A DNA stretch of 41,338 nt from positions 1 through 41,338 of the forward strand of contig JAFGHO010000075.1 of assembly GCA_016930085.1 (NCBI GenBank), read 5' to 3'. How positions within the stretch are numbered: the first letter of the stretch is position 1; each line of letters opens with the position of its first letter. Below, one piece after another: positions 1 through 41,338 of the stretch. This DNA is from Spirochaetales bacterium. GTDB lineage: Bacteria; Spirochaetota; Spirochaetia; SZUA-6; JAFGRV01. The notes under the pieces were generated by a model, which was not told the DNA's origin, did not search any database, and saw only the letters and a program-made list of their open reading frames with translations. The position numbers and the translations under genes are program-made.

Positions 1-294
1 CCGGCTTAAATATGTAAGTCACTTTATAATAAACAGATAACAAACATTTCAATATGAACTCTTGTAATTGTGAGATATCCGGGTTAATCTATCGGGGCTG
101 GTCATCTGAATCAATGTGCGTAAGCGCACCGGGTTCGAATGTTGATTCTGGAGTGGTAAACGAAGCAGGATAAGGTTCCCTGTCGCTCTAAACGTATAGT
201 TGTCGCAGGAAGGGTGCGAAAGGCTTTTATATTTGTATACGACAATCCTTTTTTGCTTCCAACGAAGCAAGAATACTATTAATCCTCCTAATTT

Positions 295-477
295 ATTCTC
301 GATTTCTATGCCGTATTTTTTTTCCATATTCGGTAAAAGTAATCTGTCACCATCTATCTCAATATAATCGTCACCCCACCAGAGCATTACAGTATTAAAA
401 CCGGCTTCCTAAATTAATTTTAATCTTAATTCATTTTTAATTTGATACCCGAACCAATAATATATTCCAGTATTCAA
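295..477 (-). pseudogene. Broken sugar phosphate isomerase/epimerase-like gene (N-terminal remnant)
   Basis: Read on the minus strand, a TTG at 477 with an AAGGG ribosome site 8 bases upstream opens a frame MNTGIYYWFGYQIKNELRLK. The frame meets an in-frame TAG at 409-411 and then continues EAGFNTVMLWWGDDYIEIDG. The EAGF.xVMLWWGD...P.M...YG.EIEN pattern is what I recall from TIM-barrel sugar phosphate isomerase/epimerase proteins of the AP-endonuclease-2 fold. Similarity fades after the IEN residues near 295. The frame stays open to 49, but that part shows nothing recognisable, and I see no gene in 1-294. The early stop and the missing barrel (about 30 of roughly 270 residues after the stop) say this is a dead gene. 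The family call rests on memory of the motif, without a search. Confidence 0.5.
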
Positions 478-682
478 AGAATTATCCCTTTTTGCTTTGT
501 TATTTATGGAATCACCTAATTAAGAATAATTATTTACTGAACAGTTATATGCAGTTGTGTGTGTAACCAAACAATAAATTTACTATGTTTCTCTTGATTC
601 CATTCATTACAACGAGTCTAACGATTGTTATTACCGGTTTCTAGAGCCTTTAAATATGGTTCTATATGATCGACATTAATTA

Positions 683-2005
683 TTACCGCTGCATGCCGGA
701 AATATTCACCAATTCCCGGGGACAGGATACTTCATTGTATACTATTGAGGGATTGTCGGCGGCTTCAAACCAGTCGATAAACCAATCAAGACCTTCGGCC
801 ATACGGGTCAATCCTCTGCTGCGGAACAGTTCATCATTTTTGGACCTCAAACAATTCTTCAGTGCCGCATGGTCCTGATGTCCGTATATATCCTGACACG
901 CGGTCAATAATCCTCCGTATTGGGCCCCCAACTGATCGTTCGGTATGCCCCATTGAGCTGAACAGCCGTTATAGGCGCCGACTCCGCCGCCGGGAACCAT
1001 GATATCGACCTGGCCGCCTTCGACATCATGACCGATATTGATTGCCTGAATAATCATTCTCTTTCCGGCTATGGCCGCGGCACCGGGATTGGCCCCATAA
1101 TACCCTTCACCGGTAAACTGCAATTCATAGCATCTGCCGCACACATCACCATGGCTGGTTGCGCCGAAACCATAGGAAAGTGTGGAATTCACGGCCCAGG
1201 GGATATATTTATAACACATATACGAACTGCCGTCGGTGCATCCGCTTTGATCATAGGGATCCGAACTCAAGGTGACACCGTCAATGTTGCAGGTGATTAA
1301 TGGAGACATACCCGCCGGAACATTCGAGTCCCAGGCGCAATGGGGCTTGCAGCAATCCCAAAACCTGGTGGTATAACCCTTCGTTCCCTGTATGTACGCG
1401 GTGGGTCTTGGCGTTAAGTTGGGATCGCATGATCCTATCAGTGTCCAGACTTCACCCTCGTCTGAATTCTGCTCCGGATTTGCGCCCTGTGAGTACCAGT
1501 TGTTTTCATATGCGTTGCCGTTATAGGACACTCTCATTCCTTCGGTTTCGTAAACCGTATTGGCATTCCATTCAGCCAGACTGGAACAATCGATGCTCCC
1601 CGCCGGAGGATTTGTCACGGACGGAGGATCCGTAATAGACGGAGTATCCGTAATAGACGGAGGATCCGTAATAGACGGAGGATTTGTAACAGACGGGGGA
1701 TCGGTAGGAACCGCTGTCTGGGTGCCGCAGTTGAGTGAAGAAGTAAGACCGACGTAATATTGTGCGATCAAGAGCGCGTCCACAATGTCGATGCCGCCGC
1801 TCGCATTCACGTCCGCTACCGAGGAATCATAATTCGCGGGATTTAATCCCACATAAGCCTGGGCGACAATGAGCGCATCGACGATATCGATACCTCCGCT
1901 TGCATTGACATCTCCGCATTGCTGCGGGAAAACCTGTCCCGCGAAAAAGACAAGCGAAATGAACATAATAGATGCTGTCTTTACCTTAAAATTTAACCTT
2001 TTCAT
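683..2005 (-). CDS. Secreted GH45 endoglucanase with dockerin-like and CBM5/12-like modules
   Basis: A 440-residue exported cellulase. Residues 1-28 are a signal peptide. Residues 30-92 hold two copies of DVNASGGIDIVDAL, the calcium-loop pattern of type I dockerin. Residues 97-137 are a P/S/T/D linker of PPSITD-type repeats. Residues 138-193 (AEWNANTVY...G..V.YNGNAYE..W) look like a CBM5/12 carbohydrate-binding module. Residues 206-440 are the GH45 catalytic domain with the family signature TTRFWDCCKPHC. By alignment to Humicola Cel45A from memory, the catalytic Asp residues are D217 and D334, with the assisting D327 also kept, and PGGGVG...NGC follows. The ATG at 2005 has an AAAGGA ribosome site. 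The expected activity is inverting hydrolysis of internal beta-1,4 bonds of cellulose outside the cell. The gene stands alone, with no cohesin or other cellulase in the window. GH45 is common in fungi and animals and rare in bacteria. Confidence 0.9.
   Translation of the reverse strand: MKRLNFKVKTASIMFISLVFFAGQVFPQQCGDVNASGGIDIVDALIVAQAYVGLNPANYDSSVADVNASGGIDIVDALLIAQYYVGLTSSLNCGTQTAVPTDPPSVTNPPSITDPPSITDTPSITDPPSVTNPPAGSIDCSSLAEWNANTVYETEGMRVSYNGNAYENNWYSQGANPEQNSDEGEVWTLIGSCDPNLTPRPTAYIQGTKGYTTRFWDCCKPHCAWDSNVPAGMSPLITCNIDGVTLSSDPYDQSGCTDGSSYMCYKYIPWAVNSTLSYGFGATSHGDVCGRCYELQFTGEGYYGANPGAAAIAGKRMIIQAINIGHDVEGGQVDIMVPGGGVGAYNGCSAQWGIPNDQLGAQYGGLLTACQDIYGHQDHAALKNCLRSKNDELFRSRGLTRMAEGLDWFIDWFEAADNPSIVYNEVSCPRELVNISGMQR
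1603..1701 (-). repeat. 18-bp tandem repeat encoding the P/S/T linker
   Basis: About five copies of an 18-base unit (gacggaggatccgtaata on the plus strand, with single-base variants) encode the PPSITD/PPSVTN linker of the GH45 enzyme. It is a coding minisatellite and probably varies in copy number. It is not a CRISPR: the unit is too short, lacks spacers and is in frame. Confidence 0.85.
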
Positions 2006-2150
2006 GCTTTCTATCCTTTCTTTTTTATATTTATATTAATTTATATATATACGATTACATACAAGTATATCATAAAAATAGATTGTGTTGCAAATCCCGG
2101 AACACTGTATAATTTTAATAATTATTTTTTAATTCTCATTTCCAGTTTAT

Positions 2151-2606
2151 TTAAGTTAATAATTTCTCTTGTATTTGATTAATTGGTTTCTTTTTAGTCG
2201 TAATAAGTTTAATTACATCATCTAATTCTTCTTTTTTAAGAATTCTATAGTACATCCATCCACCGTCACCACATGGATATCTATTCTTCCAGACTTCCTT
2301 GGTTCTTGGTAAAAATGTTTCGAAAATATCATTAATTTTATTTAATTCATTTTTACCAATTTGAATACATATTGTAAATGCCTTTCCTTCAAAAAACAAG
2401 TAACACGAATGCTTATTTTTATGAGAGTATTTATAACTCCATCCATATTTATTTCCAAAAGGGAACTTCAATTCAGTAATTAAATCATAATTATCATTTA
2501 AAAAAGATTCAAATAAATCCATATATTCAGCATGAATTTTTCCTATTTCTTTCTTGATTTCTTCTTTTGAAGGTCGTTGAGATTTATCAAGCATTCGTTC
2601 GTACAT
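2151..2606 (-). CDS. DUF3788 family protein
   Basis: A 151-residue soluble protein. The opening LDKSQRPSKEEI, the centre ELKFPFGNKYGWSYKYSHKN with CYLFFEGKAFTICIQIGKNE, and the C-terminal GGWMYYRILKKEELDDVIKL...KKKP match the DUF3788 pattern, with the same length and motif order. No function is established for the family as far as I know. The ATG at 2606 lacks a strong ribosome site (GGGAT at a fair distance). It stands alone in the AT-rich left flank between the cellulase and a dead gene, so its context does not suggest a role. The family call is from memory and I hold it fairly firmly. Confidence 0.75.
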   Translation of the reverse strand: MYERMLDKSQRPSKEEIKKEIGKIHAEYMDLFESFLNDNYDLITELKFPFGNKYGWSYKYSHKNKHSCYLFFEGKAFTICIQIGKNELNKINDIFETFLPRTKEVWKNRYPCGDGGWMYYRILKKEELDDVIKLITTKKKPINQIQEKLLT

Positions 2607-2729
2607 TGTATTAATCCCATGTTAAAATCGGGAAATATAGTATGAAATCAATAAATCCTGAATGGCCGAATAGGGGAAGGGGTATAAAAAGTTTTTTCGA
2701 ATTTTTCCATGGACGTCCACGTTTGTCGT

Positions 2730-3153
2730 CTAATCCATATACATCAGCTGAAGCTTGTTTATAAAATCTTCTATGATAAATCTTGAATTAATTGACTGAT
2801 AAACCCGTATCAATGGTCTTCCACTTTCAAACCGATATGATGTATCTTCATTAAAAATCGGCGCTTCACGATATACATAACGACCACAATTTTCCTCTAA
2901 TACGACACCGACAGCCGGTGAATCCCCCAAAGACCAACTTTCTCCTGCCGTCCACCCGGCATATTCCGATTGATTACAGCTCACTAAATTTTCAAATAAA
3001 TGTCGTCCTATTTTACCTATAAATGATGAATACTTTTAATATGCTACTGTCAGTATACGTTCCAGTGGCATCCATCTTGACATATAAGGAACGTCGCTGC
3101 GTAAACTTTTAATTTTGCGTCGTATTTTAAAGCTTTTCTGTACCGATTCCAAT
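2730..3153 (-). pseudogene. Broken nucleoside-hydrolase-like gene (C-terminal remnant)
   Basis: One minus-strand frame runs from just after the stop of the upstream acyltransferase gene down to 2730. It reads ...LRSDVPYMSRWMPLERILT, then an in-frame TAA at 3036-3038, then KYSSFIGKIGRHLFENLV, GWTAGESWSLGDSPAVGVVL and IRVYQSINSRFIIEDFINKL to a TAG. The part after the stop can be read as an 84-residue ORF from a GTG at 2984, but coding similarity clearly extends across the stop. The GESWSLGDSPAV and RVY..I.SR.I.EDF..KL patterns recall the C-terminal end of inosine/uridine nucleoside hydrolase-like proteins; this is from memory and uncertain. The N-terminal catalytic half (DTDxGxDDA) is absent. 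It looks 5'-truncated and stopped, and so dead. Confidence 0.45.
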
Positions 3154-3870
3154 TTATTTCAACATATCTTTTATCTGTTGCCTGGCTTCCTGGGACATTT
3201 TATATTTCTCCGATTTTGTATATTTTTTTGATGAAATCGGAGTCCCGAAATGAATATCGACACTTCCGGATTGAAAAAAATATGAACCTTTCGGCATAAT
3301 TTCCCTTGTTCCTGCAATAGCAATTGGTACGACATCAATATCAGCCTGTATGGCCATACTAAATATTCCGAGTTTGAATTCTCCAATCTCCCCGGTTCTG
3401 CTTCTTGTTCCTTCAGGAAAGGCAAAAACGGATTTGTTTTCCCGCTTGATGGATTCGATTGCCCTGTCGATAGATTTTTTGGCTTTTTTGGGTTCGGATC
3501 GATTGATTGAAATATGTCCCATGGCGGCAATACCCCAGCCAAAAAAAGGAATATAAAAAAGACTTTGTTTTGCAATAAATACGGAATAAAACGGAAGAAA
3601 ACCAAATAAAACAGGGATGTCCGCAAAACTCTGATGATTTGACGTGAAAATGTAATTCTTTTTCCTATCAATCTTTTCGATACCCTTTAGGTGTATTTTA
3701 CATCCTCCGACGAAAGCCATATGTTTGCACCAGTAAACACCAATAATATGAGATATCCTCCGGGCAAACAGTCCAAAAATAATACAAAAAACCGAATAGA
3801 CAATGCAACTGGAAATAACCCACATCCAGAATACAACAGCATGAATTATTTTTATTAGTTTTTTGAACAT
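3154..3870 (-). CDS. plsC: 1-acyl-sn-glycerol-3-phosphate acyltransferase (PlsC family)
   Basis: A 238-residue membrane-bound acyltransferase that should transfer an acyl chain to the sn-2 position of lysophosphatidic acid, making phosphatidic acid for membrane lipids. Residues 10-36 form a membrane segment. The NHQSFAD motif gives the catalytic H79 and D84 of the HX4D box. FPEGTRSRTG at about 151-160 is the EGTR substrate-binding block, followed by FKLG and VPIAI. I place the start at ATG 3870, preceded by AAAGG. The frame is open to a TTG at 3933, but the extra 21 residues look unlike the family. The gene stands alone, and its stop directly abuts the broken nucleoside-hydrolase-like gene. 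Lower GC than the core suggests it belongs to the variable left flank. Several PlsC paralogues are usual, so the exact substrate is not certain. Confidence 0.88.
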   Translation of the reverse strand: MFKKLIKIIHAVVFWMWVISSCIVYSVFCIIFGLFARRISHIIGVYWCKHMAFVGGCKIHLKGIEKIDRKKNYIFTSNHQSFADIPVLFGFLPFYSVFIAKQSLFYIPFFGWGIAAMGHISINRSEPKKAKKSIDRAIESIKRENKSVFAFPEGTRSRTGEIGEFKLGIFSMAIQADIDVVPIAIAGTREIMPKGSYFFQSGSVDIHFGTPISSKKYTKSEKYKMSQEARQQIKDMLK

Positions 3871-4131
3871 CAAATCGAATACCTTTCTTTCGGTGATATT
3901 GAAAATATTATTACATATAACGCTTTGCGTCAACGACGTCCGGTGTCAAAACGTCTGCGTGTCGATGCATACGCTTGATTCTCAATTTATCATTTTTCCT
4001 AAATAGATACAAGTTGCTTTATCAGGGCTTTGAAGCTTCTTCAATAAACCACACATTAAATAGTATCTTCAAATAACCGTCTACACAATACGGATCATAA
4101 TGTATTGCCAATAATTGATTAACATAAACAA

Positions 4132-4152
4132 ACCACCTCCTTTGAAGGTGGT
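4132..4152. repeat. Short palindrome resembling an IS200/IS605-type end hairpin
   Basis: ACCACCT-cctttga-AGGTGGT is a 7-bp perfect inverted repeat with a 7-base loop. The aaCCACCT...AGGTGGt shape is like the subterminal hairpins recognised by TnpA of IS200/IS605 elements, but no transposase is near. It is at most a scar. Confidence 0.3.
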
Positions 4153-4216
4153 CTATGAGACTGTTAACTATATTATGATAAAGGCTATGCTTTTAAAATT
4201 TCCGGCATGTTTTAGT

Positions 4217-4262
4217 AAAATGCCACCAACGTTCGGCGAACGTCCTTTGCCGGCGGCATTTT
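4217..4262 (-). terminator. Probable terminator of the hydrolase-like lipoprotein gene
   Basis: AAAATGCC (4217-4224) pairs with GGCATTTT (4255-4262), and inside it ACGTTC-ggc-GAACGT (4229-4243) forms a second perfect stem. On the minus strand the structure starts about 15 bases after the stop of the gene ending at 4278 and ends in TTTT, which suits an intrinsic terminator. The two-stem shape is unusual, so a repeat element is an alternative. Confidence 0.45.
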
Positions 4263-4277
4263 CACTATTTCCATAAT

Positions 4278-5492
4278 TTAATTTCGGGCACATAGAAAGT
4301 AAAAAAGAGGCTCGACCATAATCTCTACGGTTTTGTTCGTTCCCTCTATTTCAGTGTGTTCGACGCCGTATTGCCTGACATTTTTTACGCAATTGTTCAG
4401 CTTGTTGTTAAAATAGTATTGTCCGGTAAAACTGTAACCTTCAAACCCGTCAAAAAGACCGGAACCCCGTTGATACGTATTCCATATTCTCAGTTGTGTA
4501 AATTTCTGCCTGTCGTCTCCATTGGGATATATTATGTTATCGGCCCATTTCTGCCATAATGTCAAATTGTAGTAATCCCCGTCTGCTTTCAACTCTTTGT
4601 TGAAATGGACGTAATCATACCATTGCCCGCTGTTTCCCTCGTCACCAGGGGCGAAGGGCTCGTGAGCATCGACAAGAACGACGCCGACTTTGTAAAATTG
4701 CGTTCCCCCGAAATATTTCGATTTGCCGTAATAAATTCTGTATAACGATCTATATATCGCCGCCGCTCCGACACTCTTGCCGATTAACAACAAACAGTAC
4801 TGGTTTGTATTTTTCAATCCCGAATACTCTTTAACGATCTCGAGTCGATTGTATATGCCTTCTTCCAGATCTATCGGTTCAGGACTTGTTTCCCCGTGCA
4901 GGAATACCAGGTGATAATAATGATCCCTTTTGAACATCCAGAACATCGGTTTACTCGGTTCGTAATCCAGATGCGCTTCCTTGGCCTTATTCCATGATTT
5001 GAGAATCAACTCCGAGCATCCTGCTCCGTCCCTCATCCCGATTATGATGTTTTTCGGCCCTGCGGCGTAGAATTGTTTGACGGAGTTCTCTTTAACGTCG
5101 TTAATTATTGCCTGCATCATAGCCTGGAGCATTGCGGCTATCTGCTCCGGGGTAAGATTCAGCCATCTGGTGTTTGATCTGTTTTTTACGGAATTGTAAT
5201 ATTCCTTCAATTCTTTATTTGGGCATATAATCCGGTCGTAAATAAAATTTGCAGAAACGCTGTTGCGTATGCCGTTCTCGATGTCCTCATCCGTCAACGC
5301 TCCTATCTTTACTTTCTCACCATGCATGTCGAGTACGATACCGTCGAGCAAACGGTAATCATCGATTTGAGCATATTTGTCTTCACTAACGTTTTCATTC
5401 TCATCGTCAATCAGATTGATATTCGAGCACCCGAACATTAAGAAAAGACCCGCCGTCACAAAGAGAACCTTTAGGAAAATGCTTTGTTTCAT
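4278..5492 (-). CDS. Lipoprotein with alpha/beta-hydrolase-like nucleophile motif
   Basis: A 404-residue predicted lipoprotein. The start at ATG 5492 has a GGAGGAG site 4-10 bases upstream; the longer open frame to 5594 is not needed. Residues 1-21 are a signal peptide ending in the lipobox FLMFGC, so C22 would be lipidated. The middle holds LLLIGKSVGAAA, a G-x-S-x-G nucleophile elbow with S240 after a hydrophobic strand. VVLVDAHEPFAPGD follows and may carry the acid, and VEHTEIEG near the C-terminus is a possible catalytic His. The layout suggests a lipase or esterase of the alpha/beta-hydrolase fold with an unusual alpha-helical N-terminal third. I do not recognise a named family. It sits alone in the AT-rich flank. 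Confidence 0.6.
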   Translation of the reverse strand: MKQSIFLKVLFVTAGLFLMFGCSNINLIDDENENVSEDKYAQIDDYRLLDGIVLDMHGEKVKIGALTDEDIENGIRNSVSANFIYDRIICPNKELKEYYNSVKNRSNTRWLNLTPEQIAAMLQAMMQAIINDVKENSVKQFYAAGPKNIIIGMRDGAGCSELILKSWNKAKEAHLDYEPSKPMFWMFKRDHYYHLVFLHGETSPEPIDLEEGIYNRLEIVKEYSGLKNTNQYCLLLIGKSVGAAAIYRSLYRIYYGKSKYFGGTQFYKVGVVLVDAHEPFAPGDEGNSGQWYDYVHFNKELKADGDYYNLTLWQKWADNIIYPNGDDRQKFTQLRIWNTYQRGSGLFDGFEGYSFTGQYYFNNKLNNCVKNVRQYGVEHTEIEGTNKTVEIMVEPLFYFLCARN

Positions 5493-5682
5493 GTTTCTCC
5501 TCCGTAAAAAAAATGATATGTAACAATACAATAATCGATGAGAAGTGTATTTCCTTCGCGGCGTGCATTCAATTATCAATTCGGGTAGTTTCAAGTAATG
5601 ATTTCGGGTACCTGGAATTAATTTTAAGTGCTTTTTGCCTGCTCGCGGGGAAAGGACTTCACTTTCTTTTTTGTAAGTTATT

Positions 5683-5829
5683 CTAAGCGTCTAGTGTTCC
5701 CTCTTTTTCAAGTGTTTTAATGTAACATTCAAGATTACTGGAAATCTTTTCAAATACCTGCGGTATATACATTGAAATCTCTTCTATTCCAGGATTATCC
5801 TGGCAAGGTCCGCCATGATAGTAGCGCAT
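5683..5829 (-). CDS. Possible small ORF (48 aa), unknown; may be a remnant
   Basis: A minus-strand frame starts at ATG 5829 (MRYYHGGPCQDNPGIEEISM) and ends LEKEGTLDA with a TAG. Codon choice and composition look protein-like, with an amphipathic helix at the C-terminus. The start has no well-spaced ribosome site (GAGG lies 16 bases away), and the frame is closed by a TGA just upstream, where the repeat region begins. It could be a tiny gene or the tail of a lost one. I do not recognise it. Confidence 0.3.
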   Translation of the reverse strand: MRYYHGGPCQDNPGIEEISMYIPQVFEKISSNLECYIKTLEKEGTLDA

Positions 5830-5880
5830 ATGCGAAAGAATATCACCTCAAAGTGTACTTCGTTTACCCCCTGTCTACGC

Positions 5881-6003
5881 CCTCCGTGTCCCCCGTGTGC
5901 TCTGTGTGAAACAATATTCATTTCTTTAATGTTTCACACAAAGCCCACGGAGAACACAGAGGAAGAATTATTCTTCTCTTCCTCCGTGTCCCCTGTGTCT
6001 CCA
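5881..6003. repeat. CCGTG-rich palindromic repeat element
   Basis: The left arm 5881-5912 (cctccgtgtcccccgtgtgc...) and the right arm 5931-5962 are inverted copies that match at about 26 of 32 positions, including a perfect TGTGTGAAAC/GTTTCACACA core next to an 18-base AT-rich loop. A third, direct copy (cctccgtgtcccctgtgtct) lies at about 5981-6000. The region is non-coding and looks like a dispersed repeat of the CTCCGTG type. Confidence 0.65.
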
Positions 6004-6539
6004 AAAAGCGCAAACCTCCCCTTGCCCCAATTGCATTATTTTTTAAAAGGGATTACATCGTGCGTCCCCGTCCCCTGCATCCCTCCCGGAAATGCCCACG
6101 GCGCCGCCGAAACAGGCTGCCGGAAGCCCTGTCAGCAAAAAAAGTTTAAAAAAAACCTTTTTACCATTATAACATGTTTTAGAAAAAGTGCAATACCCGG
6201 GCCGTCGAAATGATGATATCATCCGTATACGGACATGATAACGGCAACGCGGCGTCATAAACCATTCTTTGAAATGGTGAAAACGGCATGGACACTATCT
6301 CATTTATAAAGGAAAAAAAAGAAAAACAACGGATGAACGCTGGATAGCGAATGATGGGAGTGGTGGATAAAAACGGAGAAGTGCAGGCTGGAAAATATAC
6401 GGCGGTGAGAATATTTTTTTTCTGAAATGAGAAAGCAAACGGTTATCTGACAATAAAAAACCATAAAAATAAAGTGAACTTTTTAAATAATTAATAACTT
6501 AGTATTAAACTTTATTACTATATATTCATTAAAATTTAT

Positions 6540-6575
6540 TTCTCCGTGCGCTCCGTGATCTCCGTGAGAAATTTT
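6540..6575. repeat. Second copy of the CTCCGTG-type repeat
   Basis: ctccgtgcgctccgtgatct then ccgtgag repeats the CTCCGTG unit three times at 8-9 base steps. It resembles the arms at 5881-5962 and suggests a dispersed repeat family. Confidence 0.55.
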
Positions 6576-6652
6576 CTTTATGAATTAATGGAACGCTGCC
6601 CCGGACTTCTCACAATGACAGGAGTCAAAATGAAATGAGAACGTCATGAAGC

Positions 6653-6678
6653 GTCACTTTTAAACGTTTCAAAGTGAC
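6653..6678. repeat. Short hairpin upstream of the CPBP gene
   Basis: GTCACTTT (6653-6660) and AAAGTGAC (6671-6678) are perfect 8-bp inverted repeats around a 10-base loop that itself contains AAACGTTT. It lies about 165 bases before the CPBP start and could be an operator or a repeat scar. Confidence 0.35.
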
Positions 6679-6840
6679 CGGTAAAATATGGCACTATCTG
6701 CGGAGATCCGTCGTTCATCCGTCGTTTTATATACATCCAAACATAAACAGTCCCGCGTGAAATATACTTTTTATTGCAGACAAAATCACGGAAACGTTCT
6801 ATTATGTGGTTATCCCGATTCCGGAAGAAAAGGAGTTCAC

Positions 6841-7983
6841 ATGAAAAAGCCCGTATTGGTTCTTGTCGTCATTTGGGCCGTCCTGTCCCCGTTGTTTTCG
6901 GAGAACGGTGAGGTGACTGACGAACCGTCTCAGGCGGAGACATCCGGGCAATTGAGACGGACTGAAGTGGTGATCGCCCCGGCGGTGTCGGCCGCCCTTG
7001 TTTTTCTCACCTTTGTCGAGGACGTCCTTTTTTATTACAATGATTTCGGGTACGCCGAATACCTGATTAATGAGGCGACATTGTATAGCGTTCATCTGCC
7101 CGTCTATTCCGTTAACGCGCTGAAAGGACTCGCCTTCAGCGCGGCAACCGCCGTCCTGTCCGTCTCATACGAACTTCTCCGGGATCATGACGCGGAGCTT
7201 TTCCGCAGTTTCATGTATACGGGAATATATCAGGCGGGTCTTTATTCCACCTATGCCGCGTACAGGGACAACAGGAAGCGGGCGAAGGCGGACGCCTATG
7301 ACGATGAGTGGAGAAGTCACACCTTTGTCGCCTCCCTCTCTGAAGTACTCGGTGATTTCGGCGAATACGAGACCGAATGGCGGCCGTATGATTTTTTCGA
7401 TCTCGTTCTTTCACCATTCCGCCCTGAAAATTTCCTGGATCCCGCCGTGTATATCCTTCCGATTTCGGGAATCGTCAATCCCCTTATAACACGGTCCCAT
7501 GAGCATGCCCCGTGGAATACGGGCAGGATGTATCTCGGCACATGGGAGATGTCGCCGTTCGCGGCAATACCCCTTATGATCGGTTTTTTTCTGCTTGAAT
7601 CGAGTATTATCGGTATCGCCGAAGAATCGCACTTCCGCGGATTTATTTACGAAGAGGTGGGGAGTACCTTCGGACACGTTCCGGCGAAAATCGTCGACTG
7701 TCTCTATTTTCCGGCCATTCATGTCCCCCAGGAGATAATCATCGGCGGTTTCGATACGCAGACGCTGCTTCTCAATTTCGCGGTCCGGTCGCTTCTCACC
7801 TTTTACCTCGACAATATATACGACAGGGGCGGGCTTCCCCGTTCGATCGCCGCGCATATGTGGATGGATTTCTCCCTCCTGTTCATGTACTGGCTTATGG
7901 AAAGCGGCGTACCGCAGTCGGATATCGATAGTATTCTGGCGATAAAGCCGCAGTTCACCATCCGCATACCGCTTTCCTATTGA
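6841..7983 (+). CDS. CPBP family intramembrane metalloprotease with N-terminal signal sequence
   Basis: A 380-residue protein. I choose ATG 6841 because AAGGAG lies 7 bases upstream and the first residues (MKKPVLVLVVIWAVL) form a signal-type helix ending FSENGE. The longer frame from 6688 has no such site. The C-terminal third has the CPBP (Abi/Rce1-like) motifs: EESHFRG with E261, E262 and R266, then FPAIHVP with H294, then AHMWMDF with H339 and D343 (HxxxD instead of the common HxxxN). These residues hold the catalytic metal in this family. Hydrophobic segments occur around 45-60, 95-115, 240-260 and 345-360. The long N-terminal part (30-230) is not part of the CPBP domain and I do not recognise it. 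It converges with a secreted trypsin-like protease gene and shares the intervening hairpin. The substrate is unknown. Confidence 0.8.
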   Translation: MKKPVLVLVVIWAVLSPLFSENGEVTDEPSQAETSGQLRRTEVVIAPAVSAALVFLTFVEDVLFYYNDFGYAEYLINEATLYSVHLPVYSVNALKGLAFSAATAVLSVSYELLRDHDAELFRSFMYTGIYQAGLYSTYAAYRDNRKRAKADAYDDEWRSHTFVASLSEVLGDFGEYETEWRPYDFFDLVLSPFRPENFLDPAVYILPISGIVNPLITRSHEHAPWNTGRMYLGTWEMSPFAAIPLMIGFFLLESSIIGIAEESHFRGFIYEEVGSTFGHVPAKIVDCLYFPAIHVPQEIIIGGFDTQTLLLNFAVRSLLTFYLDNIYDRGGLPRSIAAHMWMDFSLLFMYWLMESGVPQSDIDSILAIKPQFTIRIPLSY

Positions 7984-7990
7984 GACTGAT

Positions 7991-8027
7991 AAAAAGCCGG
8001 CTTCCCCTTGTAAAGGAGAAGCCGGCT
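7991..8027 (-). terminator. Intrinsic terminator of the trypsin-like protease gene
   Basis: AGCCGGCTTCcCC (7995-8007) pairs with GGaGAAGCCGGCT (8015-8027), 13 bp with one mismatch. On the minus strand the stem is followed by TTTTT, so it terminates transcription from the gene ending at 8075. On the plus strand the stem lies just after the CPBP stop but lacks a T-run. Confidence 0.8.
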
Positions 8028-8074
8028 GCTCGAACGATCAACGGTATCCGTTATTGATGCGCGTGTATGGTTCA

Positions 8075-9574
8075 TTACTGCATCGGCATTTTCAGGTCGA
8101 AGGGACCCTGGATAAGGGCGGCCGTCGAATTGTAATCGAAGACCTGGTCCTTGTAGCCGTTCGAGGTGACATATACCTTGAGTTTTGTCTGCGGCGAAAC
8201 GGCCGCGAGTACCTGGCCGAATTGATCGATATTCCAGTAACTCGCGTAGAATTTGCCGCTTTTCATCACATCGAGAAATCCCCTGCTCGCCTGGTCGAGT
8301 GAATTGAGGAGTTCCTGTTCGTTCATATTGATCATGGCGCGGACCTCCTTGAGATCCATCTGGAGGTAGGGGGCGATCACTTCCGCCGTATACCCCTGGT
8401 TGGCGAGATACCGGACCAGATAGTAGTACTGCATGTAATCCTTGAAGTTGATATAGTTGAAGGCCGTGTCCACGGAAATATCCGCCTTGTAGGCGATAAG
8501 GTAACCGCTTTTGACCGCGACATTCTGGTTTGCCTGCGAACGGACATTGAATCCGATATACACCTCGTTTTTGTAGGGATCGTTCGACGGGTCGGCATCG
8601 ATCCATTCTTTCGGGATGTCGGGGAGGTCTTTTACGTTGTACCAGAGGTAGACGTATGCGGCCGCCTCGGCGTAATAGGTGACCGGCTGTGCGATCGAAA
8701 GATGGCGGCCGTGCGGGTCGGAGCGGTCCCAGGTGTTGATCCCGATCAGGTTGTTCTTGTAGTAAAGCCCGCCGCCCGAGTTTCCGCCCGAAATGAAGGC
8801 GTGGTGAAGGATGTACGAACGTTCATCGCTGTCGTAATTGGCGAAATTACCTTCGGTAATCGAATGGAATGTCTGCGAACCGCTTCCCGGAAACCCGATC
8901 GCCCAGACCTTCGGCGTGAGTTCGGGGAGGTAGAAGGGATTACCGAGTGAGGAGACGGGGACGGTGTCGGTCGCCGTCCATTCGGCGGTCACTTCGGGGA
9001 GTTCGGTCGACGGGTTCATCTGCGCGTGGGCGATGATCTTGCAGATCGCCCTGTCCCTGTCGTAGTTGTTGTAGTCCGAATCATAGTACATGGTCTGGCA
9101 GAGATATTTGAGCGTGACGCGCCGTCTGAAATTTTTGACGTCGTCTTCCGTGGCGACCGTCACCCACATGTATCCGGGTTCCGCGGGTATCAGGACCTGG
9201 TCGTAGGTCGCGCCGGTATTGTCCTTGAAAGGCTGGACGATGACGCTGTTCGCGGTCCAGTCGTCCGCCACGTGCGCGTTGGTAAAAAGCCAGCCGTTTT
9301 TCGTCACGATGACCCCGGAGCCGAGGTCCCAGAAATAACGTTTCGGCGGTTGTACGGTCTTTCCCCCGCCGAAATTGGGAATTCCGTATTCGACCGTGGG
9401 CTGAAAATTCGCCGGCATTCCCTTAACGACATAGAGGTCCATCAGTTTGCCCAGCCGCACCACGGATGCGACCGTTCGGGGAGAAACCTCATTCGCATCC
9501 TGAGCGGCCGCCTGCAGCGTTGCCGTGATCAATAGCGCGATAATTAGTGCTAAAGTTTTTCCCGTTTTCTTCAT
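8075..9574 (-). CDS. Secreted trypsin-like serine protease (S1/DegP-like fold)
   Basis: A 499-residue exported protease. Residues 1-24 are a signal peptide ending QAAAQ. The catalytic triad is readable: H101 in WLFTNAHVAD, D174 in DRDRAICKI and S266 in ISGGNSGGGLYY, with the usual GSGVIVTKNG strand before the His. An insertion of about 50 residues (110-165) separates the His from the Asp. The C-terminal ~190 residues (310-499) are mainly polar and helical, with no PDZ motif that I can see, so it is not a standard DegP/HtrA. Its ATG is one base after the TAA of the upstream PrsW-like gene, and the AGGAAGGAG ribosome site lies inside that gene's last codons, so the two are translationally coupled. 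It probably acts in the periplasm or outside the cell. Confidence 0.85.
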   Translation of the reverse strand: MKKTGKTLALIIALLITATLQAAAQDANEVSPRTVASVVRLGKLMDLYVVKGMPANFQPTVEYGIPNFGGGKTVQPPKRYFWDLGSGVIVTKNGWLFTNAHVADDWTANSVIVQPFKDNTGATYDQVLIPAEPGYMWVTVATEDDVKNFRRRVTLKYLCQTMYYDSDYNNYDRDRAICKIIAHAQMNPSTELPEVTAEWTATDTVPVSSLGNPFYLPELTPKVWAIGFPGSGSQTFHSITEGNFANYDSDERSYILHHAFISGGNSGGGLYYKNNLIGINTWDRSDPHGRHLSIAQPVTYYAEAAAYVYLWYNVKDLPDIPKEWIDADPSNDPYKNEVYIGFNVRSQANQNVAVKSGYLIAYKADISVDTAFNYINFKDYMQYYYLVRYLANQGYTAEVIAPYLQMDLKEVRAMINMNEQELLNSLDQASRGFLDVMKSGKFYASYWNIDQFGQVLAAVSPQTKLKVYVTSNGYKDQVFDYNSTAALIQGPFDLKMPMQ

Positions 9575-9575
9575 C

Positions 9576-10931
9576 TTACGACTCCTTCCTGAAACTCCGG
9601 AGTATTTTCCCGGCTAATTCAAGATGTCCGGGGTAGGTGGCGCCCGGAACCTCGATGCTGACAATCAATTTTTCACCCTCCTTCTGTGCCGTGTATTCAT
9701 ACACCCTCGCGAGGAAGGAGGTCTTCCCCGTGACCTGTTCGAGGGTCACCGTTTTTTCATACGCCCTCATGTCGATTGCGTAATCGCCGATGGTCATGGG
9801 TGCTTCATCGGTCTGAATTTTGATGAGGCTCAGGACGCTCGTCGGCTGATAGTCGTCGAACACGACGACGCGGAGGGTCGCCGGGTAAGTATAGTTTTCG
9901 AGATGTTTGGTAAAGGTGTAGATATTGTCCTTCTGCCCGCCGAAAGAAAAAGCCGCGGGGACGGTAAAGGAGATGTCGTTTTCACGGGAAGTAAAGGTTT
10001 TATCGCCTTCGATGACGAACCGGACGATCAGTCCTGCGGCAAGAAGGATGACGATCGCCGCGATCGAGACGATATCGAAAAAGAACTTCGTCCCTTCGAG
10101 TTCCTTCGCTTCGCCCTTTTTGATGCTTTTCTGGATGAGGAAGAATACGATACCGAGGAGGACGACGGTAAATCCAAGGACCAGGACGATCGAAACGAAA
10201 TCCGAACTGGTCGTGATATTCATCTGAAGCTTCGTGCTCAGCCAGGCGTAGAGGGAAAACACACAGACGGCGATCACGAGTGCGATGAGGAAATCTCTCT
10301 GTTTATGCCGCTCGTCGAAACGGGCCGCGCCGAATGAATACCCGACGAGGGCGCCGAGTGAGGAGAAAAGCGCCAGGTTCACGAGAAGTGAAAAGACGAG
10401 AAAGTAAAGTGAGACGGCGCCGGCCGAAAAAACCCCCTTCATGGCAAGGGAGAGCGCGTACCCGATCCCGATAAACGCGCCGTACATCATGCCGTCGACG
10501 GGTTCGTTGAAATGTTTCGAGGGATAGAACATATACCGGAGAACGATATAGATCGTGATCGCGGGTATAAAGCCCCGGCTGAAGAGGAGGTGGGCGAGGG
10601 GCATGGCGTTCGCGTTGAGCGTCCACGCGGGCAGATCGAAGACGATATTGCCGAAAAACGCCGACAACGAGGCCTCGCCGATAATTCCCGCGAAAAACGC
10701 CGATGCGACCATGATGACGGGTTCCGGATCCTTTCTGTCGAGAAAATAATAGAAGGAGATCCAGAGAAATGCGGGAATCAGACCGATAACGATCGTGAGC
10801 AATGTGCCCGAGAGGGTCGCCGTGTTCAATTCGATTCCTTTCAGAAGGAAAAAGGCGATGAGGAAGAGGAGGACCATGCCGATGAGATTCATGATTCCCG
10901 TATTCAATATATTACGCTTGACATCTTCCAT
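9576..10931 (-). CDS. PrsW-like membrane protein, catalytic motifs degenerate
   Basis: A 451-residue multi-pass membrane protein. Residues 10-310 hold about eight to nine membrane helices. FLDRKDPEPVIM (63-74) and EPVDGMMYGAFIGIGYAL (143-160) match the conserved blocks of PrsW-type intramembrane metalloproteases (Y..D...PEP; DG..YG...G.G.A). The EExxK helix of active PrsW proteins should precede the second block. Here that place reads SRGFIPAITIYIVLR with no acidic pair, and the later conserved His is also replaced (LALFSSLGALVGY). It is therefore probably not a metalloprotease in the usual sense. A last helix (about 285-307) is followed by a ~140-residue extracytoplasmic C-terminal domain that I do not recognise. 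ATG 10931 has an AAGAAAGGG site. It is the first gene of an operon with the secreted trypsin-like protease; a role in handling or sensing that protease is inference. Confidence 0.72.
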   Translation of the reverse strand: MEDVKRNILNTGIMNLIGMVLLFLIAFFLLKGIELNTATLSGTLLTIVIGLIPAFLWISFYYFLDRKDPEPVIMVASAFFAGIIGEASLSAFFGNIVFDLPAWTLNANAMPLAHLLFSRGFIPAITIYIVLRYMFYPSKHFNEPVDGMMYGAFIGIGYALSLAMKGVFSAGAVSLYFLVFSLLVNLALFSSLGALVGYSFGAARFDERHKQRDFLIALVIAVCVFSLYAWLSTKLQMNITTSSDFVSIVLVLGFTVVLLGIVFFLIQKSIKKGEAKELEGTKFFFDIVSIAAIVILLAAGLIVRFVIEGDKTFTSRENDISFTVPAAFSFGGQKDNIYTFTKHLENYTYPATLRVVVFDDYQPTSVLSLIKIQTDEAPMTIGDYAIDMRAYEKTVTLEQVTGKTSFLARVYEYTAQKEGEKLIVSIEVPGATYPGHLELAGKILRSFRKES

Positions 10932-11184
10932 AATATTGTACCCTTTCTTGATAGTTTTTTGACATCATCGTTTGCGTAACGATAAACGTAAACCCGGCGT
11001 ATTTCCGGCGTCACGGCGTCGTGCCGGGCATATGGTATAAGCATAGTTGCTGGGGAAAAATAAATCAAGATTTTTTTCAGGGACGGAGGCGCGCTTATGC
11101 CTTCGCGGGCGTACCGGATATAAAGCTGATATCGGCCGCGGCGCGAACGGTGTCGGCTCCCGTGTCCTTTTTTTCATCCGCTTC

Positions 11185-11213
11185 TTGACATGATTCTTTT
11201 ATATGGTTTATAC
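11185..11213 (+). promoter_or_regulatory. Sigma-70-type promoter of mtnP
   Basis: TTGACA (11185-11190), a 17-base spacer, then TTATAC (11208-11213). It is 18 bases before the start codon of mtnP, whose AAGGAG site follows at about 11221. Confidence 0.6.
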
Positions 11214-11231
11214 CGGGAAAAAGGAGTAACT

Positions 11232-11978
11232 ATGGCAAAGATTGGTATTATCGGCGGGTCCGGACTCGATAATCCGGCTATCCTGGAAAATGAAAAAAAT
11301 AAAAAGGTATCGACGCCGTACGGAAAACCGACGTCGGATCTGAAATGCGGGACGATCAAGGGGGTCGATATCGTTTTACTGGCGCGTCACGGCCGCGAGC
11401 ATACGGTGCCGCCGACGCAGGTCAACTTTCGGGCGAATATCGCCGCGCTCAAAGAAGAAGGATGCACCCATATCATCGCGACGACCGCCGTGGGGAGTCT
11501 GCGGGAAGAAATCGGCCGCGGACATCTCGTGATCCTCGATCAGTTTATCGATTTTACGCGCCTCAGAAATTTGAGCTTTTTCGACGAGTTCGAACCCCAC
11601 AAGCCGAAGCATACGCCCATGGCCGAACCTTTTTCAAAAGAACTCCGGAAGCTTCTTGTCGCCGGATGCAGGGAACTCGCGGTCCCCTTTCATGAAAAGG
11701 GAACGGTCGTGACGATCGAGGGGCCGCGGTTTTCGACAAAGGCGGAGAGTCATATGTTCAGATCGTGGGGCGCGGATGTCATCAACATGAGTATCGCCCC
11801 CGAAGCCGCGCTCGCGAACGAGGCCGGAATCCCGTATGCCGCGGTCGCGATGAGTACGGATTATGACTGCTGGAAAGAGGATGAAGAACCGGTGACCTGG
11901 GAGCAGATTCTCGAGATTTTCGGCCGGAACGTGGATAAAGTGACCCGGCTGCTCGTCGAGGTCATACCCAGGATTTGA
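11232..11978 (+). CDS. mtnP: S-methyl-5'-thioadenosine phosphorylase
   Basis: A 248-residue enzyme that splits methylthioadenosine with phosphate into adenine and methylthioribose 1-phosphate, the first step of methionine salvage and clearance of the polyamine by-product. The start IGIIGGSGLDNP holds the phosphate-binding GGSGL, RHGREHTVPPTQVNFRANI is the conserved substrate block, and GPRFSTKAESHMFRSWGADVINMS carries the base-site region. MSTDYDCW points to the MTA phosphorylase branch over guanosine/inosine phosphorylase. ATG 11232 has AAGGAG upstream; the open frame to 11190 is not needed. It appears to be a single-gene unit with its own promoter, and a convergent gene begins 8 bases after its stop. 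Confidence 0.92.
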   Translation: MAKIGIIGGSGLDNPAILENEKNKKVSTPYGKPTSDLKCGTIKGVDIVLLARHGREHTVPPTQVNFRANIAALKEEGCTHIIATTAVGSLREEIGRGHLVILDQFIDFTRLRNLSFFDEFEPHKPKHTPMAEPFSKELRKLLVAGCRELAVPFHEKGTVVTIEGPRFSTKAESHMFRSWGADVINMSIAPEAALANEAGIPYAAVAMSTDYDCWKEDEEPVTWEQILEIFGRNVDKVTRLLVEVIPRI

Positions 11979-11986
11979 GGGAACCG

Positions 11987-12955
11987 TTACTTATTGTCGA
12001 TAATAGCCGCGATAATTTTTTTCGTTTTCTCGTCTTTTTCGCTTTTCAATAGTCCGGAAAGCCATTCCCCATCGCCGGGTCCGCCGAATTCCTTGTAAAG
12101 CTCGAGGAGGCGTATGCGGTGTCCGGTCTTTCTTTTTTCTATTGCGTCTTTAATAGAAGCCGCTGCGCGCTCCGGGTCGTGTTTGAGGATGCGGATCGCT
12201 GTGGTTCTGGTTTTTTTCGGTGAGGAGAGCGCGCATGCGAGGATGTCCTCCATGAATATGTCTGCGGGAAGCTTTAGGGCCGCGATGTTCCTCAATGCGT
12301 GGCAGCGGATTGTCCGGCTTTGATGATGAAGCGCCTCGATCACGAGATCTTTGTGCCCGGGAATCGTCTGGGAAAAGCCGGTGAGTGAAAAAAAGGTTTT
12401 TACTATGTCGAGGTGCGTATAGTCTTTCGGGTCGGTGATGAAAATATGCCGTACCATATTGTCGATTCCCTTTTCCGCCGCGACGAGGATCTGCTCGATA
12501 ATTTTCAGCTGGAGATAGGTTCTGAGGTCGCCGGAATACTCAGACGACGAAAAGAGGAGAAGCGCTTCCAGCCATGACGGTGACTTGAAGCGCCGGGGCA
12601 TGAGGAAATTGGGATTCAGGGGATTCATGAGCGCGTGGTATACCTTTCCGAGGCGTTTTAAAAACTTCTCGCCTTCTTCGTTCCTTTTCTCGAAAAGTTC
12701 AGCCCTGTTCTCTGCGGAGCAGAGGCGGGGGGCGAAATGGTCCGCCTTGAAAAAAATCTCGAGCATTTCGAGGTCGGAAAGAATGCGCCTCCTTTTCCCG
12801 TCGAGTAAATAGAAAAGAATGCGTTTTGTGTAATTTTTTTTGAGCAGGTCGAGATCCTTGAAATCCTCGATAAGCAGTTCGATTCCTTTTTTTGAAATCC
12901 CCGCCTTGTTTTGTATCTCTTTTCCACTGCCAATATCGTTCAACAAATCGTGCAT
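11987..12955 (-). CDS. HEAT-repeat-like alpha-helical protein, unknown
   Basis: A 322-residue soluble protein with no signal peptide or membrane segment. It is almost all alpha-helical by composition. The second half shows HEAT-like helix pairs (HKDLVIEALHHQSRTIRCHA, LRNIAALKLPADIFMEDILA, TRTTAIRILKHDPERAAASI), which usually form protein-binding solenoids. The N-terminal 60 residues (GKEIQNKAGISKKGIELLIE) look like a small helical domain. The ATG at 12955 follows an AAGGAAC site. It converges with mtnP and is 52 bases downstream of an exported-protein gene on the same strand, so the two could share a transcript. I cannot name a function. Confidence 0.6.
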   Translation of the reverse strand: MHDLLNDIGSGKEIQNKAGISKKGIELLIEDFKDLDLLKKNYTKRILFYLLDGKRRRILSDLEMLEIFFKADHFAPRLCSAENRAELFEKRNEEGEKFLKRLGKVYHALMNPLNPNFLMPRRFKSPSWLEALLLFSSSEYSGDLRTYLQLKIIEQILVAAEKGIDNMVRHIFITDPKDYTHLDIVKTFFSLTGFSQTIPGHKDLVIEALHHQSRTIRCHALRNIAALKLPADIFMEDILACALSSPKKTRTTAIRILKHDPERAAASIKDAIEKRKTGHRIRLLELYKEFGGPGDGEWLSGLLKSEKDEKTKKIIAAIIDNK

Positions 12956-13007
12956 GTGCGGTTCCTTATCGGATGAACTAACAATCTTTAGGGTTCACCT
13001 TCATTCG

Positions 13008-13895
13008 TTACAACCAGAGTTTCAACGAGGCAAAAGGCCCCTGGAAGATGAGACCGTCCCCGCTCGAATAATCATACCCGTACAGATTCAGGTTATATCC
13101 CGCCCCGACGGACACAAAGCCGATGCAATAATTGAGGGTGAATGAAAATATATGAAATCCCAGGTCCCTGTAATGGGCATTGAGGTTGAAGATATCGCAA
13201 TATATATTATGGAAGAAAAAGATATGCAGGCTGCCGCCGTAAGAGAATAGAGGTTCGGGAAGACTCGCGCCCGCTTCGGAAGCGGTAAATGACAACCCCC
13301 CGATATAACCGGTAACCATGACATTGAACACGGGGATCGAGATGCCGCCGTTTACCGAAAAAAAGGTGAACCAGTACGGGGATTCGTATGTGTATTGGAA
13401 AAAGAGGTTCGCGTGGATGAGGGTAAGGTTGGTCTCGATGAGGCCCGTAAACGAGACCCGTTCGTCCATGAGGTATGCCGCCGAAGCCGAAAGCTTCAAA
13501 AACCCGATTTGACCGTCGCTTTTCGCGGTTTCATCCCGCACAAAGCTGAACTCATGGCCGGATTCGGGAGAATACGGATAATCGCTGTATCTGACGGAAA
13601 ACATATAGGTAAAAAAAATTTCAAAAAAAACAGGCCCCATTTCATCGAGACAGCCAGAAATGCACCCCCCGAGCGCCTTCCCGAGGCATCCTCCCGTGCC
13701 CCCATCGTCATCCTTATACGTTTTTCCGCCTTCCGAATCATCCTCTTCTTCGTCTTTCTCTTTCTCTTTCTCGATTTTATCGAATAGCTCCCCGGTTTTG
13801 TTGTCGTCCTCCTCCTCATTCTCCTCGTCGGCAAAGGAATGAAGGCAGATTGCGGTTGTCATGATGATGAGGAGAAGACATAGCGTCTTTCTCAT
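13008..13895 (-). CDS. Exported barrel-like outer-membrane protein with acidic N-terminus
   Basis: A 295-residue protein with a signal peptide (1-22, ending HSFAD). Residues 23-70 are a very acidic low-complexity stretch (EENEEEDDN, EKEKEKDEEEDDSEGG). A glycine/cysteine-rich piece follows (GGCLGKALGGCISGC), and from about 95 on there are alternating aromatic/polar strands (FFEIFFTYMFSVRYSDY, WFTFFSVNGGISIPVFN, HIFSFTLNYCIGFVSVGAGY) typical of an outer-membrane beta-barrel. It ends ASLKLWL. The four cysteines before the barrel are unusual and could bind metal or form disulphides. ATG 13895 has a GGGAGGAA site. No named family is recognised. Confidence 0.6.
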   Translation of the reverse strand: MRKTLCLLLIIMTTAICLHSFADEENEEEDDNKTGELFDKIEKEKEKDEEEDDSEGGKTYKDDDGGTGGCLGKALGGCISGCLDEMGPVFFEIFFTYMFSVRYSDYPYSPESGHEFSFVRDETAKSDGQIGFLKLSASAAYLMDERVSFTGLIETNLTLIHANLFFQYTYESPYWFTFFSVNGGISIPVFNVMVTGYIGGLSFTASEAGASLPEPLFSYGGSLHIFFFHNIYCDIFNLNAHYRDLGFHIFSFTLNYCIGFVSVGAGYNLNLYGYDYSSGDGLIFQGPFASLKLWL

Positions 13896-14088
13896 TTCGT
13901 TCCTCCCTCTCTTCTTCTAATATAGTAAGGCTATTATCCGGCGATTTCCATAAAAAAAACCGGTGGTAGAAGGTTTTTTTGAAGCGTATGGAAATTTGGG
14001 GATTGATCGGACATGCGGGTTATGGCATACTGATCATCATCGCGTGACGTATCGCCCGTCAAGCGGGCGGCGATAAAGGGGGCCGGCC

Positions 14089-14910
14089 ATGGATACCAGC
14101 AGGGACCTAGTCATCATTACCGGAACCGATTCCGGCATCGGGATGCATCTTGCCGGCGTGTTCCGGGAGCACGGGTACCCGGTATGTGCGACGTATCTCG
14201 AAAAACCGGGAACGACCGCATCCGTCAATATAAATCTCGACCTCACGGATGAGGCCTCCTGTTCCGGTTTCATCCAAAAAGTGGCATCCCTTCTCGGCGA
14301 GGGCTACCGTTGCGCGTGCCTTGTCAATAACGCCGGTATTGCCCTTGGCGGCCCCATCGAAAATCTTCCCATTTCGGTTTACAGAGCGAATCTCGAAGTC
14401 AATCTCCTGGGCCTGATACGTATTACCCGCGATCTCATTCCGTTCCTCGCCGAAAGCAGGGGAGTGATCCTCCTCAACGGTTCCGCCGCCGGCCGTGTCG
14501 CCGCGCCGTTTCTCTCACCGTATGTCATCACCAAATTCGCCCTGGAGGGATTTGCCGACTGCCTCCGCAGGGAACTCCTTCCCTACGGCATAAGAACCGT
14601 GCTTCTTCAAACAGGGGGTGTCGATACACCGATCTGGAAAAAGGCCGAAACACAGGATATGTCGTTTGTTGCCGATAAATACCGGCACACCATGGATCGT
14701 TTCAGGGATACCTTTATACGGGGAAGCAAGGGGCTTTCCGCCGGGGAGGCCGCAGAAAAGATATTCCGTGTATTCAGAAGAAAAAAATACAGGCCCCGCT
14801 ATATTATCGCGCGCAGTGTCGCGAGGGAAATAGCGATACGGTTGATTTCCGGGCGTCCGCTCGATTTTATTTTCAAACGGATGTTCGGAATGGATTACGG
14901 CGGGCGGTGA
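14089..14910 (+). CDS. Short-chain dehydrogenase/reductase (SDR)
   Basis: A 273-residue Rossmann-fold oxidoreductase. TGTDSGIG (11-18) is the NAD(P) glycine motif, NNAG is at 80-83, the catalytic triad is S132, Y145 and K149 (SPYVITK), and LQTGGVDTPIW follows at the PG-type position. The C-terminal part (RRKKYRPRYIIARSVAREIA) resembles the classical retinol/17-beta-hydroxysteroid-type SDRs. It probably reduces or oxidises a hydroxyl/keto group on a small, perhaps lipid, substrate. The start ATG 14089 follows AAGGGGG. It appears to be a single gene with no informative neighbour. Confidence 0.85.
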   Translation: MDTSRDLVIITGTDSGIGMHLAGVFREHGYPVCATYLEKPGTTASVNINLDLTDEASCSGFIQKVASLLGEGYRCACLVNNAGIALGGPIENLPISVYRANLEVNLLGLIRITRDLIPFLAESRGVILLNGSAAGRVAAPFLSPYVITKFALEGFADCLRRELLPYGIRTVLLQTGGVDTPIWKKAETQDMSFVADKYRHTMDRFRDTFIRGSKGLSAGEAAEKIFRVFRRKKYRPRYIIARSVAREIAIRLISGRPLDFIFKRMFGMDYGGR

Positions 14911-15141
14911 CGCGTCCCGGCAGGCGGCCGCGACCAGCGGGCAATCAATACGCCGCATGCCGGCCGCCCTTTCCCGAATCTGTATCGATTAATAACACGA
15001 ATATAAAAGACAGGGCCGTAAAATCGGGGACCGAATTGGGTAGGGCTAGGGGAAACCCTTAAGCAAAAAACTGTCTATTTCCTATGGCAATATCCGGTCC
15101 CATGCATATACTTATTATGTGCAGGAGGGCTGTGTATTAAT

Positions 15142-15528
15142 ATGGAGTCCAAAACATTTATGTGTAACGGGAATATGATATGGCTCGGCGATGACGGTAT
15201 TTTGCGGTCGGTTGTCGTCGATGAAAAGAAAGAAGGCGTTCTTCCCCCGGGAAACGGGCATAGCGGCGGTATCAGGGAGTTGACAAACGGAAAGCGGCTG
15301 CCGATACTGGCCGATCTGAGAACAATCAAAGGATTCGACAGAAAAACACACAATTGTTCGCGGTTTTCATTCGATAACCGGGCGGTCAGCGCGATGGCGG
15401 TGATCGTCACCTCGCCGCAGAGCAGGAAGATGAATGTTTTCTTTCTGGGTCCCAAACGGCCTGGTTATCCGGTGCGTCCGTTCACGGATGAAGCGGAAGC
15501 CACGGTGTGGCTCAAAAAGTTCCTCTAA
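15142..15528 (+). CDS. DUF7793/STAS-SpoIIAA-like protein
   Basis: A 128-residue soluble protein. LPILADLRTIKGFDRKTHN, then AVSAMAVIVTSPQSRKMNVF and FLGPKRPGYPVRPFTDEAEA with WLKKFL at the end, match a small STAS/SpoIIAA-like family (DUF7793) in which a DLR loop precedes the helix that binds partners. Such proteins are common in sediment bacteria and their role is unknown. ATG 15142 is 13 bases from a GGAGG (15122-15126 region), longer than ideal, so a start a little upstream at an ATT is possible. It stands alone between an SDR and an exported protein. Confidence 0.65.
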   Translation: MESKTFMCNGNMIWLGDDGILRSVVVDEKKEGVLPPGNGHSGGIRELTNGKRLPILADLRTIKGFDRKTHNCSRFSFDNRAVSAMAVIVTSPQSRKMNVFFLGPKRPGYPVRPFTDEAEATVWLKKFL

Positions 15529-15625
15529 AAACGCAGGCTTTTATGTCAAAATGCGGTTTTTCCCATATGTTAAGGCAAGTGACAACCGGGAACGGAAATA
15601 TTTCTTCATTCTGCGGTAAATATAT

Positions 15626-15653
15626 TTGAAAATTCCTGAAATAGTGATATTAT
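15626..15653 (+). promoter_or_regulatory. Sigma-70-type promoter of the exported protein at 15703
   Basis: TTGAAA (15626-15631), a 16-base spacer, then TATTAT (15648-15653), 49 bases before the start codon. Confidence 0.5.
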
Positions 15654-15702
15654 TTGATATGAGTACACAAGGTGTATCATTTTTCCAAAGAGGAGGTATG
15701 AA

Positions 15703-16302
15703 ATGATAAAACGAATAGGATGTATTGTCCTGATCATGCTGACATGCGGCTTTTATCTCGCTGCAGAGGAAAATGCCGGATTGGATCCCTATAATGTAAG
15801 CATTGCTATTAATCCGTTTTCGCTGATATGGGGTATGTACGGGATCGAAGTGGGTATTCCCGTCTTGAATATACTCGAACCGACCGCGTATATCACCTTC
15901 GTCGATATGTTCGGTATGGTGAGAATAATCAGTCCGGACGTTGAAATACCGGAAGGCAGTTCCGCCTGGTTCGTCAACGCGGGTGTCAGTATCCGGTTTT
16001 TCCCCAGCCAGCAGTACGATTCGTTTTTCGCCGGATTCCGCTTGACGTATATCTATTTGAATCTCGAGCTGGAAGGCTCGGATGTCATCGATACGCAGCT
16101 CGAAGGATCGAACAGCGATATCGCCGTCGGTTTCGATCTCGGCTGGCGCTGGCGGTGGTCGTTCGGAGGAAGTATGGGAATGTTCGTTCAAACCTGGATC
16201 GGGATGGAGCGGTATATTCTCCAGGAAGGGCTGACCGAATCGTTATTTGTAGGTCTGCCTATTGTTCCCATTTCAGCATTGCAGATCGGTTTTACTTTCT
16301 GA
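15703..16302 (+). CDS. Small exported barrel-like protein, probable outer membrane
   Basis: A 199-residue protein with a signal peptide (1-21, GFYLAAEEN). The mature part is built of alternating strands (NVSIAINPFSLIWGMYGIEV, FVNAGVSIRFFPS, FFAGFRLTYIYLNLEL, IAVGFDLGWRWRWSFGGSMG) and ends LQIGFTF. The C-terminal aromatic is the classic BAM signal of outer-membrane barrels. ATG 15703 has AGGAGG 5-10 bases upstream, and there is a promoter before it and a strong terminator after it, so this is a complete single-gene unit. The fold resembles OmpW/OmpA-type 8-stranded barrels in size, but I do not recognise a named family. Confidence 0.65.
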   Translation: MIKRIGCIVLIMLTCGFYLAAEENAGLDPYNVSIAINPFSLIWGMYGIEVGIPVLNILEPTAYITFVDMFGMVRIISPDVEIPEGSSAWFVNAGVSIRFFPSQQYDSFFAGFRLTYIYLNLELEGSDVIDTQLEGSNSDIAVGFDLGWRWRWSFGGSMGMFVQTWIGMERYILQEGLTESLFVGLPIVPISALQIGFTF

Positions 16303-16325
16303 GGACATATATTTCCTAAGACGAT

Positions 16326-16371
16326 AACGGGCCGCCCTGTCCCGACGGACAGCGGGCGGCCCGTTTTTTTT
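16326..16371 (+). terminator. Strong intrinsic terminator
   Basis: AACGGGCCGCCC (16326-16337) pairs perfectly with GGGCGGCCCGTT (16354-16365). The stem is extended inside by TGTCC/GGACA and followed by eight Ts. It ends transcription of the exported-protein gene 24 bases after its stop. Confidence 0.93.
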
Positions 16372-16420
16372 GTACCGTACCGATTATTGCCCTTTTTATA
16401 TAATGACGTGCGGCGGAACA

Positions 16421-16813
16421 TCACCCGATCGCGTCTTTTTTCCTGTACGCCATACCCTGGAAGAGGGCGACGAGTCCGCCGCCGGAATCCTTTACCTCGA
16501 TCGTATACGAGGAGAGTTTTCTCGAGAGAGAAACCTCCCGCGCGGTTGCCGAGAGTGTTCCTTCCGTGACGGCTTTAAAGTATGAAATGGAGGCGTGCAC
16601 GGCGACGGCGACGGTTCCGTAGGAATTACAGGCAACGGCAAAGACGAAATCGGCAAGGGTAAAGAGTACTCCGCCGTGTACGGTTCCGGCGCTGTTCAAG
16701 TGATCTTTCGTGATGTCCATCGATGCCTTTGCATAGCCCTCATCCGCTTCGATGAGGCGTATACCCGTGCGGGCCGCGAAGTTGTCGGCGGACGCGAACC
16801 GGTTTATATCCAT
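16421..16813 (-). CDS. PaaI-type hotdog-fold thioesterase
   Basis: A 130-residue acyl-CoA thioesterase of the hotdog fold. HLNSAGTVHGGVLFTLADF holds the conserved N...HGG....AD block of the PaaI/YbgC-like group (Asn and the catalytic acidic residue on the long helix), and VHASISYFKAVTEGTLSATA is the following strand pair typical of the family. It should hydrolyse aryl- or acyl-CoA thioesters, perhaps clearing dead-end CoA esters. The ATG at 16813 has an AAGGGGG site; the frame is open to 16993, but that extension runs through an intergenic palindrome. It is divergent from the small gene at 17140. Confidence 0.85.
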   Translation of the reverse strand: MDINRFASADNFAARTGIRLIEADEGYAKASMDITKDHLNSAGTVHGGVLFTLADFVFAVACNSYGTVAVAVHASISYFKAVTEGTLSATAREVSLSRKLSSYTIEVKDSGGGLVALFQGMAYRKKDAIG

Positions 16814-16915
16814 GAAGGCACCCCCTTTCCCGGAAACCGGGTGGTTGTGCGGTTGGGGGAGGAAGACGGCGCTTTGTATGAAATCATTACGGTCCCTTTC
16901 GGTTTGGCGATAGTC

Positions 16916-16948
16916 GATAATCGAGGTCGTGAGACGACCTCGATTATC
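16916..16948. promoter_or_regulatory. Perfect 14-bp palindrome in a divergent intergenic region
   Basis: GATAATCGAGGTCG (16916-16929), a 5-base loop TGAGA, then CGACCTCGATTATC (16935-16948). It lies about 100 bases upstream of the thioesterase start and 190 bases upstream of the divergent small gene. It could be a repressor operator or an RNA hairpin. No T-run follows on either side, so it is not a standard terminator. Confidence 0.5.
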
Positions 16949-17070
16949 CTCCATATCGATTGTACATGAATCGGCGGTCGCGTGCAATCCCACATTGTTC
17001 GCGCTGCCGGTGCGGCGAGGTTTTTTTCACGGAATATGTACCTTCTTTCGTGTTCTTTTACCGGAGACTC

Positions 17071-17098
17071 TTTACAGGCCGTAAAAAATCTGTACAAT
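17071..17098 (+). promoter_or_regulatory. Promoter candidate of the 98-aa gene
   Basis: TTTACA (17071-17076), a 16-base spacer, then TACAAT (17093-17098), 41 bases before the start codon. Confidence 0.5.
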
Positions 17099-17139
17099 TG
17101 TATGCATCTCATACGCTGCTGAACGAGGAGGTGCCGGTA

Positions 17140-17436
17140 ATGATAAGCAGAGAGAATTTTATGTTTACCGTCGGTTATCAGGGGAACAGCGCGATCGTCG
17201 ACGGATCCTCGAAAAGACGGTATGGGAACCTGGATACGGAGGAACTCATGGAAAAGGGGCTTTTCAAGCCCGCACTCTGCGCCGCCATTTACAGCGGGGA
17301 TGACGAAGAAATACGACTCGTTTTGAAATCATATAATAAGCATGTCGACGGGCATGAAGTTTCCCTTGAGGATCTTAAGCGAATTCTCGGTGTCAACATG
17401 GTCCCCGGTGATATCGACAAAGTCATAGTGGTGTAG
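17140..17436 (+). CDS. Small protein of unknown function (98 aa)
   Basis: A 98-residue soluble protein. ATG 17140 has a GAGGAGGTG site; the open frame back to 16960 passes through promoter-like DNA and is unlikely. FTVGYQGNSAIVDGSSKRRY then GNLDTEELMEKGLFKPALCA reads like a short beta-hairpin followed by a helical part (AAIYSGDDEEIRLVLKSYN). The end VNMVPGDIDKVIVV is a beta strand. The pattern has no catalytic motif that I know. It has its own promoter candidate and precedes the yajC-sec operon by 230 bases. Confidence 0.6.
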   Translation: MISRENFMFTVGYQGNSAIVDGSSKRRYGNLDTEELMEKGLFKPALCAAIYSGDDEEIRLVLKSYNKHVDGHEVSLEDLKRILGVNMVPGDIDKVIVV

Positions 17437-17576
17437 ATCCGGACGGCCCGCCGCCGGTTATGCTTTTATACCTCTGCCGCCTCGCGATGATACCTTTTAA
17501 CGTCTGCGTTTTCGGGGTGATAAAAGAAAAATTCCGGCAACACGGCGGAAGATCGAACAAAATAACCATTTATTCC

Positions 17577-17606
17577 TTGACTCTCATTTATTATTCGTGT
17601 TACTCT
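17577..17606 (+). promoter_or_regulatory. Weak promoter candidate of the yajC-secD-secF operon
   Basis: TTGACT (17577-17582), an 18-base spacer, then TACTCT (17601-17606), about 60 bases before the yajC start. The -10 box is poor, so the true start could lie elsewhere in 17,440-17,660. Confidence 0.3.
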
Positions 17607-17664
17607 TGCTCACATCTGTTATTTCAATAACTGACAATATTAAAACGAAAAAGGAAGAGATATC

Positions 17665-18015
17665 ATGAGTCAAATGTTTTCAACACTTCCATTATTACAG
17701 GCAGGCCAGGGCCAGGACGGACTGATGGGTATGGTCCCCACGATTGTGATGATGGTCGCCATTTTTGCCGTATTTTACTTTCTTCTTATCAGACCGCAGA
17801 GGAAAAAACAGAAAGAACTCAAGGAAATGCTCGACGCATTGAAAAAGGGTGATAAGGTTCAAACCATCGGCGGGATTCGCGGAACAATCGTCGGCGTCAA
17901 GGAAAAAACCGTTGTCATAAAAGTCGATGATAATACAAAACTGGAGTTTGCGCGGGATGCCGTACAAACGGTCGTGAAAAAAAGCGATGAAGGGGAAGAA
18001 GAAACGGATTCTTGA
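17665..18015 (+). CDS. yajC: Preprotein translocase subunit YajC
   Basis: A 116-residue accessory subunit of the Sec translocon. One membrane helix (24-44, MVPTIVMMVAIFAVFYFLLI) is followed at once by RPQRKKQKELKEML, the family signature. The cytosolic beta domain KGDKVQTIGGIRGTIVGVKE then DNTKLEFARDAVQTVV follows. The start has an AGGAAGAG site. It is the first gene of yajC-secD-secF, the normal order, and the three products associate with SecYEG to use the proton gradient in late steps of export. The acidic C-terminus (DEGEEETDS) is ordinary. Confidence 0.95.
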   Translation: MSQMFSTLPLLQAGQGQDGLMGMVPTIVMMVAIFAVFYFLLIRPQRKKQKELKEMLDALKKGDKVQTIGGIRGTIVGVKEKTVVIKVDDNTKLEFARDAVQTVVKKSDEGEEETDS

Positions 18016-18133
18016 GGCTTCTCGAGCGTTTCTTGAACGTACCGGGTCCTCCGGTAATTTCCCGACCGGATACTATTGATACAACGGAAACGAAATAGTA
18101 CAATAATCAAATATTATTCATGGAGCGAAACAG

Positions 18134-20227
18134 ATGAGTAAGCGTTTCAGATTTGTCATTATTCTTGTTCTCCTCGGGGTGGCCGCTTTCTTTCTTTACC
18201 CGACCTTCAAGTGGTATGTCCAGCTTGACGAGACCAAAAGAGAATTGTCGTCGAGCTCGAATGCACAGGTAAAAGTGTATGCCCAGAACAGAGCCCGTGA
18301 AGCAATCGACGAATTGAGAGAACTTCTCCTTAAGCCCTATACGGTTTCCAATCTGAAAAATCCCGAAATGCTCCTTACGAAGCTGAAAAAGGGGGAAGAG
18401 CCGCTTTATGCCTTCCTGAAAGAAAAGCTATCGGATCAGGGGCGGGCACTTGTCTCCGGCTATGAGGCGGAAAAGAAAGTGACCGAAGGGATGAAAGAGG
18501 ACTTTGTGTCGGAACTGAACCGGATTATACGGGACGGGCTTTTCTACGATGAGGAGGCGTTCGAGGATTTCGAGTTGACCAAACGGGTGAGGGACAAGGC
18601 GGAAGAATATGCCTCTTCGGAAAAAGAATACCCCGACGGGTATTTCATAATCATCAACCGGTCGATTTTTGAAGAGGTTTTCCAGCGTGAAATCGTGGAT
18701 ATTCCATTACCCAAAGAGTATGGATTTCTCAAAAAAAATATCGATCTCTACTACAAAAGCATAAAAAAATCCGGCCCCCCGGTTGCAACCGTCACCTCCG
18801 CTTTCAAATGCTTTTTACGCAGGGCGGATATGATGACGGCGATCGAGGATCATTATCATAACGAAATTACCGCCCTCAAGGAAACGAGAAGGGGAACGGT
18901 TCAACTTGGCCTCGATCTGATGGGCGGGATGAAAATAACGATCCGCGCTAATTTCGAGGAAATGGCGAAAGACAGGGGTGAACCGATCAGCACCGAACAG
19001 CGGGAAGACGCGATGAAACGCGTACTCGAAATCCTCAACAACAGGATCGACCAGTTCGGGGTAACGGAACCCCAGATCAGGAGACAGGGGGAGGAACGGA
19101 TCATTATCGAACTTCCCGGCGTCGCCGACCCCGAACGAATCAGGGGCGTCATCCGGGGAAAGGGGCGGCTCAACTTTCATATCGTCGACAAGGAAGCGAC
19201 GGACAAACTCCGGGAATACATCGAAAAATCGGGCGGGAACTTCAGACTGGACACGGAAAGCCTCCGCGCCCAGGGAATTATCCCCGCCGGCACCGTCGCC
19301 CGAGAGGTGGTGAAAAAGGACAAGTACGGGAACGACGAGACGGAAGGATACGCCGTTATCCAGGAGGCGATCGGACTTTCGGGTAATTATATCGAGGACG
19401 CCCAGGTTCAGCGCGATCCGACGATGTTGAGACCGATCGTCACCTTCAACCTGAGTTCGGAAGGCGGTGAACGCTTTTACAAGCTGACCTCGGATAACGA
19501 AAAGGAAACCCTCGCCATTCTTCTCGACGACAAGATCAAGTTCCAGGCCACGATCGAGGAACCGATTCGGGACAGGGTCCAGGTAAGGGGCCAGGGAATC
19601 ACGGTCGAGGAAGCACAGGACCTCGCCCTCGTCCTTCGTACCGGGGCGCTTCCCGTTCCCCTCGAAATCATCGCGCAGGAGGCGGTCGGGGCGTCACTCG
19701 GGGAAGATTCGATCAATCAGGGACTCAATGCCATTTTACTCGGGGTAATACTCGTGATCGGTTTTATGCTGGTCTATTACAAGGGCGGCGGGATCGTCGC
19801 GGATGTCGCGCTTTGCCTCAATTTCTTTCTGATGGCCGCGGCCCTCTCCGTGCTGAATTTTACCCTTACCCTTCCGAGTATCGCCGGGTTTATCCTCACC
19901 ATCGGTATGTCGGTGGATGCGAATGTCATTATTTTCGAACGTATCAAGGAAGAGTATAAAATAGGGAAGTCGAGGAAGGCGGCTGTTTCCACCGGATTTT
20001 CAAAGGCCTTTCTCACTATTGTCGACGCGAACATAACGACCTTTATTGCCGCGGTCGTTCTGGCGTATTTCGGGAAAGGACCGATACAGGGTTTCGCATG
20101 GGTGCTTGCCATCGGCATCGTCTGCTCGATGATAACGGCACTCTTTGTTGCACGACTGATGTTTGATTTTATTACCGATGTGTTCAAGGCCAAGCGCTTA
20201 AGCCTCGGCTGGAGGGTCTCGAAATGA
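18134..20227 (+). CDS. secD: Protein translocase subunit SecD
   Basis: A 697-residue RND-type subunit that helps pull proteins across the inner membrane. After helix 1 (6-24) there is a ~230-residue charged segment (LDETKRELSSSSNAQVKVYA...) before the family motif LGLDLMGGMKI (about 256-266). The P1 domain follows, with NNRIDQFGVTEPQIRRQGEE and RIIIELPGV, and then five C-terminal helices (about 528-685) with GMSVDANVIIFERIKEE, which carries the conserved Asp and Arg-type residues of proton transfer. E. coli SecD is shorter (615). The long segment after helix 1 resembles what I recall of Treponema SecD. The start has a GGAGCG site, and its last bases overlap the secF start (ATGA). Confidence 0.95.
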   Translation: MSKRFRFVIILVLLGVAAFFLYPTFKWYVQLDETKRELSSSSNAQVKVYAQNRAREAIDELRELLLKPYTVSNLKNPEMLLTKLKKGEEPLYAFLKEKLSDQGRALVSGYEAEKKVTEGMKEDFVSELNRIIRDGLFYDEEAFEDFELTKRVRDKAEEYASSEKEYPDGYFIIINRSIFEEVFQREIVDIPLPKEYGFLKKNIDLYYKSIKKSGPPVATVTSAFKCFLRRADMMTAIEDHYHNEITALKETRRGTVQLGLDLMGGMKITIRANFEEMAKDRGEPISTEQREDAMKRVLEILNNRIDQFGVTEPQIRRQGEERIIIELPGVADPERIRGVIRGKGRLNFHIVDKEATDKLREYIEKSGGNFRLDTESLRAQGIIPAGTVAREVVKKDKYGNDETEGYAVIQEAIGLSGNYIEDAQVQRDPTMLRPIVTFNLSSEGGERFYKLTSDNEKETLAILLDDKIKFQATIEEPIRDRVQVRGQGITVEEAQDLALVLRTGALPVPLEIIAQEAVGASLGEDSINQGLNAILLGVILVIGFMLVYYKGGGIVADVALCLNFFLMAAALSVLNFTLTLPSIAGFILTIGMSVDANVIIFERIKEEYKIGKSRKAAVSTGFSKAFLTIVDANITTFIAAVVLAYFGKGPIQGFAWVLAIGIVCSMITALFVARLMFDFITDVFKAKRLSLGWRVSK

Positions 20228-21780
20228 AAAAAGTGATTAAATTTACCAGAATACGGGTTGTCATGTTCATCATCTCGCTGCTTCTCATCATCGGATTGGG
20301 CGTCGGAACACTTTTTTGGGGACAGTTCAATCTGGGAATCGATTTTACCGGCGGGCTCAATATGCAGGTTCAGATCGCACCGGTGGCCTTTTCAATCGAT
20401 TACGAAGGCGAGGGATTTGTCGAGGTACGGCTTATGGGCGGTGTCCTTACGATGAAACTCGACATGGGAGAAGAAGAAAACCGCTACGAATTCAGACTTC
20501 AAAATTATGAAACCGTCGGTCAGCTTGCAGCCGACCTGAAGCGTATCGAAGGAATGGATGTCTCGATCAGGGCATACGAAAACGCTTCACCGGAAAAGAT
20601 CATCTCGCAGGACGAGCCCAAACTCCTTTCCAAAGGATCGGGGCTCCTCTTTCATATACCGGTACAGAGCCGGGACGAAATATTCGCCTCGCTTGATACA
20701 GTCCGTTCGGCGCTTCAACCGCTCGGTGATATTTCCGTACAGCAGATCGGTGACGAATTGAGTCAGGAGTTTATGCTCAAAATAAGCATCGGCAATTATG
20801 TCGAAACGGAAGGTGCGAACGGCGAAGATGAAACAGCGCCGGATAAAGGAAGTATGGCGGCGCCGGATAAAGGATCGGATGCGGGAGAACAGGGAGATGA
20901 AGGGACCGCCGCTGAGGCCCCGGAAGATGCCGGAACACCGGAAGATGCCGGAATACCGGAAGATGCCGGAACTCCCGAAGATACGGAACTTCTCGATATC
21001 ACGGAAGCCCGTGTCAAGGAACTCCTTGCGAGCCAATTCCCGCGGGAATCGATATTGCTTCCGAAAAGCGACTTTGTCGGACCGAGTTTGTCCCAGGAGC
21101 TTCTGTCGGGCGCATTGTGGAGTGTTCTGCTCGCCATGATCCTGATCCTCATTTATGTCGCGGTCAGGTTCAAGATTGGATATGCAATCGGCGCGATCGT
21201 CGCCCTTATTCATGATGTTCTGATCATGCTCGGATTTATCGGAGTGTTCCAGATCGAGGTAACGGCGTCGACCATCGCGGCGGTCCTGACGATTATCGGT
21301 TATTCATTGAACGATACGATCGTCGTCTTCGACCGGATTCGTGAAAACGTCCAGCTGCTTCGCGATATGGACAGGGAATCGATCATCGATACGAGTATCA
21401 CCCAGTCGTTGAGCAGAACGATCATCACCTCGCTCACCACATTGATAGCGGTCACCGCCATTTTTATCTTCGGAACGGGTGTAATAAAGGATTTCGCCTT
21501 GAGTCTCATCATCGGTATTATTTCCGGTACCTATTCCTCTATCTTTATCGCGTCTCCGATTCTGTTGACCTGGCAGAATGTCAAGGAGAAAAAGAAAAAG
21601 GAAAAGCAGGAAGTGATGTACGGGAAAAAGTCCGCCGCGCCTCCTCCTGAACCCGAGCAGAAAAAGGTGAAGGAAAAAGCAAATCCGGAGGAGCAGCAGT
21701 CCGCCGAAGCGGAAACTCTTCAGGCTGAAGAAGGACAGAAGAAGAAGAAAAAGAAGAAAAAGAAAAAGAAAAAGAGATAA
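20224..21780 (+). CDS. secF: Protein translocase subunit SecF with acidic repeat insert and poly-lysine tail
   Basis: A 518-residue partner of SecD; E. coli SecF is 323. Helix 1 (10-30) is followed by FNLGIDFTGGLNMQVQIA, the SecF signature. The periplasmic domain contains an insert at about 198-256 that is acidic and repetitive (APDKGS repeats, then EDAGTPEDAGIPEDAGTPED). After VKELLASQFPRESILLPKSD and FVGPSLSQEL come five helices, with TIIGYSLNDTIVVFDRIREN (the conserved Asp and Arg). The cytosolic C-terminus is extended and ends in a run of about 13 lysines with a final Arg. The start ATG overlaps the secD stop, so the two are coupled. The insert and tail are not needed for the Sec function in other bacteria and their role is unknown. 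Confidence 0.94.
   Translation: MKKVIKFTRIRVVMFIISLLLIIGLGVGTLFWGQFNLGIDFTGGLNMQVQIAPVAFSIDYEGEGFVEVRLMGGVLTMKLDMGEEENRYEFRLQNYETVGQLAADLKRIEGMDVSIRAYENASPEKIISQDEPKLLSKGSGLLFHIPVQSRDEIFASLDTVRSALQPLGDISVQQIGDELSQEFMLKISIGNYVETEGANGEDETAPDKGSMAAPDKGSDAGEQGDEGTAAEAPEDAGTPEDAGIPEDAGTPEDTELLDITEARVKELLASQFPRESILLPKSDFVGPSLSQELLSGALWSVLLAMILILIYVAVRFKIGYAIGAIVALIHDVLIMLGFIGVFQIEVTASTIAAVLTIIGYSLNDTIVVFDRIRENVQLLRDMDRESIIDTSITQSLSRTIITSLTTLIAVTAIFIFGTGVIKDFALSLIIGIISGTYSSIFIASPILLTWQNVKEKKKKEKQEVMYGKKSAAPPPEPEQKKVKEKANPEEQQSAEAETLQAEEGQKKKKKKKKKKKKR
20931..20993 (+). repeat. 18-bp coding repeat in secF (EDAGTP)
   Basis: Three full copies and one partial copy of gaagatgccggaacaccg-type units encode EDAGTP/EDAGIP in the periplasmic loop of SecF. 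Such tracts can gain or lose units by slippage in steps of six residues. Confidence 0.8.
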
Positions 21781-21794
21781 AGGCAAAAGATGCC

Positions 21795-22460
21795 ATGCGA
21801 ATATTGTGTGTTTCGGATATTCATGGAGACATGAAGCATATTTCGACGGTATTAAAGATTGAAAAGGATTGTGATATCGTCGTCCTGAACGGCGATATCA
21901 CTCAGCTCGGCGGATACAGGGAGGCGACAAAGGTGCTGGAACACTTCCTCCTTTCCGGTAAAAGGATCCTGGCGATACCGGGAAATATGGACAGGGAAGG
22001 GGTGCTCGAGTTCCTCGAGGAGCAGAGTATCAATATTCACGGTAAATGTTTTGTCGAAGAAGGATATGGTTTTATCGGTCTGGGCGGAAGCAACCCGACT
22101 CCCTTTCACACACCCATGGAATATGAGGACCGGAATCTCGGCGGGATTATCAAGGATGCGCTCGATGAACTGGCATCTTCCGAAGGGATAATAATGAAAA
22201 TTCTCGTTTCTCATGCACCGCCGCGGGATACGTCACTCGATGTGGCGGGGAAAAGCGTCCATGTCGGGTCGCAGGCAGTGCGTGATATAATTGAAACAAA
22301 TGGTATCGATCTGTGCCTGTGCGGGCATATCCATGAATCCGCCGGGACGGATACGATCGGAACGTGTCTCTGTGTCAACCCGGGCGCGTTCAAGGATGGC
22401 AATTATTGTTCGATCGATATAAACGATAACGGTATTGATGTACAGAGGAGGAAATTGTGA
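21795..22460 (+). CDS. Calcineurin-like metallophosphoesterase (YfcE/MJ0936-like)
   Basis: A 221-residue phosphoesterase. The dinuclear-metal motifs are in order: SDIHGD (8-10 D-x-H), NGDITQLGG (GD), GNMDRE (GN), LVSHAPP (H) and CGHIHES (GHxH). It should hydrolyse phosphomono- or diesters; the substrate is unknown. The ATG at 21795 is 14 bases after secF and lacks a strong ribosome site, so it may be read by coupling from secF. Its stop overlaps the transketolase start (TGATG), so it is co-transcribed with its neighbours. Confidence 0.85.
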   Translation: MRILCVSDIHGDMKHISTVLKIEKDCDIVVLNGDITQLGGYREATKVLEHFLLSGKRILAIPGNMDREGVLEFLEEQSINIHGKCFVEEGYGFIGLGGSNPTPFHTPMEYEDRNLGGIIKDALDELASSEGIIMKILVSHAPPRDTSLDVAGKSVHVGSQAVRDIIETNGIDLCLCGHIHESAGTDTIGTCLCVNPGAFKDGNYCSIDINDNGIDVQRRKL

Positions 22461-24469
22461 TGAATGACGGTAATAACAATGACACGATGACGCCTGTAAC
22501 CATGAAGGCGATCGCTTCTGTCGCCCTTTCCGTACGATCACTCGCCATGGATGGCGTCCAGAAGGCGAACTCGGGCCATCCCGGATTGCCGATGGGGTGC
22601 GCGGAACTCGGTTCGGTAATATACGGTGAAATTTTACGCCACTGTCCGCCGGAGCCGCGCTGGATTAATCGCGACCGGTTCGTCCTTTCAGCCGGGCACG
22701 GGTCCATGTTTCTCTATTCCCTCCTGCATCTTTCAGGTTATGATGTGAGTCTCGACGATCTCAAGAGTTTCCGGCAGCTCGGCTCAAGAACACCGGGCCA
22801 TCCCGAATACGGCATGACGCCGGGGGTCGAAACGACGACGGGTCCCCTCGGTCAGGGGGTCGCGAACGCCGTCGGATTCGCGATCGCGGAAAAAATGCTC
22901 GCAGCCCGTTTCAATACGGACAAACACACGGTCATCGATCACTATACCTACGTCCTGGCGAGTGACGGGGATTTAATGGAAGGGGTCGCTTTCGAGGCGA
23001 TGTCCCTCGCCGGCCATCTCGGCCTCGGCAAACTCGTGCTGTTCTACGACTCGAACAGGATAACGATCGAAGGATCGACGGATCTCGCTTTTTCCGATGA
23101 TGTCGCCGGGCGCTTTAAAAGTTCGGGCTGGCATGTCCAGTCGGGCAGCGCGTACGACATCGGGGGGATCGTACGAATGGCCGCGGAGGCCCGCCGCGTA
23201 ACGGATAAACCGTCCTTCATCCTCCTCGAATCCGTGATCGGAAAGGGTTCGGCGAATCTCGAAGGCTCGCACAAAACGCACGGCGCGCCGCTGGGTGAAG
23301 AAGAGGTTTCGGCGACAAAAAAGGCACTGGGAATCCCTGCGGACGAACGGTTTTATATTCATCCGGAGGCGATTGCTTATTTCAGGGAGAAGGGGAAAGT
23401 ATGGAAAGCGGCGTACGAAGAATGGCGGGAAGTCTTTGATGCGTGGAAATCGGAGAATCCGGCGCTGTTTGAGGAGTGGAAGAATTATTTCGAACAACGA
23501 ATTCCCGGACATCTGCCGTATCCGGAGTTTTCCGTGGGTGAAAAACTCGCGACCAGGAGCGCAGGGGGGAAGGTCCTCAACGCGATCGCCCCTTCGATCC
23601 CCAATCTGATCGGGGGAAGCGCGGACCTCGCTCCGTCGAATAATACCGAACTGAAGGGAATGGGCGATTTCCTGCGGGATCAGCCCCTTGGGAGAAACAT
23701 GCACTTCGGGATACGCGAGCACGGCATGGGGGGGATCGTCAACGGTATGGCCCTTCACGGAGGGATACGCCCTTTTTGCGCCACTTTCCTCATTTTCTCC
23801 GATTATATGCGGCCGTCGATTCGTCTCGCGGCGCTCATGAAGCTACCCGTCATCTATGTGTTCACGCACGATTCGATTTTCGTGGGTGAAGACGGGCCGA
23901 CACATCAGCCGATCGAACAGATTACCGCGCTGCGAAGCATCCCCAACCTCCTCGTCCTCCGGCCGGCGGACGCGCAGGAGACCGCAGCTGCATGGCGGAT
24001 GGCGCTCGAAAGGAAAAACGGGCCGGTCGCCGTTCTTCTGACGCGTCAGAATCTCACCGTTTTCGAAAAACACGATGCCGAATGGAAGGACCATATACGG
24101 CGTGGCGCCTATATCGCCATGGATTCGGACGGTGAACCGGAAATCGTGATTGCCGCCTCGGGGTCGGAAGTGGGGCTGGCGATCACCGCAGCAAAAAAAC
24201 GAAGCGCGAGAAAAATACGCGTGGTCTCCATGATCGCGCCGTCGCTTTTTCTGGAACAGGATGACGCCATACGGCGTTCACTCCTGCCGGATAACGCCCG
24301 CCGCCTGCTCATCGAGGCGGGAATCGGCATGGGCTGGCACGGTCTTTCGCGCGAAGGCGACCGGATCGTCTCGATCGAACGCTTCGGGGAGTCGGGACCG
24401 GGGAATGAAGTCGCGGATCACCTTGGATTGACCGAGGAAACGGTGTGCGGTCACATCGACCGTCTGTAA
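22460..24469 (+). CDS. tkt: Transketolase
   Basis: A 669-residue thiamine-diphosphate enzyme of the pentose phosphate pathway that moves two-carbon units between sugars and makes erythrose 4-phosphate and xylulose 5-phosphate. The N-terminal half has ANSGHPGLPMGCAELG and LSAGHGSMFLYSLLH, GPLGQGVANAVGFAIAEK and SDGDLMEGVAFEAMSLAGHL (the ThDP-Mg motif GDG...N). The middle domain has NMHFGIREHGMGGIVNGMAL with the catalytic Glu, then HDSIFVGEDGPTHQPIEQ. I place the start at ATG 22460, 8 bases from GAGGAGG; GTG at 22457 also fits. The gene overlaps the metallophosphoesterase stop. The radical SAM and class II DAHP synthase follow, the latter consuming its product erythrose 4-phosphate. Confidence 0.95.
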   Translation: MNDGNNNDTMTPVTMKAIASVALSVRSLAMDGVQKANSGHPGLPMGCAELGSVIYGEILRHCPPEPRWINRDRFVLSAGHGSMFLYSLLHLSGYDVSLDDLKSFRQLGSRTPGHPEYGMTPGVETTTGPLGQGVANAVGFAIAEKMLAARFNTDKHTVIDHYTYVLASDGDLMEGVAFEAMSLAGHLGLGKLVLFYDSNRITIEGSTDLAFSDDVAGRFKSSGWHVQSGSAYDIGGIVRMAAEARRVTDKPSFILLESVIGKGSANLEGSHKTHGAPLGEEEVSATKKALGIPADERFYIHPEAIAYFREKGKVWKAAYEEWREVFDAWKSENPALFEEWKNYFEQRIPGHLPYPEFSVGEKLATRSAGGKVLNAIAPSIPNLIGGSADLAPSNNTELKGMGDFLRDQPLGRNMHFGIREHGMGGIVNGMALHGGIRPFCATFLIFSDYMRPSIRLAALMKLPVIYVFTHDSIFVGEDGPTHQPIEQITALRSIPNLLVLRPADAQETAAAWRMALERKNGPVAVLLTRQNLTVFEKHDAEWKDHIRRGAYIAMDSDGEPEIVIAASGSEVGLAITAAKKRSARKIRVVSMIAPSLFLEQDDAIRRSLLPDNARRLLIEAGIGMGWHGLSREGDRIVSIERFGESGPGNEVADHLGLTEETVCGHIDRL

Positions 24470-24523
24470 TCTCCGGCGTTCAATCGAATGGAACGTATGT
24501 ATTGATGTTCCGGAGGCGAAGGC

Positions 24524-25411
24524 ATGGAAGTCCAGACATTATCAATCGTGGTTCCCGCGGGTTGTTATAACCGTTGCCGGTTTTGTGTTTCACGGCTTCA
24601 CGACGACAGCCACTATATCAATCAGATCGAGAAAAACAAACGGTTAAAGCATCTGTACCGGAGGGATTATATGGCCCGGCTCGCGTTTGCCCGCGATAAC
24701 GGGTGTAATACCATCATTCTGACGGGGCGCGGAGAACCGATTCTCAATCCCGGTTTTCTCGAAAACCTCTCGACATGGAACCAGTCGCTCGAACATCCTT
24801 TCCGCTGGATGGAGCTGCAAACCGCCGGAGCGGGTCTCGACCGGGAGAAGCTCAAATGGCTCAGAAACGAAATCAAGATCGCAACCATATCGGTCAGCCT
24901 TTCGAGTATCTTTTCCGACGACGAAAACGCCGATTACAATCGTACCCCGGACAACCTGAAGGTCGATATCGCTTCGTTGTGCCGTGAGATAAAGGAGCTC
25001 GATTTCAATCTCCGTCTGTCGCTGAACATGACGGATTTCTATAACGGGAAACGCCCTGAAGCGGTTTTCGAACGGGCGCTGCGGCTCGGGGCAGACCAGC
25101 TGACATTCCGTGTGTTGTATAAAACGCCCGAACCGGACGGCATAGAGGTGGGGAAGATCAACGAATGGATCGACGAACATCGCTCGTGTGAGGCGACGCT
25201 CCTCGCGATCAAGGAGCATATCGTCGCAAAGGGAAAAAAACTCGAACGCCTCCCCTTCGGCGCGCTTCGCTATTCGGTTTCGGGTATTTCAACGGTGCTC
25301 GACGACGACTGCATGAATGTGGAGGCGAAGGAAGTACTCAAATACCTCATTCTGAGACCGAACTGCAAACTTTATACGAAATGGGACGATCCCGGTTCCC
25401 TGCTGTTTTAG
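24524..25411 (+). CDS. Radical SAM protein, function unknown
   Basis: A 295-residue radical SAM enzyme. C14, C18 and C21 in GCYNRCRFCVSR are the CxxxCxxC ligands for the 4Fe-4S cluster, and TGRGEPILNPGF holds the GxGEP motif that binds the SAM amino group. ELQTAGAGL and ISVSLSSIFSDDENADYNR follow where other members of the family have the substrate strand pair. No C-terminal extra cysteine cluster (SPASM) is visible, so it is a minimal member. It sits between transketolase (54 bases) and class II DAHP synthase (51 bases) on the same strand. This suggests a role near the early aromatic pathway, but no reaction can be read from the sequence. Confidence 0.8.
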   Translation: MEVQTLSIVVPAGCYNRCRFCVSRLHDDSHYINQIEKNKRLKHLYRRDYMARLAFARDNGCNTIILTGRGEPILNPGFLENLSTWNQSLEHPFRWMELQTAGAGLDREKLKWLRNEIKIATISVSLSSIFSDDENADYNRTPDNLKVDIASLCREIKELDFNLRLSLNMTDFYNGKRPEAVFERALRLGADQLTFRVLYKTPEPDGIEVGKINEWIDEHRSCEATLLAIKEHIVAKGKKLERLPFGALRYSVSGISTVLDDDCMNVEAKEVLKYLILRPNCKLYTKWDDPGSLLF

Positions 25412-25462
25412 ACGATATGTTCGAACCGAAAAATACTATTTCCGATACGGGAGTTGCGGATA

Positions 25463-26818
25463 ATGGATGAAAAAGCCGAACGAAAAAACGAATGGACCCC
25501 CTCGAGCTGGCAAAATAAAAAGGCGCTTCAACAGCCGGTCTACCGGGATGATGAGGGGTACCGGAGGGTGATCGGGCGGCTTACGAGTTATCCGCCCTTG
25601 ATTTCACCGGGTGAAATCGACCGTCTCAAACGGAAAATCGGTGAGGCGGGGGAAGGAGAAGGATTCATTTTACAGGGGGGGGACTGCGTCGAGCGTTTCA
25701 TCGATTGCAACGAAAGGACGATCACCAACAAGTTCAAGATCATTCTGCAGATGAGTGTGATCCTCACCTATGCGGCGAGAAAACCGGTCATCAGGATCGG
25801 ACGAATCGCCGGGCAGTATTCGAAACCCCGCTCCAATGAAACGGAAGTGATAAAGGGCGTCGAGATTCCCGTATACCGCGGGGACGGCATCAATGGTTAC
25901 GATCCGGAGAAAGCGAAGCGGGAGCCCGATAGTCTGAGGCTTTTGGAAAGTTTTTATCATTCGGCTGTCACCATCAATTATATCCGGGCCCTGATCGCGG
26001 GCGGGTTCGCCGACCTGCACCGGCCCTTTACATGGAATCTCTATGAAATCGAACAAACTGAAAAATGGCCCGAATACCGCGACATTCTGGAACAGATCCT
26101 CGATGCGATACGTTTTATGGAAACATTCGGCGGGGTCAATACCGATACACTCGGCAGTATCGAGTTCTATACCTCGCACGAGGGGCTGCACCTGGGTTAT
26201 GAGGAGGCGATGACGAGACGGGATGAACGGCTCGGCCGTTACCTCAACTGCGGAGCGCATATGCTCTGGATCGGTGAAAGGACCAGGCATCCGGACGGCG
26301 CGCATGTCGAATATTTCAGGGGGGTCGATAATCCGATCGCCATAAAAATCGGTCCGTCAATCGACAAGGATGAGATGACCGGTCTGATCGGCATACTCAA
26401 TCCGAAAAACGAAAAGGGAAGAATCACGATCATCACGAGACTCGGCAGGGACAGGGCGGGCGACGTTCTTCCCGGCCTGATTGCGGCAGTACGGAAATCC
26501 CGCCAGTCGGTCACCTGGAGCTGCGATCCCATGCACGGCAATACCGATATCACCGAAACCGGAGTGAAAACACGGAATTTCGACAATATACTCGGGGAAT
26601 TGAAGGAAAGTTATGTCATCCACCGGGACCGGAAGAGCATCCTGTCCGGCGTCCATTTCGAACTTACCGGCGATGATGTCACCGAATGTATCGGGGGGGC
26701 GGTCGACCTGACGGCCAACGATCTTTCACGGAATTATCAATCATATTGCGATCCCCGTCTCAATTACGCGCAGAGTATGGAGATGGCCTTTCTCATCGCG
26801 AAATTGATTAAAACATAG
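25463..26818 (+). CDS. Class II 3-deoxy-7-phosphoheptulonate (DAHP) synthase
   Basis: A 451-residue enzyme that joins phosphoenolpyruvate and erythrose 4-phosphate to DAHP, the first step of the shikimate pathway. It is the class II (plant/Mycobacterium AroG) type: W..SSWQNKKALQQPVYRDDE near the start, LQGGDCVERF (metal Cys), RIGRIAGQYSKPRSN, GAHMLWIGERTRHPDGAHVE and WSCDPMHGNTDITETGVKTR (metal His, Glu). The start ATG 25463 has GGAG 9 bases before; the TTG at 25454 is too close to a site. Length is typical for the class. It follows a radical SAM gene and is two genes from transketolase, which supplies its substrate. Class II members are common in biosynthetic clusters, but no other such genes are here. 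Confidence 0.93.
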   Translation: MDEKAERKNEWTPSSWQNKKALQQPVYRDDEGYRRVIGRLTSYPPLISPGEIDRLKRKIGEAGEGEGFILQGGDCVERFIDCNERTITNKFKIILQMSVILTYAARKPVIRIGRIAGQYSKPRSNETEVIKGVEIPVYRGDGINGYDPEKAKREPDSLRLLESFYHSAVTINYIRALIAGGFADLHRPFTWNLYEIEQTEKWPEYRDILEQILDAIRFMETFGGVNTDTLGSIEFYTSHEGLHLGYEEAMTRRDERLGRYLNCGAHMLWIGERTRHPDGAHVEYFRGVDNPIAIKIGPSIDKDEMTGLIGILNPKNEKGRITIITRLGRDRAGDVLPGLIAAVRKSRQSVTWSCDPMHGNTDITETGVKTRNFDNILGELKESYVIHRDRKSILSGVHFELTGDDVTECIGGAVDLTANDLSRNYQSYCDPRLNYAQSMEMAFLIAKLIKT

Positions 26819-26837
26819 AAACGGAGGATATATATCG

Positions 26838-27368
26838 ATGGATCTTTTTACGGCGATTGAAAAAAGGCATAGTTACCGGGGGGATTTCAGGGACATTCCG
26901 ATCCCGAGGAAGGATCTCGAAAGGATCGTTGATGCCGGAATCCGGGCCCCTTCGGGGAGAAATGAACAGACAACGGCGTTTGTCATTGTCGACGATGAAT
27001 CCAGGCTCCGGGACTTAGCCGGTATCGTGAAAAAACCGGTCGTCTCGTCGGCGAAGGCGGTCATTGCCTGTATCGTCGAACACCGCCCGGTTTACAAGGG
27101 GATTTCGTTCGCGGTCGAGGATTGCGCCGCGGCAACGGAGAACATGCTGCTGGCGATTACCGCGCTCGGGTACGCATCGGTGTGGATCGACGGGAATATC
27201 CGTGTTGACGGAAAGGCGGAAAAGCTGAAACGCCTGCTGCGTCTGCCGGATAACCGGGAGGTCCGGGTCATCCTGCCCCTGGGTGTCCCCGTGGAATCAT
27301 GCGCGCAAAAGGAAAAAAAGCCGTTTGAGGAGCGGGCATGGTACAATGAATACGGCGGAGAAGAATAG
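26838..27368 (+). CDS. Nitroreductase family protein (FMN-dependent)
   Basis: A 176-residue flavoenzyme of the nitroreductase fold. IEKRHSYRGDFRDIPI carries the Arg-Ser/His FMN-phosphate contacts, DAGIRAPSGRNEQ and the later AVEDCAAATENMLLAITALG are the conserved core, and the C-terminal VRVILPLGVPVE is the usual closing strand. It probably works as a dimer and reduces quinone, nitro or similar groups with NAD(P)H. The ATG at 26838 has CGGAGG 11 bases before it. It follows DAHP synthase by 19 bases and precedes the PPIase fusion by 12, so it is part of the long co-directional run. Confidence 0.85.
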   Translation: MDLFTAIEKRHSYRGDFRDIPIPRKDLERIVDAGIRAPSGRNEQTTAFVIVDDESRLRDLAGIVKKPVVSSAKAVIACIVEHRPVYKGISFAVEDCAAATENMLLAITALGYASVWIDGNIRVDGKAEKLKRLLRLPDNREVRVILPLGVPVESCAQKEKKPFEERAWYNEYGGEE

Positions 27369-27380
27369 GCGGGCGGCGCG

Positions 27381-28505
27381 ATGACAATGATTCGTTTTGT
27401 TTTCATTACCCTTGTCTGCCTCTTGTTTTTTTTCTGCTGCGAGAATGACGGAAGGAACCTTCCTCCCGGACTCTATGCGGATATCGAAACAAACAGGGGG
27501 ACGTTTACTCTCAGACTCGACTTTGACAAACTGCCGATGACCGTTTCCAATTTCGTCGGTCTTGCTTCCGGTTTGTTCAAAGACGGCGGAAGCATCGGGC
27601 GCCGTTTTTACGAAAATACCGTATTTTACGATGTCATAGACAATCTCATGGTCGCAGGCGGAGATCCTTACGGTGACGGCCGGGGCGGTCCCGGTTATAC
27701 GATACCATATGAATCCAATCCGGGAGTAACGCATAATGTCCCTTATACCATTTCGATGGTCAGGTGCGGGAACGAGGTCCATGGAAGCGGGTTCGCCGTT
27801 TACCGTGTCCCCGCCCCCTGGCTCGACGGCCTGCAGCCCGCTTTCGGCAGGGTGATACGCGGCACGGAAACCGTCGATGCCCTTCAGCGGGGAGATTATA
27901 TAAAGAAAGCGACCGTTATACGGATTGGAAGCGCGGCAAACGCATTCAGGGTCGATGACGATATGTTCGAGAAACTTCGGGGCAATGTGACGAACAGGAT
28001 ACGGGACCGGAAGCGGAGTGTGATGGAAAATCAGCGCCTGGAGCTCGAGCGGCGCCTGCCGGGGGTTGCCGAAAATCCCCAGGGGTTGGCCGATCTGATC
28101 GAACGGGAAGGGGAGGGTGAACCCCCGGAAGAAGGAGACAGACTCGTCATTGTCTATACGGTCGAACTCCCCGACGGGTCGGTTATCATGAGTTCACAAA
28201 GCTCAACCGATTATTCGATATTTATCACCGGCGATATCATCAAGGGATTGAAAGAGACGATCATGCAGATGAAAAAGGGCGAATCGAGGGTGATCGTCGT
28301 TCCTCCGGACTATGGTTTCGGCGGATCGGGAGTACCCGGACTCGTCCCACCAGATACTTTTCTCATTTTCAGGATCGAGCTTGTCGATTATGATACGCAA
28401 ACGGCCTCCGATGGCGTATCCTCTTCCGGCGGCTGGGTTTTTACCTCTCCGTTAGGGAAAGCGGGTGAAGAAGCGGCGCCGCGCGCGGGATCGGAACAAC
28501 AATAA
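27381..28505 (+). CDS. Cyclophilin-FKBP fusion lipoprotein (peptidyl-prolyl isomerase)
   Basis: A 374-residue protein with two prolyl-isomerase domains. Residues 1-19 are a signal peptide with the lipobox-like LFFFC and C19/C20, so it is probably lipid-anchored. Residues 33-185 are a cyclophilin domain (IETNRGTFTLRLDFDKLPMT, VAGGDPYGDGRGGPGYTIPY, PAPWLDGLQPAFGRVIRG). In the active-site strand the normal F-H-R-V-I reads F-Y-D-V-I, so the catalytic Arg is D84 and the His is Y83. A charged helical linker (190-250) follows. Residues 251-338 are an FKBP domain (GDRLVIVYTVELPDGS, GLKETIMQMKKGESRVIVVP, YGFGGSGVPGLVPPDTFLIF) with the usual core. The C-terminal tail is loose. The start has a weak ribosome site; a second ATG lies two codons in. 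It likely helps fold exported proteins. Confidence 0.85.
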   Translation: MTMIRFVFITLVCLLFFFCCENDGRNLPPGLYADIETNRGTFTLRLDFDKLPMTVSNFVGLASGLFKDGGSIGRRFYENTVFYDVIDNLMVAGGDPYGDGRGGPGYTIPYESNPGVTHNVPYTISMVRCGNEVHGSGFAVYRVPAPWLDGLQPAFGRVIRGTETVDALQRGDYIKKATVIRIGSAANAFRVDDDMFEKLRGNVTNRIRDRKRSVMENQRLELERRLPGVAENPQGLADLIEREGEGEPPEEGDRLVIVYTVELPDGSVIMSSQSSTDYSIFITGDIIKGLKETIMQMKKGESRVIVVPPDYGFGGSGVPGLVPPDTFLIFRIELVDYDTQTASDGVSSSGGWVFTSPLGKAGEEAAPRAGSEQQ

Positions 28506-28520
28506 ATGAGAGGGTGAGGT

Positions 28521-29201
28521 ATGGAATCGAGAAAGGACTACCGGTTCGTCTTGATCTGGATCGTTCTGTATGCCGTTGCCATGGGATTACTTGAAGCGGC
28601 CCTGGTCGTGTATCTGCGCGAACTCTACTACCCCGGCAATATCCGACTGATATTTCCCGTTACGATGTTTTCACGCGGGGATCTTCTTTTGGAACTTTGC
28701 AGGGAGGCGGCGACGGTCGTCATGATCCTGGCAGTCGCGGTTCTGGTCGAAAAGAAAAAGCCGGTCCGGGTTTTTGCCTGTTTCGTGCTTATCTTCGGCA
28801 TATGGGATCTCACCTATTATCTGTGGCTGAAGGTGTTCATCAACTGGCCGCTCGATTTCCTCGAGTGGGATGTCCTCTTTCTCATTCCCTGGGTCTGGTT
28901 GGGGCCGTGGCTCTGTCCCGCCCTTATCTCCGTTCTCTTTATTGTCTGGGGCGGCATTGTGCTTCTTTCTTCAAGAGATATATCGTTCACACTTCCCGGT
29001 TTTCTTGTTTTTCTTTTGGGGTGCATCCTCTGCCTTGCCGCTTTTCTCGAACCGGGGCTGCGGATATTGCTGGAACAGGGGCCCGAAGGTTTTTCGACGT
29101 ATATGCCCCGTGATTTCCTGTGGTGGCTTTTTCTGCCGGGTTTTCTGCTTGTGGCGGCGGGACTCGGCTCGGCCGTCGTCCGCATGCGGGACCTTCCGTG
29201 A
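28521..29201 (+). CDS. Multi-pass membrane protein, unknown
   Basis: A 226-residue inner-membrane protein with six likely helices (about 8-30, 58-76, 82-103, 112-146, 155-178 and 196-216). IWIVLYAVAMGLLEAALVVY near the start carries a Glu inside the first helix, and FGIWDLTYYLWLKVFINWPL holds a conserved-looking WD..YY..L. I do not recognise a named family; similar unlabelled proteins occur in many environmental genomes. GAGAGGGTGAGGT precedes the ATG, and it is 15 bases after the PPIase gene, so it is co-transcribed with it. No transporter or enzyme motif is visible. Confidence 0.7.
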   Translation: MESRKDYRFVLIWIVLYAVAMGLLEAALVVYLRELYYPGNIRLIFPVTMFSRGDLLLELCREAATVVMILAVAVLVEKKKPVRVFACFVLIFGIWDLTYYLWLKVFINWPLDFLEWDVLFLIPWVWLGPWLCPALISVLFIVWGGIVLLSSRDISFTLPGFLVFLLGCILCLAAFLEPGLRILLEQGPEGFSTYMPRDFLWWLFLPGFLLVAAGLGSAVVRMRDLP

Positions 29202-29284
29202 CATGCCTTCCCCGTTCGGATATTGAGTTTCGCGTTTGGGTCGTTATCGCTTCCCGATGCCCTGTCTTTTTTCCCGAATCGGAT

Positions 29285-29314
29285 TTGACAAACGGCTGCT
29301 TCTCACCCTACAAT
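29285..29314 (+). promoter_or_regulatory. Sigma-70-type promoter of the hydrolase gene
   Basis: TTGACA (29285-29290), an 18-base spacer, then TACAAT (29309-29314). It lies 105 bases before the start at 29420 and starts a new unit after the 218-base gap. Confidence 0.6.
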
Positions 29315-29419
29315 TGATAGAGGCGGACCGATGTGAAATGCCGCGGGATCCCTTTTTTAAGGATCGATCGCGTGGAACGGTCGCGTCACGGTATTTCAGG
29401 CAAAAGGGCGGATTGAACC

Positions 29420-30769
29420 ATGAAAAACTTCGCGTTGTTCGTCTCCCTTCCCTGTGTCCTCATGCTGGGGGAAGGATGCGGCGCGGGCCCTCCCGGTCAA
29501 AAGGAGTGCGGTATGCTCGCACGGGAAATGGTCGATCACCTTGTCCGAGAGCATTATGATGAAGTATACCGGCAATGTAATCTGCTTCTCAAAAACAAGG
29601 TCTCGAAAGAGGCGTTTATCGCCGGGTGGGAAGGATTCGTCCGGCCGTACGGAACGTTCAGGAACGTACTCAATGAAGAGAGCGAGGTAACGGGCGAGTT
29701 CAGGTCGGTGTATATCACCTGTCAATTCGAAGCCGGCGCGATCGACGTAAAAATCACGTTCACCCCGCGAAAAACAATCACCTCACTCACGGTCGTCCCC
29801 GCCTATTCGGCCCTTGCCTACGTCCCGCCGGACTACGTAAAGACCGGTTTTTTCGAGGAAAAGGAAGTGATCGTGGAAACGGCCGGGTGGAAATTGCCGG
29901 GAACGCTTACCGTACCCCGCGGCAAAGGACCGTTTCCCGGCCTCGTTCTGGTTCATGGTTCGGGACCGAACGACAGGGACGAGACGGTCGGTCCCAACAA
30001 ACCTTTTCGCGACATCGCGTGGGGGTGCGCTTCGAACGGCATAGCCGTGTTGAGGTACGAGAAACGGACAAAGCATTACGGGGCGATTCTTGTAAAGGAA
30101 GAACACACCATCACCGTCATGGAAGAAACGATCGCGGACGCGATCCGGGCGGCCGCTTTGCTTCGCGGGGAGGAAAAAATAGTCAGCGATCGTGTTTTTC
30201 TTCTCGGTCACAGTCTCGGCGGAATGCTCGCCCCGCGGATCGGCTCTCTGGATAAGGAGATCGCCGGCTTCATCATCATGGCGGGCCCGACAAGGAAACT
30301 CGAAGATATCATTCTCGAACAGACCGCTTATCTGGCTCGGCTCGACGGGATGATCTCTGAAGACGATAAAAAGAAGATCGGCGAACTGGAGACGGCGGCA
30401 GAGCTTATAAAGAGTGAAGGGCTCGCCCCCGATACCCCGAAAGAAAAGCTTATGGGATTGCAGGCGGCCTATTGGCTCGATTTGCGTGATTATCGTCCGA
30501 TCGATACGGCAAAGAGAATAAGCCGGCCATTGCTGATCCTGCAGGGGGCGCGCGATTACCAGGTAACGGTCGAAGATTTCAATGCGTGGAAAGCCTCGCT
30601 CGGCGGAAAGGAAAATGTCGGGTTCAGGTTGTACGAGCGGCTCAATCATCTTTTCATGAGCGGGGAAGGTAAAAGCACGCCGCAGGAATATCAGACGCCC
30701 GGCCACGTCGACCGCGCGGTCATCGACGATATATGCGAATGGATTTCACGGCACAAAACCGGCAGGTAA
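29420..30769 (+). CDS. Alpha/beta hydrolase with N-terminal DUF3887 domain
   Basis: A 449-residue exported hydrolase. Residues 1-19 are a signal peptide, and LMLGEGC (C20) could be a lax lipobox. Residues 33-125 match DUF3887 (LVREHYDEVYRQCNLLLKNK...VSKEAFIAGWEGFVRPYGTF). Residues 150-440 are an alpha/beta hydrolase of the dienelactone/S9-like group: PFPGLVLVHGSGPNDRDET forms the oxyanion loop, GHSLGG has S265, LQGARDYQV has the Asp and YERLNHLF has the His. The same two-domain layout is common in bacteria; the substrate is usually unknown and esters or peptides are possible. It has its own promoter candidate and is 52 bases before the PilZ gene. Confidence 0.88.
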   Translation: MKNFALFVSLPCVLMLGEGCGAGPPGQKECGMLAREMVDHLVREHYDEVYRQCNLLLKNKVSKEAFIAGWEGFVRPYGTFRNVLNEESEVTGEFRSVYITCQFEAGAIDVKITFTPRKTITSLTVVPAYSALAYVPPDYVKTGFFEEKEVIVETAGWKLPGTLTVPRGKGPFPGLVLVHGSGPNDRDETVGPNKPFRDIAWGCASNGIAVLRYEKRTKHYGAILVKEEHTITVMEETIADAIRAAALLRGEEKIVSDRVFLLGHSLGGMLAPRIGSLDKEIAGFIIMAGPTRKLEDIILEQTAYLARLDGMISEDDKKKIGELETAAELIKSEGLAPDTPKEKLMGLQAAYWLDLRDYRPIDTAKRISRPLLILQGARDYQVTVEDFNAWKASLGGKENVGFRLYERLNHLFMSGEGKSTPQEYQTPGHVDRAVIDDICEWISRHKTGR

Positions 30770-30821
30770 ACGATAAACGGAAGGCCGTCGGCCCGGATGA
30801 GTTTATAGGGAGGAAAAGCGT

Positions 30822-31160
30822 ATGCAAGAACGAAGAAGACACAAACGTATTAATATCTCATTGGATGTGGAGTACAATATGAGTCGGGAACAAGCCTCCT
30901 ACGGAGCTGATTCCAAAAATCTCAGCCAAAGCGGTATCTGCCTGATAACGCGTTCGTCGCTGATCCCGGGCCAGATTCTGGATCTCAAATTCACGCTTCC
31001 TGCGGGTTCCGGAAAAATCAAGGTGACCGGGAAAGTCATCTGGGAAGATTATATCAGCGAAAAAGAATATTATATCAATGGTATCGAGTTTATCGAAATC
31101 GAACGATCGGATGTCGAACTGCTGAGCAAGTTCGTCGATAAAGCCACTTTTATTATGTAG
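30822..31160 (+). CDS. PilZ domain protein (cyclic-di-GMP binding)
   Basis: A 112-residue protein that is only a PilZ domain. ERRRHKRI gives the RxxxR motif and NLSQSGI gives the (D/N)xSxxG motif, with Asn in the first place. The following strands GQILDLKFTLP, GKIKVTGKVIW and YINGIEFIEI are typical. It should bind cyclic-di-GMP and pass the signal to a partner such as a motility or secretion protein. ATG 30822 follows GGAGG at a good distance. It is 52 bases after the hydrolase gene, and no motility gene lies nearby to show its target. Confidence 0.9.
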   Translation: MQERRRHKRINISLDVEYNMSREQASYGADSKNLSQSGICLITRSSLIPGQILDLKFTLPAGSGKIKVTGKVIWEDYISEKEYYINGIEFIEIERSDVELLSKFVDKATFIM

Positions 31161-31372
31161 AAAAACTCACGTCTTCATCCCCGCCGCTCACGATCCGGGT
31201 TTTGCTTCCGAAAGAACGTATATAGCCGGAATTTTATCCGTTTCCAGAGTGACGGTTTTTGCGGCGTTTTTTTCCTCGGCGGATTCCATTTCATGTAATC
31301 CCTGTCTTCAAGGCCCATAACGACAACCTACTCGTCCAGCCTCATCCTGTCAAGGCCGGAATGTGGGGCTTC

Positions 31373-31401
31373 TTGACAGATGTGACGAATCTCTTTACAC
31401 T
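31373..31401 (+). promoter_or_regulatory. Sigma-70-type promoter of the dehydrogenase gene
   Basis: TTGACA (31373-31378), an exact 17-base spacer, then TACACT (31396-31401). It lies about 100 bases before the start at 31502 and within the 341-base gap after the PilZ gene. I see nothing else specific in that gap. Confidence 0.65.
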
Positions 31402-31501
31402 TGGGCAGCCGGTAACGGGAACGGCGGGATGCGGCTTTACGGATATCTTTGGCATTGATGAAAGCGGCCGTTTTTTGAAAAAGACAGATGAGGAGAAAAT
31501 G

Positions 31502-32623
31502 ATGGATATAAACGATGTAAAACACGTCAATATCGATGTCGAGGTGCTGCGGCGGTTCACATTTGATGTCTTTTGCGGTCTTGGTGTTCCAGAGGCGGAA
31601 GCGCGGGTTTGTACCGATGTGCTTATAACCGCAGACCTTCGGGGTATCGATTCGCACGGTATCGGGAGGCTCTCCCTTTATTATGACCGTATAAAAGCAG
31701 GGATCCAGAAACCGGTCACGGACATCACGATCGTAAAGGAAACGGAAACAACGGCGACCATCGACGGCGGGCACGGCATGGGCCATTTCGTCGCATACAA
31801 GGCCATGAGGCTGGCGATCGACAAGGCCAGGATGTACGGTATGGGAAGCTCCGCGGTCCGTAACTCGACGCATTTCGGGATCGCGGGTTACTACGCGCTT
31901 ATGGCGGTCGAGGCGGGGATGGTCGGGGTGAGTATCACCAACGCGCGTCCCTCGATTCCGCCCACATTCGGGGTCGAACCGATGTACGGCACCAATCCGC
32001 TGACATTCGGCGCTCCCACGGACGAACCCTTTCCCTTTCTCATCGATTGCGCGACCTCGATTTCACAACGCGGTAAAATCGAACTCCTCGACCGGGCGGG
32101 GAAACCCACCCCCGAAGGGTGGGCGATCGACGCGGAGGGAAAGCCCCATACGGAAACGAAAAAACTTCTCAAAGACCTTGTGGACGGGACCGCCGCCCTT
32201 CTGCCCATGGGGGGCGCGGGCGAGGAACTCGGCGGCCACAAGGGATACGGGTGGGCGATCATGATCGAGATCCTTTCCGCCGCGCTTCAGGACGGCGCCT
32301 TTCTGAAAGGTTTGAGCGGGTACGACGACGACGGGAACCGAACGCCGTACCGGCTGGGCCATTTTTTCGCCGCGATCAATATCGAGAATTTCCTGCCGCT
32401 TCCGCGCTTTAAAAAGACGGCGGGGGAGATCCTTCGCCGGCTCAGGAACTCGAAAAAGGAACCGGGACAACAAAGGATTTACACCGCGGGTGAAAAGGAA
32501 TACGAGACGGAGGTCTTAAGGAAGCGCGGCGGCATCCCGGTGAACGAAAACCTGATGAAACAGCTTGTCAGGATGAAAGAAGGACTCGGCCTTTCGGGGT
32601 ACGACGGGGTGTTGTCAGCATAG
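31502..32623 (+). CDS. Malate/L-lactate/ureidoglycolate dehydrogenase family oxidoreductase
   Basis: A 373-residue NAD(P)-dependent 2-hydroxyacid dehydrogenase of the unusual LDH2/MDH (DpkA/YlbC/ComC) fold. DLRGIDSHGIGRLSLYYDRI, the catalytic His in NSTHFGIAGYYALMA, and ITNARPSIPPTFGVEPMYGT with NPLTFGAPTD are the family blocks, and the C-terminal ELGGHKGYGWAIMIEILSAA is the G-rich helix near the cofactor. It reduces a 2-oxoacid to the 2-hydroxyacid or back; which one cannot be read. I pick ATG 31502 since AGGAG lies 6 bases before it, while the ATG at 31499 is too close. Its end overlaps the opposing deacetylase gene by 9 bases. Confidence 0.9.
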   Translation: MDINDVKHVNIDVEVLRRFTFDVFCGLGVPEAEARVCTDVLITADLRGIDSHGIGRLSLYYDRIKAGIQKPVTDITIVKETETTATIDGGHGMGHFVAYKAMRLAIDKARMYGMGSSAVRNSTHFGIAGYYALMAVEAGMVGVSITNARPSIPPTFGVEPMYGTNPLTFGAPTDEPFPFLIDCATSISQRGKIELLDRAGKPTPEGWAIDAEGKPHTETKKLLKDLVDGTAALLPMGGAGEELGGHKGYGWAIMIEILSAALQDGAFLKGLSGYDDDGNRTPYRLGHFFAAINIENFLPLPRFKKTAGEILRRLRNSKKEPGQQRIYTAGEKEYETEVLRKRGGIPVNENLMKQLVRMKEGLGLSGYDGVLSA

Positions 32624-33658
32624 ATTGTGAAGGTGTTCGACGCTCTTGAGCACCGCGGTCACGTCGCATTCCGGTTCCGCCTCGCCGAACGAAGTGTCGT
32701 CGAAGGACAGGTCGTCGAACGACGATTCACCGATGAGGCTCCGCACGATGTTGCCGGTTCCGGCGGCGAGGACGCCGGGGTTGTACCCGCCTTCAAGACA
32801 AAAGACGATACGGCCGGAGCACAGTTTTTTCGCGGCGGCTGCAAGCGACCCGCACATCCAGTGATAGGTGCGCAGCCCGAGTCCCGTCTCCGAGAGCCGG
32901 TCGGCGCGGTGGGCGTCGAAGCCGACGGAGATAAAAATAAAATCGGGCCGGAAACGGTCGAGTACCGGCAGAACGATTTTCGTAAAGGCGCCGGTATAGG
33001 CGTGGTCGCCCGCGAATGGGGGAAAGGGAATGTTGACGGTCGTGCCTTCCGCCTCTCCCTCGCCCCGTTCGAGCAGCGCCCCGGTTCCCGGATAATGGGG
33101 GTACTGGTGTATCGAGACGTACAGCGCGGCGGGATTCTTATAGAAAATCTCCTGCGTTCCGTTTCCGTGATGGACGTCGATATCGACGACGGCCGCTTTT
33201 TTGCATGATGGATCTTTCAGGGCGGCTTTCATGCCGATGGCGACCGTGTTGAAGAGGCAGAAGCCCATGGACCGGTAGGTCGTCGCGTGATGGCCGGGCG
33301 GCCTGGCCAGGACGATGCCGTTCGAAAGGTCGCCCGCGAGAATCGAACGGGTCAGGTCGATCATTCCGCCCGCCGCCATGGACGCTGCTTCATACGAATA
33401 TTGGTTAACGTAGGTATCCTCGTCGATCTGGCCGTATCCTTCGCTGCACAGTTCGCGGACGAGCCGGACGAGCGATGGGTGGTGGCAGGTGCAGAGTTCG
33501 TCTTCGGAAGCAGGCCTTGCCGCTGCCTTCACCATGCGGGAAAGAAGCCCGCGTTCTTCGAGGTACTCCATGATCGCCCGAAGCCGCCCGGGGTTTTCCG
33601 GATGGCCGGGAAGATCGTGTTTCAGGAAAATGTCGTCGTAAACGTATCCCGTCCGCAT
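32615..33658 (-). CDS. Histone deacetylase family protein (acetylpolyamine/AcuC-like)
   Basis: A 347-residue zinc deacetylase. PGHPENPGRLRAIMEYLEER begins the family, RPPGHHATTYRSMGFCLFN has H123/H124, DIDVHHGNGTQEIFY has the zinc ligands D161 and H163, and ISVGFDAHRAD holds the third ligand. It removes acetyl groups from acetyl-lysine or acetylpolyamines. I use ATG 33658; a TTG at 33667 would add three residues. No ribosome site precedes either start, and a promoter (33667-33695) sits almost on the start codon, which suggests a leaderless mRNA. It converges on the dehydrogenase gene, overlapping by 9 bases. Confidence 0.9.
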   Translation of the reverse strand: MRTGYVYDDIFLKHDLPGHPENPGRLRAIMEYLEERGLLSRMVKAAARPASEDELCTCHHPSLVRLVRELCSEGYGQIDEDTYVNQYSYEAASMAAGGMIDLTRSILAGDLSNGIVLARPPGHHATTYRSMGFCLFNTVAIGMKAALKDPSCKKAAVVDIDVHHGNGTQEIFYKNPAALYVSIHQYPHYPGTGALLERGEGEAEGTTVNIPFPPFAGDHAYTGAFTKIVLPVLDRFRPDFIFISVGFDAHRADRLSETGLGLRTYHWMCGSLAAAAKKLCSGRIVFCLEGGYNPGVLAAGTGNIVRSLIGESSFDDLSFDDTSFGEAEPECDVTAVLKSVEHLHNLC

Positions 33659-33666
33659 CGGTCTCA

Positions 33667-33695
33667 ATACTATGACAAAAAATAAAATGTTGCAA
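33667..33695 (-). promoter_or_regulatory. Promoter candidate directly before the deacetylase start
   Basis: On the minus strand TTGCAA (33695-33690), a 17-base spacer, then TAGTAT (33672-33667). Transcription would start about 7 bases later, at or next to ATG 33658. Confidence 0.4.
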
Positions 33696-33737
33696 GAGAA
33701 AGGCGGTCGTCAATAAAAAACTTTCGTTTTTACGAAA

Positions 33738-34388
33738 TCAGGCCGTTTTATTCGGGTAGGGGCAGAAGCGGGTAATTTCACATTCGGGACAAAGGGGTTT
33801 TTTCGCCTTGCACCGGTACCTGCCGTGATAGTTTACGTGCAGGGAGAAACCGGTCTGTTTTTCTTCGGGAATAATCTCACGCAATTCACGTTCGATCCGG
33901 TCGGGGTTCGCCGATGTACTCAGGGAAAGGCGGTCCGCGACGCGTTTCAGGTGGGTGTCGACCATGATCGCCGGGATGCCGAAACAATGTCCCGCGACGA
34001 CATTGGCCGTTTTGCGGCCGCAGCCGGGAAGCGACGCCATTTCATCGATACTTTGCGGGACCTCGCCGCCGAAGCGTTCGACAATGGCCGCCGAGGCGTT
34101 CTTGATCGCCTTTGCCTTGTTGCGGTAGAATCCGGTCGAGCGGATGATGGTTTCGAGGCCGGGGAGGGGGGCGGCGGCGAGGTTCCGCGCGTCCGGGTAT
34201 GTTTTGAAGAGCGCAGGGGTGACCTTGTTGACCTGCCCGTCCGTGCATTGCGCGGCCAGGATCGTGGCAATGAGGAGTTCGAACGCGTTTGTGTAATCGA
34301 GCAGGGGTTTGGGATCGGGATAGACCGATTCGAGTATCGAAAGTATTTCAAGCGCCCTTTTGCTTTTTTCTTCTTTTGAAGTATCCAT
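33738..34388 (-). CDS. nth: Endonuclease III (DNA glycosylase/AP lyase)
   Basis: A 216-residue base-excision repair enzyme that removes oxidised pyrimidines and nicks abasic sites. LPGCGRKTA gives the catalytic K126, VDTH gives D144, and the C-terminal CKAKKPLCPECEITRFC holds the 4Fe-4S ligands at C193, C200, C203 and C209 in the C-x6-C-x2-C-x5-C spacing. Length is typical. I use ATG 34388, 9 bases after GGGAG; the ATG at 34397 touches that site. The start lies inside the end of polX, overlapping by 41 bases, so it is translated from the same mRNA as the polymerase. Confidence 0.95.
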   Translation of the reverse strand: MDTSKEEKSKRALEILSILESVYPDPKPLLDYTNAFELLIATILAAQCTDGQVNKVTPALFKTYPDARNLAAAPLPGLETIIRSTGFYRNKAKAIKNASAAIVERFGGEVPQSIDEMASLPGCGRKTANVVAGHCFGIPAIMVDTHLKRVADRLSLSTSANPDRIERELREIIPEEKQTGFSLHVNYHGRYRCKAKKPLCPECEITRFCPYPNKTA

Positions 34389-36084
34389 CGATTTCATCTC
34401 CCGTCAGAGTATTCAGCACGTCCGCCTTTTCACACCACGCCTTCCTCGCCATGGTGAGGCCGAATGCGATATCGTCGAAGCCGTCGATATCATGGGTGTC
34501 CGGACTCAGGCAGATGAGGATGCCCCGCTCTTTCGCCCTTTTGAGAAACTCCCAGTCCGGATCGAGGCGGTGCGGGTTGCAGTTGTGTTCGAGAACGGCA
34601 CCGGAGGAGGCGAGTGCGTCGAGGATCCGTTCCTCGTCGTAGGGGTAGCCATCGCGAGAAAGGAGCAGCCTCCCGCTGATATGGCCCAATATTGTCAGCC
34701 AGGGATTGGCGATCGCCCGGACGAGGCGTTCGGTCGCCTCTTCCTTTTTCATGGTGAGCTTCGAATGGATAGAGCCGATCGTGAAATCGAGTGAGGCGAG
34801 TACTTCGTCGGGGTAGTCGAGGCTTCCGTCGGAAAGAATATCGGACTCGATCCCTGAAAAGACGCGGAAGGGGGCGGTCTCTTCGTTTATCCGCTTTATT
34901 TCCGCATTCTGTTCCCGAAGGCGTTCGATCGAAAGCCCGCCCGCGTAATAGGCGCTTCGGGAATGATCCGTAAGGCAGAGATACGAAAACCCGCGGTGTT
35001 TGCATGCTTCGGCGAGTTCCCTGATGGTGTACCTGCCGTCGGAATAGTTCGAATGGACATGGATCATCCCCCTGATATCGGTCTTTTCGATAAGGCGGGG
35101 AAGTGCGCCCTTTTCAGCCGCCCCGATTTCACCCGCTGCCTCCCTCAATTCGGGGGCGATCCACGGAAGACCGAGCAGCCGGTAGACGTCTTCTTCCTTT
35201 TCCGCGGCAAGGCGTTCATCGCCCCGGTAAACCCCGTACTCGTTCAGTTTCAGGCCGGCATCCTTTGCCCTGCCCCTCAGCATCGTGTTGTGTTCTTTCG
35301 AACCGGTGAAGTACTGGAGCGCGGCGGCTGAGGATTCCTCCGGGACGATTCTGAAATCCACCTGGAGGCCGTGACGCCGGATCGATACTTTTGTCGGCCC
35401 CGAAGCGATAATCCCGTCTGAGTCCGCAAGTCCGATAAGCGACGGGGCGATCTTTTCCGGCGGCGTACCGGTTTTGGGGACGACGAGAATATCGGCGTCC
35501 TTCACGTATTTTTTCCCGCGCCTGAGGCTGCCCGCGACCGTGACCGATTTAAAAAAACCCGAGGCTTCGAGTATCTTTTTTATCTCTTCCGCGACCGCCG
35601 CCGCTTCGTGGAGGAGAAAACTTCCACGGTTCGTCTTTCTGAACTCGATCGCCTTGAGGATCTTTTCCTGGCTTTTTTCACCGAACCCATCGAGTGAGAG
35701 AAGGCGGTTTTCCCTGCACGCGTACTCGAGTTCGCCCAGGCCGGTGATCCCGAGTGTCTTCCAGACCGCCCGCACCTTTTTGGGCCCCATTCCCTGGAGG
35801 GTAAGAAGTTCCGTGACGCCTTCCGGGATCGACGCCTTGAGAGCTTCGAGGTCGGACGACATGCCGTCAGCGAGAATCTCCATGATGATTTTCCGGATCG
35901 AGGCCCCGGCACCCTTGATCGCGGGGAGATTGCCGCCCCGGGCGCAGCGTTCGAGCGGTTCCGGGTAGGTTTCGACCGACCGGGCCGCGGCCAGAAAGGC
36001 CCGTGTCTTGAAGGGGTTTTCGCCCATGAGTTCCATGTAGGTACCGATGTCGCGGAGGATATCCGCGATGTCCCGATTGTCCAT
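34348..36084 (-). CDS. polX: DNA polymerase/3'-5' exonuclease PolX
   Basis: A 578-residue family X polymerase, the usual size. DIADILRDIGTYMELMGENP opens the 8-kDa domain; two helix-hairpin-helix motifs (LLTLQGMGPKKVRAVWKTLG and SLDGFGEKSQEKIL) follow; and VAGSLRRGKKYVKDADILVV has the polymerase GS motif and the two metal Asp residues. The C-terminal PHP domain MIHVHSNYSDGRYTIRELAE with LTDHSR and ILGHISGRLL is the exonuclease/AP-endonuclease part with the metal His/Asp set. It fills short gaps and trims 3' ends in base-excision repair. Start ATG 36084 has a weak site; the frame is open to 36156, but those residues do not look like the family. It is coupled to nth. Confidence 0.94.
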   Translation of the reverse strand: MDNRDIADILRDIGTYMELMGENPFKTRAFLAAARSVETYPEPLERCARGGNLPAIKGAGASIRKIIMEILADGMSSDLEALKASIPEGVTELLTLQGMGPKKVRAVWKTLGITGLGELEYACRENRLLSLDGFGEKSQEKILKAIEFRKTNRGSFLLHEAAAVAEEIKKILEASGFFKSVTVAGSLRRGKKYVKDADILVVPKTGTPPEKIAPSLIGLADSDGIIASGPTKVSIRRHGLQVDFRIVPEESSAAALQYFTGSKEHNTMLRGRAKDAGLKLNEYGVYRGDERLAAEKEEDVYRLLGLPWIAPELREAAGEIGAAEKGALPRLIEKTDIRGMIHVHSNYSDGRYTIRELAEACKHRGFSYLCLTDHSRSAYYAGGLSIERLREQNAEIKRINEETAPFRVFSGIESDILSDGSLDYPDEVLASLDFTIGSIHSKLTMKKEEATERLVRAIANPWLTILGHISGRLLLSRDGYPYDEERILDALASSGAVLEHNCNPHRLDPDWEFLKRAKERGILICLSPDTHDIDGFDDIAFGLTMARKAWCEKADVLNTLTGDEIDGYFKRRKKQKGA

Positions 36085-36139
36085 ACCAGCCCGTAGTATC
36101 GCATATTTATATAAAAATGAAAATATTAAAGCGCGGCAC

Positions 36140-36169
36140 TTGACATTTTTTTTCATTTCTGGTTATATT
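36140..36169 (+). promoter_or_regulatory. Sigma-70-type promoter of tRNA-Asn
   Basis: TTGACA (36140-36145), an 18-base spacer, then TATATT (36164-36169), 17 bases before the mature tRNA. It is the best promoter match in the window. Confidence 0.75.
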
Positions 36170-36186
36170 TACCCGTTCAATAACAA

Positions 36187-36259
36187 TCCCCTGTAGCTCA
36201 GCTGGTAGAGCGGGTGGCTGTTAACCACTAGGTCGGCAGTTCGAGTCTGTCCGGGGGAG
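36187..36259 (+). tRNA. tRNA-Asn (anticodon GTT)
   Basis: The acceptor stem TCCCCTG (36187-36193) pairs with CGGGGGA (36252-36258). The D stem is GCTC/GAGC, the anticodon stem GGTGG/CCACT surrounds CTGTTAA with anticodon GTT at 36220-36222, and the T arm is GGCAG-TTCGAGT-CTGTC (36235-36251). G36259 is the discriminator base, and CCA is not encoded. A promoter precedes it and a terminator follows. The opposite strand carries the end of the serine recombinase reading frame. Confidence 0.96.
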
Positions 36260-37999
36260 CGAGAAAAATCCCGGCAAAAAGCCGGGATTTTTTTTGCTCT
36301 TCCGGTCAGGTGAGAAGTGGCGAAGAAATATTTCGAGTGAAGCGATGAAATATTTCAGGCACAAGACTGCGAAGCAGTCTTGTGCGGGCAGTCTCGAGTC
36401 TGTCCGGGGGAGTAAGTTGGCATTCTGCGAACCCTCGTAGAGTGCCTTTTTTTTTGCCTTTTCATATTTAGATTTGAACTCTAATATCTCGTTCTTCAAT
36501 AGGAACTTATACGGCTCTTTCCAAAGAATCTGGGCGACATCATTATCTATAATCACCCCATCAGCCATTATCCCCAGAAGTTTTGTCTTTTTATTATAGG
36601 ATTCTGCGAGGAACTTTATCGGATTGTCCCGAAGTTCATCTACCAAATCCATTACTTCAAGAATAATTTTACTATAATCTGAATTGAGCAATTTCTGTCG
36701 TTCTAATAAGAGTCCTGCTTCTCTGTCATACTCATCCATTTTCCGTTTTACAGAGTCCCTATCTATTTCTCCTCCCATAAACAGGTCAATGAGTTTATCC
36801 TTTTTCTCGTCTATATGAAGTATGCTTTTGGCTATGTCTTTTTTGCCTTTTTTATTATTTTCTGCTCTCTGTTCCAGGATTTCTTTTGCTACAGTTTTGA
36901 CCCTATCAGCAAAATCGGGCGAATACCTCATTTCTCGGACAGCAGAATCCAGCATCTCAAAAATCTTCTTTTCAGGTATATAAACCTGTCGTGGGGAATT
37001 AGGACAAGTGTGTTTGTAATAAATATAGGTTCCTTTTTTCAGGTCTCCTGTCATCATCAAACCGCAGGAACATTTTAAGTATTTCGCAAGCAGAAATGTA
37101 GGTTCGTTTTCAGTGCGACCAACATAACTGCTTTCCAACCTTTTCATCCTCTCTTCAAATCTATGCTTTGAAAAATATGGTTGATGATTTCCTTTATAGG
37201 CTTCGCCCTGATAAAGAAATTCCACTGCATAAAAACATTTAGTAAGTAGAGAATACATATTACCCTTTGTCCATTTCTTTCCCGTTCGGTTGGTAATCCC
37301 TGCTTTATTGATAAACCTTACAAACTGTTTCAGGGAATAATCGCCGGTATCAAAGCTATCAAAAATATATCGTAAATCTTTTTCTACAGCAGGGTCAATC
37401 TCGTGTTGCTTTTTTTCTTTGTTGTAACAGTATCCAAATAATGCCCTACCAGGGGCAACACCTTTAAGGGCTTTGTATTTGTTTGCCATTCTAACATCGT
37501 AGGAAATTTTATCCGACCAGTGTTTGTTGATTGTCGTTTCAATACCCAAATACATTCTGTCAGTGTGTGTTGAGTCTTTTGAAAATATCCTTCGGTCCTG
37601 AAAAAAATGTATGCAAAAATCCTGATTATCTACCAACTTTTCTATTCTATTCAAATCTGGAAAATTGCGGGACATTCTATCACTGGATTTGAAGATAATG
37701 TTTTTAATACCAAAGTAAAGAGCCAAATCCAACATCTGGTTAAATACCTTGCGACCTTCATTTTTAGCACTTTCAACCACATTAAATATCTGGGTAAGGT
37801 GCAGATGATTACGGGTGGCATAACTACGAGCATTTTCTTCCTGGTTTTCACGAGAGTTACCATCGTCCTGAACATCACTTGAAATTCGGGCATAAGCAAA
37901 TGCAGGGATTTTATTTAGTTCTTGTGCTTCTCTTATAGCTTCAACTATTTTCTTGTATAATTTCCGATTTTCTTCCATAACTTTACAACTTTGGGACAT
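36221..37999 (-). CDS. Large serine recombinase (site-specific integrase), tail runs into tRNA-Asn
   Basis: A 592-codon frame encoding a large serine recombinase. FAYARISSDVQDDGNSRENQ holds the catalytic Ser in the resolvase domain (33-170). The recombinase domain follows (YKALKGVAPGRALFGYCYNK...GKKWTKGNMYSLLTKCF), then a zinc ribbon (LKCSCGLMMTG...YYKHTCPNSP) and a coiled coil (about 400-450). It would cut and join att sites without DNA homology. From about residue 530 the frame reads LLPRTDS, then junk, then SLPRTDSNCRPSG. These are antisense translations of the two tRNA-like repeats, and the stop TAA comes from the tRNA anticodon loop. The true protein probably ends near residue 530, or its normal 3' end was lost on integration. 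No ribosome site is clear at the ATG. The AT-rich sequence marks it as acquired. Confidence 0.8.
   Translation of the reverse strand: MSQSCKVMEENRKLYKKIVEAIREAQELNKIPAFAYARISSDVQDDGNSRENQEENARSYATRNHLHLTQIFNVVESAKNEGRKVFNQMLDLALYFGIKNIIFKSSDRMSRNFPDLNRIEKLVDNQDFCIHFFQDRRIFSKDSTHTDRMYLGIETTINKHWSDKISYDVRMANKYKALKGVAPGRALFGYCYNKEKKQHEIDPAVEKDLRYIFDSFDTGDYSLKQFVRFINKAGITNRTGKKWTKGNMYSLLTKCFYAVEFLYQGEAYKGNHQPYFSKHRFEERMKRLESSYVGRTENEPTFLLAKYLKCSCGLMMTGDLKKGTYIYYKHTCPNSPRQVYIPEKKIFEMLDSAVREMRYSPDFADRVKTVAKEILEQRAENNKKGKKDIAKSILHIDEKKDKLIDLFMGGEIDRDSVKRKMDEYDREAGLLLERQKLLNSDYSKIILEVMDLVDELRDNPIKFLAESYNKKTKLLGIMADGVIIDNDVAQILWKEPYKFLLKNEILEFKSKYEKAKKKALYEGSQNANLLPRTDSRLPAQDCFAVLCLKYFIASLEIFLRHFSPDRKSKKNPGFLPGFFSLPRTDSNCRPSG
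36235..36259 (+). repeat. tRNA 3' end, copy 1 of an att-like direct repeat
   Basis: The T arm and acceptor end of the tRNA (GGCAGTTCGAGTCTGTCC then GGGGGAG). The same sequence returns at 36387-36412 with one extra C. Elements that integrate at tRNA 3' ends leave this kind of repeat. Confidence 0.65.
36266..36295 (+). terminator. Intrinsic terminator of tRNA-Asn
   Basis: AAATCCCGGC (36266-36275), an AAAAA loop, GCCGGGATTT (36281-36290), then more Ts. It starts 7 bases after the tRNA. Confidence 0.92.
36325..36384. repeat. Palindrome cluster between the tRNA and the recombinase
   Basis: GAAATATTTC, a perfect 10-base palindrome, occurs at 36325-36334 and again at 36347-36356, 12 bases apart. 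It is followed by a hairpin CACAAGACTGC-gaa-GCAGTCTTGTG (36360-36384) with a perfect 11-bp stem. None of it lies in a convincing gene, and the recombinase frame merely runs through it. The position next to a serine recombinase and an att-like repeat fits recombinase-binding or scar DNA. Confidence 0.6.
36387..36412 (+). repeat. tRNA 3' end, copy 2 of an att-like direct repeat
   Basis: GGCAGTCTCGAGTCTGTCC then GGGGGAG repeats the tRNA 3' end at 36235-36259 with one inserted C after GGCAGT. There is no tRNA 5' half next to it, so it is a displaced end, not a second tRNA. Confidence 0.7.
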
Positions 38000-38085
38000 A
38001 TTGTAACATAGAAGGGCTGAAATTTAAAATAATTTTGGAAAATAGTTGGAGAAATAGTTTGGCTATTTATTAGCATCTATAAATC

Positions 38086-38525
38086 TTATTTTAATAAAAT
38101 TATAGGCGATACAATTTTTGGAATAAGCTTTCCGCTTTTCAATCGTATATATCCCGCATATATTGGTCGTATTAAAGATGTTAGTTGGTTTTTCACAAAG
38201 AGATTACCAGACATATTGCGATAGTCATTTTCGTCTGTTACTTTCTTCACCGATTGCGGTGAAAATCCTTTTGAAAATAGATTAAAAACCATTCTAATTA
38301 TTCGTGCCTCTAACGGTTCAATGGTTACTGTCCCATCACTATTCACTTTATAACCATACAGCTGTTCATGAGCATCATGTATGGCTTGCCCGGCATCATC
38401 CCATGCTTTCCTGCCCCGCCGCAATATCGCGTTGATGATTTATTCCCAGTTATCGTGCTTCCGGTAAAAATCATATTCCATCAGTCTTATCCGGTTTTCG
38501 CGGACTTCGGCATTATGATTGCGGG
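38086..38525 (-). pseudogene. Broken second serine recombinase (recombinase-domain fragment)
   Basis: On the minus strand one frame reads VRENRIRLMEYDFYRKHDNW-E, an in-frame TAA at about 38437-38439, then IINAILRRGRKAWDDAGQAI, YGYKVNSDGTVTIEPLEARI and IRMVFNLFSKGFSPQSVKKV. The second part is the start of a recombinase domain (GYKV...I.P.EA.I...F). It lacks the resolvase domain before it and the zinc ribbon after it, ending at KLIPKIVSP. It is a remnant, distinct in sequence from the intact recombinase beside it. Confidence 0.65.
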
Positions 38526-38538
38526 GTAATTATTTTTA

Positions 38539-40785
38539 TTACTGAATATGAACTATGTATACTGCCCCGTCGTAATTATCGAAGAATACATCTTCAACAA
38601 AAGTTCCGGGAGCGCCTATTACAATATAATTTCCGTCAATATCAACAGAACGTCCGAAAAGATCAGCATCTGTATCAGGCGGATATATTTTTTCCAGTTC
38701 TTCCCAGCTGTTGTCTCCTGTCCTCTGAAACAGGCGTACTATATTTCCGTAATCGTATCCTGCAACGGCGTAATCACCGTCAATTGCTACCGAAGAAGCG
38801 ATGAACGGTAATCCTGTATCTCCGTCTACAAGCAGTACGCCTGAATCCCATATATTGGCGGAAGTTCGGTGGTATATGTATACACCCGTACCGTTATTGT
38901 TATCGACAATAATATAATCCCCGCTGATATCTACTTCAGATCCAAACTGATCATTTTCTTTAGCTGATGTTCCGGTAAGCTTGACTTCATTTCCCCAGGC
39001 ATTCAGGCCGGTCCTCTGGAAGACATATACAGCTCCTGCATTCGTATCAATTTCATCATCCCTGTACGCGCCGATTACCGCATAATCTCCATCAATAGCC
39101 GCGTCGAACCCGAAGTAATCGCTCTGCTCGGGATCAGGATTAGGCAGCTCAGCGTATTCTCCCCAGGTATCAACGTCTGTTTTATGGAATATATATGCTG
39201 CGCCGATATTTCCATCGGACACGGAATCGATCATAGGAGCTCCGCCGATAATATAATCTCCGCTGATATCAATTGATGCAGAAAATTCATCTGTAGCTCC
39301 ATCGCCGGAGGGAGAAATGAGGATGTCCGCATTTGTCCAGGACCCGGCGCCATCACCGACGGCAAGGAAAATACCACCACCTCCATGGTCGAGACTTACC
39401 TGTACGCCGCCCAGAAGATAGTTTTCATCCAAAGCAACAGACCAAAAATTGGTTGCATAAGAAGATGCATAATTTGATATTACATCGGCATATTGCCATT
39501 CATTTGTATCTGTTCTTTCATATGCTCGTAATAAAGAGTATCCTGCACCGTAATAATCTCTGGTCGCCGCAAAATAATCCCCGCAGACAACTACCTGTTC
39601 TCCAAACATCGTTGTGGTTTCTTCGTCCAGCCAATGACCCAGCTGGCGGTAAATGTTAAAGTCCACTTCTACTTCAGCCGAGGCTGTAAAACTGCCATCC
39701 GAAGTTGTTGCAGTAATTGTCGCATCTCCTCTTGACAGTGCTTTTACCTCTCCGCCCAAAACTGTGGCTACCGAAGTGTCGCTGCTTTCCCATATTACTG
39801 ATCTATCACTGGCGTTCCCGGGTATTACAGTGGGTGTAATCGTTACTGAATCTCCCGCATTTATAGTGGTTTCTGTAATATCAAGTTCTATACCTGTAAC
39901 GGAAATCCATTCACAGCTAACCGTACATATATCAGTTACAGCGCTGTCATCGCTTGTAAGAGTAATTGTCGCTGTACCGACCCCGACTGCTTCGACAAGA
40001 CCGTTTTCATCTACCGTGGCTGCTGATTCGTTATCACTTGACCATGAAACAGAAGGATCGGAAGCATTCGCGGGAAGCACATTATATACGAGAGACTGTG
40101 ATGAACCTACTCCGATTGTCACTGAATCTTCAATGATATTGACACCCAAAACCGGCAGCCATTCCACATGTACTGTACATGAATCACTGTATCCGCCGTC
40201 TACGCTGGTTACTGTTACTACTGTATCTCCCGCTGCAACAGGAGTGATTGTTATACTGTGGTCACTGGAATCTTCTGATATTGTTGCAACAAGATCATTG
40301 GAATTCGTCCAGTCCATATTATCTTCGGATACTTCCTCCGGCAATACATCAGGTACAAGCTTTTCTTCGGTTCCTATGTAGACCGTTATTTCATCCGGCA
40401 AATCAACATCCGAAACATGCACAAATATAGATGTAACTATACAAGTATCTGTAAATCCGCCATCCTCCGTAGTTACAGTAATAACAGCTGTTTCTTCCGT
40501 ATCTGACAGGGAATAGACTGTTACTTCGTTTCCATCATCAATAATATATGCTGTGGAACTGTCACTTGTCGTCCAGGTTACTTTCTTGTTTTCGGCAGTA
40601 TCAGGTGTTACTGTTGCTGTCAGCACTTCCGTATAGCCTGTTACTATTGTTGTTTCATGAGTATTAAGGCTGACACCACTCACCACAGCCGAATCAGCGC
40701 CGGACTTTTCTACACTCGGACATGCTGTCAATAATATAAATACAGAAGTCATTATCAATGACATCGCATATAATTGTTTTTTCAT
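38539..40785 (-). CDS. Surface lipoprotein with four Big_2 (Ig-like) domains and FG-GAP repeats
   Basis: A 748-residue predicted surface protein. Residues 1-21 are a lipoprotein signal ending LLTAC, so C22 is lipidated. Residues 35-375 hold four bacterial Ig-like (Big_2) domains; each ends in the pattern W.S.D.S.A.V...G.V.A...G.ATIT (WSSDNESAATVDENGLVEAV, WESSDTSVATVLGGEVKALS). Residues 385-748 carry about seven FG-GAP-type repeats (DYAVIGAYRDDEIDTNAGAV, YVFQRTGLNAWG; GNYIVIGAPGTFVED), which fold as a beta-propeller that often binds ligands. ATG 40785 has an AGGAG site. The codons are AT-rich relative to the core. It is likely an adhesin or sensor on the cell surface, but no partner is visible. 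Confidence 0.88.
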   Translation of the reverse strand: MKKQLYAMSLIMTSVFILLTACPSVEKSGADSAVVSGVSLNTHETTIVTGYTEVLTATVTPDTAENKKVTWTTSDSSTAYIIDDGNEVTVYSLSDTEETAVITVTTEDGGFTDTCIVTSIFVHVSDVDLPDEITVYIGTEEKLVPDVLPEEVSEDNMDWTNSNDLVATISEDSSDHSITITPVAAGDTVVTVTSVDGGYSDSCTVHVEWLPVLGVNIIEDSVTIGVGSSQSLVYNVLPANASDPSVSWSSDNESAATVDENGLVEAVGVGTATITLTSDDSAVTDICTVSCEWISVTGIELDITETTINAGDSVTITPTVIPGNASDRSVIWESSDTSVATVLGGEVKALSRGDATITATTSDGSFTASAEVEVDFNIYRQLGHWLDEETTTMFGEQVVVCGDYFAATRDYYGAGYSLLRAYERTDTNEWQYADVISNYASSYATNFWSVALDENYLLGGVQVSLDHGGGGIFLAVGDGAGSWTNADILISPSGDGATDEFSASIDISGDYIIGGAPMIDSVSDGNIGAAYIFHKTDVDTWGEYAELPNPDPEQSDYFGFDAAIDGDYAVIGAYRDDEIDTNAGAVYVFQRTGLNAWGNEVKLTGTSAKENDQFGSEVDISGDYIIVDNNNGTGVYIYHRTSANIWDSGVLLVDGDTGLPFIASSVAIDGDYAVAGYDYGNIVRLFQRTGDNSWEELEKIYPPDTDADLFGRSVDIDGNYIVIGAPGTFVEDVFFDNYDGAVYIVHIQ

Positions 40786-40897
40786 ATTTTTCTCCTGGTA
40801 ATTTTGTTAAAAGGTATTTTATTTACCATTTAATTTTATTAAAATCGTCAAACGCAATATTCAGAAAAACCGGCCTTTTCTTTATACTCCTCTGTTT

Positions 40898-40967
40898 TGA
40901 GTTTGTCAGTTTCCTGCACTTGGCTGTTCCATCTAATTCGTTATAATAATAGAAACTGACAAACTCA
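40898..40967. repeat. 16-bp perfect terminal inverted repeats, 70 bp overall
   Basis: TGAGTTTGTCAGTTTC (40898-40913) and GAAACTGACAAACTCA (40952-40967) are exact inverted copies separated by 38 bases. The arrangement resembles a tiny non-autonomous transposon (MITE) or a two-sided operator. Confidence 0.6.
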
Positions 40968-40979
40968 TTACAATCGGAA

Positions 40980-41008
40980 ATACTGACAATTTAATTAATT
41001 GTCAGTAT
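40980..41008. repeat. 12-bp palindrome next to the inverted repeats
   Basis: ATACTGACAATT, a 5-base loop TAATT, then AATTGTCAGTAT. It shares ACTGACAA/TTGTCAGT with the arms of the pair 13 bases upstream, so both may be sites for the same protein. Confidence 0.55.
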
Positions 41009-41169
41009 ACATCACTGGAAATTCATCAAATCAGGATGTCTGTGTAATTGAAAGTCTCAAATGATTCAATAAATCAAGGTTTTGTAACAGCTTTATGTAG
41101 CTGTATTTATCTATGTTTAGAGACAATATACCATAAATATTTAATAAATTCAATATTATTGTTACCTAA

Positions 41170-41246
41170 CCTGAGTGATTTTTGCCTATTGAAAAAAATA
41201 CATCCTTGTGGTGAAATAAGTTAGCAAAAAACAAAAATCACCCAGG
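41170..41246 (+). promoter_or_regulatory. Hairpin that could hide the transposase ribosome-binding site
   Basis: The 15-base arms (41170-41184 and 41232-41246, one mismatch) can pair in an RNA that enters from outside the element. The right arm ends inside AGGAGG (41244-41249), the ribosome site of the gene starting at 41260. A transcript starting inside the element would lack the left arm and leave the site free. Confidence 0.5.
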
Positions 41247-41259
41247 AGGCGGATTCAGT

Positions 41260-41338
41260 ATGAAGGAAAAAGTCGTTGATGTCAAGAATAGAATCGATAA
41301 AATAGAGACAACAGATGACTGTCTGTCCAGCCGAGCCG
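41260..41338 (+). CDS. Transposase, N-terminal fragment (probably IS1380 family), runs off the window
   Basis: ATG 41260 follows AGGAGG by 10 bases and reads MKEKVVDVKNRIDKIETTDD then CLSSRA to the window end. The D..LSSRA(G) pattern with a basic start resembles the first residues of IS1380-type DDE transposases. Only 26 codons are visible, so the family call relies on this and on the inverted repeat before it. Confidence 0.5.
   Translation, partial: MKEKVVDVKNRIDKIETTDDCLSSRA

Follow-up and report, generated by a model that had tools for sequence, protein, structure and literature searches.

Islands at the 3′ ends of tRNA genes have been described for tyrosine integrases, and in the Islander study only these enzymes are known to target tRNA genes; integration leaves the tRNA whole, and the far end of the island is marked by a displaced tRNA fragment (PMC4383910). 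Integration of serine recombinase elements in tRNA genes is described as rare, with phage phiRSM1 and eight Mycobacterium elements in tRNA-Leu as the named cases (PMC3218068). The term 'transfer RNA' is absent from a large survey of large serine recombinases (LSRs) (PMC10083194). The Mycobacterium elements, termed AICEs, and phiRSM1, which is found in tRNA-Ser, are serine-recombinase elements at tRNA 3′ ends; phiRSM has a small resolvase-like enzyme and a 13-nt core, and the passages on these elements in the two sources describe no cross-phylum clade, no open reading frame that ends inside a tRNA and no inverted T-arm half-site (PMC3218068, PMC3816273). Streptococcal ICEs in rumA have a single serine integrase with an att site in its own 3′ end, and integration swaps 3′ ends; here the target is a protein gene and the repeats are 2-21 bp (PMC4701971).

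The locus described here is part of a window of 41,338 nucleotides, which is an entire contig and ends at 41338. As in AICEs and phiRSM1, with which it was compared by description only, a serine-recombinase element is found at a tRNA 3′ end; as in the Islander islands, the tRNA is whole; and as in the rumA ICEs, integration may have exchanged the 3′ end of the integrase gene. It differs from phiRSM in having a large enzyme, from the Islander islands in the enzyme family and in that a displaced tRNA fragment marking a far end was not found, and from the rumA elements in having a tRNA gene as the target. The initial annotation stated that LSRs rarely use tRNA genes. This agrees with the literature (PMC4383910, PMC3218068), but the clade that includes the window recombinase is an exception. 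The literature searched, outside of which most subscription papers fall, yielded no broad clade of LSRs at tRNA ends with a tRNA-supplied stop, and the LSR family that inserts at tRNA genes is a little-noticed one.

The tRNA-Asn locus and its recombinase gene

The features of the locus are as follows.

36187-36260, plus strand: tRNA-Asn (GTT), intact, the putative target gene; called by ARAGORN at 36187-36260 and by Rfam at 36187-36259; copy 1 of the 3′ end is at 36235-36259
36221-37999, minus strand: LSR of 592 amino acids, with a resolvase domain at residues 33-181 and a recombinase domain at 209-289
36264-36296, plus strand: intrinsic terminator of the tRNA, which opens the 153-bp tail unit; from the sequence, 85% alike here to that of the family-mate G002
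36297-36323, minus strand: a part of the tail unit in which the tRNA 3′ end (T-arm and acceptor strand) is repeated in degenerate form and inverted orientation; similar pieces are found in G055, G001, G002 and G090
36325-36384, no strand: tail-unit stretch with the repeated palindrome GAAATATTTC and the hairpin CACAAGACTGCGAAGCAGTCTTGTG, from the sequence
36387-36412, plus strand: copy 2 of the tRNA 3′ end, the left half of the putative attL-like junction of the recombinase
36413-36460, no strand: element-side arm behind copy 2, with GAACC, a terminator-like hairpin and the last codons of the recombinase proper

Sequence comparison bears out that the last 25 bases of the tRNA return with an added C at 36387-36412, past the tRNA terminator, as first noted. 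The 19 bases TCGAGTCTGTCCGGGGGAG are exactly repeated at 36394-36412, the start-to-start distance is 153 bp, and copy 2, read from 36387, consists of the last 25 bases of the tRNA with one inserted C. The tRNA terminator sits between the two copies and the second terminator-like hairpin is behind copy 2. The repeat is no chance match. With up to 2 mismatches allowed, the own genome (5.36 Mb) matches the tRNA-end sequence in just two places, and the reversed pattern, as a control, in none; a third copy, which the initial annotation had proposed to look for beyond the window, is not present in the genome at that threshold. Two features were absent from that account. The partial tRNA 3′ end that lies inverted at 36297-36323 belongs to an inverted pair, I1, with 43-nt arms that are 74% complementary, and a GAACC sequence is found at 36429-36433, which is 16 bases past the tRNA end as given by copy 2.

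The recombinase frame had been said to pass antisense through both copies and to stop in the anticodon loop, and the open reading frame at 36221-37999 on the minus strand shows both. The frame reads NANLLPRTDSRLPAQ across copy 2 and ends with FSLPRTDSNCRPSG across the tRNA, where the TAA stop (36221-36223) lies within the anticodon loop. As 153 is divisible by 3, the same frame runs through both copies. It also stays open in 30% of shuffles of the gap between the copies, and therefore the in-frame passage by itself requires no explanation. Residues from about 530 onward are antisense tRNA and tail-unit sequence. Before the tail unit was present, or without it, the protein would have ended with NANLLPRTDSNCRPSG and a stop, as clade members do, judging from the frame; this prediction concerns the protein end only and not the full sequence of an ancestor.

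The protein has the resolvase N-terminal domain followed by the recombinase domain (PF00239 and PF07508; E 6.6e-15 and 1.4e-7, both above the cut-off), and it matches the phage integrase family phrog_95 (E 8.6e-52). A catalytic-type serine motif, ARISS, is present at residue 37 and a DRxxR motif, DRMSR, at 107. LSRs also have a C-terminal part with a zinc ribbon and a coiled coil; the zinc ribbon PF13408 is reported for relatives but not for the window protein, although a CSCG motif aligns with PF13408. Adjoining the recombinase, at 38539-40785, is a gene for a 748-amino acid protein with bacterial Ig-like (Big_2) and FG-GAP repeats.

Recombinase genes that run into tRNA genes

The first hint of a wider group came from G010, where a diverged recombinase ends with LLPRLDSNQRPRD and a stop within a displaced tRNA-Asn copy. 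A Legionella relative served to search 393 genomes from the phylum of the window, and the 20 top-scoring loci (E up to 2e-17) were inspected. The recombinase frame runs antisense into a tRNA gene at 19 of these 20 loci, with tRNA-Asn, His, Leu, Val, Arg and Ser as targets, and the stop is inside the antisense tRNA gene at 18, the window counted. At a decayed locus (L259) the frame traverses the whole of tRNA-Ser, and one clade member (L271) is found away from any tRNA. Two weaker loci likewise overlap tRNA genes, L283 tRNA-Glu and L284 tRNA-Leu. As a control, PF07508 loci were taken from the class; of 30 such loci, 26 are away from tRNAs.

Related genes are found more widely. A recombinase of Elusimicrobiota ends in tRNA-Asn and two other recombinases end in tRNA-Glu. 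Among public relatives, MT837677 traverses tRNA-Leu, the stop of MT836653 is within tRNA-Glu and that of a Legionella adelaidensis gene within tRNA-Asn, a decayed Neochlamydia gene enters tRNA-Tyr, and a relative in Sulfitobacter is away from tRNAs. Against phage and plasmid collections, the Legionella query gives E values of 1e-105, 2e-82 and 3e-60 and then, after a sharp gap, 1e-24. Viral contigs searched with the window protein or the Elusimicrobiota protein gave no confirmed relatives. The phrog_95 integrases, which include TP901-1-type LSRs, have the same superfamily and domain layout as the window recombinase but are about 20-25% identical to it. None of 48 LSRs of this other, TP901-1-like lineage on viral contigs is at a tRNA, a weak control since many of the contigs end at the integrase; with that limit, the lineage was rejected as the source of tRNA targeting.

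In a tree of 49 proteins, the label 'at a tRNA' requires 3 changes, compared with 16.1 when labels are shuffled, and none of 500 shuffles reaches so low a number. A group of 14 with support 100/99 includes the window protein, and 13 of its members are found at tRNA-Asn, His, Leu or Arg. The sequences closest to the window protein are three tRNA-Asn recombinases, 38-40% identical. The tRNA-Glu recombinases constitute a separate group, and thus tRNA targeting may have arisen at least twice. Loci L034, L036 and L283 belong to this separate lineage, with genes that end inside tRNA-Glu; it apparently represents an independent move to tRNA targets.

With respect to the tRNA, the recombinase stops of the clade are spread over the three possible frames, and therefore the antisense tail residues themselves are not conserved. 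Nearly all frames are open into the tRNA, which suggests that the 3′ end of the gene lies in attP.

A sequence signature accompanies these genes. GAACY is found behind the tRNA end in 14 of 17 clade junctions, the window left out, and is exactly 16 bases on in 12; at 12-20 bases past the end it is found at none of 148 control tRNAs (Fisher 9e-18, a value that is descriptive only because the motif was picked after the junctions had been inspected). In the window, GAACC is 16 bases behind copy 2, a spacing that shifts by one base if counting starts at the discriminator base, and no such motif is found behind copy 1. Sites of large serine recombinases are composed of two inverted half-sites, as is established for the family. 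GAACY and the T-loop GTTCGA form an inverted repeat whose midpoint is about one base short of the annotated tRNA end, as expected for such a site. Copy 2 and the bases behind it are, as judged from this signature, the attL-like junction of the recombinase.

One empty site is seen at tRNA-His. The sequences of G326 and G332, two members of one genus, agree at 94% for 1576 bp, as far as the final base of the tRNA; past it, G326 has a plain terminator and G332 a recombinase arm. About 30 kb behind the G332 recombinase contain genes for terminase, portal, scaffold and tape-measure proteins, and thus the clade rides at least one prophage. No empty site was obtained for the tRNA-Asn element of G258, for which the G200 contig ends at the tRNA, or for G310, the only member of its family among the genomes compared. 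A search for the far junction of this prophage by way of the G326 flank gave weak matches only and no join. A far att site in the form of a direct repeat of the tRNA end, sought within 20-40 kb of clade members, gave chance-level matches only, and a second att site was found neither for the window element nor for any clade member in the stretches read. Att sites of LSRs may share only 2 bp. Integration is therefore deduced from one side only, that of the tRNA.

The initial annotation offered, as one of two readings, that the recombinase targets a tRNA. With 19 of 20 clade loci at tRNAs, the clustering on the tree and the att signature at copy 2, this is the reading that is well supported, as far as comparison of sequences goes. 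The other reading, that a tyrosine-integrase element was at the site earlier, is possible for the 153-bp unit. The presence of an LSR gene at the tRNA-Asn end follows from membership in a family that inserts mobile DNA at tRNA genes. A tRNA-specialised LSR clade with several isoacceptor targets would imply that islands are being overlooked, and the att signature would allow the clade to be easily mapped. The target half-site of these enzymes, the T-arm, is among the most conserved bacterial DNA, which may make them useful as integration tools, and the switches in specificity between tRNA-Asn, His, Leu, Val and Arg are open to direct testing.

Tail units behind tRNA genes

In E. coli, the rtT repeats of tyrT are downstream units that each bear a tRNA 3′ end. 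Units of a comparable kind are found in relatives of the window organism downstream of tRNA-Asn: a terminator is followed by part of the tRNA 3′ end in inverted orientation and by hairpins, and some units add a displaced tRNA end and then another terminator. In one genus, the number of units at tRNA-Asn is 0 in G030 and 1 each in G055 and G090, with no recombinase alongside. The tRNA 3′ end is displaced by about 146 bp in G055 and by about 135 bp in G090, and the terminator after the G055 tail resembles the one directly behind the tRNA in G030. The 153-bp unit of the window has the same layout, including the inverted copy. The repeat had been viewed as an att site left by one integrated element, a reading that a comparison with relatives lacking the recombinase was to decide. 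These relatives do show displaced tRNA-Asn ends at similar spacing, and other tRNA genes of G055 have units of this type as well, which speaks against the repeat as the integration scar of one element. The 153-bp unit between the copies is probably a tRNA-tail repeat separate from the recombinase.

In G055, units are also found behind tRNA-Pro, Ser, Arg, Cys and Ala, in some cases as tandem copies. There are three units of about 75 bp behind tRNA-Cys (L131), and tRNA-Ala (L132) is followed by two of about 170 bp, each with a tRNA end and a terminator. When the 400 nt downstream of 119 tRNAs from four genomes were scanned for direct copies of 14 nt or more, 8 tRNAs had one; the reversed query gave 0 and the upstream control 2. 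At least one of the 8 (L099, at tRNA-Ser in the own genome) may instead reflect an adjacent tRNA gene that went unrecognised. Inverted 3′-end copies number 8, with 0 in the control. In the own genome a tail unit is clear only at tRNA-Asn. The family-mates G001 and G002, which have the same PolX - tRNA-Asn locus, show no recombinase alongside in the short stretches available.

Rfam searches of the loci, tRNA-Asn included, detected no RtT or other known RNA in the tail units, and the sequences of these units and of the E. coli repeats are unrelated as far as tested. A literature search for the tyrT rtT repeats found none. The repeat motif CACGCYGGTRCGRCAGG was rejected as a dispersed element; matches elsewhere are mostly chance matches in coding sequence, and only those in G055 and G090 are at tRNA-Asn.

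Possible origins of the arrangement

The locus is rather likely to be composite, with a tRNA-targeting LSR element integrated at the tRNA-Asn end and an independent 153-bp tail unit. An LSR element would have entered the tRNA-Asn gene at its 3′ end, or a copy of this end, with the recombinase gene at the end of the element and converging with the tRNA. The recombinase, presumably an active enzyme, would pair the T-arm half-site with an inverted half-site of the GGAC..TCGAAC type behind the last tRNA base. Wherever the crossover may have fallen, integration would join the open 3′ end of the gene to antisense tRNA, such that the stop codon would come from the tRNA, and the element would bring a new terminator for the tRNA. 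The tail unit, comprising the 3′ end, terminator, inverted T-arm piece and hairpins, may have been added independently or may have been present beforehand, and with it at the tRNA, the tRNA and the attL of the recombinase are now 153 bp apart.

That the tail unit was definitely first, and that the recombinase element entered copy 2 as a decoy attB with the real tRNA spared, is possible but doubtful. The att signature is indeed behind copy 2 and not behind the tRNA, and G002, with no recombinase there, has a displaced tRNA-Asn end and a terminator of the same type, although its contigs break and the spacing is unreadable. The added C in copy 2, however, weakens the T-arm half-site, and the order of events is beyond the reach of sequence alone.

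An unlikely history is accretion, in which the recombinase element came first and a tyrosine-integrase element then entered the same end and was deleted to 153 bp, copy 2 being a shared att site. G010 has the same order with a longer insert: an intact tRNA-Asn, 10.5 kb of genes, a 47-bp 3′ half and a recombinase that runs into this copy. The 10.5 kb (L046, contig C287, 3910-14480) contain sugar-metabolism and transport genes, and L046 resembles a second tRNA-Asn island added on top of an earlier one. In the window, a remnant of a second serine recombinase, with the recombinase domain only, lies upstream of the first at 38086-38424 on the minus strand (phrog_95, E 6e-10); this fragment suggests that the tRNA-Asn site was visited more than once. 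The 153 bp, however, contain no gene remnant, and their layout of terminator, inverted T-arm piece and hairpins recurs at integrase-free tRNAs.

Pure coincidence, a recombinase gene having decayed beside a tRNA and read into it by chance, can hardly be entertained: a frame antisense to a tRNA commonly stays open over 10-20 codons, but 19 of 20 clade loci are at tRNAs, the label clusters on the tree, and the motif test, though descriptive, gives p of about 1e-17.

In this clade the tRNA would supply the last residues and the stop only while the element is integrated, and excision would give the recombinase a different C-terminus. The join may thus be a built-in switch, between integration and excision or of the enzyme level, and, independently, tail copies may serve as decoy sites that spare the tRNA; both appear improbable.

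Other observations concern tRNA-Asn in relatives. G025 has a 45-bp tRNA-Asn 3′ half (L047, contig C1, 4095903-4095947) 935 kb from its intact tRNA-Asn, and the latter is followed by an apparent tyrosine integrase. Contigs of several relatives break at or just behind tRNA-Asn (L312 at the end of G200:C4, L004 at the end of G002:C386 and L006 at the start of G007:C8), as if a repeat there halts assembly.
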